Assembly (NCBI RefSeq): GCF_002288325.1 | Contig: NZ_CP016780.1 | Coordinates: 62,001 to 126,000 of the forward strand | Reading direction: 5' to 3' | Length of the DNA stretch: 64,000 bases | DNA from: Candidatus Planktophila lacus | GTDB lineage: Bacteria; Actinomycetota; Actinomycetes; Nanopelagicales; Nanopelagicaceae | Shown here: one piece after another, positions 1 to 64,000 of the stretch | Layout: each line of letters starts with the position of its first letter | Position numbering within the stretch: position 1 is the stretch's first letter | Program-made: the position numbers and the translations under genes | The notes under the pieces: generated by a model | Seen by the model: only the letters and a program-made list of their open reading frames with translations | The model's database searches: none | Told to the model about the DNA's origin: nothing

Positions 1-487
1 ATTCGAATCCCTCAATATCCATTTTCAGGATTAATGGTGAATTAGACGGAAATTGAGCGACCATTTCTTCCAATGTAATGAACGTTTCACTCGACTTTTT
101 ACCCAAGCCCTTATTGAAGAAAACTACATTTTGAGGCACGTCTGCCGGAAGGCCTGAAACTGTGTGGTCATATAGGTGAACCGTAGAGAGTCTCTTTGAA
201 ATATGAATGTCAAAACTTACATTTGTTCCTACTCCAACTGAGATGCAATTTGTACTTGGATGAATAATTGGGGAGATAGCGTAACCGCCATCGAACTTGT
301 CGCCAACTCTAATTAAGTTGGGTTGGTTATCCTGCACCAATAAATGGCGAATTAGATCCAAATTTTCCCTTGATAATTTTGAGTACTCTAAGTCAACTGC
401 GATCGGATATAACTTTTGAATAAAGCCGCCAAATTTAAATGCCGATAAGAAAAAAATAGCTAACTTACGCCTAAATGTCATCCCCAT
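1..487 (-). CDS. FkbM-like SAM methyltransferase, partial (cut by left window edge)
   Basis: Reading the minus strand from an ATG at 487 gives about 162 codons without a stop up to the window edge, so the 3' end is missing. The protein has a short hydrophobic start, then VGDKFDGGYAI around residue 70, and the visible part ends in LKMDIEGFE. The DIEGFE element is the hallmark of FkbM-type (Methyltransf_21) SAM-dependent methyltransferases, which commonly O-methylate sugars of glycans or polyketides. An in-frame ATG at 481 is an alternative start. It is transcribed away from the glycosyltransferase at 579, from which it is separated by about 90 AT-rich bases, and fits a surface-polysaccharide locus. 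The fold assignment is fairly safe; the substrate is unknown. Confidence 0.72.
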   Translation of the reverse strand, partial: MGMTFRRKLAIFFLSAFKFGGFIQKLYPIAVDLEYSKLSRENLDLIRHLLVQDNQPNLIRVGDKFDGGYAISPIIHPSTNCISVGVGTNVSFDIHISKRLSTVHLYDHTVSGLPADVPQNVVFFNKGLGKKSSETFITLEEMVAQFPSNSPLILKMDIEGFE

Positions 488-578
488 AGTGCAATAATAG
501 CCTATGACGTCAGATAATCATTCGGATAATTTTCCCACTGAAACACGTAACAATAGACCTGATTGCTAGTTGAATAAA

Positions 579-1694
579 ATGAATCGAATTAATGTCACAT
601 ACGATAGAGAAATATTCTTGATACAAAAATATGGTGGGGTATCAAAGTATTTTTCCAATTTAATTTCGAAATTTTCAAACGATAGTTCGTTTGGAATAAA
701 ACCCCATATGACTTTTGACAGAACTGACAATTACCACCTAAAAAAAACTTTTTCAGTCTTTAAGCCTCAAAGAAAATTCTTGCAAGCGAATACTGGTTGG
801 AGCACTTTATCCACTTTAGGTCCAGTGCGCGAATATTCTTCTCACTGGGCTGGAGGAAAGTGCAAAAGGGAACCATCTGAAATTTTCCATGCCACCTATT
901 ACCGGCCTACAAATACGGAAATGAAGTACGGGAAAAGACTTGTGGTCTCGGTTCATGACTTCATCCCTGAAAAATTAGGGTGGAACGGAGTAAGAAATCC
1001 ACATATAGGGAAGGAAAAATTAGTTCGAAAATCCGACTTGGTAATCTGTGTTTCCAACGCCACCGCAAGCGACCTCATGAAATTCTACGGAATCAGCAAT
1101 TCGAAAATCAGAGTAATTCACCACGGGGTGGATCTAGTAGAAACGGCGGCGGTCAAGTCTGTTCCAAGTAGGCCATCGATACTTTATGTAGGCAATCGAG
1201 GAGGTTATAAGAATTTTGAGGTTCTTGTTGAGGCGATGAAACGCGCAAAGGAATTAAATATAGATTTGCAACTGATTACAGCTGGGTCACCCTTGTCTAA
1301 ATTAGAGGTTTTAGGTAATCGAGAGCTAATAGAAGGCAACCATTGGATACATTCAGACTATCCTTCAGAATCGGAACTAGGAATGCTTTATTCAAATAGC
1401 ACTTTACATTGTGTGACTTCAAAAATGGAAGGCTTTGGTATGACAATTCTCGAATCTATGGCCCATGCTACACCGGTTGTTGTGAGCGATATTGATGTCT
1501 TTCGAGAAGTCGGCGGTGAAGCGGCTTGCTATTTCGACCCGAACTCCAGCGAAAACTTACTTGAGAAAATTTTATGGGCGTTAGGTGATAACACTTATAA
1601 ATCTCTGAGCAACCGCGTACTCAAATACGCCGAACTAAATACTTGGGATAAAGCTGCGCAACTCCATGCGGCAGCTTACAAAAGCATCGTATGA
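579..1694 (+). CDS. Glycosyltransferase family 4 (GT-B) protein
   Basis: A 371-residue protein with GT-B glycosyltransferase features: GGVSKY at residues 19-24 in the acceptor-side N-terminal loop, a middle segment SDLVICVSNATASDL followed by HHGVD, and the donor-binding EGFGMTILESMAHATPVV stretch from about residue 284, where the conserved Glu contacts the nucleotide-sugar. This is typical of GT4 retaining mannosyl- or glucosyltransferases acting on the cytoplasmic face of the membrane. ATG 579 is preferred over an in-frame TTG at 570. The gene is AT-rich and followed after 17 bases by a DUF268 gene, suggesting co-transcription. Sugar and acceptor cannot be told from the sequence. Confidence 0.85.
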   Translation: MNRINVTYDREIFLIQKYGGVSKYFSNLISKFSNDSSFGIKPHMTFDRTDNYHLKKTFSVFKPQRKFLQANTGWSTLSTLGPVREYSSHWAGGKCKREPSEIFHATYYRPTNTEMKYGKRLVVSVHDFIPEKLGWNGVRNPHIGKEKLVRKSDLVICVSNATASDLMKFYGISNSKIRVIHHGVDLVETAAVKSVPSRPSILYVGNRGGYKNFEVLVEAMKRAKELNIDLQLITAGSPLSKLEVLGNRELIEGNHWIHSDYPSESELGMLYSNSTLHCVTSKMEGFGMTILESMAHATPVVVSDIDVFREVGGEAACYFDPNSSENLLEKILWALGDNTYKSLSNRVLKYAELNTWDKAAQLHAAAYKSIV

Positions 1695-1711
1695 AGAATC
1701 GAGTCTGAAAA

Positions 1712-2473
1712 ATGGGTCTCTTAAGAAGAGTTTTGTATTTTTTTCGCGAAATTGGGGTCGATCCGTTTAAAACAGTTAATTCAGTGAAATTCTTTCCAAA
1801 ATTTCTGAAAAACCTAATTCACTTTCTAATCCAATCAAGGCAGTTTAGAATTAAATTGTCTCCAGCGCTTAATGATTTTCAATCAGATTCAGGTACTGCG
1901 AAGGGCCATTACTTTTGGCAAGACTTGATTTGTGCAGGATGGATTTTTAATGAAAAACCAGATTTTCATTTTGATGTGGGATCTAGGGTTGATGGATTTA
2001 TTGCTCACCTAACGGTATTCATGAAAGTTTCTCAATTAGATCTGAGGGGTTTGAATTCTAAAGTACCCAACTTGACGTTTCTCAAGGGTGATGCGCAGAA
2101 ACCGCTGAGTCAATTTTGGAGGCAATTCGATTCCGTTTCCAGTTTACATTCAATTGAGCATTTTGGATTAGGACGTTATGGTGATGAAATTGACGTAAAT
2201 GGTCACGTTCGAGGATTAGTTAACATTTCTGAATGTGTGAAGGCCAACGGTTTGCTTTATGTGAGCTTTCCAATCGGAAAACCGAATGTTGAGTTTAATT
2301 CCCAAAGAGTTATTCACCCAATGTGGCCGATAAATCTTCTAGAAGATTTTAAACTGGAAAAATTTATCCTTATTCCCTGGAGTGAAATTCCAATTAATGA
2401 TGTGCTTCCAGGGGAAGTGAATCTTGATATAAAGGGCCAGGCGGGCTTGTATTGCTTCCGACGGGTTAGGTGA
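1712..2473 (+). CDS. DUF268 family protein (methyltransferase-like)
   Basis: A 253-residue protein. Its core (GHYFWQDL near residue 65, then FDVGSRVDGFIAHL and SLHSIEHFGLGRYGDEID) matches the DUF268 family, whose members resemble class I methyltransferases and occur in polysaccharide gene clusters. The DVGSR segment occupies the place of a SAM-binding motif, and EHFGLGRYGD is the family's best-conserved block. The gene is AT-rich (21 G/C in the 60 bases 1741-1800) and follows the glycosyltransferase closely, so the two probably form a transcription unit. Enzymatic activity is inferred from fold similarity only. Confidence 0.75.
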   Translation: MGLLRRVLYFFREIGVDPFKTVNSVKFFPKFLKNLIHFLIQSRQFRIKLSPALNDFQSDSGTAKGHYFWQDLICAGWIFNEKPDFHFDVGSRVDGFIAHLTVFMKVSQLDLRGLNSKVPNLTFLKGDAQKPLSQFWRQFDSVSSLHSIEHFGLGRYGDEIDVNGHVRGLVNISECVKANGLLYVSFPIGKPNVEFNSQRVIHPMWPINLLEDFKLEKFILIPWSEIPINDVLPGEVNLDIKGQAGLYCFRRVR

Positions 2474-2488
2474 CTTAACCCGAAGTTT

Positions 2489-4522
2489 CTAGCGGGGTCT
2501 GCGTCGACGCTCAGATGAGTTGGGACGTGGCTTTCTAGAACCTCGATTTGGGCCTTTGTTTTCAACAATTGGAGCAATATAGGGAATCCCTGAAGGTTCT
2601 TGCGCTCCCGTGATTCGCATCAAATCTTGATCTAGAGGTTTAACCCCAACAAACTTAGGCGTTACTCCCGCTCGTGACGTGAGCCCTCCAACAGATTTCT
2701 GTTGTTTTGTGGTCGCCAGAGTTACCACCGCTCCTGCTTCACCCGCGCGTGCTGTACGTCCTGAACGGTGTAAGTAATCTTTATGATCCGTTGGTGCATC
2801 AACGTGAACAACTAGTGAGATTCCATCGACGTGAATACCGCGAGCAGCAACATCTGTAGCTACTAGTGCTGCATTTGCTTGCTGCTTAAACAATGCAAGA
2901 GTACGCGTGCGAACTGCTTGTGATTTTCCACCGTGTAAAGCGCCTACTGGAACACCCGCATGTGCAAGTTTGTCAGCAAGGCGATCTGCACCGCGTTGTG
3001 TTTTTACGAAGAGAATTGTCTTTCCGTTACGAGCTGCAATTTGATTTGTGATGTCATCTTTATCGCCAGGGTGCATGACGAGTACATAGTGCTCCATTGT
3101 TGATACTGATGCGCGATCATTTTGGAGTGAATGTGTCTTTGGGTTATTTAGGTACTGGCGAACTAAAGCATCAACGCCGCGATCGAGAGTTGCAGAGAAG
3201 AGAAGGCGCTGGCCATTTGGCTTTGCTTGATCAAGGATTTCTTTAACGACAGGCAAGAAGCCCATATCTGCCATTTGATCGGCTTCATCAAGAACTGTGA
3301 TCTCTAGATCATCAAGTTGTACTTCGCCCTTATTAAGCAAATCGATTAAACGTCCCGGTGTTGCAACAAGAATTGCTGTTGCTTTACGCATCGCCGTAAT
3401 CTGCTTTGCGTAGGGCATTCCACCTGCGATAACTACAGAATCATGACCAATTGAACGTGCAAGAGGAGTTAGAACCTCATCAATTTGCTGTGCAAGTTCG
3501 CGTGTTGGAGTTAGAACTAAAGCCAGCGGCTTATGTGGTTTAGCCGCTTTTCCACTGATATTTGTGAGCAACGCAAGGCCGAAAGCAAGAGTTTTTCCTG
3601 ATCCTGTTTGTCCGCGACCAAGGATGTCATGGCCAGCAAGGGCGTCAGGAAGTGTTGCGATTTGAATTGGGAATGGACTCGTAATGCCTTGTGCATTAAG
3701 TGCGTTGGCAAGTGCTGGCGCTATACCAAGGTCACGGAAAGTAGTTGTTACTTCGGATAATGGAGTTGCATCAATCAAATTTGCGTCAGCCAAGTTTGCT
3801 GAGATGTAATTGTCATCTACACCAAAATCCACCGCTGCATTGTTATGAGTCTTGAAAGCCTTGCGATCATCGCGAGCATAAGCAGGTGACTCGTTACGAC
3901 GATCACGAACTGGCTTTGCAGGTCGCTCTGCACGGTAATTTGATGCTGAAACATCTGGTGCTGATTTATGTTTTACAAAAGTTTGCTTTGAAGGTGCACC
4001 TGGTTTGTATTTCTCGCGCTTGCCAGGGATAAAGTTTGGGCGACCATCATCTGTGCGAGCTACGCGTTCTTTAGCTGCATCACGACGAGTTGTCGGACGA
4101 GTATCTGGCTTTTTGAATTCTGGACGTGCTGTGCGTTCGTTGCGATCTGAAACAAATTTCTTTGCGCGCGATTCTGGCTTAACTATTTCGTCACGAACTT
4201 CGCGTGGCTTTGATGCTGTCTTTTCCTGATAACGCTTTGCACGCATCTTTGAACGCTCTGTTAAACGTGCATCCTTCTTAGAAAGAGTTGATGTATCGAT
4301 ATCTGAATAACGTTTTGTCGCTGGCTTGCTAGCTGGCTTTGAAGAAGCTGCTTTGAATGGCTTTGCCGCTGTGCCTTTACGTGCTGATTTTTCTGCACTT
4401 GTATGGCGTGGCTTTGAAACTGGTGTTCCAGCAGAAGACTTCTTTGCGCGGGGCTTACCGGCTTTGGCAGATGCTGCTCTGCGGGCTTTTCCGGGCGCGG
4501 TTGTACGTGGCTGTAAAGACAT
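2489..4522 (-). CDS. DEAD-box ATP-dependent RNA helicase
   Basis: A 677-residue protein. Residues 1 to about 250 are a Lys/Arg/Ala-rich, low-complexity basic extension likely to bind RNA. The helicase core follows: a Q-motif region (GITSPFPIQ), Walker A GRGQTGSGKT near residue 301, PTRELAQQ, TPGRLIDLL, LDEAD near residue 409 (motif II), FSAT near 440 (motif III) and HRSGRTARAG near 588 (motif VI). Such enzymes remodel RNA in ribosome assembly or cold adaptation. ATG 4522 is chosen; an in-frame upstream start at 4549 would add nine residues. A hairpin lies just upstream. It converges on the DUF268 gene and its base composition looks like the core genome, unlike its flanks. Confidence 0.93.
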   Translation of the reverse strand: MSLQPRTTAPGKARRAASAKAGKPRAKKSSAGTPVSKPRHTSAEKSARKGTAAKPFKAASSKPASKPATKRYSDIDTSTLSKKDARLTERSKMRAKRYQEKTASKPREVRDEIVKPESRAKKFVSDRNERTARPEFKKPDTRPTTRRDAAKERVARTDDGRPNFIPGKREKYKPGAPSKQTFVKHKSAPDVSASNYRAERPAKPVRDRRNESPAYARDDRKAFKTHNNAAVDFGVDDNYISANLADANLIDATPLSEVTTTFRDLGIAPALANALNAQGITSPFPIQIATLPDALAGHDILGRGQTGSGKTLAFGLALLTNISGKAAKPHKPLALVLTPTRELAQQIDEVLTPLARSIGHDSVVIAGGMPYAKQITAMRKATAILVATPGRLIDLLNKGEVQLDDLEITVLDEADQMADMGFLPVVKEILDQAKPNGQRLLFSATLDRGVDALVRQYLNNPKTHSLQNDRASVSTMEHYVLVMHPGDKDDITNQIAARNGKTILFVKTQRGADRLADKLAHAGVPVGALHGGKSQAVRTRTLALFKQQANAALVATDVAARGIHVDGISLVVHVDAPTDHKDYLHRSGRTARAGEAGAVVTLATTKQQKSVGGLTSRAGVTPKFVGVKPLDQDLMRITGAQEPSGIPYIAPIVENKGPNRGSRKPRPNSSERRRRPR

Positions 4523-4828
4523 AGAAATGCATACCAATCGAGACGACAAGCGCGTCTCGGGTATGGCCTCGAATGGGCCAGGGCGTTGATAAGACTCGCA
4601 AGTAAGTGGCCACTCGGCTCACTTTGGGGGGAAGTTCATCGATGCGGGGTGCGTCGACCATCTTAGTTTATCAGGAATTTCCAAGAGCAACTACCAGCGG
4701 CCCATTTAACGCAATAGTTCTGATTTAAGGGCTCATTCGCGCGGGGGAAGTCAAACTCAAAATTAACGTTTATGGTTAGTCGTTATTGCGTAGTATCTGC
4801 GAATGAGCGTTAACATAAAGGAACTTAG
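4523..4828. other. 306-bp intergenic region with inverted repeats
   Basis: This is the only gene-free gap above 300 bases and I see no convincing coding sequence in it. It contains a stem-loop at 4541-4558 (GAGACG against CGTCTC, 7-base loop) just upstream of the helicase start. It also holds a 10-base perfect inverted repeat, GCTCATTCGC at 4731-4740 and GCGAATGAGC at 4799-4808, interlocked with a second pair, ACGCAATA near 4710 and TTATTGCGT at 4783-4791. The right part, just ahead of the methyltransferase gene, is AT-rich and probably carries its promoter. Confidence 0.5.
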
Positions 4829-5608
4829 ATGCGACTCTCTGTATTAAAAAAGATTGTAATTAAATCATTTTCATGGTTGCGCCCAGCGATGAGTGGACAA
4901 TTCATTAAATTGCATCAGCAAAGTATTGGATTCGGTTACGACTCAGGTATTGAAAATGAAGTTAAAGTTTTTTCGAATGAGCTTTCTAAATTAATGATTG
5001 AAGAAATAATAATTCTTGATGTTGGGGCCAATTCAGGAAATTGGACCCGAAACTTAAAAAATTATTTTCCTGATTCTGAAATCCATGCTTTTGAACCTTC
5101 AAAATCAACTTACGCCGTTCTTCTGGCTTCAACTAATAATTTAGAGAAGGTTTCTACCTATAATTTTGGCTTTGGAGATCTGGAACAATCGCAACAGCTT
5201 TTCTACGAGCAGGAGAAAAGCGGTATGGCAAGTTTATACAAAAGAGATTTAAGCCATATCTCAATAGACTTTAACAAGTTCGAAGAAGTTCATATTAAGC
5301 GTTTGGATAACTGGTTGACTGAATCAAAGGTTCGCGCAAATGTATTGAAAATAGATGTAGAAGGTCATGAGCTTGCCGTGCTGAAAGGTCTTGGGAGCTA
5401 CTTAACCGAATTCAAAATGATCCAGTTTGAATTCGGTGGCACAGATATTGATTCCCGAACCTTCTTTCAAGACTTTTGGAACTTTTTTAAAGATACAAAT
5501 TTCAGACTTTATAGATTAAGTCCACGTGGAAAAATCCCTATCCTGACGTACAAGGAGACGGACGAAGTCTTTAGTTTCACTACCTACTTCGCGATTGCTC
5601 AAAGATAG
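4829..5608 (+). CDS. FkbM family SAM-dependent methyltransferase
   Basis: A 259-residue protein with the FkbM methyltransferase pattern: LDVGANSGNWT around residues 62-71 (SAM-binding motif I), HAFEPSKSTY (motif II acidic region) and NVLKIDVEGHELAVLKG near residue 174, the family's DVEGHE signature. It probably O-methylates a sugar of the surface glycan. AAAGGAA precedes ATG 4829 at a good distance. AT-rich composition resembles that of 579-2473 rather than the helicase or sigma-factor genes, which suggests a shared origin by transfer. It is a distant relative of the partial gene at the left edge. Confidence 0.85.
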   Translation: MRLSVLKKIVIKSFSWLRPAMSGQFIKLHQQSIGFGYDSGIENEVKVFSNELSKLMIEEIIILDVGANSGNWTRNLKNYFPDSEIHAFEPSKSTYAVLLASTNNLEKVSTYNFGFGDLEQSQQLFYEQEKSGMASLYKRDLSHISIDFNKFEEVHIKRLDNWLTESKVRANVLKIDVEGHELAVLKGLGSYLTEFKMIQFEFGGTDIDSRTFFQDFWNFFKDTNFRLYRLSPRGKIPILTYKETDEVFSFTTYFAIAQR

Positions 5609-5723
5609 TAGTTTCATTTTCGCAAACTGTTCTGCGCTGAAGTTTGGCGCAACCGAACACCTGGATAATTGACATCCTTTGAGGGTGGGCAGTTGAGTGA
5701 TTTCCCCTCTGGATGCTGCTAAG

Positions 5724-5739
5724 TTGCCATATTTGGCAA
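5724..5739. promoter_or_regulatory. Palindrome upstream of sigma factor gene (possible operator)
   Basis: TTGCCA-TATT-TGGCAA, a perfect 6+6 inverted repeat with a 4-base centre, lies about 115 bases upstream of the sigma factor start. The size fits a dimeric regulator site, but no regulator can be named. Confidence 0.3.
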
Positions 5740-5852
5740 AATGTCCGTTTTGTTCCTTCCCCGCTACATCTGGGGCTAGGATTCGTAGAAGGTTATAGAG
5801 GCACCGACGGGTGTCGCTGAAGTACAAAACCGGTTAAGAAGGAAGTCCCAAA

Positions 5853-7220
5853 GTGGCATTTAAGAAGTCTGCAGCCTCTGCAGGTCCTCGCGTGTGGACC
5901 GTCGCAGAGCTCGGTGCTTTCTACACAGAGCACCGTTCAGAGCTTCTCGCCCACGCTAATCGCGTCCTAAAGGATTCCGCTAAGGCTGAAGAAATCACCC
6001 AAGATGCCTTGATTAAGTTCATGCTTGCAGCACCAGAGCTTGAATCAAATGATCATGCACTTTCTTATTTGCACCGCACTATCGAAAACCTCTGCATCGA
6101 CTTGTTCCGCCTAGAAGGTCGTCGTCCTAACCTTGTGGTTATCGACGATGCCCAGGCTGAAGTTGAAGCTGCATGGCAGGTAGACGGTGATCACTCACAA
6201 GCACTTTCTGCTGCTGAAGATGCAGCAATTATTCGTCAAGCACTTGCACTTCTTTCTCCTGCAGAGCGCGCAGCGCTTGTTATGTGGGAAATGGAAGGCC
6301 GTTCAACCGAGGAAATCGCAGCAGAACTTGGCATCAAGGAATCTGCAGTGCGCCACACTGTTTCTCGCGCTCGCGCTTCCCTTCGCCGTGTTCTTTCAGA
6401 ACTCGTTATCGACGAAGAGCGTGGCCTAACAGCGCTCGACATGCTTTCTACTACCTATAAGAAGGCAGCAGAGCTTGCTCAGAAATCTTCGAAGGTGGCT
6501 CTTTCTCTTCTTCTAGTTGTGACAGCTTTCCTTGGCTTTAACTCAATGACCGGCCGCGAAGGAGTAACAATTACTCCTTCTGCTCCATCAGAGATCGCAT
6601 CAGGCCCAGTTGCTGGATCATCTGATGCCGTTGCTCCAGTTGAGGCAAGCACCCCAACACCTTCTATTTCAATGCCAGCTAAGAAGTCCAGCACCATGGT
6701 CTCTGGCGTGGCAATCAAGTCAGCCAAGCTTGTTTTCCCAGGCTTGGACGAAAAAGGCATCCCAACAGGTTTCACTGTTGCGAGCCAAGACGGCACCCCA
6801 GGCACCATCCGCGTTAATAAAAATACGCCGGTTGCCACTGAAGCCGGAACAGAGTTGACCACCCAGGCCATAACAGCGGTCGGTGGCCCAAATGTGATGA
6901 TCTCTCAGAGCATCACAGTGGATGGCAACGGCACCACTTACCTCGTAAATGGGGTTTCAGCTGGTGTTGCAGGAAGCTGGACCCCTCTCAACCTAGGCGC
7001 CACAACTGCCGATTTTGAGCGGATGTCCAACGGGCAGTACCTTGTGACCGTTAGAATTCTCGTAGTCTCAACCCCAACTTCAGAGTTCTTTATCCCCGTG
7101 GGCAACCGCGGCTTCGACCTAACAGGTCCTATAAAGTCGATTACAACTCGACTAGTTCTCAATGCAGGCAAGACACAAATTTTGGCTCAGTCAGTACTTG
7201 TGACTGAAGACAAGAAGTAA
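5853..7220 (+). CDS. ECF-type sigma factor fused to a transmembrane and extracytoplasmic domain
   Basis: A 455-residue protein. Residues about 20-90 form sigma-70 region 2 (AEEITQDALIKFM, then LSYLHRTIENLCIDLFR), and about 128-180 form region 4 with a helix-turn-helix (SPAERAALVMWEMEGRSTEEI, then ESAVRHTVSRARASL). There is no region 3, as in ECF sigma factors. Residues 213-230 form one hydrophobic helix, followed by a Pro/Ser/Thr-rich linker and about 170 residues with exported-domain character. A membrane-tethered sigma factor with an outside domain is the simplest reading. GTG 5853 is preceded by AAGGAAG. The next gene, 200 bases downstream, encodes a major-looking surface protein, the most obvious candidate target. 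The C-terminal domain is not recognised. Confidence 0.82.
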   Translation: MAFKKSAASAGPRVWTVAELGAFYTEHRSELLAHANRVLKDSAKAEEITQDALIKFMLAAPELESNDHALSYLHRTIENLCIDLFRLEGRRPNLVVIDDAQAEVEAAWQVDGDHSQALSAAEDAAIIRQALALLSPAERAALVMWEMEGRSTEEIAAELGIKESAVRHTVSRARASLRRVLSELVIDEERGLTALDMLSTTYKKAAELAQKSSKVALSLLLVVTAFLGFNSMTGREGVTITPSAPSEIASGPVAGSSDAVAPVEASTPTPSISMPAKKSSTMVSGVAIKSAKLVFPGLDEKGIPTGFTVASQDGTPGTIRVNKNTPVATEAGTELTTQAITAVGGPNVMISQSITVDGNGTTYLVNGVSAGVAGSWTPLNLGATTADFERMSNGQYLVTVRILVVSTPTSEFFIPVGNRGFDLTGPIKSITTRLVLNAGKTQILAQSVLVTEDKK

Positions 7221-7420
7221 AAGGTAAAACGGTGAAGCACGTGAAATTTCACCTAAATAGATTTCTCCGTCGCGTCCGGATACACGGCGGGGAATTTGAT
7301 ACATCAGCACGTGCGATGTATCGAGTGAGTGAAAAAGGCTCTCTCATGTCATATGAGAAGGCATTTAACACTCGAGCCGACCTACGGATCGTCCGTGGTT
7401 CGACTATCGAAAGGAAACAA
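7221..7420 (+). promoter_or_regulatory. Structured leader between sigma factor and surface protein genes
   Basis: A 200-base stretch with several hairpin-forming elements: a perfect 12-base palindrome GTGAAATTTCAC at 7241-7252, a near-perfect 21-base inverted repeat at 7300-7320 (TACATC and GATGTA flanking GCACGTGC), and TCTCAT/ATGAGA at 7342-7358 with a 5-base loop. The frame of the surface-protein gene stays open back to a GTG at 7232. However, the strong ribosome-binding site (AAAGGAAAC) and the signal peptide both start at 7421, so I read this as an untranslated leader. Confidence 0.5.
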
Positions 7421-9703
7421 ATGTCTACAAAGACAACTTTCAAGCGCGTAGCGCTTGTAACTGTTGCTGCTTTGAGCTTCGGTACGATGGCATCAGTATC
7501 GCCAGCGTCTGCAGCTGGAGCAACAGTTCTTACAACAGTGAAAGTTTCTGACGCAACCGTTTACGGTTATGTTGGCGAAACTTTGACAGCAAAAGTATCG
7601 GTTACTGCAGTTGGTGCAACAGGTGGCGCACTATCAGCAGATGATTCAATTACTTTGACCGCTGCAATCACAAGCATTTCAGGTTCAGCAGTCGCTGCCC
7701 TTACAACCACAGGTGCAACACAATCTGTTGATTCTGTTAACGCAGATTCATCTACAGGAACAAGCCAGCTTGCGGTCGACAAGTTCCGTTTTGTTGAATC
7801 TACAACAGCCGGAATCTTGCTTTCTGAAGGATTTGCACCATCTGTAAAAACTTCTGTTAACTTGAGTGGACTTGATACGAAGACTGCATTCACTGCGGCT
7901 TCACTTCATTTCCGCCCATCAACAACAGGTACCTACAAAATCACAGTTACCCCAAGTAACCGCCAAGCTGGTGGATCAGTTACTCACACAGCAGGCGTAA
8001 TCACATTCGTGGTTCTCTCAGCTGGTGCAGCTACATCTGATGGTGCCCTAGTTACTTCACGTGGCACTGCAAACGGTGTTGCTGGTGCAGGTAACTACAA
8101 CCAGGTCAAGGTGACTGGTCAATCTGGCGCAACAGCGCTAGGAATGCGTGTTGTTGTAACTGGTTCAGTAATTGAAGCAGCAGCAGCAAACGGAACACTT
8201 TCAACCGATAAGACCACATTGACAATTCCTGGTGTTACATCAGGCGCGATCAACCAAGGTCTAATCAACGTTCTAACACCAACAGTAGGAACTGTCACAG
8301 TAAATACTTACCGCGAAACAGCAGTAGGTACTTACTCAGCTACAGCTGATTCAACTGTAACAATCACAGTTCGTGCAGCTGCACTTACAGGTACAGCAAC
8401 AACTAGCACGACATACATGGCAGAAGGAGAAGCAACAGAACCTGATGAAGATACTGATGCTGCTGTTGTTGCTCTAACAACTGTGCCTTCAATCTCAAAC
8501 ACAGCTGATCTAACCGCTGCAGTGGCTCGTATTCAGGTAATTCAATACGATGCTCTCGAAGCAGTAGCTTCTTCATCAAAGACCTTGGCTGTTACAGCTG
8601 AAGTCACTGGTGCAGGACGTGTCGGTTCAACTGCTGATGCTGTAGGTGCGACTTCAGTTATCGCACACCCAGCAGGTACTTCAACAACTACTCAGGCTGC
8701 AACTAGAGACTTCTACGTCTTCGCAGACGGTCGTTCAGGTGAAGCCACAATCACAATCAAGGTTGGCGGAGTCACAACGTTGACTCGTAAGGTTGCGTTC
8801 TTCGGAGCAGCAACACAGTTGAAGCTAAAGGCCGCTACAGCAGCAGCTCCAAACCCTTCAAAGTCATACCTAGCAGTCGGCGGAACAATGACAATCTCTG
8901 TAGTTCCTTATGACGCTAATAACGTCAAGTTGTCTACAGTGGCTGTTACCGCAACAAGCGAAACAACAACAATCGCAACAGTAGTTGCTTCAGCTACAGC
9001 TGGAGACGTAACTGTTACAGGTGTTGCTGTCGGTAAGACAAACATCACTATCAAGAATTCAACTCTTGGTACTTTGGTTGTTCCAGTTGAAGTTACAAAG
9101 TCAACAGGTGTTGCAAAGCTAACACTTGACAAGACTTCAGCTCAGCCAGGCGAGAAGGTCACATGGACTATCACAGCTACAGACGTCAACGGACGCCCAG
9201 TTGCTGATGGAACAAGCATTGCGCTCTTCTCATCTATCACAGCAAACATGTCAGTTACAGGACTTCCAACAGGTAGCGAAACGCTTACCGGTGGAATTTC
9301 AACAGGTTCATTCTTTGCACCTACATCAGGTTCAGGAACACTGACAATCACTGCTACACAAGGCACAGCACATGACACATACATCGCAGGCCTAAAGGCT
9401 GCAACAGCTGCTGGTACTACATACACAGCTGTTAAGGATGTTGTGGAAATGTCTGTTGTTAACGCAGCAGTAGATGCAGCAGCAGCTGCAGCAGAAGAAG
9501 CAACAGCAGCAGCAAATGATGCTACTGATGCAGCTCTATCTGCAGCAGAGGCAGCAGAGGCAGCAACAGCTATGGCACAAGAGGCCGTAGATGCAGTTGC
9601 TGAGCTTTCAGCATCAGTCACTAAGTTGATCTCAGCACTTCGTGCACAGATCACTACATTGACTAACCTCGTAGTAAAGATCCAGAAGAAGGTAAAGGCT
9701 TAA
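7421..9703 (+). CDS. Large exported Thr/Ala-rich surface protein with Ig-like segments and Ala-rich C-terminal coil
   Basis: A 760-residue protein. ATG 7421 follows AAAGGAAAC and begins a clear Sec signal peptide (KTTFKR, hydrophobic core, cleavage near ASA-AGA around residue 31). The body is Thr/Ser/Ala/Val-rich beta-type sequence, including bacterial Ig-like stretches such as KLTLDKTSAQPGEKVTWTIT followed by DVNGRPVADGTSI. The last 80 or so residues are an Ala/Glu-rich heptad-like helix ending in basic residues (VKIQKKVKA). No LPXTG motif or transmembrane anchor is visible, so attachment may be through the C-terminal coil. The composition, leader and strong terminator suggest an abundant S-layer-like protein. 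The family is not identified. Confidence 0.75.
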   Translation: MSTKTTFKRVALVTVAALSFGTMASVSPASAAGATVLTTVKVSDATVYGYVGETLTAKVSVTAVGATGGALSADDSITLTAAITSISGSAVAALTTTGATQSVDSVNADSSTGTSQLAVDKFRFVESTTAGILLSEGFAPSVKTSVNLSGLDTKTAFTAASLHFRPSTTGTYKITVTPSNRQAGGSVTHTAGVITFVVLSAGAATSDGALVTSRGTANGVAGAGNYNQVKVTGQSGATALGMRVVVTGSVIEAAAANGTLSTDKTTLTIPGVTSGAINQGLINVLTPTVGTVTVNTYRETAVGTYSATADSTVTITVRAAALTGTATTSTTYMAEGEATEPDEDTDAAVVALTTVPSISNTADLTAAVARIQVIQYDALEAVASSSKTLAVTAEVTGAGRVGSTADAVGATSVIAHPAGTSTTTQAATRDFYVFADGRSGEATITIKVGGVTTLTRKVAFFGAATQLKLKAATAAAPNPSKSYLAVGGTMTISVVPYDANNVKLSTVAVTATSETTTIATVVASATAGDVTVTGVAVGKTNITIKNSTLGTLVVPVEVTKSTGVAKLTLDKTSAQPGEKVTWTITATDVNGRPVADGTSIALFSSITANMSVTGLPTGSETLTGGISTGSFFAPTSGSGTLTITATQGTAHDTYIAGLKAATAAGTTYTAVKDVVEMSVVNAAVDAAAAAAEEATAAANDATDAALSAAEAAEAATAMAQEAVDAVAELSASVTKLISALRAQITTLTNLVVKIQKKVKA

Positions 9704-9731
9704 TTAGCCTTGATCTTCTAAAGATCTAGAA

Positions 9732-9777
9732 CCGAAACCCGGCTCCCTCTTCGGAGGGGCCGGGTTTCGGCCTTTCT
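9732..9777 (+). terminator. Strong intrinsic terminator after surface protein gene
   Basis: A 17-bp GC-rich stem (CCGAAACCCGGC and CCCTC pairing with GAGGG and GCCGGGTTTCGG, with one bulged T) is closed by a UUCG tetraloop and followed by CCTTTCT. It is the strongest terminator in the window. Confidence 0.92.
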
Positions 9778-9814
9778 AGGCAAGTTTGTGGGTAATAAAT
9801 AGTTAAGTAGAAAG

Positions 9815-9820
9815 TAAGAT
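9815..9820 (+). promoter_or_regulatory. Putative leaderless -10 box (TAAGAT) of O-antigen ligase gene
   Basis: TAAGAT lies 7 bases before ATG 9828, directly after the preceding terminator, with no Shine-Dalgarno sequence between. This position predicts transcription starting at or next to the start codon. Confidence 0.5.
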
Positions 9821-9827
9821 TGGGGTT

Positions 9828-11522
9828 ATGTTGAAATTAGAAATTGAGAAACCAGTTGCTCGCCTATTAGCCTTTGGCGCGCCATTCATTTCGATATTCC
9901 TTCTGATCGACCAAGTATCTGATCCGGTCAACGTCACGAAGATGGCCGCCTTATCCGTAGTGGCATTTGGTCTGGCTGCGGCCGTGTTGGTGAAGTCTCC
10001 GCGAATGCTCTGGTCTGATGCAAAGTTACAGGTAATCGCTGCGCTCGGTTTCATAGTTTTCTCGATCAGCGCCGTATTAAATAGTGCATCTCCGTTGGGG
10101 CAAAACTTTTATGGAACCTACGGTAGAAATACTGGATTTCTAACTTATTTTTCTTTAACGCTAGTTTTTCTAGCGACGCTAGTTCTGCGCCGCGCTGAAT
10201 CATTTAGAAATATCTTGTACGGGCTACTCGCTGCAGGATTGATAAATGTTGCATACGGCGCTTGGACGATTACTTTCGGCGATTTTGTCTCCTGGAACAA
10301 TCCATATAACCGAATCCTTGGAACATTTGGAAATCCAAACTTTATCGGGGCATTCTTAGGAATTTTTGCATCAGTTCTGGTTGCATATCTATTAACCCCT
10401 GGTACCAAGATTGCGGTACGAATAGCTGGAATCGTGATTCTGATTGCCACATTCCTTGAAATTAAATCCTCACTTGCGGTTCAGGGCATAGTCGTGTCAG
10501 GTGGCGGAATTGCGCTAGTTATTTTTTATTATTTAAGATATAAATTTACAAAGTGGACGGTTCCATTTATCTACCTAGGATCCGTTGCCGTAGTGGGCAT
10601 TTTTGCACTGATGGGTGCACTTCAAAAAGGACCACTAACCAGCCTTGTGTATAAGACTTCTGTCTCTTTGCGCGGTGAATATTGGCAAGCCGGAATCAAC
10701 ATGGGTAATTCACATCCGCTAACGGGTATTGGCATGGATTCATACGGTGATTGGTATCGCAGATCACGGGATGCCCAAGCTTTGATATTACCTGGACCAA
10801 ATACGACCACGAACGCTGCGCATAACGTATTCCTTGATGTCTTTGCGTATGGCGGATACCCGCTGTTTATCGCATACATGGCTTTTTTTGTCATGAGTTT
10901 GATTGCCGCGATTAAGTTGACGTTTATTCAAAAGGAATTTAACTTCGTAAAGGTTGGACTAATTGTTGCTTGGATTTGTTATCAAGTTCAGGCTCTGATT
11001 AGTATCAATCAAATTGGACTCGCTGTTTGGGGTTGGGTCACAAGTGGCGCACTCATTGCCTATGAATTCTCGACTCGAATCGCCCAAAGTGAGTCAACTT
11101 CTAAAGTGAGCGCTCGGAAAACTGTCAAGAATAATCCTTTAATTTCACCACAGATGTTGATTGGGCTAGGCATGGTCGTGGGAATAATTATCGCAATTCC
11201 ACCGCTAAGTGGAGACATCAAATGGAGGGAAGCGCTCAAAGCACAAAACGCCGATTTGGTGACTGTTGCCCTCACTCCTTCTTATATGAGTCCGTCTAGC
11301 AGCAATTTGTATATAAACGCTACCCAAATTTTTGAACAAAATAATCTTCCAGCTATGGCGTACAAATACGGCAAGCTGAATACCGAATATAACCCTAATT
11401 ATTTCGATGCATGGCGTCTTTTATACGCTTTGAAAAACGCCACCCCCGAAGATCGAAAGCTAGCAAAAGAGAAGATGATTGAACTTGATCCACTAAATGA
11501 GGAATGGAAGAAACTTCCTTAA
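9828..11522 (+). CDS. O-antigen ligase / polymerase (Wzy-WaaL) family membrane protein
   Basis: A 564-residue polytopic membrane protein with ten or more hydrophobic helices. The long loop around residues 281-340 (GEYWQAGINMGNSHPLTGIGMDSYG, then HNVFLDVFAYGG) has the Wzy_C/O-antigen-ligase pattern, with HN and a preceding Arg typical of the catalytic loop. The last 100 residues form a soluble tail with a TPR-like end (ATPEDRKLAKEKMIELDP). It probably polymerises or transfers lipid-linked glycan outside the membrane. Its stop shares one base with the start of the next gene (TAATG), implying translational coupling with the nucleotide-sugar dehydrogenase. Confidence 0.85.
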   Translation: MLKLEIEKPVARLLAFGAPFISIFLLIDQVSDPVNVTKMAALSVVAFGLAAAVLVKSPRMLWSDAKLQVIAALGFIVFSISAVLNSASPLGQNFYGTYGRNTGFLTYFSLTLVFLATLVLRRAESFRNILYGLLAAGLINVAYGAWTITFGDFVSWNNPYNRILGTFGNPNFIGAFLGIFASVLVAYLLTPGTKIAVRIAGIVILIATFLEIKSSLAVQGIVVSGGGIALVIFYYLRYKFTKWTVPFIYLGSVAVVGIFALMGALQKGPLTSLVYKTSVSLRGEYWQAGINMGNSHPLTGIGMDSYGDWYRRSRDAQALILPGPNTTTNAAHNVFLDVFAYGGYPLFIAYMAFFVMSLIAAIKLTFIQKEFNFVKVGLIVAWICYQVQALISINQIGLAVWGWVTSGALIAYEFSTRIAQSESTSKVSARKTVKNNPLISPQMLIGLGMVVGIIIAIPPLSGDIKWREALKAQNADLVTVALTPSYMSPSSSNLYINATQIFEQNNLPAMAYKYGKLNTEYNPNYFDAWRLLYALKNATPEDRKLAKEKMIELDPLNEEWKKLP

Positions 11523-12730
11523 TGGCCAAAGTTGCAATCATTGGTCAGGGCTACGTTGGTCTAACTATCGCGGCGTTCGCATCCAAGGCGAATGAAGTGG
11601 TGGGATTCGATAACAATCAAAGAGTCGTTGACCAGCTAAATCAAGGCATTTCGCATATCGAAGGCGTTGATAGCGCAGCGTTAAAGTCTGCGATTGCAGC
11701 CGGAAATTACCGAGCATCGACTAGCGGATCAGATATATCAGAGGCCGAAATAGTTGTGATTGCGGTTCCAACACCGCTTGATGCAGACCGAAAGCCAGAT
11801 CTGGCGTTCATTGAGTCAGCATGCAAAACAATTGCAGAAAACATTACACATCCTGTTTTGGTGATTAATGAGTCAACTTCTTTTCCGGGCACGATTCGCA
11901 ATTTTATTAAGCCGTTGATTGAGAAGTTATCGGCAAACAAAATTGAGCATTTATATGCGATTTCACCTGAGCGTGTAGATCCTGGCCGCGTAGATTGGGA
12001 TCAGAAGAACACTCCTCGTTTGTATGCGGGTTTAACACCTGAGGCCTCGAAAAAGACTAGAGATTTTTATTCAACCTTTTGTGACAACCTGGTTGAAGTT
12101 TCATCGCCTGAAGTTGCAGAAGCGGCAAAGCTTTTTGAAAATACATTCAGACAGGTAAATATTGCCCTTGTAAATGAATTTGCTCAGATCGCACATGCCC
12201 TGGGTATTTCAGTCCACGAGACTTTGGAAGCCGCAAATACGAAGCCGTATGGATTTATGAAATTCAATCCAAGTGCAGGAGTTGGCGGCCATTGCATCCC
12301 GGTGGATCCTTCTTATCTTGCTCATGTCGCTGAAGGTTTAGGTGTGCCCGCGACATTTATTGAGCGCGCAAACGAAGTAAACCTCGAGATGCCTAAATAT
12401 GTTGTCGCTCGAGTTGCTGCAGATAATGGTGGATCTTTAAATGGCAAGAACGTGCAAGTAATAGGTGTTGCCTATAAACCAAACGTGGCTGATACCCGCG
12501 AGACCCCAGCAGAGTTGGTTATTGAAGAACTCAAGCGCCAAGGAGCGAAAGTTACTTGGCATGATGCAGTTGTTGGCTCTTGGCACGGGGAAGAATCAAC
12601 TGGTTTGGGTGGCTCAGAGATCGCAATAGTTGTTACTTTGCATGATGCGGTTGATAAGAAAGCCGTGCTTGCAAGTGCTCCGTATGTTTTTGATACAACC
12701 GGAAAGTTAACCGGCGCTAAAGGTTTGTAG
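11522..12730 (+). CDS. UDP-N-acetylhexosamine-type nucleotide-sugar 6-dehydrogenase
   Basis: A 402-residue UDP-glucose/GDP-mannose dehydrogenase family enzyme that oxidises C6 of a nucleotide sugar to the uronic acid with two NAD+. Residues 8-14 (GQGYVGL) are the Rossmann loop, TPLDADRKPDL and STSFPGTI are family blocks, FENTFRQVNIALVNEF forms the dimer helix, and GVGGHCIPVDPSYL carries the catalytic Cys258. The HCIPVDP form is typical of UDP-GlcNAc/ManNAc dehydrogenases (WecC/WbpA-like) rather than Ugd. ATG 11522 overlaps the previous stop by one base, so the upstream in-frame start at 11504 is unlikely. It supplies precursors for the surface polysaccharide. The exact sugar is inferred. Confidence 0.88.
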   Translation: MAKVAIIGQGYVGLTIAAFASKANEVVGFDNNQRVVDQLNQGISHIEGVDSAALKSAIAAGNYRASTSGSDISEAEIVVIAVPTPLDADRKPDLAFIESACKTIAENITHPVLVINESTSFPGTIRNFIKPLIEKLSANKIEHLYAISPERVDPGRVDWDQKNTPRLYAGLTPEASKKTRDFYSTFCDNLVEVSSPEVAEAAKLFENTFRQVNIALVNEFAQIAHALGISVHETLEAANTKPYGFMKFNPSAGVGGHCIPVDPSYLAHVAEGLGVPATFIERANEVNLEMPKYVVARVAADNGGSLNGKNVQVIGVAYKPNVADTRETPAELVIEELKRQGAKVTWHDAVVGSWHGEESTGLGGSEIAIVVTLHDAVDKKAVLASAPYVFDTTGKLTGAKGL

Positions 12731-12732
12731 TC

Positions 12733-13686
12733 TTACTTCTTCATCTCAGCAGCAACATCATCAATAATCGAATCCAGAGTATTTTCTGGTGACCAGCCGA
12801 TTGCGTTTTTGATCTTGGTGATATCTGGAACGCGGCGCTGCATATCTTCATAGCCAGCGGTGTATGCCTGATCGTATGGAGTGTAGGTCAGCGTTGAATT
12901 TGAATTAGTGCGCTCAATAATTTTTTCAGCAAGTTGTTTGATTGTAGTTTCGCCAACTCCACCGATGTTGTAAACCTCACCGATTGTTGAATCCGTCTTT
13001 GCAATTGTGATGATTGCGCGCACAGCATCGGAAACGTGGCAGAAGACGCGAGATTGGGTTCCATCGCCGTAGATTGTGATTGGCTCGTTCTTAAGTGCTG
13101 ATTGCACGAAGCGCGGCAGAACCATTCCGTAGCGGCCGGTTTGACGTGGACCAACCGTGTTAAAGAGGCGAATAGTTGTAACTTTGAGTTGCTTGGTTAG
13201 AAAGAGCGCGTGAGCGATCGCTTCTTCAAGCGCTTTGGCATCTGAATAAGTCCAGCGGATCTTTTGTGGAGGACCGACTACGCGGTCATCTGTTTCAGAT
13301 AAAGGTTGCTTTGGATTCTTTCCGTAAATCTCAGATGTACTTGCGATGATGATTCGCTTTTTTAATTTGGTGGCAGCGTTTAGAACTACTTCAGAACCTG
13401 TGAAGTTGGTTGAAACTGATTCGATTGGGTTTTCAAGGATTGTGTTTACGCCAAGAGCTGCGGCCATGTGCAGAACGAGGTCGGCAGGGGCCATGGCTTT
13501 TTCGACGAGGGCGACATCGCGGATATCGCCTTGGTGGATTTCGATCTGATCTTTGATGTGGGCGATATTGGCTGCAGATCCCGTGGACATGTTGTCGAGG
13601 ATCGAGACCTGGTGGCCTTCCTTGAGCAGGGCATCACATAGGTGAGAACCGATAAAACCGGCTCCACCGGTGATGAAAACGCGCAT
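12733..13686 (-). CDS. NAD-dependent sugar epimerase/dehydratase (extended SDR)
   Basis: A 317-residue extended short-chain dehydrogenase. GGAGFIGSH at residues 7-15 binds NAD, STSE at 116-119 and Y147-x3-K151 (YSDAK) form the catalytic set, and NTVGPRQTGRYGMVLPRF is the nucleotide-sugar contact region seen in UDP-glucose 4-epimerase and UDP-glucuronate decarboxylase relatives. It is a sugar-nucleotide epimerase or decarboxylase in the cytoplasm. It converges tail to tail, with a 2-base gap, on the dehydrogenase, whose uronic acid product it might use. A TAGACT box precedes its start. Which reaction it catalyses cannot be decided here. Confidence 0.85.
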   Translation of the reverse strand: MRVFITGGAGFIGSHLCDALLKEGHQVSILDNMSTGSAANIAHIKDQIEIHQGDIRDVALVEKAMAPADLVLHMAAALGVNTILENPIESVSTNFTGSEVVLNAATKLKKRIIIASTSEIYGKNPKQPLSETDDRVVGPPQKIRWTYSDAKALEEAIAHALFLTKQLKVTTIRLFNTVGPRQTGRYGMVLPRFVQSALKNEPITIYGDGTQSRVFCHVSDAVRAIITIAKTDSTIGEVYNIGGVGETTIKQLAEKIIERTNSNSTLTYTPYDQAYTAGYEDMQRRVPDITKIKNAIGWSPENTLDSIIDDVAAEMKK

Positions 13687-13693
13687 GAGGTGA

Positions 13694-13699
13694 AGTCTA
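13694..13699 (-). promoter_or_regulatory. Putative leaderless -10 box (TAGACT) of epimerase gene
   Basis: On the minus strand TAGACT is 7 bases before ATG 13686, with no ribosome-binding site between. Confidence 0.5.
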
Positions 13700-13780
13700 T
13701 CGGGGCAGGTGTGGAAATTTAGGGGCTGGCTCTCTGTAAGGGCTCAGATAGTTCACAGATAGATAGGGCAAGGTTTGGGT

Positions 13781-15133
13781 ATGAAATCGGTTGCGGGCGT
13801 TCGTAAGTATTCGAGTGCAGGCACCGATTGGGCTGCCTGGTTGTTGGGTATTGGGTTGGGGCTCACCCTGGCGTTGCAGTTAACGACGATGAGCCATAGC
13901 GATATCACTTCGGTTTATGCAGTGATTGCTTCGGTGTCGCGGGCGGCAGCGCTGGTTGGTACTTACTTTGCGATTGTCGGCATTTTCTTGGTGGCGCGAA
14001 TTCCGTGGGTAGAACGCGGGGTCGGGCACGATCGTTTGGTTACATGGCATCGCAAGTTGGGGCCATGGAGTTTGTATCTAATTGGTTTTCACGTGCTGTT
14101 TATAGTTTTGAGTTTTGCTGGGCAAGATCATGTGGCGTTGGCAGTTGAGATGTGGCGGATGCTCGGTAACTTCGAGTGGATGTGGTGGGCGCTCGCCGGA
14201 TTTATTTTGATGGTGGCAGCTGGAGTTACGTCTTATAAGAAGGCGCGCGCCAAGATGAGTTATGAAACTTGGTGGACGGTTCACGTTCTTACTTATTCAG
14301 CGATTGCGGCATCGTTTATGCACCAGGTGATTAACGGGCAGATGTTTATCGATCATCCGCTTAATCGCGCGTACTGGACGTTTCTATATGTGGCGATGGG
14401 CTTTTCGATTTTATGGTGGCGTATCGGTATTCCTTTGGTGCGCTCGCTGCGCCATAACTTGCGCGTTGAGAAAGTTGTTGTTGAAGGACCTGGCGTTATC
14501 TCGGTTGTGATGAAGGGGCGCAAGCTCACTGAACTTGCAGCAGAAGGCGGACAGTTCTTTGGTTGGCGCTTTGCAGCTAAGGGACATTTCTTGATGTCGC
14601 ATCCTTATTCTTTGTCGGCAGCTCCTACTGCGCATTACCTGCGAATCACCGTCAAAGATTTAGGTGATCATTCAAGATCACTTGCTTCGCTTAGTGCGGG
14701 GACGCGAGTCTTTGTGGAAGGGCCATATGGCGCCTTTACTGCAGGGCGCGCGACTATGCCGCATGTGGTGTTGGTGGGTGGCGGTGTTGGAATCACGCCG
14801 GTGCGCGCATTGATGGATGAGTTTAAGAACGGTGTGCAGATGGATGTTATCTATCGAGCATCGCGTAAAGAAGATTTGGTTTTAAAGGAAGAGCTCGACT
14901 ATTTGGAGTATCACTCAAATGGTTCTATTCGGGTGCATTACTTAGTTGGGTCGCGTAAGGAGCATCCGATGGATGCCAAGGCGCTAAAGGCTTTGGTGCC
15001 GCGGATTGCTGATGCCGATATCTATATCTGTGGCCCTGGGCCGTTGGTGGAGGCGGTAAAGGCTGCAGCAGATGATCTGGGTGTGCCGAAGAATCGATTC
15101 CACGATGAAGCGTTTGCATTTCATAGTGAGTAA
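13781..15133 (+). CDS. Ferric-reductase-like flavocytochrome (heme b membrane domain plus FAD/NAD domain)
   Basis: A 450-residue protein. The N-terminal half has about six membrane helices with His90/His104 and His168/His181, spaced to hold two stacked b hemes as in the ferric reductase/NADPH oxidase superfamily. The C-terminal half is a ferredoxin-reductase module: HPYSLSAAP (FAD), GPYGAFT, VLVGGGVGITPVRAL (NAD(P) binding) and YICGPGPLVEAV. It moves electrons from cytosolic NAD(P)H through FAD and heme to the outer face. The next two genes encode an exported FMN-binding protein and an ApbE flavin transferase, so the likely acceptor is a covalently bound FMN outside. ATG 13781 is preferred to TTG 13775. 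Confidence 0.88.
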   Translation: MKSVAGVRKYSSAGTDWAAWLLGIGLGLTLALQLTTMSHSDITSVYAVIASVSRAAALVGTYFAIVGIFLVARIPWVERGVGHDRLVTWHRKLGPWSLYLIGFHVLFIVLSFAGQDHVALAVEMWRMLGNFEWMWWALAGFILMVAAGVTSYKKARAKMSYETWWTVHVLTYSAIAASFMHQVINGQMFIDHPLNRAYWTFLYVAMGFSILWWRIGIPLVRSLRHNLRVEKVVVEGPGVISVVMKGRKLTELAAEGGQFFGWRFAAKGHFLMSHPYSLSAAPTAHYLRITVKDLGDHSRSLASLSAGTRVFVEGPYGAFTAGRATMPHVVLVGGGVGITPVRALMDEFKNGVQMDVIYRASRKEDLVLKEELDYLEYHSNGSIRVHYLVGSRKEHPMDAKALKALVPRIADADIYICGPGPLVEAVKAAADDLGVPKNRFHDEAFAFHSE

Positions 15134-15208
15134 AAGTTTGGCGATAGTCGCAGTCGAAGTTGTGGCTTCGTTAAGGGTTTTCACAGGAGAGCACGGGAAG
15201 GTTTGCAT

Positions 15209-15784
15209 ATGAAACGCGCGATACTGATTGCAACCGGAACCGTTGGTGGGTTGGGTGCGGTCTTGGCGATTACGCCGCCGACATTTACATCTACTGAAAG
15301 TTCTTCGATGGCGCTGCCGGGGGCTGCGGTTGATCCTGCAAGCACTGCATCGACACCTGCTGCAACGCAGAGCGCTACGCCAACAATGTCTGCGACTGCC
15401 GCTGCGACTGCGAAAGCAACTCCAAGTAAATCTGCGGCGACGAATAATTCACAGAGCCAAACTTCGGCTGCGACTCCAACTAAGGTGGCAGCTGCACCGG
15501 CAGCGAAATTGGTTAGCGGAACATTTACTGGTGATTCAGTTGATGTGCGCTACGGATTTGTTCAGGTGAAGATAACTGTTGAAAACGGCAAGATCACTGA
15601 TGCGCAGGCTGTCACGGCGCCATCAGGGCGTAATGATCGATGGACGCAGATGTCAGTGCCGGTACTGCGCCAGCGCACCTTGGCTGCGCAATCGGCGAAT
15701 ATTTCGGGAGTATCCGGTGCATCATTTACTTCATACGGTTGGTACACGTCGCTGGCTAGCGCGCTGGCAAAGGCGGGGATGTAA
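15209..15784 (+). CDS. Exported FMN-binding domain protein
   Basis: A 191-residue protein. ATG 15209 follows GGGAAGG. Residues 1-25 are a signal peptide or membrane anchor, 30-100 an Ala/Thr/Ser/Pro-rich linker, and about 105-191 an FMN_bind domain. SGAS at 169-172, followed by FTS, fits the ApbE flavinylation motif (S/T-G-A-S/T), so Ser172 is the likely attachment residue; most family members use Thr. It probably carries covalent FMN on the outer side and accepts electrons from the upstream flavocytochrome. The downstream ApbE gene supports this. The final electron acceptor is unknown. Confidence 0.85.
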   Translation: MKRAILIATGTVGGLGAVLAITPPTFTSTESSSMALPGAAVDPASTASTPAATQSATPTMSATAAATAKATPSKSAATNNSQSQTSAATPTKVAAAPAAKLVSGTFTGDSVDVRYGFVQVKITVENGKITDAQAVTAPSGRNDRWTQMSVPVLRQRTLAAQSANISGVSGASFTSYGWYTSLASALAKAGM

Positions 15785-15793
15785 GTTAACGAC

Positions 15794-16564
15794 GTGGTGC
15801 GTAAGCGATATGAGATAGACGTTTGGGGCACCGTTCTCTTTTTAGATTTGGGTTCGAGCAAAGTTGACGAGGCTGCGATTGATGCGGCGGTTGAGGGCGT
15901 TAAGAAATTTGTTCACGGGCTTGATGAGGATTTCTCGACCTATAAAGATGGTTCGTTTGTATCGCGTTTGCGACGTGGAGAAATCTCGATTGAGCAATGT
16001 CCGACTGATGTGCAAGAGGTTTGGCAGCTATGTGCGGTTGCGCGCGATTTAACGGGTGGGGCATTTGATCCGTGGGCGGTTGCGGGTGGTTTTGATCCAT
16101 CTGGTTATGTGAAGGGATGGGCGGCAGATCGTGTTGCTTTGATGTTGATGGACGCGGGCTGCGAGAACGTGCAGGTAAATGCCGCTGGTGATTTAACGCT
16201 GCGTGGTGGTGTTGTTGAAAAGGGTGTGGCGGGGCCGTGGAAGATCGGTGTTGTTAATCCCGATAATCGCCAAGAAGTTCTGCGGATATTTGAGATAAAT
16301 GATGGCGCGATTGCGACGAGCGGAACATACGAACGCGGGGCGCATATCTTCGATCCGCACTCCGGCACGATTGCAATCGGTGCGAAATCAGCGACGGTGC
16401 TTGGGCCAGATGGTGGGTTAACGGATGCGCTGGCTACGGCGTTGATGGTTGCAGGTGAAGATGGTGCGGGATGGTTTGGACAGCCCGAATTAGCGGAATA
16501 TTCAGCGTGGGTTATCGATCGCCATAGCGGTGGCGCTTGGGGCGTAGGGCCAGCAATTAGATAG
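15794..16564 (+). CDS. apbE: FAD:protein FMN transferase (ApbE family)
   Basis: A 256-residue ApbE-type enzyme, which splits FAD and links FMN to a Ser/Thr of an FMN-binding domain. Visible family blocks are an FSTYKDGSFVSRL region, GGAFDPWAVAGGFDPSGYVKGWA, NAAGDLTLRG and AIATSGTYERG, then HIFDP with the metal-binding region. It starts at GTG 15794 (or 15797), 9 bases after the FMN-binding protein gene. No signal peptide or lipobox is visible, unlike many ApbE proteins, so flavin transfer may occur inside before export of the target. This is a three-gene flavin electron-transfer unit with the two genes upstream. Confidence 0.9.
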   Translation: MVRKRYEIDVWGTVLFLDLGSSKVDEAAIDAAVEGVKKFVHGLDEDFSTYKDGSFVSRLRRGEISIEQCPTDVQEVWQLCAVARDLTGGAFDPWAVAGGFDPSGYVKGWAADRVALMLMDAGCENVQVNAAGDLTLRGGVVEKGVAGPWKIGVVNPDNRQEVLRIFEINDGAIATSGTYERGAHIFDPHSGTIAIGAKSATVLGPDGGLTDALATALMVAGEDGAGWFGQPELAEYSAWVIDRHSGGAWGVGPAIR

Positions 16565-16566
16565 GG

Positions 16567-16572
16567 CAAGAT
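16567..16572 (+). promoter_or_regulatory. Possible leaderless -10 box (CAAGAT) of UPF0303 gene
   Basis: CAAGAT is 6 bases before ATG 16579. The same CAAGAT-AAG-C context occurs before gpmA at 31077. Confidence 0.35.
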
Positions 16573-16578
16573 AAGCCA

Positions 16579-17070
16579 ATGGTCGAAACTACTGGGGGCT
16601 TTACCAGCGCAGGTCTTGCGCGAGAGGCCGAGGCTTTGGTTTTGCCGTCGTTGACGCAGGCGCAAGCGATTGAAATTGGCGAGATTGGTTTTGCTAAAGC
16701 TAGTGCACGGGCGTTGCCGATAATTGTGGAAGTTCGATTAGGTGACTGGACTGTTTTTAAAGTTGCCCTGCCGGGTTCTAAACCAGATAACGATTCTTGG
16801 GTGGCGCGTAAGGCGCGCGTTGTGATGGCGACAGGTAAGTCGACGATGCATGTACGAGTAGATGCTGAAGAACGTGGCGTTGATTGGTATTCAGAAACAG
16901 GTTTGAGCGAAGAGCTGCATGCTATTCACGGTGGTGGACTTGCTTTAAACGTTGCGGGTCAAGGTTTGGCAGGAATATTGCTGATTAGCGGTTTGCCGCA
17001 AGTTGAAGATCATTTATTAGGCGTTGAAGTAATTACCGAATACTTGGCACGTCAAGGAGAAAATGCATGA
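16579..17070 (+). CDS. UPF0303 / HbpS-like heme-degrading-domain protein
   Basis: A 163-residue protein matching the UPF0303 family of small alpha/beta proteins related to GlcG/HbpS. Conserved stretches are ARALPIIVEV, FKVALPGSKPDNDSWVARKARVV and HGGGLALNV. Family members have been linked to heme handling, but a reaction has not been established for most of them. Its stop overlaps the start of the PfkB kinase gene (ATGA), so the two are translated together, and the next genes handle sugars. No signal peptide. Confidence 0.75.
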   Translation: MVETTGGFTSAGLAREAEALVLPSLTQAQAIEIGEIGFAKASARALPIIVEVRLGDWTVFKVALPGSKPDNDSWVARKARVVMATGKSTMHVRVDAEERGVDWYSETGLSEELHAIHGGGLALNVAGQGLAGILLISGLPQVEDHLLGVEVITEYLARQGENA

Positions 17071-17972
17071 GCATCTGGGTTTGCGGAGAAGTTTTAATTG
17101 ATTTGTTGCCGGGCACACCAGAGCGCATTGCTGTAGTTGGTGGCGGACCTGCAAATACCGCAAAGGCGCTGGCGCGACTTGGCCACGATGTTCACTTCAT
17201 TGATGGAATCTCAACCGACGATTATGGAGTTTCTGCTCGCGCAGAACTATTGGCAGATGAAGTAAAACTAGATTTAGCTTTGACGAGTGATAAACCAACT
17301 TGTTTGGCGATTGTGTCAATCGGTGCCGATGGTGGTGCGACGTATGAATTTAAGATTGATGGCACATCAACATTTGATTTTGGTTTGAACTGGTTGCCTG
17401 ATCCTTCAGTGCATAAGCCAAATGTGCTTCACATCGGCACTTTGGTAACGATTATTGAGCCTGGGGCAAGCGTTTTATACGATTGGGCGCTGCAGGTGGC
17501 TGAGTTTGCACCGATCGTCTTTGATCCAAATATTCGCCCATCTGTAATGGGAGATCGCGATCTTTATCAGGCAGCCGTTGAAAAATGGGCGGCAATCTCA
17601 AGTGTTATCAAGGTCAGCGATGATGATTTAGCTTGGTTATTTCCTGATCAGAAGTATGAAGATGTGGCCAAGCGCTGGGTTAAAGATGGTGCAGCACTCG
17701 TTGTGGTTACACGTGGTGCAAATGGTTCGATCGGCTTTACCGAAGGTGGAAGTGAAGAAGTACCTGGAGTGAAAGTTGATGTAGTTGACACTGTTGGTGC
17801 CGGTGACACTGTGGGTGCGATCATTGTTGAAGCGATGGTGCAAGATGGAATTTTATCTTTGCAGGGTGAAGGTCTAAAGAAAGTCTTGGCGCGCGCCGCA
17901 GCAGCTGCCGCGATCACGTGTTCTCGTGCGGGGGCGCAACCTCCTTACAAGCACGAGCTCGCAAAACTCTAA
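17067..17972 (+). CDS. PfkB family carbohydrate kinase (fructokinase-like)
   Basis: A 301-residue ribokinase-fold enzyme that phosphorylates a sugar with ATP in the cytoplasm. GGGPANTAKALARLG near residues 25-40 is PfkB signature 1; DTVGAGDTVGA carries the GAGD anion hole at 244-247 with catalytic Asp247. The pattern is closest to bacterial fructokinases, but substrate cannot be fixed from motifs. It overlaps the previous gene by 4 bases and is followed after 11 bases by an aldose 1-epimerase, suggesting a sugar-use operon. Confidence 0.88.
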   Translation: MSIWVCGEVLIDLLPGTPERIAVVGGGPANTAKALARLGHDVHFIDGISTDDYGVSARAELLADEVKLDLALTSDKPTCLAIVSIGADGGATYEFKIDGTSTFDFGLNWLPDPSVHKPNVLHIGTLVTIIEPGASVLYDWALQVAEFAPIVFDPNIRPSVMGDRDLYQAAVEKWAAISSVIKVSDDDLAWLFPDQKYEDVAKRWVKDGAALVVVTRGANGSIGFTEGGSEEVPGVKVDVVDTVGAGDTVGAIIVEAMVQDGILSLQGEGLKKVLARAAAAAAITCSRAGAQPPYKHELAKL

Positions 17973-17983
17973 GAGGGTGTGCA

Positions 17984-18748
17984 ATGCAATATATCGATGA
18001 TGCAGAATTTCAAATCGCAATTGATCTAGATAACGGCGCGCGCATTACATCGATTACTTGGCGAGATATGCAATTTGCAGTTCCTTATCGTGGAGACCCA
18101 CTAACTCATGGTTGGTATGCAATGGGTCCGTGGGCTGGGCGAATTCGTGACGGAATCATGTTTGGCGCAGATGGTGAAGAGATTCAATTACCAACAAATG
18201 TTGTGCCGCCGCATGCGATTCATGGTTATGGATTTACTTCTTCGTGGCAAGAAATTGGTCCGGGGCGTTCTTTGCTGCATCTACCAAAGCCTTACGGTGG
18301 CGCAACTATCGAACAAACCATTGAAGTTTTAGATGATGCTGTTCGTTGGTCACTTGAATATGACCCAGGTGATTGCAAGTTGCCGGCATGGCTTGGAATG
18401 CACCCTTGGTTTCCGCGCGATCTCGATCGTGGCGGCAGCGCAGAGATCGAATTTAAAGCTGCGAAGATGCTCAAGCGCGATGAAGATGGAATTCCCACCG
18501 GTGAATATGTTCCGCAACCTGTGGGTCCTTGGGATGATGCATTTACTGAAATTCAGGGCGTCCCAGCGATTGTCTGGGAAGACTGCGCGCGCATTGATGT
18601 TGAATCCGATGCGGCTTGGTGGGTTGTCTATAACGAAGATCCCGAAGGTGTTTGCGTAGAGCCACAGACGGCGCCACCTGATGCGCAGAACTTAGGCATA
18701 AGTGGTGAGCATTACATCGAAGCGCTCTTCGTATTTTCCGAAGCGTAA
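17984..18748 (+). CDS. Aldose 1-epimerase family protein
   Basis: A 254-residue galactose-mutarotase-fold protein. GPWAGRIRDG, PHAIHGYG (active-site His), MHPWFPRDL (second His) and VCVEPQTAPPDA (catalytic Glu) are the expected blocks. It interconverts alpha and beta anomers of an aldose or acts on a sugar phosphate. ATG 17984 has AGAGGG upstream at the right distance; an earlier in-frame start inside the kinase gene is unlikely. It probably works with the adjoining PfkB kinase. Confidence 0.87.
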   Translation: MQYIDDAEFQIAIDLDNGARITSITWRDMQFAVPYRGDPLTHGWYAMGPWAGRIRDGIMFGADGEEIQLPTNVVPPHAIHGYGFTSSWQEIGPGRSLLHLPKPYGGATIEQTIEVLDDAVRWSLEYDPGDCKLPAWLGMHPWFPRDLDRGGSAEIEFKAAKMLKRDEDGIPTGEYVPQPVGPWDDAFTEIQGVPAIVWEDCARIDVESDAAWWVVYNEDPEGVCVEPQTAPPDAQNLGISGEHYIEALFVFSEA

Positions 18749-18760
18749 AAAGAGAAAACA

Positions 18761-18766
18761 TAGGAT
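18761..18766 (+). promoter_or_regulatory. Putative leaderless -10 box (TAGGAT) of aminotransferase gene
   Basis: TAGGAT is 6 bases before ATG 18773, without a Shine-Dalgarno sequence. Confidence 0.5.
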
Positions 18767-18772
18767 TGGGTT

Positions 18773-20131
18773 ATGTCTACACAAATCGATCGTGGCCGTT
18801 TAGCCGAGCTTCGCAAAGTTGAAGAAGAGCGCTTCTTAGCAAATCACAAGAAGAGCGCGGAAGCATTTGCTGATTCGCAGAAAGTGATGCACGAAGGTGT
18901 GCCAATGTCGTGGATGGCTAAGTGGCCAGGTGCGCATCCGGTTTTCGTAAAGGAAGCAAAGGGCGCGAAGTTCACCGATATTGATGGCAACACTTATATC
19001 GATTTCTGTTTAGGCGATACCGGTTCGATGACTGGTCACTCTCCAGATGCAACGATTGCTGCGATAAAGCGCCAGGCAGATATCGGAATCACTTCGATGT
19101 TGCCAACTCTTGATGCCGCTGTAGTTTCTAAGGAACTTGCCTCACGTTTTGGTCTGCCAAAGTGGCAATTCACAGTCACCGCAACCGATGCGAACCGCCA
19201 CGTTATTCGTTACTGCCGCCTGATTACTGGGCGTAGCAAGATCATCGTTATCGATCGCTGCTATCACGGCAGCGTTGATGAAACTTTTGCAACTTTGGAT
19301 GATGCAGGAAATACAGTAAAGCGCGAAGGAAACCTGGGCGCACCTGTAGATCTTGATGTAACAACTCGCGTAGTTGAATTCAATGATTTGGCTGGCATGG
19401 AAGCGGCGCTAAAGCACGGTGATGTTGCGGCAATTTTGATGGAACCTGCGATGACCAATGTCGGCATTGTTCTGCCTGAAGATGGCTATCTCTACGCGGT
19501 GCAGGATCTTGCCAAGAAGTACGGCGCACTGTTGATCATTGATGAGACTCACACAATTTCTGTTGGTCCTGGCGGAATGACGCTAGACCTTGGACTAAAG
19601 CCTGATTTCTTAACTATCGGCAAGGCCATTGCTGGCGGTATTCCAGTTGGCACATTTGGAATGACCGATGACGTCGCGAATTCAATTAAGAAGTTAGTTG
19701 AACTAGAAATTATTGACACTGGCGGAATTGGCAGCACCTTGGCAGGCAATGCAATGTCACTTGCTGCTATGCGTGCAACGTTGAGCGAAGTATTAACAGC
19801 TGCGGCATTTAAAGAGATGATCGCACTCGGTGATCGTTGGAGCGATGGTGTTGATGCTGCGATTGCCGAATTTGATTTGGATTGGCACTGCAACCGTTTA
19901 GGTGCGCGCGGTGAGTACATCTTTAAAGGTAAGGCGCCGCGCACTGGTCGCGATGCTGCTGAATCAGGAGATTTCGAACTCGAGCAATACATTCACTTGC
20001 GCTTGCTAAACGATGGTTTCTTGTTGACGCCATTTCACAATATGGCGCTGATGTCACCGGCAACAACCGCCGCTGACGTCGATGCGCATACTGCGGCATT
20101 TCGCGCCATGTGCGCTGAATTAGTCGGCTAG
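18773..20131 (+). CDS. Class III PLP-dependent aminotransferase (GSA-aminomutase-like)
   Basis: A 452-residue class III aminotransferase. FTDIDGNTYIDFCLGDTGSMTGH is the N-terminal block, VIDRCYHGSVDE lies in the cofactor region, Asp257 in IIDETHT contacts the PLP pyridine and Lys284 in TIGKAIAGGIPVG forms the Schiff base. The architecture is nearest glutamate-1-semialdehyde aminomutases, but the ETHTISVGPGG segment differs from the usual DEVMTGFR, so a different amino-acid or amino-alcohol substrate is likely. It has its own promoter-like box and a terminator after it. Function beyond aminotransferase chemistry is not assigned. Confidence 0.85.
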   Translation: MSTQIDRGRLAELRKVEEERFLANHKKSAEAFADSQKVMHEGVPMSWMAKWPGAHPVFVKEAKGAKFTDIDGNTYIDFCLGDTGSMTGHSPDATIAAIKRQADIGITSMLPTLDAAVVSKELASRFGLPKWQFTVTATDANRHVIRYCRLITGRSKIIVIDRCYHGSVDETFATLDDAGNTVKREGNLGAPVDLDVTTRVVEFNDLAGMEAALKHGDVAAILMEPAMTNVGIVLPEDGYLYAVQDLAKKYGALLIIDETHTISVGPGGMTLDLGLKPDFLTIGKAIAGGIPVGTFGMTDDVANSIKKLVELEIIDTGGIGSTLAGNAMSLAAMRATLSEVLTAAAFKEMIALGDRWSDGVDAAIAEFDLDWHCNRLGARGEYIFKGKAPRTGRDAAESGDFELEQYIHLRLLNDGFLLTPFHNMALMSPATTAADVDAHTAAFRAMCAELVG

Positions 20132-20147
20132 TTTCTCTAACAAAAGA

Positions 20148-20175
20148 GAAAGCCCCACATCACTGTGAGGCTTTC
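20148..20175. terminator. Stem-loop terminator after aminotransferase gene
   Basis: GAAAGCC-C-CACA pairs with TGTG-A-GGCTTTC around a TCAC loop, with one internal mismatch. There is no long T run, so efficiency is uncertain, but the position after 20131 fits. Confidence 0.65.
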
Positions 20176-20341
20176 CCATCCCGCTTAAGTCATCTGATTC
20201 GCAGAATAAGACTTGAGCTTATTGATTCGAGCGATTTAGCTTTCGCCAGTGATCTCACTCCCGAACCGTTGAGAAAAGTATAAAGATCGGGGCTGTGGAT
20301 CACAACCTAATTTTGTCTGTGGTGTGGACGAAGGTACGCGA

Positions 20342-20764
20342 ATGGAAAAATTCTTAATTCGCTATAGCCAGACCTACATTTTGATTGGACAACTTGAATT
20401 GATTTTGCGTTCAAGGCTAGTTAAAACTCTCAGTACTTTTTCTGAAGAAAAAGGTTACGCAGAGTGGCATCAAGTCCTTGATTCAAAAACCACCTTCGAT
20501 GTAAACAGCCCGAATCCAGGTTTTGGTCTTTGGAGAGATGTTTTATCTCAGCGAAATTTCACGCGCCTCTGGCTGCCATGCACCAGACACGCCTTCTTGG
20601 ATCTGCCCTTCCCAGAATCCTTTAAGACTTATCAAAAGATCGATAACCGGATGCACTATGCGACCGGGACAAGAAATCGCGCTTGTCACTTCAATTTTGC
20701 GAATGCCCGCAACGTTAAACATGAAGAAGCCAATTTAAAGTGGTTAATAAATGCCCTGGGGTAG
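20342..20764 (+). CDS. Orphan HEPN/Abi-like small protein
   Basis: A 140-residue, mostly helical protein I do not recognise with certainty. Near the C-terminus GTRNRACHF gives R111-N-R-A-C-H116, an R-x4-H arrangement like the catalytic motif of HEPN ribonucleases. The N-terminal helix (QLELILRSRLVKTLS) resembles the start of Abi-like/Swt1-type HEPN proteins. ATG 20342 is preferred over GTG 20324 because GAAGG lies just before it. The gene stands alone between a terminator and two secreted-protein genes, with no nucleotidyltransferase partner. A defence or RNA-cleaving role is only an inference. Confidence 0.55.
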   Translation: MEKFLIRYSQTYILIGQLELILRSRLVKTLSTFSEEKGYAEWHQVLDSKTTFDVNSPNPGFGLWRDVLSQRNFTRLWLPCTRHAFLDLPFPESFKTYQKIDNRMHYATGTRNRACHFNFANARNVKHEEANLKWLINALG

Positions 20765-20848
20765 CGATTTCCCTAGCAATAGTGGTGCCGAGCGCATAAA
20801 TTTAGCCTGAACTGGCGGACTACTGAGTAGTCATACTGAGAGGCGGAA

Positions 20849-22405
20849 ATGAAGAAAAGTTGGAAGCTGATCCCAATCGTGGCTCTTGCCATTGGTTTGA
20901 TCATTCCTGTTTCCGCACCTGCCGCTGAAGATACAGAGGCATTTTTTGCAGCGTCAATCACCAGAGAAAACCCTAGTGACAAGATATTTTCTATCAGCGA
21001 TGATGTTGGAATCAATTTTTCGCAACTTGGTAACTGGCCTGACAAACTATGTAGTTCTACCAAGGATCCCAAGTGTAATTTCAACGCCGTCGATAACCGT
21101 GAAGAAAACAGAATATCTGCAACCCCAATGCTAGGCCTCTGTGAGGCAGCGGCTAATGATGACTGTATTGAAAGTATCGAAATTAGTAACGATGCAACAT
21201 CATTTAGAAATCTAACTTTCGAAAGATATATGCCCGATGGATTTTCAAGTCCGCTAGATGGAAATACTTTTCCTTCTGATTATTCAAAGAACTTGCCGCG
21301 CGGTGCAAATGCATCAATCTGGGTTGATAAAGAAGATGTTTCGGTATCGCCACTGAAGTACATTGCTTACTTTTCTTACGGTATGAACTACTCACCCGCA
21401 TCAGGAAAATTCGAGGTAACCGATGTAAATCTTGCGATTAGACCGTTTAAAGAGATCAACGGTTTTAGGTGGGATGCTCTTTGGACAGGTAGTGGGAAGA
21501 GTGGAATTCTTTTTGACTTTAAACCCAATTCGACATTTAGAGTGGCTGTTCACGTGTCGAATGAGACTTCAGGATGGTTTAAAGCAAGATTAAAAGACTT
21601 ATCAATAGAAATCACGAAACTGAATCCTAGAAACAATCGCTTAGTAGTTGCCGGGACTTCCGTGACAGTTCCGAATTTTGGAGTCGCTCGTCAAGCGGAA
21701 GGCTTAGCAAGTAAAGAGGCTGAACTCGCGCAATATTTTGGCTATTTGAAAGGTGTAGTTAGCGCTGCACCAGGGAATGAAAGAATCTTTGAATATTTAG
21801 AGTATTGGCGTCCCATTCTGAAAGATATTGCTCCGAAGACAAACACTTTCTGGACCTTAAACTCGACGCGCTGGACGAGTTCGAATAAATGCCTGAGTGA
21901 TAAAACGCGCGTCTTAGGTGTCGTATCAACCAACTCGATGGGTTATGACGGCAACGCCCCTAAGTTTGTTGACGGATTCCTAAACTATCGCGTTGCGGGA
22001 CTTCACTTTGCAGCAGATGGAAAGACTCTAAATCTTGGCACCTATGACCTTGTCATGCGCAGTGATGCAGCTCGTTGTCTCTACGGATTTTCAAACGCTC
22101 CAGTTTCTGCAACAGTTTCAATTGCTGGGGCTGATGGCGCACAGAACGTTGCGACAACTGTTGTAACTGAAAAAGATGGCTGGCTAAAGATGAAAGCTGC
22201 CGGATTTACATTCAGCGAGAAGCAGATAAAGGTGAAGATAACTCAGGAGCCTTCTGCGGGTGCCACTCCTGCACCAGTTGCGTCTGCAGCCCCTGTTGCA
22301 GTTGCGAAGAAGAAATCCACGATCACTTGCGTTAAAGGCAAGACAACAAAGAAGGTAAGCGCTGTTTCGCCAAAGTGTCCGGCCGGATTTAAGAAGAAGG
22401 CTTAG
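20849..22405 (+). CDS. Secreted protein, paralogue A, with C-terminal two-Cys basic tail
   Basis: A 518-residue protein with an N-terminal signal peptide (KKSWK, hydrophobic core, cleavage near SAPAAE at about 26). The body shows Cys-containing segments (CSSTKDPKC, then CEAAANDDC) and an Asn/Asp-rich beta-type character, followed by an Ala/Pro linker and the tail STITCVKGKTTKKVSAV-SPKCPAGFKKKA. I do not recognise a catalytic domain. The next gene, 3 bases on, is a paralogue with the same order of segments and an almost identical 3' end. AGAGGCGG precedes ATG 20849. Both are likely exported and held at or near the cell wall by the basic tail; this is inference. Confidence 0.8.
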   Translation: MKKSWKLIPIVALAIGLIIPVSAPAAEDTEAFFAASITRENPSDKIFSISDDVGINFSQLGNWPDKLCSSTKDPKCNFNAVDNREENRISATPMLGLCEAAANDDCIESIEISNDATSFRNLTFERYMPDGFSSPLDGNTFPSDYSKNLPRGANASIWVDKEDVSVSPLKYIAYFSYGMNYSPASGKFEVTDVNLAIRPFKEINGFRWDALWTGSGKSGILFDFKPNSTFRVAVHVSNETSGWFKARLKDLSIEITKLNPRNNRLVVAGTSVTVPNFGVARQAEGLASKEAELAQYFGYLKGVVSAAPGNERIFEYLEYWRPILKDIAPKTNTFWTLNSTRWTSSNKCLSDKTRVLGVVSTNSMGYDGNAPKFVDGFLNYRVAGLHFAADGKTLNLGTYDLVMRSDAARCLYGFSNAPVSATVSIAGADGAQNVATTVVTEKDGWLKMKAAGFTFSEKQIKVKITQEPSAGATPAPVASAAPVAVAKKKSTITCVKGKTTKKVSAVSPKCPAGFKKKA

Positions 22406-22408
22406 TCG

Positions 22409-24115
22409 ATGAAGAGAGCTTTGGCGGCAATAGTGATTGCCTTGTTTGCTTTGGCACATCCTACGGTTACGACCGCCGCGGGTGTTATTGATGAACAATA
22501 TTCGCTTAACGGCCAAGGTGACAACAGAAATAAAGTTGGCGTGTTTTTTGAAGAAAGCGTCGATACGTTGCGTATGCCTACGTTGCTCTTCGCTAATGCT
22601 ATGGATAAAGATAAACCTTCGCAGGGAATCGATTTCTGTTCAAGTTTGGAAGATCCAAAATGTAGCACTGCGCAATCTGTGCTTTATTACGCACTTCTAC
22701 CGCCATGCAAATCACTTTTGGAAGCGGATTGCATCGAAAGTATTTATGCAATTGTTCCAGGTTCACCCGCTCGAATTAGGGGTGTATATCGCGAATCGGT
22801 ACCAAATAAAGTTGCCAATCCATATAAGGCGGATCCTGAAAATGGTTTGCCCCAAGGTTCGGTTGCAGGTGTCTGGGAAATTCCAAATGTAAAACATGGT
22901 GGAAACACAGCAGATTATGTGGCAATAGTTTCCCGTGTAGGAGCGATTAAGCGCGAAGGAACAAAATGGGTTGCAACATCAAACGGGAAAATCTCCAGAG
23001 ACGGAGATTTTAGAGCTGCGATTTTTCCAACAAAAATAATCAGAGATGCGCGCTATAAATCCAATACTGCAAAAATAAGTCCAAGGTTAGACGCCAACTT
23101 TAATAGCGTACAGATTGGCCATCCAAGTCAGCTCCCATTCGATGTATGCGCTGTAGTTGGAGATGGCGTTTGCGCAATGCGTCAAGCATTCCCAGGAAAC
23201 ATCAAATTTGGAATGGTAATTAGATTCTCAAAGGTGATTAATGGGTGGATGCATGGACGTATTGATTCACCTGAAATTGATTACGAACTGACTAGTTACG
23301 GAACTCGAATTGATATGAAAGGAGAAGCTACCCGAGTACCTATTTTAGCTGGTTGGGCTATTCCTAGTGATTTTTCTGAGTCTGACCGCCGCCAGCACTC
23401 ATACCTAAACAATGCTGATGGTTCAGGTATTTATCCTGGCGCTAGCGGGGATTACTCAATGGATCAGTTAATCATCTGGTCGAAAGTATTGAAAGACAAG
23501 GCGGTAGCAAATCCAACACAATGGATTTTCTACGATCTTTCAGAACGTGATATTGCTAGTTCCAGCGCTTGTATAAAGTCTTCAAAAACGCTTGCAGGTT
23601 TTGTAACAACAAACTCAACGACTTATACAGCTACTCCACCGATTTATAACGAGCAAACCGGAACTCTGGACTACAAAGTAGCCTCTCCGCATTTTCTTGC
23701 CGATGGAAAAGTCTTCCAAGGAAAGTACAACCTGTATATCGATTCAAAGGTTGCACGTTGTATCTATAAATTTAGTAACGCCCCAATCTCAGCATCGGTG
23801 AGTATTACTTCCTCAGATGGAGGCCAGCAGAACGTAGCGACAACAGTTGTAAATGAAGATAACGGTTGGCTCCATTTAAGTGCGACAGGATTTACATTTT
23901 CATCACCGACTTTGAAAGTAAAGCTGACTCAAGATGGATCAATTGGAACGCCAACTCCACAACCGAGTGCGGAACCTTCGGCTAGCGCTGAACCTCAAGT
24001 AGCTGCGATTCCGGTGATGAAGAAATCCACGATCACTTGCGTCAAAGGTAAGACAACAAAGAAGGTAAGTGCTGTCTCGCCGAAGTGTCCAGCTGGATTT
24101 AAGAAGAAGGCTTAG
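22409..24115 (+). CDS. Secreted protein, paralogue B, with C-terminal two-Cys basic tail
   Basis: A 568-residue protein with a signal peptide (KRALAAIVIALFALA, cleavage near TTAAG at about 24). It shares with the upstream protein the early Cys pairs (CSSLEDPKC, CKSLLEADC), a late block (ARCIYKFSNAPISASVSI, then NVATTVVNEDNGWLHL), a Pro/Ala/Ser linker and the identical tail STITCVKGKTTKKVSAV-SPKCPAGFKKKA. Elsewhere the two diverge strongly. The start lies 3 bases after the first gene's stop, so they form an operon. The stop overlaps that of the convergent acetyltransferase gene. Function is unknown. Confidence 0.8.
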   Translation: MKRALAAIVIALFALAHPTVTTAAGVIDEQYSLNGQGDNRNKVGVFFEESVDTLRMPTLLFANAMDKDKPSQGIDFCSSLEDPKCSTAQSVLYYALLPPCKSLLEADCIESIYAIVPGSPARIRGVYRESVPNKVANPYKADPENGLPQGSVAGVWEIPNVKHGGNTADYVAIVSRVGAIKREGTKWVATSNGKISRDGDFRAAIFPTKIIRDARYKSNTAKISPRLDANFNSVQIGHPSQLPFDVCAVVGDGVCAMRQAFPGNIKFGMVIRFSKVINGWMHGRIDSPEIDYELTSYGTRIDMKGEATRVPILAGWAIPSDFSESDRRQHSYLNNADGSGIYPGASGDYSMDQLIIWSKVLKDKAVANPTQWIFYDLSERDIASSSACIKSSKTLAGFVTTNSTTYTATPPIYNEQTGTLDYKVASPHFLADGKVFQGKYNLYIDSKVARCIYKFSNAPISASVSITSSDGGQQNVATTVVNEDNGWLHLSATGFTFSSPTLKVKLTQDGSIGTPTPQPSAEPSASAEPQVAAIPVMKKSTITCVKGKTTKKVSAVSPKCPAGFKKKA

Positions 24116-24585
24116 TTAAAGCCCAGGCTTGTATAAAGCGCTAAACCTTTTTCGTTATCGGCATCGACGTAAAGCATCGAGTGCTTTAAGCCTTTTGCAA
24201 CGAGGTAATTAATCGCAGCAACAGAAACTGCGCGGCCGATGCCTTGATGTGCATGATCTGGATCAACTCCGACAACGTAAAGCTCGCCAACTGGCTCTTG
24301 ATTTACGAAATCTTGATGGATCTTGGTCCAGCAAAAGCCAACTACTTCTTCACCTTTTACCGCGAAGAAAAAGCCTTCGGGATCAAACCAATTTTCGGCC
24401 ATGCGGTTTTCTAGATCCTGCATCGCCCAATTTCCCTGATCTGGGTGGTGGGCAAATATCTTGTTATTTAGGTCGAGCCAACGTTCTTTATCGAGTGCAG
24501 GATCAAAGGTGCGAAGTGCGTATTCGCGTTTTGCAGTTGGGAGTGGATCGGTTAACGAGCGGTGGATCTTGAGAATATGGCGCAT
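24112..24585 (-). CDS. mshD: Mycothiol-synthase-like GNAT acetyltransferase, single domain (short)
   Basis: A 157-residue GNAT protein matching the C-terminal, catalytic half of MshD, which acetylates Cys-GlcN-Ins to give mycothiol. Blocks include LRTFDPALDKERWLDLNNKIFAHHPDQG, ENWFDPEGFFFA, GFCWTKIH, GELYVVGVDPDHAHQGIGRA (acetyl-CoA loop) and MLYVDADNEKGLALY-SLGF. Full MshD has two GNAT domains and about 300 residues; the first is absent, and the protein stops just after LGF, before the usual last strand. It lies 5 bases after glnR, the same neighbour as in mycobacteria (Rv0818-Rv0819). Whether it still makes mycothiol alone is open. Confidence 0.8.
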   Translation of the reverse strand: MRHILKIHRSLTDPLPTAKREYALRTFDPALDKERWLDLNNKIFAHHPDQGNWAMQDLENRMAENWFDPEGFFFAVKGEEVVGFCWTKIHQDFVNQEPVGELYVVGVDPDHAHQGIGRAVSVAAINYLVAKGLKHSMLYVDADNEKGLALYTSLGFN

Positions 24586-24590
24586 GGTGG

Positions 24591-25304
24591 TTAGACCCGC
24601 TCAGTAATAGGGCTCTCTTTGCCACCGTTAGGAAGTGTGAAGCGATAACCAACGTTACGAACTGTTCCGATAATTGCTTCGAATTCTGGGCCGAGTTTGG
24701 AACGCAGGCGACGTATGTGAACGTCGACAGTGCGTGTGCCTCCGAAATAATCATAACCCCAAATTTCTTGCAACAACTGTGCGCGAGTAAATACGCGTCC
24801 TGGATGCTGTGCGAGATATTTAAGAAGTTCAAACTCTTTAAATGTTAAATCAAGTGAACGGCCCTTGATCTTTGCGGTGTAAGTGCTTTCATCAATTACA
24901 ACATCGCCTGTGCGAATTTCACCGGCGGTTGGATCTGCTGCAGTTAGCGCGGCAAGGTGAGTACCAATACACATACGGATACGTGCATCGACTTCGGCAG
25001 GGCCTGCGGTATCGAGCATGACATCGTCGACGCCCCAGTCTGCGCTCATCGCAGATAGGCCACCTTCAGTTGTAATTGCAATTACAGGTGCACCAACGCC
25101 GGTTGATGTAAGTAAACGTGTGAGGTTCTTTGCAGCAGGCAGATCGCGACGCGCATCAACAAAGACGATATCCATAACTGGCGAATCGATTAGGACGCTG
25201 GCTTCAGCCGGCAAGATTTTTACTGTGTGCTGCAAGAGAGCAAGTGATGGAAGAACTTCCGCGCTCGCGCCATTGGTGTTTGTCAGTAACAACACCTTGG
25301 CCAT
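24591..25304 (-). CDS. glnR: GlnR-type OmpR-family transcriptional regulator
   Basis: A 237-residue regulator. The N-terminal domain is an atypical receiver (LLHQ-like start, [36 protein letters not shown]), with the usual acidic phosphorylation pocket reduced, as in GlnR. The C-terminal winged helix ([19 protein letters not shown], then [18 protein letters not shown] and [10 protein letters not shown]) binds DNA. GlnR controls nitrogen-assimilation genes in actinobacteria. It is divergent from thiX with only 18 bases between start codons and has an overlapping promoter. Gene order mshD-glnR-thiX-DUF4395 matches mycobacteria, which supports the name. Confidence 0.9.
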
Positions 25305-25310
25305 GGGATC

Positions 25311-25316
25311 TAGACT
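25311..25316 (+). promoter_or_regulatory. Putative leaderless -10 box (TAGACT) of thiX
   Basis: TAGACT is 6 bases before GTG 25323. It overlaps by 5 bases the oppositely directed TAGTCT box of glnR. Confidence 0.55.
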
Positions 25317-25317
25317 A
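25312..25317 (-). promoter_or_regulatory. Putative leaderless -10 box (TAGTCT) of glnR
   Basis: On the minus strand TAGTCT is 7 bases before ATG 25304. It lies within the same palindromic bases as the thiX box, so the two promoters are probably mutually exclusive. Confidence 0.55.
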
Positions 25318-25322
25318 CCTTT

Positions 25323-25736
25323 GTGAAAACATTCGTTCCACTTCTTATTGTGCTGGCTGGCGCCACTGGCTTTGGCATCTGGTTTCAGCGCACGCGTGGG
25401 GAATTTCGCAAGAAGAAGACGGTAAATGGGCCGAAGTTAACGGCTGCGATCGTGGGAACCGAGCTTGGGTCGCGGGCAACGATGGTGCAGTTTTCATCAG
25501 CGTTCTGTACTCCATGCCGGGCCACTAAGGCGTTGCTCGAAGATATGGTCAAAACGATGCCAGATGTTCGCTATGCCCACATCGATGCTGAATCGCACCT
25601 CGAATTGGTGCGTGAGTTAAATATCTTGTCGACGCCAACCACTTTGTTTCTAAATGGTGCAGGCGTTGAAGTTGGTCGCGCTATGGGCACGCCTAAGCGT
25701 GCACAAGTGCATACCGCGCTCGCTGCTATTCATTAA
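25323..25736 (+). CDS. thiX: Membrane-anchored thioredoxin-like protein (ThiX-type)
   Basis: A 137-residue protein with one N-terminal membrane helix ([16 protein letters not shown]), a basic turn RGEFRKKK, then a thioredoxin fold with the redox pair in [11 protein letters not shown] and the cis-Pro segment [10 protein letters not shown]. It is probably anchored in the membrane; since the basic residues follow the helix, the thioredoxin domain may face the cytoplasm. Start is GTG 25323 from a leaderless-type promoter. Divergent glnR and downstream DUF4395 reproduce the mycobacterial Rv0816c-Rv0818 order. Likely a thiol-disulfide exchange protein, partner unknown. Confidence 0.85.
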
Positions 25737-25819
25737 CGCCAGTTATTGCGAAATATTCGCAAGTAGCGTTTAGCGCTGATGCTCTTTATCCTTAATGAAT
25801 TCAAGTAAAGGAAGAGAAT

Positions 25820-26239
25820 ATGTCAGTACAAATAGATGCAAGAGGACCAAGATTTTCGGCGGCGATTACAACTGTGGTTTTAGCAGTCGCGCTAGTTACA
25901 TCAAATATTTGGGTGGCTGCATTTCAAGCAGTTGTCTTTGCGATCGGTGCAATCCGTGGTCCGCAATTTACTCCTTACGCAGTTATCTTTAAGAAGTTAA
26001 TTAAGCCGCGTCTAAAGTCAGAAACAACGTTTGAAGATGTGCGTCCTCCGCAATTTGCACAGAGCATTGGTCTTGCTTTTGCACTTGTTGCCGTGATCGC
26101 ATCTGTGACCGGTGCCGATGGGCTCTTTACAATCGCAGTTGGATTTGCACTTGCCGCAGCGTTTTTAAATTCAGCATTTAACTTCTGCTTGGGCTGCCAG
26201 GTATATCTACTGCTCGTACGCGCACGCGTAGCCAAATAA
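25820..26239 (+). CDS. DUF4395 family membrane protein
   Basis: A 139-residue protein with about four hydrophobic segments. The start VQIDARGPRFSAAITTVVLA and the end NSAFNFCLGCQVYLLL, with its CLGC pair, are hallmarks of DUF4395, a family found beside thioredoxins such as ThiX. The CxxC at the end of a membrane helix suggests that it relays or receives thiol redox equivalents; that role is inferred from the pairing. AAAGGAAGAG precedes ATG 25820. Confidence 0.82.
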   Translation: MSVQIDARGPRFSAAITTVVLAVALVTSNIWVAAFQAVVFAIGAIRGPQFTPYAVIFKKLIKPRLKSETTFEDVRPPQFAQSIGLAFALVAVIASVTGADGLFTIAVGFALAAAFLNSAFNFCLGCQVYLLLVRARVAK

Positions 26240-26252
26240 ATCACTTAGAAGG

Positions 26253-26258
26253 TAGGCT
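26253..26258 (+). promoter_or_regulatory. Putative leaderless -10 box (TAGGCT) of fur-family gene
   Basis: TAGGCT is 6 bases before ATG 26265 with no ribosome-binding site. Confidence 0.5.
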
Positions 26259-26264
26259 CTAGCC

Positions 26265-26672
26265 ATGGCAGATCAACACGAACTCCGCGATAAAGGCTTG
26301 CGTTTAACACCTCAGCGCGAATTAGTTCTCTCTGCGGTACGCGAACTCGGACATGCAACTCCTGAAGAAGTTGCTGAAAAAGTCCGCACGACACATCCCG
26401 GTATCAATCTTTCAACTGTCTATCGCAACCTAGAAACCCTCGAAAACGTTGGACTTGTCCAGCACACTCACTTGGGCCACGGTGGCGCGACTTATCACGC
26501 AGCTGAAGAGTTAACTCACCTTCACTTGGTTTGCGGAACTTGCGGTTCTGTTGGCGATGCGCCAATCGATGTTGCCGCAAACTTTGTTCAGAATTTATCT
26601 GATGATTACGGCTTTAAGACAGATGTAACTCACTTTGCAATTTACGGCACCTGCGCAGCCTGCGTAAAATAA
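26265..26672 (+). CDS. Fur-family metal-responsive transcriptional regulator
   Basis: A 135-residue Fur-family protein. The winged helix includes GLRLTPQRELVLSAV, then GINLSTVYRNLETLENVGLV (recognition helix), and the dimerisation domain has HLHLVCGTCG and a final CAAC, giving two CxxC pairs for structural zinc. Actinobacterial relatives include FurB/Zur (zinc) and iron- or peroxide-sensing forms; motifs here do not decide which metal is sensed. It is followed one base later by the ygfZ-like gene, linking it to Fe-S or metal homeostasis. Confidence 0.88.
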   Translation: MADQHELRDKGLRLTPQRELVLSAVRELGHATPEEVAEKVRTTHPGINLSTVYRNLETLENVGLVQHTHLGHGGATYHAAEELTHLHLVCGTCGSVGDAPIDVAANFVQNLSDDYGFKTDVTHFAIYGTCAACVK

Positions 26673-26673
26673 C

Positions 26674-27579
26674 ATGACTGCGGTATTTGTCGAAGATGGC
26701 GTCGATAAGGGCGCCATTTGGCATTTTGGCGAACCGAATAAAGAACAGAAGGCTCTGCTTGAAGGCAAAGCGTGGGCTGATCTTTCACACCTGCAAATAA
26801 TCGCAGTCAGTGGCGTTGATCGCCTGAAGTGGTTACATGATTTAACAACCCAGCATTTATCTGAACTTCCGGTTGGCCAATGGACTTCAGCGCTGATCTT
26901 GGATCCGCAAGGCCACGTCGAATATCAATTTAACTTGGTTGATGATGGCGAAACATCTTGGTTGGTTTTAGATCCTGGTTACATCGAAACTTTGATTGCT
27001 TATCTGCAGAAGATGAAATTTATGTTGCGCGTTGATGTTCGCGATGCAACAAGTGAATACGTTGTTTTGCGCGCTCCCGGTTTGGTCAATGAAATTGGTG
27101 GACCGTTTGCACTTGTTCCACGTGCCGAACTTGGGCAGATGCAAGAAACTTTTGGTGCAACCGCGATGCAGGTTGGCACTTGGGCACTTGATGCCGAACG
27201 CGTTGCGGCAGGCCGACCACGAATTGCCTTTGAAACCGACCATAAATCAATTCCAAATGAGCTTGGCGTACTTAACAAATCAGTGCATATGAATAAAGGT
27301 TGCTACCGCGGCCAAGAAACTGTTGCGAAGATCTTTAACCTTGGAAACCCACCACGTCGTTTAGTTCTGCTGCATTTAGATGGCAGCCAAGTTGTTATGC
27401 CTGCGCCAGGAACGCCTGTTATAAATGGTGAAGTACAAGTAGGTTTTCTTGGCACAGTTGCGCGCCACTTTGAATTAGGGCCAATCGCTTTAGCAATTGT
27501 TAAGCGCAATACCCCGGTTGATGCGCAGTTAACTGTCGAGGGTGTGGCCGCTTCCCAACAAGTGATTGTGCCTGCGTAA
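26674..27579 (+). CDS. ygfZ: YgfZ/GcvT-type folate-binding Fe-S cluster protein
   Basis: A 301-residue protein with an aminomethyltransferase-like fold. The family signature K-G-C-Y-x-G-Q-E lies in MNKGCYRGQETVAKI with Cys210. YgfZ proteins use tetrahydrofolate and help assemble or repair certain Fe-S enzymes in the cytoplasm. The N-terminal block SHLQIIAVSGVDRLKWLHDLTTQ matches too. The start lies one base after the Fur-family stop, so the genes are coupled. Its own stop is followed directly by the start of a 24-residue membrane peptide gene. Confidence 0.88.
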   Translation: MTAVFVEDGVDKGAIWHFGEPNKEQKALLEGKAWADLSHLQIIAVSGVDRLKWLHDLTTQHLSELPVGQWTSALILDPQGHVEYQFNLVDDGETSWLVLDPGYIETLIAYLQKMKFMLRVDVRDATSEYVVLRAPGLVNEIGGPFALVPRAELGQMQETFGATAMQVGTWALDAERVAAGRPRIAFETDHKSIPNELGVLNKSVHMNKGCYRGQETVAKIFNLGNPPRRLVLLHLDGSQVVMPAPGTPVINGEVQVGFLGTVARHFELGPIALAIVKRNTPVDAQLTVEGVAASQQVIVPA

Positions 27580-27654
27580 ATGGCCACGATTGCACAGGGT
27601 TTAGTTGTCTTCGCCGCGATGATGGTCATCATCTGGACGGTTAGCAAGCTTTAA
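27580..27654 (+). CDS. 24-residue single-helix membrane peptide
   Basis: ATG 27580 follows the ygfZ stop with no gap and opens a 24-codon frame ending in TAA at 27652-27654. The peptide starts MATIAQGLVVFAAMMVIIW and ends TVSKL: one membrane helix with a basic residue at the end. No ribosome-binding site is needed if translation re-initiates. Too short to assign to a family; coupling and composition support it being real. Confidence 0.5.
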   Translation: MATIAQGLVVFAAMMVIIWTVSKL

Positions 27655-27660
27655 AGGCCG

Positions 27661-27666
27661 TAAGAT
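27661..27666 (+). promoter_or_regulatory. Putative leaderless -10 box (TAAGAT) of small membrane protein gene
   Basis: TAAGAT is 6 bases before GTG 27673. Confidence 0.45.
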
Positions 27667-27672
27667 TAAGGC

Positions 27673-27807
27673 GTGGAAATCGTTAGCGCCGTCTTATTGG
27701 GTTTAATCTCATTAGCAATTGGCGTCGGACTTTTAATTTACGGTTTCCGAGGACGTCGCGAATCTCAAGCACGTGATTCGCGTACATATCGAAGGGGCAG
27801 ACTCTAA
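27673..27807 (+). CDS. 44-residue single-helix membrane protein with basic tail
   Basis: GTG 27673 opens 44 codons ending in TAA at 27805-27807, immediately before the GTG start of the nitrobindin gene. Residues 4-24 are a hydrophobic helix (VSAVLLGLISLAIGVGLLIY), followed by a strongly basic tail rich in Arg (GFRGRRESQARDS, then RRGRL) that should stay in the cytoplasm. A TAAGAT box precedes it and the exact abutment with the next gene supports expression. Family not recognised. Confidence 0.55.
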   Translation: MEIVSAVLLGLISLAIGVGLLIYGFRGRRESQARDSRTYRRGRL

Positions 27808-28308
27808 GTGGCTTTTACAATTCCAGAAGGTCTGCATGCAGATTTAAATCCACTTGCCTGGTTGGTTGGCACTTGGCGCGGTAAAGGGCGCGGTGAATAC
27901 CCAAATATTGAAGGCTTTGAATACGCACACGAAGTTGTCTTTAACCATGATGGTCGCCCATTTCTTAACTATTACTCACGCTCTTGGATCATCGATGCCG
28001 AAGGCGAAATCATTCGCCCGGCTGCATCTGAAACAGGTTTCTGGCGCGTTAAGCCAAACAATGTTCTAGAAGTTTTGATTTCACATAACACCGGAATCAC
28101 CGAAGGTTGGGTCGGGCAGTTTGATGGTCCAAAGATTCAGTTAGTTCTTGATCAAGGTTATTCAGCGCCATCTGCAAAGATTGTTACAGCGGGCGTGCGT
28201 TTATACGGTCTTGTTGCTGGCGAACTCTTCTTTGCTTACGACATGGCCGCTGAAGGACAAGAACTTCAGGCACATATCTGGTCATCGCTCGAACGTCAGT
28301 CTGAGTAA
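27808..28308 (+). CDS. Nitrobindin-like heme-binding beta-barrel protein (FABP/DUF1794)
   Basis: A 166-residue protein of the nitrobindin family: LAWLVGTWRGKGRGEYPNI at the start, RPFLNYYSRSWI, RVKPNNVLEV and a C-terminal AHIWSSLER with His156 as the proximal heme ligand. Nitrobindins hold heme in a ten-strand barrel and react with NO or peroxynitrite; the mycobacterial homologue is Rv0813c in a similar neighbourhood. GTG 27808 directly follows the preceding stop, and AAGGGG lies at the right distance inside that gene. Confidence 0.9.
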   Translation: MAFTIPEGLHADLNPLAWLVGTWRGKGRGEYPNIEGFEYAHEVVFNHDGRPFLNYYSRSWIIDAEGEIIRPAASETGFWRVKPNNVLEVLISHNTGITEGWVGQFDGPKIQLVLDQGYSAPSAKIVTAGVRLYGLVAGELFFAYDMAAEGQELQAHIWSSLERQSE

Positions 28309-28322
28309 ACGGTAAATAAATT

Positions 28323-29246
28323 ATGTTTAATGACGCTGTTTTGGCCGAATACGTTCGCGATGGATTTGTAGAGTCCGAACACCGCGGTTTCTTGGCGATG
28401 TTAAATTCTGATGGTTCACTCTTTAAATCATTGGGCGATATCGATACTCAGATCTTTCCGCGTTCGACAGTTAAATGCGCACAAGCATCAGCGATGGTGC
28501 GCCATGGTCTGCAGTTAGAACCACGTTTATTAGCACTTGCCGCGTCTAGCCATTCAGGCGCTGCAATGCACATCGAAGGTGCACGCGAAATTTTGGCGAG
28601 TGTTGGACTAGGTGAAAACGCACTGCAATGTGCACTCGATCGCCCACTTGGAGAAAACGAACGTCGTGCTTGGGGAGATAACCCACCAACTCGTATCGCC
28701 ATGAACTGCAGCGGAAAACATGCGGCTATGTTGGCTACTTGTGTGAAAAATGGTTGGCCTATTGAAAGTTATTTAGAACAATCTCATCCGCTGCAAGTTG
28801 CAATCAAAGAAGAGCTTGAAAAACTAGCTGGGGAAAGAATTTCTTTTACTTCAACTGATGGCTGTGGTGCACCGTTGTTTATGCTTTCGGTAATTGGTTT
28901 AGCTCGCGCAATCCGTGCGATAACTATTTCAACGGATCCAATCCATCAAGATGTTATGGATGCAGCTCGCAAATTTCCAGAAATGGTTGGTGGCGCAGGT
29001 CGCCATAACACTGAGATGATGCAACAGGTGCCTGGCTTATTTATGAAAGATGGCGCAGAAGCGGTCAATGTCTGTTCATTGGCTGATGGGCGCACATTCG
29101 TATTTAAAGTAAGCGATGGCTCACTCCGTGCATTCCGAACGATCGTGCATGCCTGTTTAAATGAATTTGGAATCGATACACTGCTAACCCCAGAAAAAGT
29201 CATGGGCGGCCCGCGTGTAATCGGCACTATTCGCGCAACGATTTAA
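28323..29246 (+). CDS. L-asparaginase II family protein
   Basis: A 307-residue protein of the Asparaginase_II family, which hydrolyses asparagine to aspartate and ammonia in the cytoplasm. Visible blocks: VESEHRGFLAMLNSDGS, PRSTVKCAQA, ASSHSGAAMHI, MNCSGKHAAMLATC and STDGCGAPLFMLS. It starts 14 bases after the nitrobindin gene and may be co-transcribed. Release of ammonia fits with the nearby glnR regulator, although no GlnR site was identified. Confidence 0.88.
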   Translation: MFNDAVLAEYVRDGFVESEHRGFLAMLNSDGSLFKSLGDIDTQIFPRSTVKCAQASAMVRHGLQLEPRLLALAASSHSGAAMHIEGAREILASVGLGENALQCALDRPLGENERRAWGDNPPTRIAMNCSGKHAAMLATCVKNGWPIESYLEQSHPLQVAIKEELEKLAGERISFTSTDGCGAPLFMLSVIGLARAIRAITISTDPIHQDVMDAARKFPEMVGGAGRHNTEMMQQVPGLFMKDGAEAVNVCSLADGRTFVFKVSDGSLRAFRTIVHACLNEFGIDTLLTPEKVMGGPRVIGTIRATI

Positions 29247-29300
29247 CTAGCCATAACAAAGAGGCGTACCCTAGCAATTCCTTCGCTCGGCATACTGGCG

Positions 29301-29306
29301 TATCCT
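29301..29306 (+). promoter_or_regulatory. Putative leaderless -10 box (TATCCT) of mshA
   Basis: TATCCT is 6 bases before ATG 29313. Confidence 0.45.
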
Positions 29307-29312
29307 TCGAGT

Positions 29313-30572
29313 ATGCAACGCCGCGTAGCCATGTTGATGGTTCACACCTGTCCGCTAGAACAAGCGGGAATTGGTGATGCCGGTGGCATGAATATTTATG
29401 TTGCTGAAAGTGCAGCACGTATGGCGGCGCAAGGTGTGGAAGTAGATATCTTCACGCGCCGCGATCACTTAGATCTTCCAGCAGTTGTTGAACTTTCACC
29501 CGGTGTAAATGTCCATCACCTAGATGCGGGCCATGATCTGCATTTAACTAAAGAGCAAGTTCCACAGTATTTTCCTGAGTTAAGCGCCGAGCTTAAGAAA
29601 GCGCTATCTGGCGATCGCCACTACGACCTGATCCATTCGCATTACTGGTTATCCGGAAAAGTTGCGATGCCAGTTGCTAAAGATTTAAAAATGCAGCTAG
29701 TGCACACCATGCACACTATGGCGCGCGTAAAGAATTTAAATCTCGCTGAAGGTGAAACGCCAGAGCCGATGATCCGCGTGCAAGGTGAAACACAGATCGT
29801 TGCTGCAGCAAATGCGTTAACGGCTAATACCGATGCAGAAGCAGCGAGCCTAGTTTCGCTCTATGAAGCTTGCCCTGACATTGTTCACGTGGTTACGCCA
29901 GGTGTGGATCTATATAACTTCACACCGGGTGCGGGTCGTCAGGATGCTCGCAAATCACTCGGGATTGATGCCGATGCCCAAGTAATCACTTTTGTTGGGC
30001 GTATCCAGCCACATAAGGGCCCTGAACTATTAATCCGTGCAACATCCGAGATGCTTTTGCACTCTCCACAGCTGCGTCCAAAGCTTCGCGTTTACATAGT
30101 TGGCGGAGCATCTGGTGCAAATGGCAGTGAAGTAGAACGTCTAAAGGAACTTGTTGTTTGGCTTGGAATTGATGATGTTGTGAGATTTAATCCACCAGTT
30201 CCACGCGCCGAACTAGCTAACTGGTATCGCGCCGCTGATTTAGTCTGCGTTCCAAGTTACTCTGAAAGTTTTGGACTAGTTGCACTTGAAGCACAAGCTT
30301 GTGGTACACCAGTTGTAGCAACTGCTGTTGGTGGACTTCGCACCGCAGTTGCCGACGGTATCTCTGGCGTACTTGTAGATGGCCACGATCCACGTGCTTG
30401 GTCATCTGTTTTAGCGCGTTTGCTGCAAGAACCACAGCGTCGCGTACTGCTATCTATGGGCGCGATTGAACATGCATCTCACTTCGGTTGGGATGCCACC
30501 GCTCGTGGCACTTTAGATATTTATGACCAAGTTATCTCTGATGCAGCTCGCTCTGCCAAGTCGATTGGTTAA
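29313..30572 (+). CDS. mshA: D-inositol-3-phosphate glycosyltransferase MshA
   Basis: A 419-residue GT4 enzyme catalysing the first step of mycothiol biosynthesis, transfer of GlcNAc from UDP-GlcNAc to inositol 3-phosphate. The glycine-rich loop G21-D-A-G-G-M-N is characteristic of MshA; FVGRIQPHKGPELLIRA, YSESFGLVALEAQACGTPVVAT (donor Glu) and VVTPGVDL also match. The length is normal. It is followed by ybjN-like and gpmA genes, the same order as Rv0486-Rv0489 in mycobacteria. Together with the mshD-like gene it indicates that the organism makes mycothiol or a related thiol. Confidence 0.94.
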   Translation: MQRRVAMLMVHTCPLEQAGIGDAGGMNIYVAESAARMAAQGVEVDIFTRRDHLDLPAVVELSPGVNVHHLDAGHDLHLTKEQVPQYFPELSAELKKALSGDRHYDLIHSHYWLSGKVAMPVAKDLKMQLVHTMHTMARVKNLNLAEGETPEPMIRVQGETQIVAAANALTANTDAEAASLVSLYEACPDIVHVVTPGVDLYNFTPGAGRQDARKSLGIDADAQVITFVGRIQPHKGPELLIRATSEMLLHSPQLRPKLRVYIVGGASGANGSEVERLKELVVWLGIDDVVRFNPPVPRAELANWYRAADLVCVPSYSESFGLVALEAQACGTPVVATAVGGLRTAVADGISGVLVDGHDPRAWSSVLARLLQEPQRRVLLSMGAIEHASHFGWDATARGTLDIYDQVISDAARSAKSIG

Positions 30573-30574
30573 TA

Positions 30575-31057
30575 GTGGCTGCTATTGATCCACGGATTGT
30601 GATTGAAGAATTTCTTGATTCGCACGATCTCGAATTCGATCAGAAAGATGCCAATACCTTTCTGATAACGCTGCCAGGTGAGAAGAAGTTACAGACCCAC
30701 TGTGCGCTAATTGTTGGTGATCATTCTTTAAGCATTAACGCATTTGTGATTCGCAAACCTGATGATAACGAGGCCGCAGTTCATGCTTGGTGCATGGCAA
30801 AGAATGCAGGAATGTACGGAATCGCATTTGCCACAAACGAGCTTGGCGATATCTTCTTAGTTGGGCGATTACCACTAGGTGCAGTAACCGATCGCGAGAT
30901 TGATCGTTTAGTTGGCGCAGTGCTGCAGTATTCTGATTCTTCATTTAATCCACTGCTTGAACTTGGCTTTGCGACTGCCATCCGCCGCGAATGGGCATGG
31001 CGAGTAAATCGCGGTGAATCACTGGCAAATCTCGACGCCTTTAAGCATCTGATTTAA
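30575..31057 (+). CDS. YbjN-domain protein (Rv0487-like)
   Basis: A 160-residue protein with a YbjN fold: [25 protein letters not shown], then [25 protein letters not shown] and a C-terminal FNPLLELGF. Its function is unknown in actinobacteria; distant members resemble type III secretion chaperones in fold. It starts 2 bases after mshA and precedes gpmA, as in mycobacteria. GTG is the likely start. Confidence 0.85.
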
Positions 31058-31076
31058 ATATTTGCACGCAACATGG

Positions 31077-31082
31077 CAAGAT
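31077..31082 (+). promoter_or_regulatory. Possible leaderless -10 box (CAAGAT) of gpmA
   Basis: CAAGAT is 7 bases before ATG 31090, in a context like that before the UPF0303 gene. Confidence 0.35.
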
Positions 31083-31089
31083 AAGCGCC

Positions 31090-31839
31090 ATGTCGAACTA
31101 CGAATTAATCCTGCTGCGCCACGGTGAATCCGAATGGAACGCCAAGAATCTCTTCACCGGTTGGGTAGATGTGCGTTTATCTGCAGCAGGTGAAGCCGAA
31201 GCTGCTCGTGGCGGAAAGCTATTGGTAGAGCGCAACCTTCTGCCTGATGTAGTTCACACATCTCTTCTACGCCGTGCAATCCATACTTCACAGCTGGCAC
31301 TTGATGCATGTGATCGCCACTGGATTCCGGTTCGTCGTTCTTGGCGTTTAAATGAACGTCACTACGGTGCTCTGCAAGGCAAGGATAAGAAAGAGACTCT
31401 CGCTAAATACGGCGAAGAACAATTCAAATTATGGCGCCGTTCTTACGATGTGCCGCCTCCGCCAATTGAAGCCAGTGATCCTTACAGCCAAGCAAACGAT
31501 GCGCGTTACGCTGATTTAGGTTCAGATTTGCCTGCGACAGAGTGTCTAAAAGATGTAGTCACGCGCATGATGCCTTATTGGCAAGAGTCAATCGTTCCTG
31601 ATCTAAAGGCTGGAAAGCGGGTACTTGTTACTGCGCACGGTAATTCACTGCGCGCACTAGTGATGCACCTAGATGGAATTTCACAGTCAGATATTGCTGA
31701 GCTAAATATTCCTACTGGAATTCCGCTGCTCTATAACTTGGATGCAGACTTTAAGCCCGTTAAAAAAGGCGGAGAGTATTTAGATCCAGATGCTGCGAAG
31801 GCTGCTATTGAAGCGGTTGCGAATCAGGGGAAGAAGTAG
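31090..31839 (+). CDS. gpmA: 2,3-bisphosphoglycerate-dependent phosphoglycerate mutase
   Basis: A 249-residue glycolytic enzyme interconverting 3- and 2-phosphoglycerate. [20 protein letters not shown] holds the phosphohistidine RHG motif, [19 protein letters not shown] the substrate loop, and [18 protein letters not shown] the second catalytic His. Full length. Its last 35 bases overlap the convergent lipoprotein gene on the other strand. Confidence 0.95.
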
Positions 31840-32341
31840 GCGCTGGCGTAGCAGCACCTGAAGTTACGTTTTTATAGTCATCGCGCTTGTCGCGAATGAT
31901 TACTTCTGCGGTTACATAACCAGCGCGAGCAAAGCCAAGTGATAACTTCACATGGCGACCAGCAACAGGTGAAACACCGTAGAAGACCGCTTTAGCGTTT
32001 GCGGTATCGCCCTCAAAACGAATCGGTTGATTCTTCTTTAACGCGCTCTCGCCAGTTAAAACCGCTTGGTTTGAACCAACGGCAATTCCGAGCAACTTAT
32101 CTTCAGTATCGCCTTGGTTAACAATTGTTCCAACAAGAACCGCGTCGCCTGTCTCAGTCGCAACTAGAAGCAAGTTCAATACTTCAATATCAACGCCATT
32201 ATCTTTTAGCGAGAGTTCAACACCATCTGTTACTTGCTTAATCATGCGAGTTGGCGCATCTTGTCCTGGCCCACATGCAGCAAGTGTTAGCGCAAGAGAA
32301 ATAGCAATAAGTGATGTAAGTGCTTTTTTAGTGCGAGGCAT
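31805..32341 (-). CDS. LpqE-like lipoprotein
   Basis: A 178-residue lipoprotein: the signal peptide ends in LTLAAC with lipobox Cys23, followed by a beta-rich domain ([21 protein letters not shown], then [21 protein letters not shown]) of the DUF461/copper-chaperone-like type and a Pro/Ser/Thr-rich tail. Mycobacterial lpqE also lies beside carD in divergent orientation, which supports the relation. It should sit on the outer face of the membrane; function is unknown. The 3' end overlaps gpmA by 35 bases. Confidence 0.78.
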
Positions 32342-32417
32342 AGGGCATATTCTCTCATGCGTTTTAAGCGCTTATTCCCTTTGCTTTATTGGGGTTTTCT
32401 CACCTTAAAATGGCTGG

Positions 32418-32423
32418 TAGAAT
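32418..32423 (+). promoter_or_regulatory. Putative -10 box (TAGAAT) of carD
   Basis: TAGAAT is 24 bases before ATG 32448, leaving a short leader with GAAGGG as ribosome-binding site. No good -35 was found, which is usual for actinobacterial promoters. Confidence 0.4.
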
Positions 32424-32447
32424 TGGTCGTCTAGCGAAGGGCAACAC

Positions 32448-32930
32448 ATGACATTTAAGGTCGGCGAAACCGTTGTTTATCCCCATCACGGAGCAGCTCT
32501 TATCGAAGCGATTGAAACTCGCATCATCAAGGGCGAAGAACGTACCTACCTAGTCTTGAAAGTTGCACAAGGAGATCTCACAGTTCGCGTTCCTGCAGAC
32601 AATGTAGATCTAGTCGGAGTCCGCGATGTTGTAGACAGCGCCGGCCTTGATCGCGTATTTAACGTACTTCGTCAGCCTTACACCGAAGAGCCAACAAACT
32701 GGTCACGTCGTTACAAGGCCAATCTCGAAAAACTTGCATCAGGAGATGTCATTAAGGTCGCAGAAGTTGTGCGCGATCTTTACCGTCGCGATCTCGATCG
32801 TGGACTCTCTGCTGGTGAAAAGCGCATGCTCGCCAAGGCGAAGCAGATCCTTATCTCTGAGCTAGCTCTTGCTGAGCGCACAGATGAAGAAAAGGCTGCA
32901 GTTCTCCTTGACGAGGTTCTCGCTTCTTAA
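32448..32930 (+). CDS. carD: CarD family RNA polymerase-binding regulator
   Basis: A 160-residue CarD protein, which binds the RNA polymerase beta subunit and stabilises open promoter complexes, especially at rRNA promoters. The N-terminal Tudor-like domain ([18 protein letters not shown], then [19 protein letters not shown]) contacts polymerase; the C-terminal helical domain, with [12 protein letters not shown] supplying the wedge Trp, touches DNA. Full length. It is followed after 16 bases by ispDF, then cysS and rlmB, the conserved actinobacterial order. Confidence 0.96.
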
Positions 32931-32946
32931 GTAACAAACTCTTCTC

Positions 32947-34068
32947 ATGATCGCCGCAATCATTGCTGCTGCAGGTAGCGGCGAAAGATTTGGCGCAGCA
33001 ATTCCTAAAGCCTTAATTCAACTTGGTGATCGCACCCTTATTGAGCATGCCGTTTCTGCTATCTCATCGGTTGCTAATCAAATAATTGTTACCGCACCTT
33101 CTGGGTATGAGAAAGAGATTCAAACCCTGGTTGGCGATGGCATAACAGTTGTAACTGGTGGAGCTACACGTTCTGAGAGCGTGCGCATTGGTTTATCGAA
33201 AGTTTCAGCAGGTGCTGAATACGTTTTGATCCACGATGCGGCTCGCGCACTTGCAACCCCTGACTTAGCAAAACGCGTTGTTGCAGCTCTTAAGAGCGGT
33301 GATGTTGCAGTTATTCCGGGCCTTGCTCAAACGGATACGGTAAAAATTGTTGATGCTAACGGAATTGTTACTTCAACTCCCGACCGCGCTGCGATGCGCC
33401 GCGTGCAAACTCCACAAGGTTTTACTTACGAATTAATTAGCCAAGCACACGCCCAATCTGGTGAAGCAACAGATGATGCAGCGCTCGTTGAATCACTTGG
33501 TAAACCAGTTCGAGTCATCGATGGCGAAGAACGGGCAATTAAAATTACAACACCTGCTGATATGGCAACAGCGTTGCAGTTCTTAGGAAAATCAACGAAC
33601 TTTAAATCTGGTGTTGGCGTGGATGCTCATCACTTCGAAGCCGGACGTGAACTTTGGCTGGCAGGTCTGTTATGGCCAGATCAAGATGGCGTGGAAGGCC
33701 ACTCTGATGGTGATGTTGCAGCACATGCAATTTGTGATGCTTTATTTGCCGCAAGCGGACTTGGTGATCTTGGTTCAAACTTCGGCACAAATAAACCTGA
33801 ATACAAGGGTGCATCTGGAACAACGCTGCTAAAGGAAACTCTGGCACTTGTTGAAAAGAGTGGATACGCAATTTCGCATGTATCAGTGCAAGTAATCGGC
33901 AATCGTCCAAAGATCGGTTCGCGTCGCGCCGAAGCAATTGCATCGCTTTCGGCGGCTTTGGGTGGTGCAGAAGTCGCGCTACTTGCAACAACTACCGATG
34001 GAATGGGCCTAACTGGTGAAGGCAAGGGCATTGCAGCCATTGCATCTGCGCTGATTTATTCTAAATAA
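32947..34068 (+). CDS. ispDF: Bifunctional IspD/IspF isoprenoid enzyme
   Basis: A 373-residue fusion of two steps of the MEP pathway. Residues 1 to about 215 are IspD ([14 protein letters not shown] nucleotide loop, [18 protein letters not shown]), which makes CDP-methylerythritol. About 216-373 are IspF (GVGVDAHHF metal ligands, [38 protein letters not shown]), which forms the cyclodiphosphate. In mycobacteria these are two adjacent genes; here they form one open frame with a short linker. A CAAACT box 6 bases before ATG 32947 may give a leaderless transcript. Confidence 0.95.
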
Positions 34069-34079
34069 GCCTTGCAAGA

Positions 34080-34085
34080 TAGACT
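34080..34085 (+). promoter_or_regulatory. Putative leaderless -10 box (TAGACT) of cysS
   Basis: TAGACT is 6 bases before ATG 34092. Confidence 0.5.
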
Positions 34086-34091
34086 TAGCCA

Positions 34092-35495
34092 ATGAGTTCG
34101 CTATCTTTATATGACACGCTAACGCGAACCACATCCCCATTTGTTCCGCTAAAGGCTGGCGAAGTCGGTATTTATCTCTGCGGTGCAACCGTTCAGGCAC
34201 CTCCTCATATCGGCCATGTGCGCTCTGGTGTCAACTTCGACATCTTGCGTCGCTGGTTAACCAAATCTGGTTACAACGTAACCTTCATTCGCAACGTCAC
34301 CGATATTGATGACAAGATTTTGCATAAAGCCGTGCACGAAAAGGCGCCTTGGTGGGCAGTTGCGATGAAATACGAACGTGCTTTCACCGAAGCTTATGCA
34401 GCGCTAAATGTTGCACCCCCTACTTACGAACCACGCGCTACGGGGCACGTAACTCAGATGATCGAGTTAATGACTATTCTCATCGAACGTGGTGCGGCAT
34501 ATGCGCCGGGCAATGGTGATGTTTATCTAGAAGTTCGCAAACTCGAATCTTATTTAACGCTTTCTCGTCAGAAAGTTGATGATCTACAACCGGCTGCTGA
34601 TGCAGATGAGACTTATAAGAAAGATCCACGCGACTTTGCGCTTTGGAAAGCGGCTAAGCCCGGAGACCCATCTTGGCCAACTCCGTGGGGTGCAGGTCGT
34701 CCCGGCTGGCATCTTGAATGTTCAGCGATGGCACATTCATACCTTGGTGAAGCATTTGATATTCACGGTGGCGGATTAGATCTGATCTTCCCGCATCACG
34801 AGAACGAGATCGCCCAATCAGAAGCTGCGGGTTATGCATTTTCAAAGCGCTGGATGCATAACGCTTGGGTGACTGCATCTGGTGAAAAAATGTCGAAGTC
34901 ACTAGGTAATTCGCTACAGGTAGCCGAATTGTTAAAGACGGTGCGCGGTATTGAATTGCGTTGGTATTTGGGCAGTGCGCATTACCGTTCGATGCTTGAG
35001 TTCTCACACGAAGCACTTGCCGAATCTGCAACAGCTTTCCGTCGCATCGAAGGTTTCTTAACTCGCGCCGCTGAAATCCTTGGTGCGCAACCAACTCCGG
35101 TTATTTCACAAGGCTTTACCGATGCTATGAACGATGATTTAGCGGTGCCAACTGCACTTGCCGGTATCTCTGAAGCGCTTCGCTTAGGCAATAGCGCAAT
35201 TACTTCAGGGGATAAGGCACAGATTTCACAGTCCGCAAATGAAATTCGTGGCGCACTAGAAATACTTGGTTGCGATCCCTTTGATCCAGTATTTGCGACA
35301 AGTAGTGGCGCTGATTTAACAGATGCGCTTGATGGCGTGATTCAATTGGCTTTGGCTCAGCGCACAGCAGCGCGTGAGCGAAAAGATTTTGCAGCATCAG
35401 ATCAGATTCGCGATGGCCTTGCTGCACTTGGAATTACCATTGAAGACACAGCACAAGGGCCACGTTGGTCTATCTCACAGATAAGCGAGAAGTAA
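34092..35495 (+). CDS. cysS: Cysteine-tRNA ligase
   Basis: A 467-residue class I aminoacyl-tRNA synthetase. Cys30 (YLCGATVQ) is the first zinc ligand, P-H-I-G-H at residues 38-42 the HIGH motif, GGLDLIFPHHENEIAQSEA the remaining zinc site and GEKMSKSLGN the KMSKS loop near 267. The related mycothiol ligase MshC lacks the full C-terminal anticodon domain; the length and C-terminal helical part here favour true CysS. It is coupled to rlmB (stop TAA then ATG). Confidence 0.94.
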   Translation: MSSLSLYDTLTRTTSPFVPLKAGEVGIYLCGATVQAPPHIGHVRSGVNFDILRRWLTKSGYNVTFIRNVTDIDDKILHKAVHEKAPWWAVAMKYERAFTEAYAALNVAPPTYEPRATGHVTQMIELMTILIERGAAYAPGNGDVYLEVRKLESYLTLSRQKVDDLQPAADADETYKKDPRDFALWKAAKPGDPSWPTPWGAGRPGWHLECSAMAHSYLGEAFDIHGGGLDLIFPHHENEIAQSEAAGYAFSKRWMHNAWVTASGEKMSKSLGNSLQVAELLKTVRGIELRWYLGSAHYRSMLEFSHEALAESATAFRRIEGFLTRAAEILGAQPTPVISQGFTDAMNDDLAVPTALAGISEALRLGNSAITSGDKAQISQSANEIRGALEILGCDPFDPVFATSSGADLTDALDGVIQLALAQRTAARERKDFAASDQIRDGLAALGITIEDTAQGPRWSISQISEK

Positions 35496-36434
35496 ATGGC
35501 CGGCAGCGCAAAACCACGTGGAGCAGCACGCACGAGTTCTAAAAAGGGACCAACTGGCGGAACCGGTGGAAAAAATAAACGTCGCTTAGAAGGTAAAGGT
35601 CCAACGCCTAAGGCAGAAGATCGTCCGTACCACGCAGCGGCAAAGCGTAAGAAGGCTGCTGAAAAGAAAGCTGCACCTCGTACTCGCACTGGTCGTAGCG
35701 AAAAGCCAAAGGGTGAAATTGTTTCTGGTCGTAACGCAGTTCTAGAAGCGCTTCGCGCCAGCGTTCCGGCAACCGAGCTAATCGTTGCACGTAGTATTGA
35801 TGTTGATGATCGCGTTGCTGAATCTTTGCAATTAGCGCTGCATCACCAACTTCCGATTCGCGAAGTACACCGTGCAGAACTTGAAGGCATCAACGCAAAT
35901 AGCCAGGGAATTATCTTGGCAATTAAGCCTTATCAATACTCTTCATTCCAAGAAATTACCGAACGCGCAAACCACCCAATCTTGATCGTGGCACTTGATG
36001 GCGTAACTGATCCTCGTAACCTCGGTGCAATTGTGCGAAGCGCAGCAGCCTTTGGCGCAGCAGGTGTTGTTATGACCGAACGTCGTGCAGCAGCGATGAC
36101 CGCATCTGCTTGGAAATCATCCGCAGGTGCAGCAGCGCGTCTGCCAGTTGCCCAAGTAACCAATATGGCGCGCACTATTGATGATGCCAAGAAGCTGGGC
36201 TGCTTTGTTATCGGCCTAGATGGCGAATCAGATGAAACTTTGAGCGGCATGAAGGTTGCGAAAGAGAATGTAATGATCGTTGTTGGCAGCGAAGGAAAAG
36301 GTCTTTCCCGCCTAGTGCGCGAAAAGTGCGATCTTGTTGTCTCAATCCCAATGCGCGCCACCACCGAATCACTAAACGCTAGCGTTGCAACTTCAATTGC
36401 GCTCTTCTGGGTAGACGAGCAACGTCGCAAGTAA
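35496..36434 (+). CDS. rlmB: 23S rRNA 2'-O-methyltransferase (SpoU/TrmH, RlmB-like)
   Basis: A 312-residue SPOUT methyltransferase. Residues 1-70 are a Lys/Arg/Gly/Ala-rich basic extension. The substrate-binding domain starts at EIVSGRNAVLEAL, and the knotted SAM domain shows LDGVTDPRNLGAIVRSAAAFGA, VVGSEGKGLSRLVREKCD and IPMRATTESLNASVATSIAL (motifs 1-3). It methylates ribose of a 23S rRNA guanosine. The mycobacterial homologue Rv3579c occupies the same place after cysS. The start ATG abuts the cysS stop. Confidence 0.92.
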   Translation: MAGSAKPRGAARTSSKKGPTGGTGGKNKRRLEGKGPTPKAEDRPYHAAAKRKKAAEKKAAPRTRTGRSEKPKGEIVSGRNAVLEALRASVPATELIVARSIDVDDRVAESLQLALHHQLPIREVHRAELEGINANSQGIILAIKPYQYSSFQEITERANHPILIVALDGVTDPRNLGAIVRSAAAFGAAGVVMTERRAAAMTASAWKSSAGAAARLPVAQVTNMARTIDDAKKLGCFVIGLDGESDETLSGMKVAKENVMIVVGSEGKGLSRLVREKCDLVVSIPMRATTESLNASVATSIALFWVDEQRRK

Positions 36435-36454
36435 AGGTAATAGGTCAGGGATAG

Positions 36455-37231
36455 ATGAAGTACAAACGTTTAATTGTTTGCGGAGATTCGTACTCCGAAG
36501 GTATGTCCGATGAAATCATCGGTGGGCAATACCGCGGCTGGGCCGATCGCCTTGCAGATGTAATGGCGAAAGAGGTAGATGGTTTTAGTTACGCGAATTT
36601 AGCCATCCGTGGAAAGTTGTTAAAGCAGGTAATTGATGACCAACTTCCTGTGGCGCTTTCCTATGTAACAGGGCCAGAAACTTTGCTAACTTTTCACGCA
36701 GGTGCCAATGATGCGCTTCGTCCAAGTTACAAACCTGAAGTCGCGCAAGCTTTATATGCAGACGCTGTACGTCGCGCCGCCGCATCCGGTGCAACCCTCA
36801 TGCTCTTTACAGTTCTAGAACGCACTGGCAATTCTGGACGTGGCTCAGATGTATGGGCAGCGCGCTTTAGTGAATTTAATAATGGAGTTCGAAAAGTTGG
36901 CGCTGAAGTTGGTGCAATAGTTGTTGACGCCAATCAAGAAACTTTCTTTAACGATAGCCGTTTCTTGGCATTTGATCGCCTGCATCTAAATGCTGAAGGC
37001 CACAATCGGGTAGCGCAAGCGTTATTAGAAAGACTTGGATATGGATTCAATCCTGCTTGGCGAATCCCACTTCCGCCTGCTGCTCCAACGCCGTGGTTAA
37101 AGAAGCGTGCGATTTCTATTATCTGGTTCTTTACCTTTGCACTTCCATGGATCTGGCGCCGACTTCGCGGAAAATCATCAGGCGATGGGCGCTCTGCTAA
37201 GTACCCAACCCCCACAAGCTGGCCCGTTTAG
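36455..37231 (+). CDS. SGNH/GDSL-type hydrolase
   Basis: A 258-residue SGNH-fold hydrolase. VCGDSYSEG with nucleophile Ser12 is block I, FHAGANDALRP block III (GxND) and FDRLHLNAEGHNRVAQALL block V with the Asp-His pair. It hydrolyses an ester, possibly of a lipid or acetylated sugar. There is no signal peptide; the C-terminus has a hydrophobic segment (IIWFFTFALPWIWRRLRG) that could tether it to the membrane. Substrate unknown. Confidence 0.85.
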   Translation: MKYKRLIVCGDSYSEGMSDEIIGGQYRGWADRLADVMAKEVDGFSYANLAIRGKLLKQVIDDQLPVALSYVTGPETLLTFHAGANDALRPSYKPEVAQALYADAVRRAAASGATLMLFTVLERTGNSGRGSDVWAARFSEFNNGVRKVGAEVGAIVVDANQETFFNDSRFLAFDRLHLNAEGHNRVAQALLERLGYGFNPAWRIPLPPAAPTPWLKKRAISIIWFFTFALPWIWRRLRGKSSGDGRSAKYPTPTSWPV

Positions 37232-37286
37232 CCGCTGTCCACGCACCGATTACTCAAAATTCATCAAAGCAAGAGAGACTAGGAAC

Positions 37287-39350
37287 ATGCCAGAAGCAGC
37301 TCACCTAATTGATAGAGAGTTAAGTTGGCTCTCCTTTAACGAGCGCGTGCTCGAAATGGCGGAAGACCATTCAATTCCGCTTTTTGAACGAATTCGCTTC
37401 TTAACAATTTTCGCTTCAAATTTAGATGAGTTTTATATGGTCCGCGTAGCTTCGTTACTTAGCAAATTAGAGAGTAGCCCTGGATCAGTAAATTCTGCTG
37501 GGTTCACTCCCAACGAATTACTTGAAGCAATTTCGGTTCGAGTACGTGAGCTGGCACTTCGTCACGCAAATGTATTCAAAGACCAGATCATTGCAGAACT
37601 TGCAAAAGAAAAAATCGAAATCATCCGTTGGGATGGATTAAGCGATGATGAGCGCAACCATGTCTCACGAATATTCAGCGATCGCATCTTCCCTGTATTG
37701 ACTCCTTTAGCGGTGGATCCTTCTCACCCGTTTCCATACATTTCAGGGCTCTCTCTAAATCTCGCCGTGATGGTTAAGAACCCTAAAACTTCAGAAGAGT
37801 ATTTTGCAAGAGTAAAAGTTCCGCCGATACTTTCTCGCTTTATTCCAGTTAGTCCAGCACCTAATACCACTCGCTTCCTACCGCTCGAAGAGTTAATTGC
37901 TATCCACCTGCAAGAACTTTTCCCAGGAATGTTGATTGAAGATCACTACACATTCCGAATCACGAGAAACCAAGATATTGAACTTGAAGATGAAGATACC
38001 GAGAATCTACTAACTTCTATTGAACAAGAACTTGCTCGTCGTCGATTTGGACCACCGGTTCGTTTAGAAATTGAATCTGGGGTGGGCGAGAAGTTACGCA
38101 ATAAGTTATGCGAACAGTTAAATATCAACCCAGCAAATGTGCTTTCGCTGCCAGCTCCGCTTAATCTCCGTGATCTTATGAAGATTGCAGATTTAGATAT
38201 GCCCAAGCTTAATTTCCCCTCCTTCCGTTCCCGCACTGTTGCATCGCTAAGAGAAGTAGATGCTGAAGAACCAGATCTTTTCTTCGCTGCAATCCGCCAA
38301 GGCGAAATTTTGCTTCACCACCCTTATGAATCATTTACCTCTTCGGTAGTGCAGTTCTTGCAGCATGCAGCTCAAGATCCAGCCGTCTTGGCGATAAAGC
38401 AGACCCTCTATAGAACTTCAGGTGACTCACCGATTATCGAAGCGTTAATTGAGGCAGCAGAAGCGGGCAAGCAAGTACTTGCAGTTATCGAGCTTCGCGC
38501 GCGTTTTGATGAACAAGCAAATGTGCGATGGGCTCGCAAACTAGAGGCCGCTGGCGTCCACGTTGTGTACGGATTGATGGGTCTAAAGACGCATGCCAAG
38601 TTGTCTCTAGTCGTGCGCGATGAAGCGCAAGGATTACGTCTGTACTGTCATATGGGAACAGGTAATTACAATCCGAAGACAGCGCGCTTCTATGAAGATC
38701 TAGGAATCCTAAGTGCAGATCCTGTACTTACCGAGGATCTGACCAAGTTGTTTAATCAACTCTCTGGTTTTGCGCCGCATTCAGTTTATTCACGCTTGCT
38801 TGTAGCGCCACGAACATTGCGTGGAAGTTTGTTAGAGAAAATTGCGAATGAAACAGCGATGGCTAAAGCAGGTAGACCTTCGGGAATTCAGATAAAACTA
38901 AACTCACTACTGGATGAAGAATTCGTTGATGCGCTCTACGAAGCTTCTCAAGCGGGAGTGAAGGTAGACATAGTTGTCCGTGGAATATGCTCGTTACGTC
39001 CAGGAATCGCTGGTCTATCTGAGAACATCACTGTACGTTCGATCCTAGGTCGATTCCTTGAGCACTCACGCATCTATCACTTCTTAAATGGTGGGGAAGA
39101 TGAATACTGGATTGGAAGTGCGGATTTAATGCACCGTAACTTAGATCGCCGAGTAGAAAGTTTGGTCCGCATAGAACGGCCAACTCATAAAACATCACTT
39201 CAAGAAATCTTTGACCTATCACTGAGCGATGAAACTTCAAGTTGGCGTCAGGATCAAGATTCCTGGAAGCGCGTTTCGAAGAGTTCAGCAGGAGAGCCTC
39301 TGCAAGATCTGCAGAGTCTCTACATCAAGCGATATAAGAAAGCCCACTAA
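37287..39350 (+). CDS. ppk: Polyphosphate kinase 1
   Basis: A 687-residue PPK1, which makes polyphosphate from ATP. LIDRELSWLSFNERVLEMAED is the N-terminal domain; LKTHAKLSL places the phosphorylated His at residue 436, as in the E. coli enzyme (435); LYCHMGTGNYNPKTARFYEDLG is the conserved catalytic block, and the second phospholipase-D-like half includes HSRIYHF and GSADLMHRNLDRRVE. ATG 37287 is the natural start; the frame is open upstream into the preceding gene but lacks homology. Its stop overlaps the mutT1-like start by one base. Confidence 0.95.
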   Translation: MPEAAHLIDRELSWLSFNERVLEMAEDHSIPLFERIRFLTIFASNLDEFYMVRVASLLSKLESSPGSVNSAGFTPNELLEAISVRVRELALRHANVFKDQIIAELAKEKIEIIRWDGLSDDERNHVSRIFSDRIFPVLTPLAVDPSHPFPYISGLSLNLAVMVKNPKTSEEYFARVKVPPILSRFIPVSPAPNTTRFLPLEELIAIHLQELFPGMLIEDHYTFRITRNQDIELEDEDTENLLTSIEQELARRRFGPPVRLEIESGVGEKLRNKLCEQLNINPANVLSLPAPLNLRDLMKIADLDMPKLNFPSFRSRTVASLREVDAEEPDLFFAAIRQGEILLHHPYESFTSSVVQFLQHAAQDPAVLAIKQTLYRTSGDSPIIEALIEAAEAGKQVLAVIELRARFDEQANVRWARKLEAAGVHVVYGLMGLKTHAKLSLVVRDEAQGLRLYCHMGTGNYNPKTARFYEDLGILSADPVLTEDLTKLFNQLSGFAPHSVYSRLLVAPRTLRGSLLEKIANETAMAKAGRPSGIQIKLNSLLDEEFVDALYEASQAGVKVDIVVRGICSLRPGIAGLSENITVRSILGRFLEHSRIYHFLNGGEDEYWIGSADLMHRNLDRRVESLVRIERPTHKTSLQEIFDLSLSDETSSWRQDQDSWKRVSKSSAGEPLQDLQSLYIKRYKKAH

Positions 39351-40255
39351 TGGTTAAAGAAACCGATAATCCGCTCATTCAAGCAGCGGGCGCAGTTTTA
39401 TGGCGTAAATCTGATAATTCACAGATAGAAATAGCCGTCATTCACCGCCCTCGTTATGACGATTGGTCAATTCCTAAAGGCAAAGTTGAAAATAACGAAT
39501 CACATATCGCAACTGCATACCGCGAAGTTTTAGAAGAGACTGGTTACACATCTACTTTCGGTCCTGAAATTGGCGTAGTTGTTTACAAACTGGAAGGTGC
39601 ACCTAAAGAAGTGCGTTACTGGGCGGCGCAAGCAAGCGATATTCAAGAAGGATCTCCTAATCCAGAAGAGGTAGATCAACTCGAGTGGCTTTCACCAAAG
39701 CTAGCCAAAGAACGTCTGACAAATAAAGATGATCGAAAGATTGTTGATTATTTCTTGGAGTTTGGAACAGATACCTTCCCAATCATTTTGTTGCGCCATG
39801 CCAAAGCGTTAAAGCGCACCGAGTGGAGCGGCGATGATGGAGATCGCCCCCTTGAACACAAAGGTCAATTACAGGCAAAGCGCTTGCTCCCAATTTATCT
39901 TCCATACGGGATAAAAGAAGTTCACACCTCTGATGCTCTGCGCTGCACCGAAACGGTTCAGCCTATGACGCGCGCAATTGAGATAACTCCTATTTTTTCT
40001 GCAGATCTATCTGAATATGGATATGAAAAGGATAAAGAAGTCTCGCTTGATTACATCCAAGATTTAATGAATCGCGGTATTCCGGCCCTAGTCTGTAGCC
40101 ATAATCCAATAATTCCGAAGTTAGTTAAGAAGTTAGTTGGCAAGAAGTACTTTAAATCAATGGATCGCGAACTTGAGCCAGCTCAAGCAATTATCTTGCA
40201 TTGCCGTGCTGGAGAAGTTATTGCCTGTGATTGGATAGACGAGCCCATTGTTTAA
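39350..40255 (+). CDS. mutT1: MutT1-type Nudix hydrolase fused to histidine phosphatase domain
   Basis: A 301-residue two-domain protein. The Nudix box is complete (G44-x5-E50-x7-R58-E59-V-L-E62-E63-x-G65), in a diadenosine-polyphosphate or 8-oxo-dGTP hydrolase domain. From about residue 145, LLRHAKALKRTEW and the later SHNP show an SixA-like histidine phosphatase domain. This pairing is that of mycobacterial MutT1 (Rv2985), which also lies next to ppk and degrades 8-oxo-GTP/dGTP and dinucleotide polyphosphates. One-base overlap with ppk implies coupling. Confidence 0.92.
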   Translation: MVKETDNPLIQAAGAVLWRKSDNSQIEIAVIHRPRYDDWSIPKGKVENNESHIATAYREVLEETGYTSTFGPEIGVVVYKLEGAPKEVRYWAAQASDIQEGSPNPEEVDQLEWLSPKLAKERLTNKDDRKIVDYFLEFGTDTFPIILLRHAKALKRTEWSGDDGDRPLEHKGQLQAKRLLPIYLPYGIKEVHTSDALRCTETVQPMTRAIEITPIFSADLSEYGYEKDKEVSLDYIQDLMNRGIPALVCSHNPIIPKLVKKLVGKKYFKSMDRELEPAQAIILHCRAGEVIACDWIDEPIV

Positions 40256-40282
40256 ATGATTCTAAAACAAGGTCTAAAAAAG

Positions 40283-41200
40283 TTAGCGTTCCATCCAGTC
40301 TAGCCAGCGTAAAACAATGCCTTCGCGCAGAGCCCAAGGGCAGATCTCAAGTTCATTGATATGCAAACGTTCCATGGTTGTTCGGGCAACAATTGCACCA
40401 GCGACAATCTGCCGTGCGCGGCTCTGAGAAACACCGGGCAGCTCAGCACGTTCCTTATTGGACATCGCCTGTAGCTTAGGAATCATTTTTGTGAGCGAGT
40501 TAATCTTTAAATATTTTGGATTGTCATCAAACCAATGTTCGCCAAGACGAGCCAATGTTCTAAAGGTTTTACTGGTTGCAACGAAATGATCTGCGATATG
40601 TTCCATAATATCTTCGGGTACCGAACTCTTCACTGCCTCAATTACATAATTTTCCAAAGACTTTATCTCTTTAGAAGTGTGTGGATCCGAAGACAGATAT
40701 TCACGTGTCAGGCGTGATGCACCAAGTGGCAACGAAACAGTTGCTTCGGCGCTCTCGTCATCACCTACAGCAATTTCAAGCGATCCACCGCCAATATCTA
40801 AAACTAAAAGCCTCCCGCTCGACCAACCGAGCCAGCGGCGCACTGCTAAAAATGTCATTCGAGCTTCATCATCTCCGGAGAGCACTTGTAGATCTATATC
40901 GAACTTCTTATTGATCTGAAGCAATATTTCTTTTCCATTTTTAGCATCACGGATAGCAGATGTCGCAAATGCCAAGATTTCTTCAGTCTTAAACTCTTTA
41001 GCGTGTGAAATTGCATCGGCTATCGCAGTTTCAAGCAACTCAACGCCTTCGGGAGTTATCTCCCCAGAAATGTTTAAATACTCGTGAAGGCGTAGTTCAA
41101 CTTTTTGATTAGTTGCTGGGCTTGGGCGTGCTCCTGGATGGGCATCAACTACTTGGAGGTGGACGGTATTAGAACCCACATCTAGAACGCCCAATCGCAT
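40283..41200 (-). CDS. ppx: Ppx/GppA family exopolyphosphatase
   Basis: A 305-residue ASKHA-fold phosphatase. LDVGSNTVHLQVVD is phosphate loop 1 and LDIGGGSLEIAVG loop 2; LAFATSAIRDAKNG and PLGASRLTREYL are further family blocks. It releases phosphate from polyphosphate or pppGpp. The short form without the extra C-terminal domain matches mycobacterial Ppx1. It is convergent with the ppk-mutT1 unit, 27 bases away, so synthesis and breakdown genes are side by side. Confidence 0.92.
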   Translation of the reverse strand: MRLGVLDVGSNTVHLQVVDAHPGARPSPATNQKVELRLHEYLNISGEITPEGVELLETAIADAISHAKEFKTEEILAFATSAIRDAKNGKEILLQINKKFDIDLQVLSGDDEARMTFLAVRRWLGWSSGRLLVLDIGGGSLEIAVGDDESAEATVSLPLGASRLTREYLSSDPHTSKEIKSLENYVIEAVKSSVPEDIMEHIADHFVATSKTFRTLARLGEHWFDDNPKYLKINSLTKMIPKLQAMSNKERAELPGVSQSRARQIVAGAIVARTTMERLHINELEICPWALREGIVLRWLDWMER

Positions 41201-41207
41201 GCGGCCA

Positions 41208-41213
41208 AACCTA
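41208..41213 (-). promoter_or_regulatory. Putative leaderless -10 box (TAGGTT) of ppx
   Basis: On the minus strand TAGGTT is 7 bases before ATG 41200. Confidence 0.45.
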
Positions 41214-41241
41214 CCTGTCTAGCGCCCTAATCTCGTTGATT

Positions 41242-41269
41242 TTTACATTGCGCCAATAACTGCCATAAT
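41242..41269 (+). promoter_or_regulatory. Promoter of tRNA-Thr gene
   Basis: TTTACA at 41242-41247 and CATAAT at 41264-41269 with a 16-base spacer, close to the sigma-70-type consensus. The tRNA begins 27 bases after the -10 box. Confidence 0.6.
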
Positions 41270-41296
41270 TACGCCCGTTGCCTTAATCGGTAGCAA

Positions 41297-41368
41297 GCCT
41301 CTCTAGCTCAGTGGTAGAGCAGCGCACTTGTAATGCGCAGGTCGTCAGTTCAATCCTGACGGGGGGCT
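41297..41368 (+). tRNA. tRNA-Thr (anticodon UGU)
   Basis: A 72-base cloverleaf: acceptor GCCTCTC/GGGGGGC (with G-U pairs), D arm GCTC/GAGC with loop AGTGGTA, anticodon stem GCGCA/TGCGC with loop CTTGTAA (anticodon TGT), T arm GTCAG/CTGAC with loop TTCAATC, discriminator T. CCA is not encoded. It reads ACA (and by wobble ACG) codons. Confidence 0.93.
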
Positions 41369-41404
41369 CTGGAAAGTTTTGACCCGATAGAAGAAGGGGT
41401 AACG

Positions 41405-41923
41405 ATGAAAGATTATTCGTTTCCTCACGAACAATTTGATGATCTGCTCGCCGCGAATGCTGAATACACAAAGTCGTTTCAATACTCCGAATTAACCGGT
41501 TCAGCGGCAAAAGGTTTAGCGATCGTAACCTGCATGGATTCTCGTATTAATCCATTGTCCGTTGTGGGTATGCGCTCTGGCGATGCCAAGATCCTACGCA
41601 ACGCCGGGGCTCGAGTTACAGAGGACGTTATCCGCACCTTGGTGCTGGCTACATATCTTTTAAATGTAAAGCGCATCCTGGTTATGCCACATACCGATTG
41701 CGCGATGGCGCGTGGCGATGAAGCAGATATCCATGCGCTGATTGACGAGAAATTCGGCGTCGATACGCGCTCACTTGAATTTCGTACTACGCGTGATCAA
41801 AAGGCGGCGCTAGCGGTCGATGTAAACCGTATTCGCGCTTATCCACTTTTGCGTGATGGCGTCACCGTTGCCGGTGCAATTTATGATGTTAAGACCGGAA
41901 CTATTGTTCCGGTTGATTGCTAA
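41405..41923 (+). CDS. Beta-class carbonic anhydrase
   Basis: A 172-residue zinc enzyme interconverting CO2 and bicarbonate. Cys43-x-Asp45-x-Arg47 (CMDSR) and His96-x2-Cys99 (HTDC) give the zinc ligands and the Asp-Arg pair; NAGARVTEDVIRTLVLA is the conserved helix. The short length is typical of actinobacterial small beta-CAs. GAAGAAGGGG precedes ATG 41405. The last 23 bases overlap the convergent hydrolase gene. Confidence 0.93.
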   Translation: MKDYSFPHEQFDDLLAANAEYTKSFQYSELTGSAAKGLAIVTCMDSRINPLSVVGMRSGDAKILRNAGARVTEDVIRTLVLATYLLNVKRILVMPHTDCAMARGDEADIHALIDEKFGVDTRSLEFRTTRDQKAALAVDVNRIRAYPLLRDGVTVAGAIYDVKTGTIVPVDC

Positions 41924-42680
41924 CTCGCCGTATCGGCATCTTCGTTACTGGATAAGTTAAATCCGTTAAAAACTGATGCACTATCGCGCTAAATAAAGCG
42001 GGCTTCTCTTTTGGTGCTCCGTGAGATGTGCCTGGAATTATTGCTAGCTGCCCTAATTCAATGGCGCGGTACATCTCAATTGTGTGTTCATGCGAAATAA
42101 CGTCATCATCGCCTGCAACAACCAGCGTAGGACACTGAATCTTTGCTAAATCACTTAGCGGGATATTTGGTTCTGTCTCCCAGATACGCAGCATCTTCTT
42201 TATCTTCTCAGTCAGCGTATGAGGAGCATCTGGCGATGTTGCAGCGTATTCAGCCTTGTCTTCATCACTTGGCTCAGTAAATGGAAGTTCAATCACAGTT
42301 CCTGAATGGTTGTAATTAGCACCGATTAAAATCAGCGATTTAACTAGTTCGGGGCGAGTGATCGCAATCGACATCGCAATGATTCCGCCATCTGACCAAC
42401 CAATTAAATGTGCCGGTTCTTTCACGACATCTTCTAGATAGTCAATTGCTTCACGGATTTGAAAATCAAAATGAAAAGAACCTGCTTGATCGCCGGTGTA
42501 GCCATGTCCAGTGCGATCGTAAGCAAATAAATGAAAATCAGGTTCTAGATCAGGTGTTAAAACATAATCCCAGTGCGATGTCTGGCTTAGCCCACCATGC
42601 AGAAGCAAGACTGCTTCACCGTTGTTCTCCCATTCGTATGAATAGGTTTGGTGTCCACGTAAATCAATGTAGTCAGGCAT
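41901..42680 (-). CDS. Alpha/beta hydrolase
   Basis: A 259-residue alpha/beta hydrolase: LLLHGGLSQTSHW is the oxyanion segment, GWSDGG holds nucleophile Ser96, VVAGDDDVIS the acid region and PGTSHGAP the catalytic His. Substrate cannot be told; esterase, lactonase and epoxide-hydrolase-like enzymes share this pattern. It follows the NDH-2 gene by 14 bases on the same strand. Its 3' end overlaps the carbonic anhydrase gene. Confidence 0.87.
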   Translation of the reverse strand: MPDYIDLRGHQTYSYEWENNGEAVLLLHGGLSQTSHWDYVLTPDLEPDFHLFAYDRTGHGYTGDQAGSFHFDFQIREAIDYLEDVVKEPAHLIGWSDGGIIAMSIAITRPELVKSLILIGANYNHSGTVIELPFTEPSDEDKAEYAATSPDAPHTLTEKIKKMLRIWETEPNIPLSDLAKIQCPTLVVAGDDDVISHEHTIEMYRAIELGQLAIIPGTSHGAPKEKPALFSAIVHQFLTDLTYPVTKMPIRRVSNQPEQ

Positions 42681-42694
42681 GGTTGCTGCTTTGG

Positions 42695-43927
42695 CTACAG
42701 GCTATCCATGATGTGGCGATTGCCGCGGTCAAATGTTAAATAGTTCCAGGTCCAATCGGCGATAGTGCCGATCTTGTTGCGCCCGCCAAGTAAGTAGAAC
42801 AAATGCAACCACAACCAGGCATACCAAGCTGGAATACCCGTGATTTGGATTCCCTTAAATTGCACAACTGCTTTGTGGCGACCGATCGTTGCCATTGAAC
42901 CTTTATCCAAATACTTGAAATCTTGTAGCGCTTGTCCGCGTGCTGCGCGCATAATTTGTTTTGCAACCCAACGCCCTTGTTGCATCGCAACTGGTGCAAC
43001 CATCGGCAAGAAACCACCATCTGCGCCCTTTGCGCTCGAGATATCACCGATCGCCCAAATATGTGGATAGTGATTTACCTGCAAGTTCTGCGCAACGCTG
43101 ATGCGAGTTCCTTCAAGTGGCAAGTTAAGCAATCCACCGGTTGGTTCACCTTTAACACCGGCGGCCCAGATGGTTACCTCTGATGGAATTACAGATCCAT
43201 CCTTAACAAGAATCTGACGTGGCTTTACTTGTTGCACAGCGGTATTGAGCAGAACCTTGACGCCAAGTTTCTCTAAATCTTTCTTAGCTCGCGCAGACAA
43301 CTTTTCGCTAAACATCGGCAAGATTCTTGGCCCTGCTTCAATCAAGTAGATATCGATATGTTCTGCGGCATTTGCCTCATCGTTCTTAAGGGGACCACGT
43401 TTTAGCTCAGCAAGAGCACCAGCCATTTCAACGCCAGTTGGACCGCCGCCGACAACGCTAAGTGAAAGTCGGGTCTGATCTTCAAAGCGACAGAGATCTT
43501 CAAAACGGCGCATTACCTCAGCGCGAATACCAATTGCTTCATGCACGCTCTTCATACCAAGTGCATGCTCATTTACACCTGCAACTCCGAAATCTGCAGT
43601 TGCTGAACCGAGTGCAACGATTAAATGATCGAATTCAAGTACTTCTGATGAATCAAGCTTTACTGATTTATTTTTATGATCAACCGAGATTGGGGAACCC
43701 ATTCGGAATTTCACGCCGCTCTTGCGCAGTGCGCCTCGGACTGGATGCGCCACATGGTCTGCAGCAAGGCCAGCAGTTGCTACCTGGTAGAGCAAAGGCA
43801 GAAATGTTTGAAAGTTGTGGCGATCAACAACGGTTACATCAGCATCTTTCGAGAGCGCCTTGGCTGCGGTTAGCCCGCCAAAGCCTGCGCCTAGAATTAC
43901 GACGCGAGGTCGATTAGAAGAAGCCAT
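42695..43927 (-). CDS. ndh: Type II NADH dehydrogenase (NDH-2)
   Basis: A 410-residue two-dinucleotide-fold flavoprotein: VVILGAGFGGLTAAKAL binds FAD, VVGGGPTGVEMAGALAEL binds NADH, and TIWAAGVKGEP and HIWAIGDISSAKG are the conserved C-terminal blocks. The C-terminal amphipathic/hydrophobic region (WYAWLWLHLFYLLGGRNKI) attaches it to the membrane. It passes electrons from NADH to quinone without pumping protons. Divergent from the DUF2867 gene with overlapping promoter boxes. Confidence 0.92.
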   Translation of the reverse strand: MASSNRPRVVILGAGFGGLTAAKALSKDADVTVVDRHNFQTFLPLLYQVATAGLAADHVAHPVRGALRKSGVKFRMGSPISVDHKNKSVKLDSSEVLEFDHLIVALGSATADFGVAGVNEHALGMKSVHEAIGIRAEVMRRFEDLCRFEDQTRLSLSVVGGGPTGVEMAGALAELKRGPLKNDEANAAEHIDIYLIEAGPRILPMFSEKLSARAKKDLEKLGVKVLLNTAVQQVKPRQILVKDGSVIPSEVTIWAAGVKGEPTGGLLNLPLEGTRISVAQNLQVNHYPHIWAIGDISSAKGADGGFLPMVAPVAMQQGRWVAKQIMRAARGQALQDFKYLDKGSMATIGRHKAVVQFKGIQITGIPAWYAWLWLHLFYLLGGRNKIGTIADWTWNYLTFDRGNRHIMDSL

Positions 43928-43933
43928 GTGCAG

Positions 43934-43939
43934 AGTCTA
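43934..43939 (-). promoter_or_regulatory. Putative leaderless -10 box (TAGACT) of ndh
   Basis: On the minus strand TAGACT is 6 bases before ATG 43927. It shares two bases with the divergent TAGGCT box. Confidence 0.5.
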
Positions 43940-43943
43940 GGCT
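43938..43943 (+). promoter_or_regulatory. Putative leaderless -10 box (TAGGCT) of DUF2867 gene
   Basis: TAGGCT is 7 bases before ATG 43951. Confidence 0.5.
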
Positions 43944-43950
43944 CTCCACC

Positions 43951-45447
43951 ATGAACTCGCAGAACTCAGGGCGTTTGATACTTGTAACTGGCGCATCGGG
44001 CTATGTCGGCGGCCGTTTGGTACGCGACCTCGTAAGCGATAAATGCGATGTGCGAATTTTGGTACGCGATGCGCAGAAAGTTGCCGATCAACCGTGGGCT
44101 AAAGATGTCAATATCGTTGAAGGCAACGCCACTGTAATTTCAGATTTAGATCGCGCTCTCAAAGGCGTGCATACCGCTTTCTATCTTTTGCACTCAATTA
44201 ATTTAGGTAAAAATTTCGACGATATTGAATCTGAGATGGCGCGTAATTTTGCAGTTGCTGCAGAAAAGCAAGGCGTTAAGCAGATCGTTTACTTAGGTGG
44301 AATTGCTAACGATAAGAACCGTAGCCAGCATTTAGCATCTCGCATGAATACAGGTGCGCAGTTAGCATCAACATCTGTTCCTGTTTTAGAACTTCGCGCT
44401 GGAATCATTATCGGTTCGGGATCAGCTTCCTTTGAGATGTTGCGCCACTTAACTCACCGCTTGCCAATTATGACCACACCAAAATGGGTCTCGAATTTAA
44501 CGCAACCAATTTCGATCCGCGATGCGCTGTATTACTTGCGTAAAGCTGCTTCGCTTGAAAAGCCGGTGGGCAAGGTTTGTGACATCGGCGGCAAAGAAGT
44601 TCTCTCTTACGCTGACATGATGCAGAAATTTGCCAAGTTATCGGGGCTTCGCAAACGCTGGATTGTTTCGGTTCCTGTTCTAACCCCAAAGCTCTCTTCG
44701 TTGTGGATCGGTTTTGTTACACCGGTTCCAACATCACTTGCTCGCCCACTAGTCGAATCTTTGATTAGCGAAGTAGTTGCAGATCCGGCAAAGAGTATTG
44801 ATGCAATTATTCCGCCACCACCAGAAGGATTTATCGATGTCGAAGGTGCAATTACCTTGGCGCTTTCTCGTATTGCAGATCGCGATGTAATTACTCGTTG
44901 GTCAGATGCTGCATTTCCAACTGCGCCGTGGCAGAAAGCGCAAGGCGATCCCGAATGGGCGGGTGAAATGGTTCTGCGCGATCGTCGCGAATCAAATACT
45001 GAAGCAAGCGCAGCATCTATCTGGCAAGCAATTGAAAGTATTGGCGGCGAAAACGGTTACTACGGCGCAGATTTTCTCTGGTTCTTGCGCGGTTTGTTAG
45101 ATCGCATCTTCGGTGGAGTCGGACTTCGTCGCGGTCGTCGTGATCCGCTAACTCTGCGCGTTGGTGACAGTTTAGATTTCTGGCGCGTTGAAGAGTTAGA
45201 ACGCGGTAAGCGTTTAAAACTTTACGCTGAAATGGTTCTGCCAGGAAAAGCTTGGCTCGAATTTAGCGTTATCGATAACGGAACCAATCGCACTGTTGTG
45301 CAAGAAGCTAGCTTCTCGCCACGTGGTTTAGGCGGCCAGTTGTATTGGTACTTTGTACTTCCCTTCCACATCTTTGTTTTCCCAACGATGATGCGAAATC
45401 TGATTCGAAAGGCCAATCGCACCGACCATGCCAATTCACGCCTTTAA
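43951..45447 (+). CDS. NAD(P)-binding SDR with C-terminal DUF2867 domain
   Basis: A 498-residue protein. Residues 1 to about 300 are an atypical (NmrA-like) SDR with VTGASGYVGGRLV as nucleotide loop and YLGGIANDKN downstream. The C-terminal 180 residues (GADFLWFLRGLLDRIFGG, then RVGDSLDFWRVEELERGKRLKLYAEMVLPGKAWLEF) are DUF2867, a START/SRPBCC-like fold. This fusion is widespread in actinobacteria and its activity is unknown. The end overlaps the next gene by 20 bases. Confidence 0.87.
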   Translation: MNSQNSGRLILVTGASGYVGGRLVRDLVSDKCDVRILVRDAQKVADQPWAKDVNIVEGNATVISDLDRALKGVHTAFYLLHSINLGKNFDDIESEMARNFAVAAEKQGVKQIVYLGGIANDKNRSQHLASRMNTGAQLASTSVPVLELRAGIIIGSGSASFEMLRHLTHRLPIMTTPKWVSNLTQPISIRDALYYLRKAASLEKPVGKVCDIGGKEVLSYADMMQKFAKLSGLRKRWIVSVPVLTPKLSSLWIGFVTPVPTSLARPLVESLISEVVADPAKSIDAIIPPPPEGFIDVEGAITLALSRIADRDVITRWSDAAFPTAPWQKAQGDPEWAGEMVLRDRRESNTEASAASIWQAIESIGGENGYYGADFLWFLRGLLDRIFGGVGLRRGRRDPLTLRVGDSLDFWRVEELERGKRLKLYAEMVLPGKAWLEFSVIDNGTNRTVVQEASFSPRGLGGQLYWYFVLPFHIFVFPTMMRNLIRKANRTDHANSRL

Positions 45448-46780
45448 TTCAGAGGTCGAATCCCTTGCCAAAGAGATCCTGGCATACAGCCTGCTGCGCT
45501 TAAAAGATGATCCACCGCTAGATGGTCCACGTACCGCTGAAGATTTATTTCAAGAAGTTGGCAACACCATTACCGCTAAAGGTTTAGGCGGACATGAAGC
45601 ACTTGAAGTATTCACAAATGTTTTAGCAAAGGCCTGTATTTCAACAGATCACCCGCGCAACTTAGCCTTTATTCCATCTGCACCAACTGAATATTCAAAT
45701 CTCTTCGACCTAGTTGTTGGCGCAAGTTCTCTTTATGGTGGATCTTGGCAAGAAGGTGCGGGCGCAGTCTTTGCCGAAAACCAAGCGCTGCGTTGGATCG
45801 CAGATTTAGCTGGACTTCCACAATCTGCCGGCGGCGTTTTTGTACAAGGCGGAACGATTGGAAATCTCTCTGCTCTAGTTGTTGCGCGTGCTGCGGCGCG
45901 AAAGAAATATCCGAATACATCACGATGGGCAATCGCTTGCAGCGAAGAAGCGCATTCATCAATTGCTAGCGCTGCACAAATCATGGATGTAGAACTTCTA
46001 AAGATTGAGCCAGGTGCTGATCGCAAGATGCACGGTGACGCACTTGGTGCGGCAATTGATCAATTGCATGCCACAACGCAAACCCGCGTCTTTGCAGTTG
46101 TCGCAACCGGCGGCACCACAAACCTCGGAATCATTGACGATCTAGCTACGATCGCCGAAGCAACACATGTTCGCGATATCTGGTTCCACGTTGACGGCGC
46201 TTACGGTCTTGCAGCGCTCTGTGCACCCTCTGTGCGCGCGAAGTTTAACGGCGTAGAACAAGCTGATTCCTTAATCGTTGATCCACATAAGTGGCTCTTT
46301 GCACCATTTGATGCCTGCGCACTTATCTATCGCAATCCAGATCTAGCAAAAGAAGTTCACACTCAACACGCTTCTTATTTGGAAACTCTCCATGATGACA
46401 CTTGGTCGCCGGCAGATTATGCAATTCACTTAACTCGTCGCGTCCGCGGATTACCTTTTTGGTTCTCACTTGCCGCTCATGGCACCGATGCATATACCGA
46501 GGCGATGGAAGAAACTCTCACCGTGGCGCGTGATGCCGCCGAACTTGTTCGCCAACATCCCAATTTAGATTTGATTCACGAACCTGAACTTTCCATTGTT
46601 GCCTTTACTCGCAAAGGTTGGGCGCCAAGTGATTATCAAAAGTGGAGCGATAAATTATTAGCCGATCAGATCGGCTTTATTCCGCCATCATCAGATAAGG
46701 GCCAATCGATCTTGCGCTTTGCGATAGTTAACCCTTGGACGAAGATCACAGATATATCTATGATCTTGGATACTCTTTAA
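45428..46780 (+). CDS. Group II PLP-dependent amino-acid decarboxylase
   Basis: A 450-residue enzyme of the glutamate/aromatic-amino-acid/diaminobutyrate decarboxylase group. QGGTIGNLSALVVARA holds cofactor contacts, HVDGAYGLAAL the Asp that binds the PLP ring nitrogen, and DPHKWLF the Schiff-base Lys288. It removes CO2 from an amino acid; motifs do not separate glutamate, DOPA-type or diaminobutyrate substrates. It overlaps the DUF2867 gene by 20 bases, so the two are co-expressed. Confidence 0.88.
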   Translation: MPIHAFNSEVESLAKEILAYSLLRLKDDPPLDGPRTAEDLFQEVGNTITAKGLGGHEALEVFTNVLAKACISTDHPRNLAFIPSAPTEYSNLFDLVVGASSLYGGSWQEGAGAVFAENQALRWIADLAGLPQSAGGVFVQGGTIGNLSALVVARAAARKKYPNTSRWAIACSEEAHSSIASAAQIMDVELLKIEPGADRKMHGDALGAAIDQLHATTQTRVFAVVATGGTTNLGIIDDLATIAEATHVRDIWFHVDGAYGLAALCAPSVRAKFNGVEQADSLIVDPHKWLFAPFDACALIYRNPDLAKEVHTQHASYLETLHDDTWSPADYAIHLTRRVRGLPFWFSLAAHGTDAYTEAMEETLTVARDAAELVRQHPNLDLIHEPELSIVAFTRKGWAPSDYQKWSDKLLADQIGFIPPSSDKGQSILRFAIVNPWTKITDISMILDTL

Positions 46781-46824
46781 AATTTAGTAAGGTGTAAATC
46801 CCACAATTTCTGCTATTGCTGGTT

Positions 46825-46830
46825 TAAGAT
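46825..46830 (+). promoter_or_regulatory. Putative leaderless -10 box (TAAGAT) of DUF3263 gene
   Basis: TAAGAT is 7 bases before ATG 46838. Confidence 0.5.
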
Positions 46831-46837
46831 TTCACCC

Positions 46838-47104
46838 ATGTCAGCGCTCGAAAATAATGATGTGCAGGGGTCTTCACTTTCCGACCTCGAAGTACGCATC
46901 CTTGATTTCGAGAGCAATTGGTGGCGCTTTGCCGGTGCGAAAGAGTCTGCAATTAAAGAGCTCTTCGACCTAACTGCTCCTCGTTACTACCAACTACTCA
47001 ATGACCTGATCGACCGGGACGATGCCCTAGCGGCCTCTCCAATGCTCGTTAAGCGCCTGCGCCGCCTCCGTGAGGCTCGTATGAGTGCGCGTTCAGCCCG
47101 ATAA
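46838..47104 (+). CDS. DUF3263 family protein
   Basis: An 88-residue actinobacterial protein: RILDFESNWWRFAGAKESAIKELFDL, then YYQLLNDLIDRDDALAASPMLVKRLRRLR, the DUF3263 pattern. The helical arrangement resembles sigma-factor region 4 or a DNA-binding helix-turn-helix, so a regulatory role is possible but unproved. It lies just upstream of the groEL promoter. Confidence 0.85.
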   Translation: MSALENNDVQGSSLSDLEVRILDFESNWWRFAGAKESAIKELFDLTAPRYYQLLNDLIDRDDALAASPMLVKRLRRLREARMSARSAR

Positions 47105-47126
47105 CAACCAATTCACCGCCCTCGTT

Positions 47127-47155
47127 TTGCGACAGGGAATAAGACCGTCTAGATT
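47127..47155 (+). promoter_or_regulatory. groEL promoter
   Basis: TTGCGA at 47127-47132 and TAGATT at 47150-47155 with a 17-base spacer fit a housekeeping promoter. The predicted start falls at the left edge of the CIRCE element. Confidence 0.75.
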
Positions 47156-47160
47156 TGGCG

Positions 47161-47187
47161 TTAGCACTCTCGGGGTGTGAGTGATAA
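47161..47187. promoter_or_regulatory. CIRCE operator (HrcA site) of groEL
   Basis: TTAGCACTC-N9-GAGTGATAA matches the CIRCE consensus TTAGCACTC-N9-GAGTGCTAA with one mismatch in the right arm. HrcA bound here would block initiation and release it on heat shock. hrcA itself is not in the window. Confidence 0.92.
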
Positions 47188-48861
<1,674 letters not shown>

Positions 48862-48866
48862 ACTAA

Positions 48867-49538
48867 ATGAAAAAAGGGTTCGACGCTCAAGAGATTGCAA
48901 GAAGTGCTGCACTTGGCGATGCCGAAAAGCCATCGCAAGTCGGTAACTTCATCTCTGTCGAATTCGATGACGAAGATCGCGTTGCAAGTTATTTATTCGA
49001 CGCAGATATTCAGGGTTATAAAGGTTGGCGCTGGTGCGTCACTGTTGCAAAGGTAGATGCATCAGCGCAACCAACCGTTTGTGATGTTGTTGTTCTTCCT
49101 GGTCCAGATTCACTTATGGCGCCAGAATGGATCGAATATAAAGATCGCATCTTGCCTGAAGATATTCAGCCAGGTGTGATTGTGCCAAGCGTTCTAGATG
49201 ACACTCGTTTAGTTCCTGGTGCAAACGCACTTATTCAGGATGAAGATTTAGATGCTGCGCAGATTTACGAACTTGGTTTAGCTCGTCCACGTGTACTTTC
49301 AATTGAAGGTCGCGATCAAGCAAGTAAGCGTTGGTACACAGGCGATCGCGGACCAAATACCCCGTTGGCACAGAACGCACCAAAGCCTTGCCAATCTTGC
49401 GGCTTCTTTATTCCAATCGCAGGTTCACTACGCGCTTCATTTGGCGTATGTGCAAATGCGATCGCACCAGATGATGCCCGCGTAGTTTCAGTCGATCACG
49501 GCTGTGGCGCGCACTCTGAGGCCACGCTCCCTAATTAA
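48867..49538 (+). CDS. DUF3027 family protein
   Basis: A 223-residue protein of the actinobacterial DUF3027 family: YKGWRWCVTVAKV, LVPGANALI, RPRVLSIEGRDQASKRWYTGD-GP, APKPCQSCGFF-PIAGSL with FGVCANA, and HGCGAHSE. The paired Cys/His residues (CxxC, Cys, DHGCGAH) suggest a zinc site. Function unknown. It starts 5 bases after groEL and precedes the cold-shock gene, as in many actinobacteria. Confidence 0.9.
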   Translation: MKKGFDAQEIARSAALGDAEKPSQVGNFISVEFDDEDRVASYLFDADIQGYKGWRWCVTVAKVDASAQPTVCDVVVLPGPDSLMAPEWIEYKDRILPEDIQPGVIVPSVLDDTRLVPGANALIQDEDLDAAQIYELGLARPRVLSIEGRDQASKRWYTGDRGPNTPLAQNAPKPCQSCGFFIPIAGSLRASFGVCANAIAPDDARVVSVDHGCGAHSEATLPN

Positions 49539-49539
49539 T

Positions 49540-49560
49540 AGGGGTTCCCGCCCCTCTTTG
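49540..49560 (+). terminator. Probable terminator after DUF3027 gene
   Basis: AGGGG and CCCCT form a 5-bp stem around TTCCCG, followed by CTTTGCTT. Short stem, so moderate confidence. Confidence 0.45.
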
Positions 49561-49633
49561 CTTGCGATAAACTTGCCACCTGCCCGCATCCCCGCGGCTA
49601 CACGAGTACTGAAATTCTTATAAGGAGAACGCC

Positions 49634-50017
49634 ATGCCTACAGGTCGCGTTAAATGGTTTAGCCTCGAAAAGGGTTTCGGATTTATCTCAAATGATGAAG
49701 GCGAAGATGTTTATCTTGCTGCATCATCTCTTCCAGAAGGCGTTCCTTCGGTAAAGCCTGGCACAAAGGTTGAGTTCAGCATTATCGATAGCCGTAAAGG
49801 TCCACAAGCGATGTCGATTCATATCGTTGAGGCACCGGTTTCACTCGCGGAAAATTCACGAGTCAATAACGATGACCTTGCTGCGATGATCGAAGACACA
49901 ATTAAGATTTTGGATAAAGTCGGAAATGGTTTGCGCCATGGACGTCATCCATCTGGCACCGATGCAGAACGCCTTGGTCGCGTTTTGCGCGGTATTGCTA
50001 GCCAGCTCGAAGCTTAA
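49634..50017 (+). CDS. cspB: Cold-shock domain protein with C-terminal extension (CspB-like)
   Basis: A 127-residue protein. Residues 1-66 are a cold-shock domain with RNP1 KGFGFI at 13-18; RNP2 reads DVYLAAS, lacking the usual FVHF histidine, as in mycobacterial CspB. The remaining 60 residues (DDLAAMIEDTIKILDKVGNGLRHGRHP, then LGRVLRGIASQL) form a helical extension shared with that protein. It binds single-stranded RNA or DNA. TAAGGAG precedes ATG 49634 after a leader of roughly 50-90 bases. Confidence 0.92.
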   Translation: MPTGRVKWFSLEKGFGFISNDEGEDVYLAASSLPEGVPSVKPGTKVEFSIIDSRKGPQAMSIHIVEAPVSLAENSRVNNDDLAAMIEDTIKILDKVGNGLRHGRHPSGTDAERLGRVLRGIASQLEA

Positions 50018-50028
50018 ATACTTCTGAT

Positions 50029-50229
50029 CTAAATGCCGCTGCGCGCTGCGCGGCGCTTTGAGTAACGAATACCCCATGCACCAAGTGCTGCACCTGCAAC
50101 ACAGGTCCAGATTAATTTGCTTTCTGCACCTGTGATCGCAAAATATAAACCTGCGATAACCCACGCAATAGTGCCTAAAGTGATTAGAGTTACGACAGAT
50201 TTGATTTCCGAATTATTGTTTGAACTCAC
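50029..50229 (-). CDS. DUF2530-like small membrane protein
   Basis: A 66-residue protein with two membrane helices (VVTLITLGTIAWVIAGLYFAI and LIWTCVAGAALGAWGI) and a basic end YSKRRAARSGI, the pattern of actinobacterial DUF2530. GTG 50229 is chosen because a TATGCT box lies 6 bases upstream and because the open frame above it runs into the divergent MFS gene and lacks family similarity. Function unknown. The 3' end is 11 bases from the convergent cspB gene. Confidence 0.65.
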   Translation of the reverse strand: MSSNNNSEIKSVVTLITLGTIAWVIAGLYFAITGAESKLIWTCVAGAALGAWGIRYSKRRAARSGI

Positions 50230-50235
50230 GAAGGA

Positions 50236-50241
50236 AGCATA
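50236..50241 (-). promoter_or_regulatory. Putative leaderless -10 box (TATGCT) of DUF2530-like gene
   Basis: On the minus strand TATGCT is 6 bases before GTG 50229. The same bases lie in the leader of the divergent MFS gene (ATG 50248, AAGGAAG upstream). Confidence 0.4.
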
Positions 50242-50247
50242 CAAGCG

Positions 50248-51516
50248 ATGGCGGTAAAAGCAGACGGTAACTGGCGTTCTTTTCGCCACCGTAATTACCG
50301 CATTCTCTTTCCGGCAAATGCCGCATCCAACATCGGAACTTGGGCGCAACGTATCGCTCAAGATTGGTTGATTCTGCAGTTAACCGGCAATAGTGGAACC
50401 TATCTCGGCCTTGTTACCGCAGTTCAATTTACTCCGGTTCTCTTCTTCTCACTGCACGGTGGCGTACTTGCCGATCGAGTAAATAAACGCAAACTTCTTA
50501 TTGCAACTAACTTTATCGGCGCACTTTCTTCCCTTGGTTTAGGAATTCTTGTTCTGCTCGGCCAAGTACAGATCTGGCATGTTTTTTTCTTTGCCTTAGC
50601 CCTGGGAATTTCTTCAGCGCTAGATGCGCCTATTCGCCAATCATTTACCTCAGAGATCGTTGGCCATTCCGATATCGCCAACGCGGTCAGCTTAAACTCA
50701 GCCAATTTCAATGCTGGACGCCTAGTTGGCCCTGCGCTATCTGGCTTTCTTATTGCGCGCTTTGATACTGGTCCTTCATTCATAATCAACGCCGGTACCT
50801 ATGTATTTGTGATTCTTGCACTACTGCGAATGCGCGAATCCGAATTTTTTATCCTAGAGAAGAAAGAGACGCTAGGCACCGTGCGAGAAGGCGTTAATTA
50901 TGCTCTGGCTCGCCCTGACTTATACGTTGTAATGATTGTAGTTTTCTTCGTTGCAACATTCGGATTGAACTTTCAGATCTTTAACGCCCTAATGGCAACT
51001 ATAGAATTTGGAAAAGGGCCAGCCTCATTTGGACTACTTGGAACATACATCGCACTTGGTTCACTTTCTGGCGCTCTTTTCTCCGCACGATTAGAGAAAC
51101 ATCGCCGCACAAACTTTGTTATTAAAGCGGGAGTGGCATTTTCCACTGCAATCTGTTTACTTTCTCTGGCACCTACTTACACGTGGTACTCAATCTGGTT
51201 GCCGTTCTGCGGTTTCAGCGCTCTTACGATGCTGATTACTGCTAACTCGCTGATTCAAGTCAACTCAGATCCAGCGATCCGCGGTCGCGTTAGTGGAATT
51301 TACTTACTTATATTTATGGGTGGAACGCCCTTTGGTTCGCCACTTATTGGCTTCCTTGCTGAAGCCATTGGCGTTCGCCAAACAATTGCGCTCTGCGGTT
51401 TGATCTCACTTGGCGCTTGTCTGACTATCTGGGTGTTGTTCCACAACAAGGTAAAGCTTCCGAAAGATATTTCGGTTGAAGGCGTATTACCTGCCGCCTA
51501 TGACGATCAGCGCTAA
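50248..51516 (+). CDS. MFS transporter (MFS_3/EntS-like)
   Basis: A 422-residue protein with about 12 membrane helices. FRHRNYRILFPANAASNIGTWAQRIAQDWLILQLT and GVLADRVNKRKLLI (motif A loop) are typical of the EntS-like exporters in the MFS_3 group; HSDIANAVSLNSANFNAGRLVGPALSGFLI is the characteristic second block. It probably exports a small molecule; substrate unknown. AAGGAAG precedes ATG 50248. Confidence 0.88.
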   Translation: MAVKADGNWRSFRHRNYRILFPANAASNIGTWAQRIAQDWLILQLTGNSGTYLGLVTAVQFTPVLFFSLHGGVLADRVNKRKLLIATNFIGALSSLGLGILVLLGQVQIWHVFFFALALGISSALDAPIRQSFTSEIVGHSDIANAVSLNSANFNAGRLVGPALSGFLIARFDTGPSFIINAGTYVFVILALLRMRESEFFILEKKETLGTVREGVNYALARPDLYVVMIVVFFVATFGLNFQIFNALMATIEFGKGPASFGLLGTYIALGSLSGALFSARLEKHRRTNFVIKAGVAFSTAICLLSLAPTYTWYSIWLPFCGFSALTMLITANSLIQVNSDPAIRGRVSGIYLLIFMGGTPFGSPLIGFLAEAIGVRQTIALCGLISLGACLTIWVLFHNKVKLPKDISVEGVLPAAYDDQR

Positions 51517-51567
51517 TAAACTTATTAAAGTTAAAACTGTGATTAGTCTACGAGTGCGGTAGTTCAT

Positions 51568-52731
51568 TTAAATATTATTCGCGCCCAAATGCTTTGATGG
51601 TGAGAGCGTAACCATAAGAAAACCAAGTGCGATAAGCACTGGAACCATGATGTACGCACGTGAAATTCCGAAGTTATCGCCCAAGATTCCGAGCAATAGC
51701 GGAGAACAAGCAATGGCGATGCCTGCTGCAATTGAGCTCTTACCAATAGATAAATCAGGACGGCCTTCGCTAAATGCAACCATACGCAAGGTAAATAGTG
51801 GGAATTGAACTGAAATTCCAAGTCCAACAAAGAATAAAGTTACAAGGCAGAGCACCAGATTGTGCGAAGACCAGAAGAATCCAAATGCTATAAATTGCAG
51901 TGTAAGTGCGATCTTCAACTGCTCATCGGCGTGGAAACGTTTTAAGACGCGACCGGCATACCAACGTCCAGTACCAACTCCTGTACCAAAGGCGATTACT
52001 GCCAGAGTCGAAATAGCTGCACTTGCATCGGTGCGATCACTAATCAACGATGCTGACCAGAAAGATGTTGCAAACTCGGCGCTGATCGAGATGAAGAATC
52101 CAGTAAATGAGAACCAGAATCCGCGCGAGAGTTTTCCGCGTTGTGGACCATCTTCATCAGGGATATGAGAATCTGGTTCGAACTTACGTCCCTTGATAAA
52201 CAGCGCCAAGATAAAGGGAATGGTGATCAACATTCCTACGCGCCATTGATCGCGGACAATATTTGCCGTTGATCCAATAACAAAGTTTCCAGTCACAAAT
52301 CCTGCGATAGCAACAGCGTTGATCTGTGCAACAGCAGTATGTGAACGTTCTGCAAATGCATGAGACCCAGCGGTATTTACGTTATTGATAACAACTGAGA
52401 TTCCCCAACCTGCAATAAGTGTTGCTAGCAGAGTTAGTTGTACTGGGGGAGCAAAGACGAAAAATACGATACCGATGGAAAAGACTGTTAAGCCAATCCA
52501 AGTTGTATTTGAACGACCAAAGCGGTGGACCAACTTTGAATTCATCCCGCCCGCGATTATTGCGGCAACGCCCATCGCGGTTCCGTGAAGTCCAGCAACG
52601 CCAAGTGATGTGCCCTGATCTTCGCGAAGTAAAGCTTGAGAAGGACCGAAACCGCCAGTAAAGAAGTTAACTGTCGCTACTTGAAGTGCGAGCAGCCAGA
52701 ACTGCCCGTTACGCGCAAACGTCTTTGGCAT
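51568..52731 (-). CDS. MFS transporter
   Basis: A 387-residue membrane protein with about 12 helices in two halves joined by a short basic loop (FIKGRKFEPDSHIPDEDGPQ). KLVHRFGRSNTTW lies in the motif A position. It lies 7 bases after serC on the same strand and may be co-transcribed. No substrate clue; a different subfamily from the neighbour at 50248. Confidence 0.85.
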   Translation of the reverse strand: MPKTFARNGQFWLLALQVATVNFFTGGFGPSQALLREDQGTSLGVAGLHGTAMGVAAIIAGGMNSKLVHRFGRSNTTWIGLTVFSIGIVFFVFAPPVQLTLLATLIAGWGISVVINNVNTAGSHAFAERSHTAVAQINAVAIAGFVTGNFVIGSTANIVRDQWRVGMLITIPFILALFIKGRKFEPDSHIPDEDGPQRGKLSRGFWFSFTGFFISISAEFATSFWSASLISDRTDASAAISTLAVIAFGTGVGTGRWYAGRVLKRFHADEQLKIALTLQFIAFGFFWSSHNLVLCLVTLFFVGLGISVQFPLFTLRMVAFSEGRPDLSIGKSSIAAGIAIACSPLLLGILGDNFGISRAYIMVPVLIALGFLMVTLSPSKHLGANNI

Positions 52732-52738
52732 CTGAGCT

Positions 52739-53860
<1,122 letters not shown>

Positions 53861-53863
53861 CTA

Positions 53864-53869
53864 AGCCTA
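53864..53869 (-). promoter_or_regulatory. Putative leaderless -10 box (TAGGCT) of serC
   Basis: On the minus strand TAGGCT is 6 bases before ATG 53857 and overlaps the pdxH stop codon. Confidence 0.5.
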
Positions 53870-54544
53870 AGGGTAGTAGCGAGTTATCTCCCACTCGGTT
53901 TCGCTGTTAGCCCGCTCATAGCGCAAGCGATCATGCAGCCTTGAATAGCGCCCTTGCCAGAATTCAATGCTGATCGGCGTAACGCGATAGCCGCCCCAAT
54001 GTGGTGGCTTTGGAACGGTTGTTCCTTCTGGCCATTTCTCAGATGCACCAGCGAAGCGTTGTTCAAGTTCTTCGCGCGATGAAAGTGGTGAGGATTGCGC
54101 ACTTGCCCATGCGCCGATTTGGCTGGACCAAGGACGCGAAGCAAAGTATTCGGCTGATTCACTTTCGGAAATCTTTTCGACAAATCCACTTATCGAAACT
54201 TGGCGTTCCATCGCAAACCAGGGAAATAAAAGTGTGACTTGCGAATTTAGCTCCATCTCCTGTGCTTTACGCGATGAGTAATTTGTAAAGAAGGTAAAGC
54301 CACCTTCAGAAATATCTTTTAACAAAACGGTGCGTGTAGAGATATGTTCTTCCAGACCCAAGGTTGAAAGCACCATCGCGTTAGCTTCGACGATAAAGTC
54401 ATTCGCCGCCGCCTCCTTTAGCCAGGTGCTGAACGCGGCGAATGGATCAGCGGGTAAATTCTCGAGACCGACCTCGCCGTAAGAACGGCGCATGGCACGG
54501 ATCGCTTCACGGTCGAGTTCGCTCATAGATGTATCGAACCTCAC
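53867..54544 (-). CDS. pdxH: Pyridoxamine 5'-phosphate oxidase
   Basis: A 225-residue FMN enzyme that oxidises PNP/PMP to PLP. NAMVLSTLGLEEHISTRTVLLKDISEGGFTFFTNY, RQVSISGFVEKI, SRPWSSQIGAWAS and HWGGYRVTPISIEFWQGRYSRLHDR are diagnostic. GTG 54544 has AGAGG at good distance; ATG 54526 would give a protein 6 residues shorter and cannot be excluded. It supplies the cofactor for serC next door. Confidence 0.94.
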   Translation of the reverse strand: MRFDTSMSELDREAIRAMRRSYGEVGLENLPADPFAAFSTWLKEAAANDFIVEANAMVLSTLGLEEHISTRTVLLKDISEGGFTFFTNYSSRKAQEMELNSQVTLLFPWFAMERQVSISGFVEKISESESAEYFASRPWSSQIGAWASAQSSPLSSREELEQRFAGASEKWPEGTTVPKPPHWGGYRVTPISIEFWQGRYSRLHDRLRYERANSETEWEITRYYP

Positions 54545-54633
54545 TTTTACCTCTGCGTCATCTTCTAGGACTTCCTAGTGATTTCCTGGATTGGTGGTCG
54601 TCAGCACCCCCTCGGACGGTGCAGAATTGGAGC

Positions 54634-55749
54634 ATGTCAGATGATTTCAAACCCGGCCTGGAAGGCGTTATCGCCTTCGAATCACAAATTGCAGAACCAG
54701 ATAAAGAAGGCAGCGCACTGCGTTATCGCGGCGTTGATATCGATGACCTTGTTGGTCGCGTTACCTTCGGAAACGTTTGGGGTCTACTAGTAGACGATCT
54801 CTTCAATCCTGGTCTTCCAAATGCTGAACCATTCCCACTACCTGTTCACTCAGGTGATGTGCGCGTAGATATCCAATCAGCGATTGCGATGTTGGCACCA
54901 GCATGGGGTTTCAAACCACTACTTGATATTTCAGATGAAGAAGCGCGCAGCAACCTTGCCCGCACATCTGTAATGGTTCTTTCATATTTAGCTCAGGCAG
55001 CTCGCGGAACTTGGCAGCCAATGGTTCCGCAATCAGAAGTTGATAAGGCTCACACAGTTGTTGAGCGCATGATGATTCGTTGGCGCGGAGAGCCTGATCC
55101 ACTTCACGTTCGCGCAATCGATGCATACTTTGTATCAGCAGCAGAGCACGGAATGAACGCATCAACATTTACCGGTCGCGTAATCGCATCAACTGGCGCA
55201 GATGTTTGTGCAGCAATCTCTGGTGCAATCGGTGCGATGTCAGGTCCACTTCATGGTGGCGCTCCATCACGTGTATTACACATGATTGAAGAAGTAGAAA
55301 AGTCGGGCGATGCAACTGCTTATGTAAAGGGCTTACTTGATCGCAAAGAGCGCTTGATGGGATTCGGACACCGCGTTTACCGCGCCGAAGATCCACGCGC
55401 TCGCACACTTCGTCGTACTGCTAAAGAACTTAACGCACCACGTTATGCAGTTGCAGAAGCGCTTGAAAAGGCTGCTCTGCAAGAGCTTCGTGAGCGCCAA
55501 CCAGATCGCGTCTTGGAGACAAACGTTGAATTCTGGGCAGCGATTATCTTGGACTTTGCACAAGTACCAGCACCACTATTTACTTCAATGTTTACTGCAG
55601 CTCGTACTGCAGGTTGGTCTGCACACATTCTCGAGCAGAAGCGCACGGGTCGTTTGATCCGTCCATCTGCACGTTATGTTGGCAAAGGCCCACGTAAACC
55701 TGAAGATGTTGACGGCTGGGATGACTCAGTCGGAATGCTCCACCTCTAA
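54634..55749 (+). CDS. citA: Citrate synthase (CitA-type)
   Basis: A 371-residue citrate synthase condensing acetyl-CoA with oxaloacetate. GVIAFESQIAEPDKEGSALRYRGVDIDDLVGRV is the actinobacterial start, SAAEHGMNASTFTGRVIASTGAD the first catalytic His block, PLHGGAPSRVLHMIEE the second, and MGFGHRVYRAEDPRA the third with the conserved GHR-Y. ATG 54634 is supported by homology; the open frame extends upstream but without similarity. A CAGAAT box lies 6 bases before the start. Confidence 0.94.
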   Translation: MSDDFKPGLEGVIAFESQIAEPDKEGSALRYRGVDIDDLVGRVTFGNVWGLLVDDLFNPGLPNAEPFPLPVHSGDVRVDIQSAIAMLAPAWGFKPLLDISDEEARSNLARTSVMVLSYLAQAARGTWQPMVPQSEVDKAHTVVERMMIRWRGEPDPLHVRAIDAYFVSAAEHGMNASTFTGRVIASTGADVCAAISGAIGAMSGPLHGGAPSRVLHMIEEVEKSGDATAYVKGLLDRKERLMGFGHRVYRAEDPRARTLRRTAKELNAPRYAVAEALEKAALQELRERQPDRVLETNVEFWAAIILDFAQVPAPLFTSMFTAARTAGWSAHILEQKRTGRLIRPSARYVGKGPRKPEDVDGWDDSVGMLHL

Positions 55750-55760
55750 AGCGCAAAGTA

Positions 55761-57125
55761 ATGGCCACACGTCGAAACATTGTTTGGTTTCGACGGGATC
55801 TGCGTATTTCAGATCACCCTGCTTTAGTTGCAGCGATTGAAAATAGCGATGAGATAGTTCCTGTCTTTATCCTCGATAAAACTCAGATCGCTGAAGCTGG
55901 CGCAAAACTCCTTGCCTATATGGGTCAATCACTTCGCGCACTCGATGAATCACTTGGCAATAAATTGCACATTATTGAAGGCGATCAAGTTGAAGTCTTA
56001 AAAGAACTTATTGAACTTTATGGAGTTTCCGAAGTTCACATCTCAACTGAGTACGAACGCTTTGGCGCAGAACGTGATCTACGTGTTGAAAAGGCTGGCA
56101 TCAATTTAATCCGCACCGGCAGTCCTTATGCAGTTGCACCGGGTCGAGTTGTAAAGCCAAGCGATGGAACTCCATATCGCGTTTACACACCTTTCTATCG
56201 TGCTTGGTGTGTACATGGTTGGCGCGCACCCGCCAAGACTCCAAAAGAAATTAAAGCGTCAACTCCACCTGCTAAGTACCGTGCTTTTCCTGATTTTCCA
56301 ATGCCTGCTGGTGTTGAAGTAATTCAAGCGGGAGAAGCAGCGGCCCTGGCTCGCTTTAAAGAGTTTGTTAAGAAAGGCCTCGATAGTTACGACGAAAACC
56401 GCAACTTTGCTGGAATTGATGGCACATCCAAGATGAGTACCTACTTAAAGTTTGGCGAGATCCATCCGCGTACTTTGATCCAAAACTTAGGCGATTCCAA
56501 GGCGCACGATACTTTCCGTAAAGAGATTGCTTGGCGCGAGTTTTATGCCGATGTTCTCTTTAACAACCCGCACACCGATACCGATTACTACGCACCACAA
56601 TTTAAGGCGATGCGTTACGACAAACCCGGCAAACAATTTAAAGCTTGGTGTGAAGGAAAAACTGGTTATCCATTTGTTGATGCCGCGATGCGTCAGTTGG
56701 TTCAAGAAGGTTGGATGCACAATCGCACTCGCATGGTCGTGGCATCTTTCTTAGTTAAAGACCTGCACCTTGAATGGCAACTAGGTGAGCGTTTCTTTGC
56801 AGAACACTTAGTTGATTTTGATCCCGCATCAAATGCTCACGGCTGGCAATGGACTGCTGGCACTGGAACCGATGCTTCACCTTATTACCGAGTCTTTAAT
56901 CCAATTGAACAAGGTCGACGCTTTGATGAAAACGGCGATTACATTCGCAAATATGTTCCTGAGCTAGCTCATTTATCTGCGGCAGAGATACACGAGCCAT
57001 GGCTTTACTTAGATGGATATTCAAAGGGATATGTTGAGCGAATTGTTGATCACGCGGCCGAACGTCTGGAATCACTTGAAAGACTTAAGGAAATCAAGGC
57101 TGATAAGCCGCTGCCTCCACAATAG
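55761..57125 (+). CDS. phr: Deoxyribodipyrimidine photolyase
   Basis: A 454-residue class I photolyase that repairs cyclobutane pyrimidine dimers with blue light. IVWFRRDLRISDHPALVAA starts the antenna domain; FRKEIAWREFYADVL, YPFVDAAMRQLVQEGWMHNRTRMVVASFL and NAHGWQWTAGTGTDASPYYRVFNP are FAD/DNA-binding blocks. It starts 11 bases after citA. Its 3' end overlaps the convergent GGDEF gene by 32 bases. It fits a sunlit habitat. Confidence 0.94.
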   Translation: MATRRNIVWFRRDLRISDHPALVAAIENSDEIVPVFILDKTQIAEAGAKLLAYMGQSLRALDESLGNKLHIIEGDQVEVLKELIELYGVSEVHISTEYERFGAERDLRVEKAGINLIRTGSPYAVAPGRVVKPSDGTPYRVYTPFYRAWCVHGWRAPAKTPKEIKASTPPAKYRAFPDFPMPAGVEVIQAGEAAALARFKEFVKKGLDSYDENRNFAGIDGTSKMSTYLKFGEIHPRTLIQNLGDSKAHDTFRKEIAWREFYADVLFNNPHTDTDYYAPQFKAMRYDKPGKQFKAWCEGKTGYPFVDAAMRQLVQEGWMHNRTRMVVASFLVKDLHLEWQLGERFFAEHLVDFDPASNAHGWQWTAGTGTDASPYYRVFNPIEQGRRFDENGDYIRKYVPELAHLSAAEIHEPWLYLDGYSKGYVERIVDHAAERLESLERLKEIKADKPLPPQ

Positions 57126-58479
57126 CCACACCGCTGCGCTTTGCTTCATACATAGCAGCATCAGCCCGTTGCAGTAAATCACCGTTCTTATCGTTTCTAA
57201 CATGTCCGATACTTACGCTAATTAAAATTTGATTTCCACCGACATTAAATGGATAACTCAACGTTGCTCGCAACGCATGTGCAACTTCTAAAGTTGTATC
57301 GGGGCTACCTAGCACGATTACTCCAAACTCATCTCCACCAAGCCTTGCTAAAACAGATCCCGTTGGTAGTGATCGACTAAAGCGCATCGCAACTTGTTGC
57401 AGAATTTGATCGCCCATCTCATGTCCGTATTGATCGTTAACTGGTTTAAATCCATCTAGATCCAATAAAAGTAGCGCACCTTCCACGCCACTTAGCGCGC
57501 CGATTTCAGCAACTAAACGGCGACGATTGGGTAGACCAGTTAACTCATCTGTGCGCGCCAAGATCTTCTCTTCACCTAAATTACTTGCTTGTCTGATTAC
57601 AAGTGTCATTCTTATAAAAGCCATAAATAACGTTGCGATCGTTGGAATAACAACATAGATCGGGAAGTAATCAGGACGGAGCGCAATTGCAGATAGCAGC
57701 GCCGGGCTGATAAAGATTGAGACTGCAATTAACGCTGGATGTATTTTGGTTTCAGGCTGCAGATTATTTGGCGCTTCCCATAAAGAGAAGGTGATGATGG
57801 TTATTCCGAACAACCAACCGTTATCGCTGATCTGTCCAAATTGGTAGGAATTAGTAATTTGCGCCCAAAGAAAATAGAAATCAGTGATTGCAAAAATCGT
57901 AACTCCAGATATCAAAAGCGCTGATCTATTTGAAAATCCAGAGACAACTGCGCTAACAATCGCGATAACCACCAAAGCGATATCGCAGACGGGATATAAG
58001 ACTGCAAAGAAGGCGCTCGTGCTATCCCCAGGGATATTGGAGATAAATTGAATAAGAATCAACGCAGTAACTATTGAACTCAAGCCCAGCCCAAAGATCG
58101 CCGCATCTAGCAGCTCAAGTAAACGCAGCCGCTGCCTCCGGCCAAGAATGCGTGGAATTGCCAAGAAAGCAAAAGGATAGAAGAGCGCATATGCGATATT
58201 TGAAAACAATAAAGAATTAGCGCTGAAGTTAAAGAATTGAGCAAGGCTCGAATAAAGTGAACCGATTCCCCATGAGGCAATTGCTAGCGCAGTGAAAGAG
58301 ATGGCAAATGGATCACTATGCAGCGGTGCGCGGATTAGCGAGATAATCGCGGCAACGATAATTAAGTTAAAGAGAAATAGATCTAGAACCATTCCAGCAT
58401 TTATCTGCAGAAGTTTGGCGGCAGTATGTCCGGCCAAAATAGCCGGAGCGAACCAATTCCAGATTAGATGGGTTCGCAC
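57094..58479 (-). CDS. Membrane GGDEF-domain diguanylate cyclase
   Basis: A 461-residue protein: about nine hydrophobic helices (residues 1-290) form a membrane sensor-like domain, then a GGDEF domain with DELTGLPNRRRL and RLGGDEFGV. An intact GGDEF motif predicts synthesis of c-di-GMP; no RxxD inhibitory site is seen five residues upstream, so product feedback may be absent. No EAL domain. GTG 58479 has a TAACTT box 6 bases upstream. The signal sensed is unknown. Confidence 0.88.
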   Translation of the reverse strand: MRTHLIWNWFAPAILAGHTAAKLLQINAGMVLDLFLFNLIIVAAIISLIRAPLHSDPFAISFTALAIASWGIGSLYSSLAQFFNFSANSLLFSNIAYALFYPFAFLAIPRILGRRQRLRLLELLDAAIFGLGLSSIVTALILIQFISNIPGDSTSAFFAVLYPVCDIALVVIAIVSAVVSGFSNRSALLISGVTIFAITDFYFLWAQITNSYQFGQISDNGWLFGITIITFSLWEAPNNLQPETKIHPALIAVSIFISPALLSAIALRPDYFPIYVVIPTIATLFMAFIRMTLVIRQASNLGEEKILARTDELTGLPNRRRLVAEIGALSGVEGALLLLDLDGFKPVNDQYGHEMGDQILQQVAMRFSRSLPTGSVLARLGGDEFGVIVLGSPDTTLEVAHALRATLSYPFNVGGNQILISVSIGHVRNDKNGDLLQRADAAMYEAKRSGVAIVEAAAYQP

Positions 58480-58485
58480 CCACGT

Positions 58486-58491
58486 AAGTTA
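58486..58491 (-). promoter_or_regulatory. Putative leaderless -10 box (TAACTT) of GGDEF gene
   Basis: On the minus strand TAACTT is 6 bases before GTG 58479. Confidence 0.4.
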
Positions 58492-58566
58492 AGGCGTGCG
58501 ATTAAGCAAAACGAATAGGGCTAACCTAAGGCTTACCAAATTCGATTTAGAGTTTAACTGTAAGAG

Positions 58567-59190
58567 TTAGAAACCCTTGCTGCAGATCAACTTGGCCATG
58601 CCAAGTGTGGTCTCAATATCGGTCTTTGAGCTCTCATATTGGCTGAGCGCTTGTTCTTTTGCTCGCTCACTGCGATCACCCTGCTTACCAACAGTTGAGT
58701 AGGCCTTAATCGCTGCTTCATAGCTACGAACCGCTGCGGCATACTTATCGATAGTCGCCTTGTTCTTAGTTAGATTTGCAGTATCTGCTCGCAAGGCTGT
58801 TAGCGCAGTATTGATCGTTGCAATCTTTGCCTGATATTCAGGGATCAATTTATTAGCCTTCTCAGTTTCAATCGCTTGCTTGGCCATATCTGCATCGAGC
58901 TTTGCAACAGTTTCATCTGTCGCAGCTTTGATCTTTGGCAAGTTTGCAACGGCCTTGTTATAGGTATTTGCTGTGTTAAGGCAATCCAGTGACAACCAAG
59001 TTAGCTTTGAATTCTTGACCAATGGGTTCTTTGCACAACGGTATGAAGAACCGCTTACCTTTGTGGTTTGGCCAGCCTTTTTACAAGCAACGCCATTGCT
59101 GACCTTGGTTGCAGCACTTGCTGGTACTGCAGTGATAGATGCGAGTACGAGAGCGGTGGCTCCGGCTACGACGATGGCCTTACGAAACAT
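58567..59190 (-). CDS. Secreted helical protein with N-terminal two-Cys module
   Basis: A 207-residue protein. ATG 59190 follows a perfect GGAGG and starts a signal peptide (FRKAIVVAGATALVLAS, cleavage near ASAAT at about 29). Then comes a Cys-Lys-Thr module (GVACKKAGQTTKVSGSSYRC), a short stretch, and about 130 residues of heptad-like helix rich in Ala/Lys/Asp, ending LICSKGF. The module resembles the two-Cys tail of the paralogues at 20849 and 22409 but lies at the N-terminus. Probably a cell-envelope protein; function unknown. Confidence 0.75.
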   Translation of the reverse strand: MFRKAIVVAGATALVLASITAVPASAATKVSNGVACKKAGQTTKVSGSSYRCAKNPLVKNSKLTWLSLDCLNTANTYNKAVANLPKIKAATDETVAKLDADMAKQAIETEKANKLIPEYQAKIATINTALTALRADTANLTKNKATIDKYAAAVRSYEAAIKAYSTVGKQGDRSERAKEQALSQYESSKTDIETTLGMAKLICSKGF

Positions 59191-59271
59191 GAAAACCTCC
59201 ATTGATGATGAGGCTATGTTAGCCAACCAGAGGGCTGATCTATGGGATACAAACGGAGAAAAGCGTGTGAA

Positions 59272-60036
59272 TTAGCGTTGTTTGACTCGCAAATTCATAC
59301 CAACCCTGCGGACCAGCGGCCGTGGAGCCAGAGTTATAAAACCCACTAAGAGTTTGTATTGCCATCCCGGAATCGAGACCGCCTTACCTGCTTGCGCATC
59401 CTTCCAAGCTTTCGCGACAAGTTGATCGGAGTTAAGCCACATGAACTCTGGCAATCCCGCCATCTTCATACGGCCGCGTTGATGAAACTCTGTGCGAGTA
59501 AATCCCGGACAGAGCGCTGAAACTTTTATCTTGGTTGCAGCAAGTTCGGTGTGAAGTGATTCGCTCAAAACAGTTAGATACGCCTTTGATGCGCTGTAGG
59601 CACCGCCTGCAATAAAACTAGCAACCGATGAGACGTTGATTACCGTTCCTGAATTACGTTCTTTCATCCCAGGAAGTGCAATATGCATTAAACGCATAGG
59701 TGTACGAACCAAAACTTTGAGAACTTCCTCCTCTTTTGCCAAATCACTCATCGTAAATGCTTTATTTATTCCAAAGCCGGCGTTATTAATCAGCACTTCA
59801 ATCTCATTACTCTTAATAAACTCTTCAACTTTGGCACAACCAGATTCAGTTGCTAAATCAGCGACGATCACAACAGATTCGGCGCCGAAATTATCTTTTA
59901 GCCCTTGTGCTCTTTCGTGCAAGCGAGCCTCATCGCGCGCGACTAAAACCAGATTAAATCCTTGCGCAGCTAGTAAGCGAGTGAAGCTTTCACCTATTCC
60001 GGCGGTTGCACCGGTTACTAGAGCCCACTTTTTCAT
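59272..60036 (-). CDS. Short-chain dehydrogenase/reductase
   Basis: A 254-residue classical SDR: VTGATAGIGESF nucleotide loop, NNAGFG, and catalytic Ser in NVSSVASF with YSASKAY. Arg residues after the second strand (VARDEARL) suggest NADP(H). It resembles reductases acting on fatty or acyl substrates (DltE/YqjQ-like). A GGAGG sequence precedes ATG 60036, and the gene follows the GMC oxidoreductase after 18 bases, so the two are likely co-transcribed. Confidence 0.88.
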   Translation of the reverse strand: MKKWALVTGATAGIGESFTRLLAAQGFNLVLVARDEARLHERAQGLKDNFGAESVVIVADLATESGCAKVEEFIKSNEIEVLINNAGFGINKAFTMSDLAKEEEVLKVLVRTPMRLMHIALPGMKERNSGTVINVSSVASFIAGGAYSASKAYLTVLSESLHTELAATKIKVSALCPGFTRTEFHQRGRMKMAGLPEFMWLNSDQLVAKAWKDAQAGKAVSIPGWQYKLLVGFITLAPRPLVRRVGMNLRVKQR

Positions 60037-60054
60037 ATCGCCTCCGCAAGTAAT

Positions 60055-61728
60055 TTACTTAAGAGCGCCATAAGCGCTGGCCGGAACAACTGGATCGTTA
60101 GGTCGTATTGGAGCAAGATACTTGTAAGGAGCGTTTTGTGCGGGACGCTGATCAGCCTCACCATTATTTGGCCACAATGACATTGCGCGCTCTGCTTGCG
60201 CAGTAATTGTTAGCGATGGATTCACACCCAGATTTGCGGTGATTGAAGCGCCGTCGACTACGTGAAGAGTTGGGTAGTTATAAACGCGGTGGTACGGATC
60301 GATTACTCCAGTTTTTTCATCTGCCCCAATTACGCAGCCGCCAACAAAGTGGGCGGTAAATGGTGCACTGATTAAATCTCCAATATGCCCGCCTGCGATT
60401 CCACCATATTCATTTGCGATATGTCGCACCGCTTGATTAGCCGCGGGAATATAAGTCGCATTTGGCTTATCGCTATCGTTCTTGGAAGTTAACTTAAATC
60501 CAAATAAACCGCGCTTTCCCTTTACGGTTACCGCTGAGTCAACATCTTGCATAACAAGTGCGATTACCGTCTTCTCGCTCCAGTGGCGCACATCAATTAT
60601 TCGCAACAGCAGCGAAGGCTTAGCGAAGAACTGCTTTAACCAATGGCGACGCCTTTCTTTTCCAGTAAATCCATCAGTCATGATCGTTTGCAGCAAGCCC
60701 ATGAAGTTGCTTCCTTTGCCATAACGAACAGGTTCAATATGGGTATGTTCATCAGGAAAGAAGGAAGAGGTTATAGCTGCTCCACGACTGAAATCGTTAT
60801 CGCGGTTATCCATAAGCGCACCAGTGAGGGCTTCACTATTTGTTCGGGATAGCGCGCCCAGGCGATCTGAAATGAGTGGTAATTGTTTACGTTTCATCTT
60901 ATGCAATAACTTCTGAGTGTTAAATGTTCCGGCAGCAACCACAAGTTGATCTGCAATAAAGGTTGGTCCGCGCGAGCCATCCCAAGCTCCGGTCTTCTCA
61001 GTTTTAATTCTCCATTTTCCATCGCTACGCTCTTCGAATTCTGTAACCGTTGTCATTGGAAATACTTTTGCACCAGCACCTTCAGCAAGACCCAGATAAT
61101 TCTTGGGCAGAGTGTTCTTTGCGTTGTGGCGACAACCGGTCATACATTCACCGCAGTTTGTGCAGCCTTTGCGATCTGGTCCTTTGCCACCAAAGTAAGG
61201 ATCACTCGCTGCTACGCCTTCACCTTTTCCAAAGTAAATTCCAAGTGGCGCCATCTTAAAAGTTTGTCCAACGCCCATCTTGGTTGCCGCTGATTTCATA
61301 GCCACATCAGATGGCGAGAAGTAAGGATTCTCTTCAACTCCCAGCATGCGTCGAGCTTGTTCATACCAAGGTTCGAGTTCGCGTTTCCAATCAGTGATAT
61401 CTGCCCACTGTTTATCTTGGAAGTATTTATCGCCAGGTTGGTACAAAGTATTGGCGTAGACCAGTGAACCTCCGCCAACGCCTGCGCCACAAAGGACAAG
61501 TACATCGGGGAGGATATGAATTCTTTGGATTCCGAAACAACCGAGTGCTGGCGCAAATAGAAATTTATTTACGCGCCATGAGGTCTTAGGGAAGTCCTTA
61601 TCTGCAAATCTCTTTCCGGCTTCAAGGACAGCTACGGTGTAACCCTTCTCGCGCAATCGAAGCGCAGTAACGGATCCACCAAAACCGGATCCGATTACTA
61701 CGACATCGAACTGCAATTCCTTTGCCAT
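60055..61728 (-). CDS. GMC oxidoreductase (ChoD/cholesterol-oxidase-like)
   Basis: A 557-residue FAD enzyme. VVVIGSGFGGSVTALRLREKGY binds FAD; GAGVGGGSLVYANTLY is GMC signature 1; GCTNCGECMTGCRHNAKNT is a Cys-rich insert, and VDGASITANLGVNPSLTI the C-terminal block with active-site Asn. It strongly resembles mycobacterial ChoD (Rv3409c), including the Cys-rich insert. A sterol substrate is not proven for the family; some other alcohol is possible. GGGAGG precedes ATG 61728. Confidence 0.88.
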   Translation of the reverse strand: MAKELQFDVVVIGSGFGGSVTALRLREKGYTVAVLEAGKRFADKDFPKTSWRVNKFLFAPALGCFGIQRIHILPDVLVLCGAGVGGGSLVYANTLYQPGDKYFQDKQWADITDWKRELEPWYEQARRMLGVEENPYFSPSDVAMKSAATKMGVGQTFKMAPLGIYFGKGEGVAASDPYFGGKGPDRKGCTNCGECMTGCRHNAKNTLPKNYLGLAEGAGAKVFPMTTVTEFEERSDGKWRIKTEKTGAWDGSRGPTFIADQLVVAAGTFNTQKLLHKMKRKQLPLISDRLGALSRTNSEALTGALMDNRDNDFSRGAAITSSFFPDEHTHIEPVRYGKGSNFMGLLQTIMTDGFTGKERRRHWLKQFFAKPSLLLRIIDVRHWSEKTVIALVMQDVDSAVTVKGKRGLFGFKLTSKNDSDKPNATYIPAANQAVRHIANEYGGIAGGHIGDLISAPFTAHFVGGCVIGADEKTGVIDPYHRVYNYPTLHVVDGASITANLGVNPSLTITAQAERAMSLWPNNGEADQRPAQNAPYKYLAPIRPNDPVVPASAYGALK

Positions 61729-61743
61729 CGCAGCCTCCCGTAT

Positions 61744-62985
61744 TTAAACGGTTAACTCCTCGACTGAGATTCCAGCTGTTGATTCATCACGAATATGCCA
61801 ACTGGTTCCGTACTCTTCAAGTAGATCAAGGAAAGGCTTGGCATCAAACCATTCTGGGCCGTTTACACCTTCTGGTTTCCATGTTCCCTTGTGCAATAAC
61901 TCCATCGCAATAACTGGATTTATTGCCGTCTGCCAAACAACTGCTTGATCTCCGTAATTAGCCATTGACCATTCGTTATCTACAACGTTGTACATGTAGC
62001 ACGCATATGGTTTGCCTGACTTATCAAGGCCTTTAACTAAAGTGCCGGCGCAAGTTTTTCCGCGCATACGTTCACCAAGAGTTGCTGGATCTGGAAGAGA
62101 TGCGGCAAGCAGATCGCGCGGTGAAACGGGGTGGCCTTGAACTTCAACTGTCTCTTTACGATCCATACCGAGCATATGAATTGTCTTTAGAGTTGTGATG
62201 AATTGCGCACCAAGTCCGTACTTGAAGTTAACTTTCTTGGCATCGACTTTCTGCGGAATCAAAACAACTTCTTCGTGCTCAACGTTTACGCACTCAACAG
62301 GCCCGATTCCTTCAGGGAAATCAAAGACCTCTAGCTCGCTAAATGGTTCAGTTGTAAACCAACCGCGACCATCTTCCCAAACTAGTGGCGGATTCAAACA
62401 CTCTTCAATAGTTGTCCAGATTGAAAAAGATGGAGCAAAGTCAGCGCCTTCAACTACCAAGTTAGAACCGTCGAGAATGGTTACTTCATCGATTCGGCTA
62501 AAGAGATGGTCAGATGCATATTTAGCAAAGACATCGCTCATTCCTGGCTCGATACCCATACCGACTAGCGCGTAAATACCGCGTTCGCACCAGTTCCAGT
62601 CACGAGCGAATTGTTCATCGCCGAGCTTTACTCCAGTTTCAGAATTTGGGTAATGCGGATGCGGACGAGAAAGAGACATCGCCATATCCATGTAATTTGT
62701 ATTTTCAATTTCACAAGCTAAGAAGATCGGCATAACAAAGCGCGGATCTACGGCGTTAATGACAATATCTGGATTGGCCTTGCGAATCAGTGCGCGAATA
62801 TCCTCGAGTTCTGCGGCGTTCACCTCCGCAGCTGAAAAGCGGGGATCTTTTACTCTTGCTACTGCTTCTTCGGCGCGTGACAGGTTGCGGTCTGCAATGA
62901 CCATTGAAGTAATAAATGGTCGACGAGATGCGATATTTGCTATTGCCCTGCCAACTCCGCCTGCGCCGATAACGAGCGCTTTCAT
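61744..62985 (-). CDS. Saccharopine dehydrogenase-like reductase (LYS9/carboxynorspermidine type)
   Basis: A 413-residue protein with an N-terminal Rossmann fold (VIGAGGVGRAIANIASRR) and family blocks INAVDPRFVMPIF, YMDMA and GMGIEPGMSDVFAKYASDHL. Relatives include saccharopine dehydrogenase and carboxynorspermidine dehydrogenase; the length and lack of partner genes do not decide. It lies 15 bases ahead of the GMC gene on the same strand. Probably acts on an amino acid or polyamine. Confidence 0.82.
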   Translation of the reverse strand: MKALVIGAGGVGRAIANIASRRPFITSMVIADRNLSRAEEAVARVKDPRFSAAEVNAAELEDIRALIRKANPDIVINAVDPRFVMPIFLACEIENTNYMDMAMSLSRPHPHYPNSETGVKLGDEQFARDWNWCERGIYALVGMGIEPGMSDVFAKYASDHLFSRIDEVTILDGSNLVVEGADFAPSFSIWTTIEECLNPPLVWEDGRGWFTTEPFSELEVFDFPEGIGPVECVNVEHEEVVLIPQKVDAKKVNFKYGLGAQFITTLKTIHMLGMDRKETVEVQGHPVSPRDLLAASLPDPATLGERMRGKTCAGTLVKGLDKSGKPYACYMYNVVDNEWSMANYGDQAVVWQTAINPVIAMELLHKGTWKPEGVNGPEWFDAKPFLDLLEEYGTSWHIRDESTAGISVEELTV

Positions 62986-63089
62986 GGGTGGCCTTTCATT
63001 CTTTAATACACACGATTCATTGTTGAACGCGTTAGCCCTATGTTAATCGTAGAGATAACCTTTGCCAAGCGAAGATAACTTTTACGCAG

Positions 63090-63165
63090 GTCCCCGTAGC
63101 TCAGTGGATAGAGCAACCGCCTCCTAAGCGGTAGGTCGCAGGTTCAACTCCCGCCGGGGACACCA
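63090..63165 (+). tRNA. tRNA-Arg (anticodon CCU)
   Basis: Cloverleaf with acceptor GTCCCCG/CGGGGAC, D arm GCTC/GAGC, anticodon stem ACCGC/GCGGT with loop CTCCTAA (anticodon CCT), and encoded CCA at 63163-63165. The T stem GCAGG/CCCGC has one A-C mismatch. It reads AGG codons. Confidence 0.93.
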
Positions 63166-63173
63166 ATTAAGAA

Positions 63174-64000
63174 TTAGCTGAAAATAACTGTGCGATGTCC
63201 AACGATAAAGATGCGATCTTCAGCATAGAGTTTTACCGCTTTAGCAAGTACGCGACGTTCGATATCTCGACCAAGTGCGATTAACTCTTCAGGTGAAGAT
63301 GAATGAGTTACATGTGCAACATCTTGTTCGATGATTGGACCTTCATCTAAATCAGCAGTAACAAAGTGTGCGGTTGCACCAATTATTTTTACACCGCGAT
63401 CATGGGCTTGGTGATAAGGCTTAGCGCCTTTAAATCCTGGCAAGAACGAGTGATGAATATTGATGATCTTGCCCGGAAGTGCCGCGCAGAAATCGTTTGA
63501 TAGAACCTGCATGTAACGAGCCAATACAACAAAATCAATTTTTAACTCTGCAACTTTTGCCAGCATAGCCTTCTCCTGAGCAGCTTTATTTGAGACATCA
63601 ACTGGCAGATACATAAATGGAATTCCATGAGATTCAACCAACTGCTTCAGATCTTCACGGTTTGAAACGACTAGTGGGATTTCAATCGGTAGCTCACCGA
63701 GTTCAAGGAGATACATTAAATCACGCAGGCAGTGGCTCTCTTTAGTAACCATAACGAGCGCTCGTGGCTTCTTTGCAGTCTCGCGAATATGTAGCGCTGG
63801 TGAGAATTTTCCTAAACCTTCGCCCAAACTCTTCTCGGCAGCGGCCAGGCCTTGTGATGTTTCGAAGCGAGTGCGCATCACAAATGTATTTGTTGTGTGA
63901 TCTGTGAACTGCTGATTTTCAATGATGTTGCCACCGCAGTTAAGCACGGCAGTTGTCATCGCATGGACAATGCCTGGTTGGTCTGCGCATTGCAGATTTG
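63174..64000 (-). CDS. purU: Formyltetrahydrofolate deformylase, partial (5' end beyond right edge)
   Basis: The frame is open to the window edge, so the start is missing; an internal ATG at 63959 is not the true start. Translation from the edge gives LQCADQPGIVHAMTTAVLN followed by CGGNIIENQQF, the ACT regulatory domain. The catalytic formyltransferase-like domain follows (VVLARYMQVLS, IINIHHSFLPGFKGAKPYHQA with catalytic Asn-His, and ATAHFVTADLDEGPIIEQDV with the Asp). It hydrolyses 10-formyl-THF to formate and THF, balancing one-carbon pools. Ends at TAA 63174-63176, 8 bases from the tRNA on the other strand. Confidence 0.94.
   Translation of the reverse strand, partial: NLQCADQPGIVHAMTTAVLNCGGNIIENQQFTDHTTNTFVMRTRFETSQGLAAAEKSLGEGLGKFSPALHIRETAKKPRALVMVTKESHCLRDLMYLLELGELPIEIPLVVSNREDLKQLVESHGIPFMYLPVDVSNKAAQEKAMLAKVAELKIDFVVLARYMQVLSNDFCAALPGKIINIHHSFLPGFKGAKPYHQAHDRGVKIIGATAHFVTADLDEGPIIEQDVAHVTHSSSPEELIALGRDIERRVLAKAVKLYAEDRIFIVGHRTVIFS

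Follow-up and report, generated by a model that had tools for sequence, protein, structure and literature searches.

A putative self-contained coat cassette in Nanopelagicaceae: membrane-anchored ECF sigma factor, conserved leader RNA and S-layer-like protein gene

A stretch of 64,000 nucleotides from the genome of Candidatus Planktophila lacus (the window) holds, in direct succession, the gene of a membrane-anchored ECF sigma factor, a conserved folded RNA and the gene of an S-layer-like coat protein (Table 1), and we consider it fairly probable that together they make up a self-contained, autoregulated coat cassette of the Nanopelagicaceae (acI) that carries its own outer coat sensor and needs no anti-sigma factor. 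The relatives of Planktophila are very small lake bacteria and among the most abundant in freshwater. To our knowledge, little is understood of how bacteria match the synthesis of coat proteins to their surface, and the union of a sigma factor with its sensor, a coat gene and a folded RNA in one cassette suggests a very compact form of cell-coat control.

According to a preliminary description of the locus, a single polypeptide carries the sigma regions (2 and 4), then a single membrane helix and finally a part predicted outside, and each of these elements is borne out. Region 2 spans residues 23-90 (Pfam E 1.8e-12) and region 4 residues 126-177 (Pfam E 1.2e-13), with both Pfam models (r2 and r4_2) and TIGR02937 above their cut-offs; region 1.1 is absent and so is region 3 (PF04539 reaches an E of only 0.029, below its cut-off), leaving the regions 2 and 4 that define an ECF sigma factor. 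Hydropathy gives a single strong segment (best 19-residue window from residue 215) with lysines at its sigma side, followed by a variable stalk rich in P, S and T (residues 238-285) and a conserved outer domain (residues 288-455). This predicted anatomy, positive-inside with a P/S/T stalk and a beta domain, favours a C-terminus outside the cell. The suggestion that such a protein would do without a separate anti-sigma factor also held, in that the stretch from region 4 to the helix holds no anti-sigma domain and the coat gene comes next. A Pfam search found no zf-HC2 in the sigma protein, the zinc-finger anti-sigma domain of ECF52, and residues 180-212 are devoid of Cys and His, while the FecR-type anti-sigma domain of ECF243 (IutY) was not found among the Pfam and NCBIfam matches listed. 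Neither is there an anti-sigma gene beside the sigma gene: an FkbM methyltransferase gene lies upstream in the window, and the coat gene is next in 53 of 53 testable cases in named relatives (testable meaning at least 700 nt after the sigma stop), so that the pairing, on whose conservation the earlier proposal had been made to depend, is conserved.

With its start at ATG 7421, the coat gene codes for the previously described 760-residue exported protein, which has a signal peptide; an 823-aa open reading frame from GTG 7232 merely reads through the leader RNA. The protein is S-layer-like in being predicted to form an exported chain of Ig-type domains, its predicted fold matching SbsC, SbsB and EA1 in Foldseek with E values of 4.5e-9 to 2.3e-8; Big_1 was found in 7 of 41 coat relatives and is absent from the window's own protein (5 of 46 coat proteins, L098, L104, L111, L123 and L129, were left out of A3). 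Its middle is hypervariable (27% identity within the species) and is not what the sensor could read. As to its being a major surface protein, codon usage lends support, with codon adaptation indices of 0.70-0.72 for the coat gene and the sigma core, 0.54-0.77 for ribosomal-region genes, 0.57 for a DEAD-box helicase gene and 0.37-0.44 for three adjacent surface-sugar genes, whereas surface location and abundance are predictions.

Table 1. Predicted features of the cassette and its surroundings (positions in the window)
Feature	Position	Strand	Basis or remark
Upstream element of A-type cassettes, TGTCC repeated 9 bases apart	5742..5756	+	conserved in A-type relatives
Predicted -35 element CGCTACAT	5762..5769	+	inferred from alignment of 76 upstream regions
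Predicted -10 element ATTCGTAG	5781..5788	+	upstream alignment
Hairpin at predicted 5' transcript end, loop GACG	5798..5815	+	upstream alignment
Membrane-anchored ECF sigma gene	5853..7220	+	ORF, domains, hydropathy, alignment, structure prediction
Sigma gene, core part	5853-6407	+	
Sigma gene, juxtamembrane part	6408-6488	+	
Sigma gene, membrane helix part	6489-6551	+	
Sigma gene, stalk part	6564-6707	+	
Sigma gene, outer beta domain part	6714-7217	+	
Leader RNA hairpin P1, loop UCCGGAUA	7262..7295	+	both sides changed in all 10 pairs
Leader RNA hairpin P2, loop ACGU	7296..7324	+	8 outer and 2 inner pairs, 8/10 with changes on both sides
Variable hairpin region P3	7325..7374	+	window fold and alignment; missing in some relatives
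Leader RNA hairpin P4, directly 5' of the ribosome-binding site	7378..7403	+	both sides changed in 7 of 9 pairs, the other 2 invariant
Ribosome-binding site GAAAGGA of coat gene	7409..7415	+	near-invariant in alignment A1
Coat gene (signal peptide, Ig-like domains, C-terminal helix)	7421..9703	+	ORF, profile and fold evidence
78-residue C-terminal helix of coat protein	9464-9697	+	
Terminator-like hairpin after coat gene	9732..9770	+	relatives' stems against shuffles
Wzy_C (O-antigen ligase type) membrane protein gene	9828..11522	+	PF04932 E 1.9e-11

The outer domain is confidently predicted to be all-beta (pLDDT 91), and its earlier characterisation as unrecognised stood up in an HMM search of residues 231-455, which gave no Pfam or NCBIfam match. 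Foldseek returned no match with E up to 0.001, a sequence search of the PDB a single match at E 0.83, and a fold search (VIA) a best Z of 4.3 for cystatin/NTF2-like and LpqH entries, which was too weak to be used. A Pfam search of 64 members of the outer-domain family touched eight families (best E 0.0027), none of them common to more than six members, and a profile of the domain, run across 396 genomes of the phylum to look beyond the order, matched only the window's own genome. As judged from the model, the domain is without a convincing solved relative. Its derivation as a copy of a coat domain was considered and rejected (hhalign probability 0.5%). In three cases (G020, G018 and L104, the last left out of the outer-domain alignment) the sigma-coat pair is kept and the outer domain is replaced by a short tail, which makes the domain dispensable in one lineage.

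How is the coat gene transcribed? A conserved promoter-like block precedes the sigma gene and none was seen in front of the coat gene, so both genes probably share one transcript, and the coat gene would probably be controlled by co-transcription with the sigma gene. The comparison of a promoter upstream of 7421 with that of the sigma gene, envisaged earlier, fell away as no sign of the former was found; a scan for sigma-70 promoters, which does not cover ECF promoters, found none in 5600-9900 (3.9 expected by shuffles), and a separate coat-gene promoter was rejected, none being seen and the conserved RNA beginning near the sigma stop. At the predicted 5' end, the GACG loop is closed by a stem of at least three pairs in 69 of 76 upstream regions, with 36 different stems; at the other end, a stem of at least nine pairs lies within the 140 nt after the stop in 44 of 46 complete coat genes versus 1 of 46 shuffled sequences. 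A pattern scan did not pick up the hairpin at 9732-9770. The upstream element is a possible activator site or extended promoter: ATGTCCGTTTTGTCC with at most two mismatches occurs at four sites in the window's genome (backward control 0), of which just the one before the sigma gene is followed by the CTACA/TTCGTAG block, the three others being without a TTCGTAG block. The pattern CTACA-N12-17-TTCGTAG occurs twice in the genome, upstream of the sigma gene and at one other site, which equals the backward control (also 2), so that this count alone is not significant; crude motif searches found no wider regulon in the window's own genome.

The RNA between the two genes had been described as a structured leader, and it folds at -69.4 kcal/mol with a z of -5.05, 0 of 200 shuffles being as good. 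It starts within a few to about 40 bases of the sigma stop. Compensatory changes affect 25 of 29 pairs in 59 sequences, 97.7% of 1693 alignment cells are paired, and double-change cells number 407, compared with 126.6 for shuffles, of which 0 of 500 came up to it, and with no more than 69 for slid controls; P3 was excluded from this covariation count, and the alignment left out seven loci with little DNA after the sigma stop as well as L113, whose leader was found later. A search of 5000-10200 against Rfam 15 gave six matches at E up to 1, none of them inside 7221-7420; the leader is thus a conserved RNA outside the known Rfam families. That the region is instead a translated N-terminal extension of the coat protein, or a leader peptide, finds some backing in many relatives, where the frame remains open over much of the leader and yields similar peptides, but an in-frame stop interrupts it in 16 of 58, the compensatory changes match the pairs and vanish once the partner is slid, and an extension would sit before a good signal peptide, which leaves this reading highly improbable next to a structured RNA. 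Seven more, weak leader matches were recorded (E 5e-5 to 0.006), six of them antisense over the same hairpins and one elsewhere in L125, and several similar ones turned up when the order's genomes were searched with the R1 model.

This R1 leader model matches 73 of 201 genomes of the order, and all 17 single-contig genomes sampled from the order have a sigma gene. Inspection by eye placed the leader behind a sigma match, on the same contig and strand, in 68 of the 72 genomes with a strong leader match, among them four (G050, G109, G091 and G024) in which it lies 153-677 bases past the end of a shortened sigma match; it is on another contig in two (G028 and G124), and stands without a sigma match in G121 and G151. 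Fourteen genomes have a sigma match without the leader: G018 and G020 are truly leaderless, and the other 12 matches are fragments or reach contig ends (a 33-residue piece in G083). A coat match was absent from 30 of 84 sigma-bearing genomes, as would be expected from the lack of conservation in the coat middle. The reverse, a coat match without sigma, was seen in 12 of 201 genomes, seven of which were inspected: upstream of the coat start, G151, G121 and G035 have only about 30 to 180 bases before the contig breaks off, G072, G096 and G128 have just gene ends at contig edges, and G117, with neither sigma nor leader motif in the 6 kb upstream of its coat match, is a real exception (or a paralogue). 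Further coat-like paralogues without leader motifs were noted in L153 and L155.

Sigma cores split into two deep clades with 49% identity, and there is one change of promoter type on the core tree, against five on the outer-domain tree (L071, L075 and L091 were set to type A by reading the upstream alignment; L062 and L096 were unlabelled in this count and labelled by core type in the identity comparison and AU test). A single clade of B-type outer domains is rejected by the AU test (p 3.9e-5) for groups named after the tree had been seen, eight long or gappy rows being left out (L104, L097, L100, L113, L098, L091, L092 and L110). Modular swapping of cassette parts is what these tree comparisons show, with the proviso that promoter and core are neighbours and would be expected to be inherited together through linkage as well. 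Between the core types, the juxtamembrane part and membrane helix are 72-73% similar versus 49% in the core, as would be expected if both transmit a signal. Outer-domain identity correlates with that of the last 85 coat residues (r 0.65, or 0.58 with the core controlled for; reached by 0 of 1000 permutations), but there is no such correlation between core and coat C-terminus (r 0.15) and hardly any between outer domain and variable coat middle (partial correlation 0.15). These correlations, computed among parts of the locus only, may reflect block inheritance; the leader RNA, situated between outer domain and coat C-terminus, correlates about as well (0.62 and 0.59).

What, then, might the outer domain read? 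In the favoured scheme, an ECF-type promoter at 5762-5788 would drive one transcript comprising the 5' hairpin, sigma, the structured RNA, the coat gene and the terminator, and sigma would most likely recognise this promoter as its own. The outer beta domain on its stalk would read the state of the coat, probably via the coat C-terminal helix; when the coat is missing, the tether would be cut by regulated intramembrane proteolysis or reshaped and the sigma core freed, yielding more sigma and coat mRNA until a full coat stops production. The leader RNA would probably stabilise or process the coat part of the mRNA, giving far more coat than sigma. The window's genome encodes one M50 (site-2) protease, but such proteases also occur in 14 of 14 control genomes, so their presence is no specific sign of sigma release. 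A bolder version, a one-protein coat homeostat that gauges the completeness of the coat by contact with the coat helix and turns on its own operon without anti-sigma factor, with a mobile sensor/leader/coat module on two seemingly unrelated sigma/promoter pairs and the leader as a new RNA class setting the coat-to-sigma ratio, is put forward tentatively.

Two other readings bear on the sensor. The cassette may be autoregulated and its outer domain sense a non-coat cue, for instance a glycan of wall or capsule, ions, a phage or a grazer: surface-sugar genes flank the window, Wzy_C (PF04932) was found in 24 of 30 downstream proteins scanned, and stalk and beta domain are laid out as in ECF52, which carries a carbohydrate-binding annotation on its outer part (PMC5826349). 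The correlation with the coat C-terminus is not predicted by such a cue, and no carbohydrate-binding family was matched by the 64 members in Pfam, the fold search being weak, so we think it unlikely, if worth keeping in mind. The Wzy_C protein is, moreover, a possible glycosyltransferase for the coat itself. Less probable still is a sigma factor that is never released and serves membrane-sited transcription, translation and export of the coat, with the outer domain as anchor or export-site marker. It would suit the core-like conservation of juxtamembrane part and membrane helix across both core types, and the retention of the cassette in the short-tailed lineage, but a conserved folded domain of about 170 residues is costly as an anchor, and known membrane-fused ECFs are described as freed by proteolysis (IutY; PMC8999054, as far as available). 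We retain the releasable coat sensor as the preferred reading.

Of the four sigma region-2 genes in this streamlined 1.38 Mb genome, one is kept beside a coat gene, and the cassette amounts to a natural domain swap, with two sigma cores, two promoter types and one kind of sensor. It further brings an RNA family that Rfam 15 does not contain and an outer domain to which no solved structure is convincingly related. That coat proteins vary strongly within the species and the control parts do not bears on escape from phages and grazers. Our search, with most subscription journals outside its reach, found no literature on a sigma-coat cassette or on Nanopelagicales with an S-layer, and the available part of PMC11039613 mentions neither sigma nor S-layer.

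The nearest likenesses in the partly available sources are ECF52 and ECF243. The ECF52 protein SCO4117 of Streptomyces coelicolor is likewise an actinobacterial ECF continued by a membrane segment, then by a stalk rich in proline and an outer domain, and autoregulation has been suggested for it (PMC5826349). However, in SCO4117 the membrane segment is preceded by a zinc-finger anti-sigma domain, and a carbohydrate-binding module is present; neither is matched by the Planktophila sigma. SCO4117 is, moreover, described as pleiotropic, whereas the Planktophila sigma is partnered with one coat gene. IutY (ECF243) of Pseudomonas putida also unites sigma and membrane regulator in one protein and is released by Prc and RseP (PMC8999054); there a fused anti-sigma factor reads an outer-membrane receptor, in contrast to the one helix and unrelated beta domain of Planktophila. 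With the S-layer proteins SbsC, SbsB and EA1 the coat protein shares a chain of Ig-like domains, but TM-scores by query are low (0.16-0.20), Ig chains in proteins of the nuclear pore and of complement are hit too, and the long C-terminal helix is its own; a coat lattice and its anchoring are putative. S-layer genes are credited with strong promoters and long-lived mRNAs (PMC8056022, available in part); compared with the leaders of such mRNAs, what sets the Planktophila cassette apart is a conserved multi-hairpin RNA between two cistrons, with a presumed role in coat expression.

The preliminary description had coupled the membrane-anchored ECF sigma gene to the surface-protein gene behind it (the coat gene), and the relatives bear this pairing out: of the sigma genes at 78 named loci, 53 (from 52 loci) are followed by no less than 700 nt of sequence past the stop codon, and in 53/53 the next long ORF encodes an exported, coat-like protein. 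When 201 genomes were sampled from the order, the sigma gene occurred in 17/17 single-contig genomes, and the genomes without it were multi-contig drafts; the locus seems to have been lost from many draft MAGs during metagenome assembly or binning. Ignoring the relatedness of genomes, sigma gene and intervening leader RNA co-occur strongly (both 70, sigma alone 14, leader alone 2, neither 115; Fisher p 4e-37), as do sigma gene and coat match (54, 30 sigma alone, 12 coat alone and 105, respectively; p 4e-16). A real exception is G117 (L152, G117:C8), where 6 kb of DNA upstream of a coat-like gene carries neither sigma gene nor leader motif. In G097 (L154, G097:C24:5000-20000) the whole cassette of promoter block, sigma gene, leader and coat gene is tandemly duplicated. 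Genes upstream of the cassette are diverse among relatives; downstream, a scan of the first 30 listed proteins gave 24 with a match to Wzy_C (O-antigen ligase type), and this protein may glycosylate the Ser/Thr-rich coat protein. Extra coat-like genes at loci L153 and L155 share the signal peptide and ribosome-binding site but have no leader hairpin motifs. The MAG records behind several loci (L064, L071, L083, L096, L100 and others) bear the title Bifidobacterium breve or Streptomyces griseus and look like mislabelled acI genomes.

Features of the sigma-coat locus, by window position or by locus of relatives
Feature	Position or locus	Remark
TGTCC direct repeat	5742-5756	
Sigma gene	5853-7220 (+)	
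Coat gene	7421-9703 (+)	
Wzy_C gene	9828-11522	behind coat gene
Short sigma variants without beta domain	L175, L176, L104	without hairpin P1, with hairpin P4

The genome holding the window (1.38 Mb, single contig) belongs to an acI-type freshwater actinobacterium of the family Nanopelagicaceae; its closest named relative at the locus is Candidatus Planktophila lacus MMS-21-148 (L082), with a 98% identical sigma factor, and G011, marked as the same species, gives the same match. Four genes in the genome encode sigma region 2. Directly behind each of the two other small sigma genes lies a small gene, one with a weak zf-HC2 match below the Pfam cut-off (E 0.02), the other with no Pfam match. In the window's sigma factor, region 2 spans residues 23-90 and region 4 residues 126-177. 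Next come a conserved juxtamembrane segment (186-212) and a single membrane helix (about 213-233), and behind these a variable stalk rich in P/S/T and a roughly 170-residue domain. The positively charged flank of a membrane helix lies inside the cell (the positive-inside rule); since lysines flank this helix on the sigma side, the rule puts the C-terminus, by prediction, outside. The protein has no zf-HC2 match, and residues 180-212 contain neither Cys nor His, i.e. an anti-sigma domain is absent. AlphaFold2, given 64 relatives, models the outer domain as all beta (mean pLDDT 91, pTM 0.86), for which Foldseek returned 0 of 616 rows at E up to 0.001 and a VIA search no convincing solved structure (best Z 4.3); across the phylum, its profile matched 1/396 genomes, the window's own.

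Between sigma stop and coat start, relatives have 122-200 nt. RNAalifold on 59 aligned leaders (A1) yields three hairpins with 29 pairs, 25 of them showing double changes; 97.7% of 1693 cells of the named structure are paired, and its 407 double-change cells compare with 126.6 in shuffles (0/500 reach it) and with 69 or fewer once the partners are shifted by 1-3 columns. The constant elements are the P1 loop UCCGGAUA, the P2 loop ACGU and a GAAAGGA ribosome-binding site left unpaired. No Rfam family matches the leader. The covariance model R1 of P1-P2 (68 positions) finds it behind the sigma gene in 68/71 sources tested, the exceptions being L086, L102 and L104, and in 73/201 genomes of the order sample at E up to 0.01. 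The reading frame across the leader is frequently open, with an in-frame stop in 16/58 relatives.

Upstream of the sigma gene stand two types of conserved block, which plausibly represent the -35 and -10 elements of an ECF promoter: type A reads TGTCCG-N-TTTGTCC, followed by CTACA or GACAA, a spacer of about 15 bases and (T)TCGTAG, and type B ACAACATTT, about 14 bases and GTGTCTTA. Behind either type comes a hairpin closing a GACG loop: 69/76 sequences have one with three or more stem pairs, and 55/76 have four or more pairs in a narrower stretch. The upstream TGTCC direct repeat, seen in type-A promoters only, could serve as an activator site in addition to the elements of the sigma factor itself. 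Might the coat gene instead have a promoter hidden in the 3' end of the sigma gene? This is unlikely from the alignment read by eye, as third codon positions vary there.

Sigma cores form two fully supported clades with 49% mean identity, and promoter type changes once on the core tree versus five times on the outer-domain tree. A-core proteins such as L086, L134 and L089 share up to 84% identity in the outer domain with B-core proteins such as L099 and L122, versus 44-48% in the cores. A single clade of B-type outer domains, with groups named after tree inspection, is rejected (p 3.9e-5, 57 rows; p 7.6e-14 without L095 and L096). The promoter-type changes and mixed identities therefore place the joint of the swap, as read from sequence, at the membrane segment, promoter and core moving apart from sensor, leader and coat. 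Single A-core/B-sensor cases, mostly on MAG contigs, may be chimeras, but different assemblies supplied several of them. Consistent with a mosaic past, codon adaptation drops within the sigma gene (5853-7217) from 0.70 in the core, which like the coat gene (0.70) resembles highly expressed genes, to 0.46 in the outer domain; three adjacent surface-sugar genes score 0.37-0.44, a nearby DEAD-box helicase gene 0.57 and ribosomal-region genes 0.54-0.77.

In the coat protein (760 aa), a signal peptide and beta domains are accompanied by a helix of 78 residues (682-759), which is modelled better (about 85-93) than the whole (mean pLDDT 68.7, pTM 0.45). Its 195 Foldseek rows at E up to 0.001 include FdeC, SbsC, EA1 and SbsB, but Ig chains of nuclear pore and complement proteins are among them too; the search thus speaks for a chain of Ig type and not for an S-layer as such. 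Big_1 matches 7/41 relatives, with no match in the window's own protein. Within the species, coat sequence is hypervariable: between window and L082, sigma core and outer domain are both 98% identical, the last 85 coat residues 89% and the coat middle 27%.

Across 44 loci, identity of the outer domain correlates with that of the last 85 coat residues (r 0.65, partial 0.58 given core; 0/1000 permutations as high), and another aligner gives 0.73 and 0.67 over 45 loci; the sigma core shows no correlation (r 0.15). Along the sigma factor, values run from 0.05-0.24 up to residue 180, through 0.28-0.48 in membrane part and stalk, to 0.44-0.70 in the outer domain. The leader correlates with both partners nearly as strongly as these do with each other, and block inheritance therefore accounts for part of the relationship. 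The relationship is compatible with sensor and coat helix touching each other, short of proof. In one lineage (G020, G018, L104), the sigma factor has 318-326 residues, a short tail of different sequence replacing the beta domain; type-A promoter, coat gene and P4 are retained. R1 finds nothing significant there (best E 0.082), and by eye a CACGTG hairpin is still present, whereas P1 is missing. Thus P1 disappeared or was replaced along with the sensor, probably a single time.

How might such a cassette work? With the leader between co-transcribed genes, a single promoter would serve sensor and coat. Positive autoregulation would need a brake; the cassette's only regulator would be the sigma factor's own outer part, and the coat would be the most economical brake. 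Release of the sigma factor by proteolysis can be proposed by analogy with IutY of Pseudomonas putida, shown to be cut by Prc and RseP according to a review (PMC8999054), and with ECF52 (SCO4117) of Streptomyces coelicolor, for which proteolytic release is expected (PMC5826349). The genome has one M50 protease, as is also present in 14/14 control genomes. Long-lived mRNA has been described for S-layer proteins (PMC8056022), and the leader might by analogy confer long life on the coat mRNA. The model is directly testable. As a kind, membrane-fused ECF sigma factors are already known. Novel in this case are that no anti-sigma domain is present, that the sigma gene stands in fixed partnership with a single coat gene, that a structured RNA separates the two, that the outer domain is a new one, and that sigma/promoter modules have been swapped.
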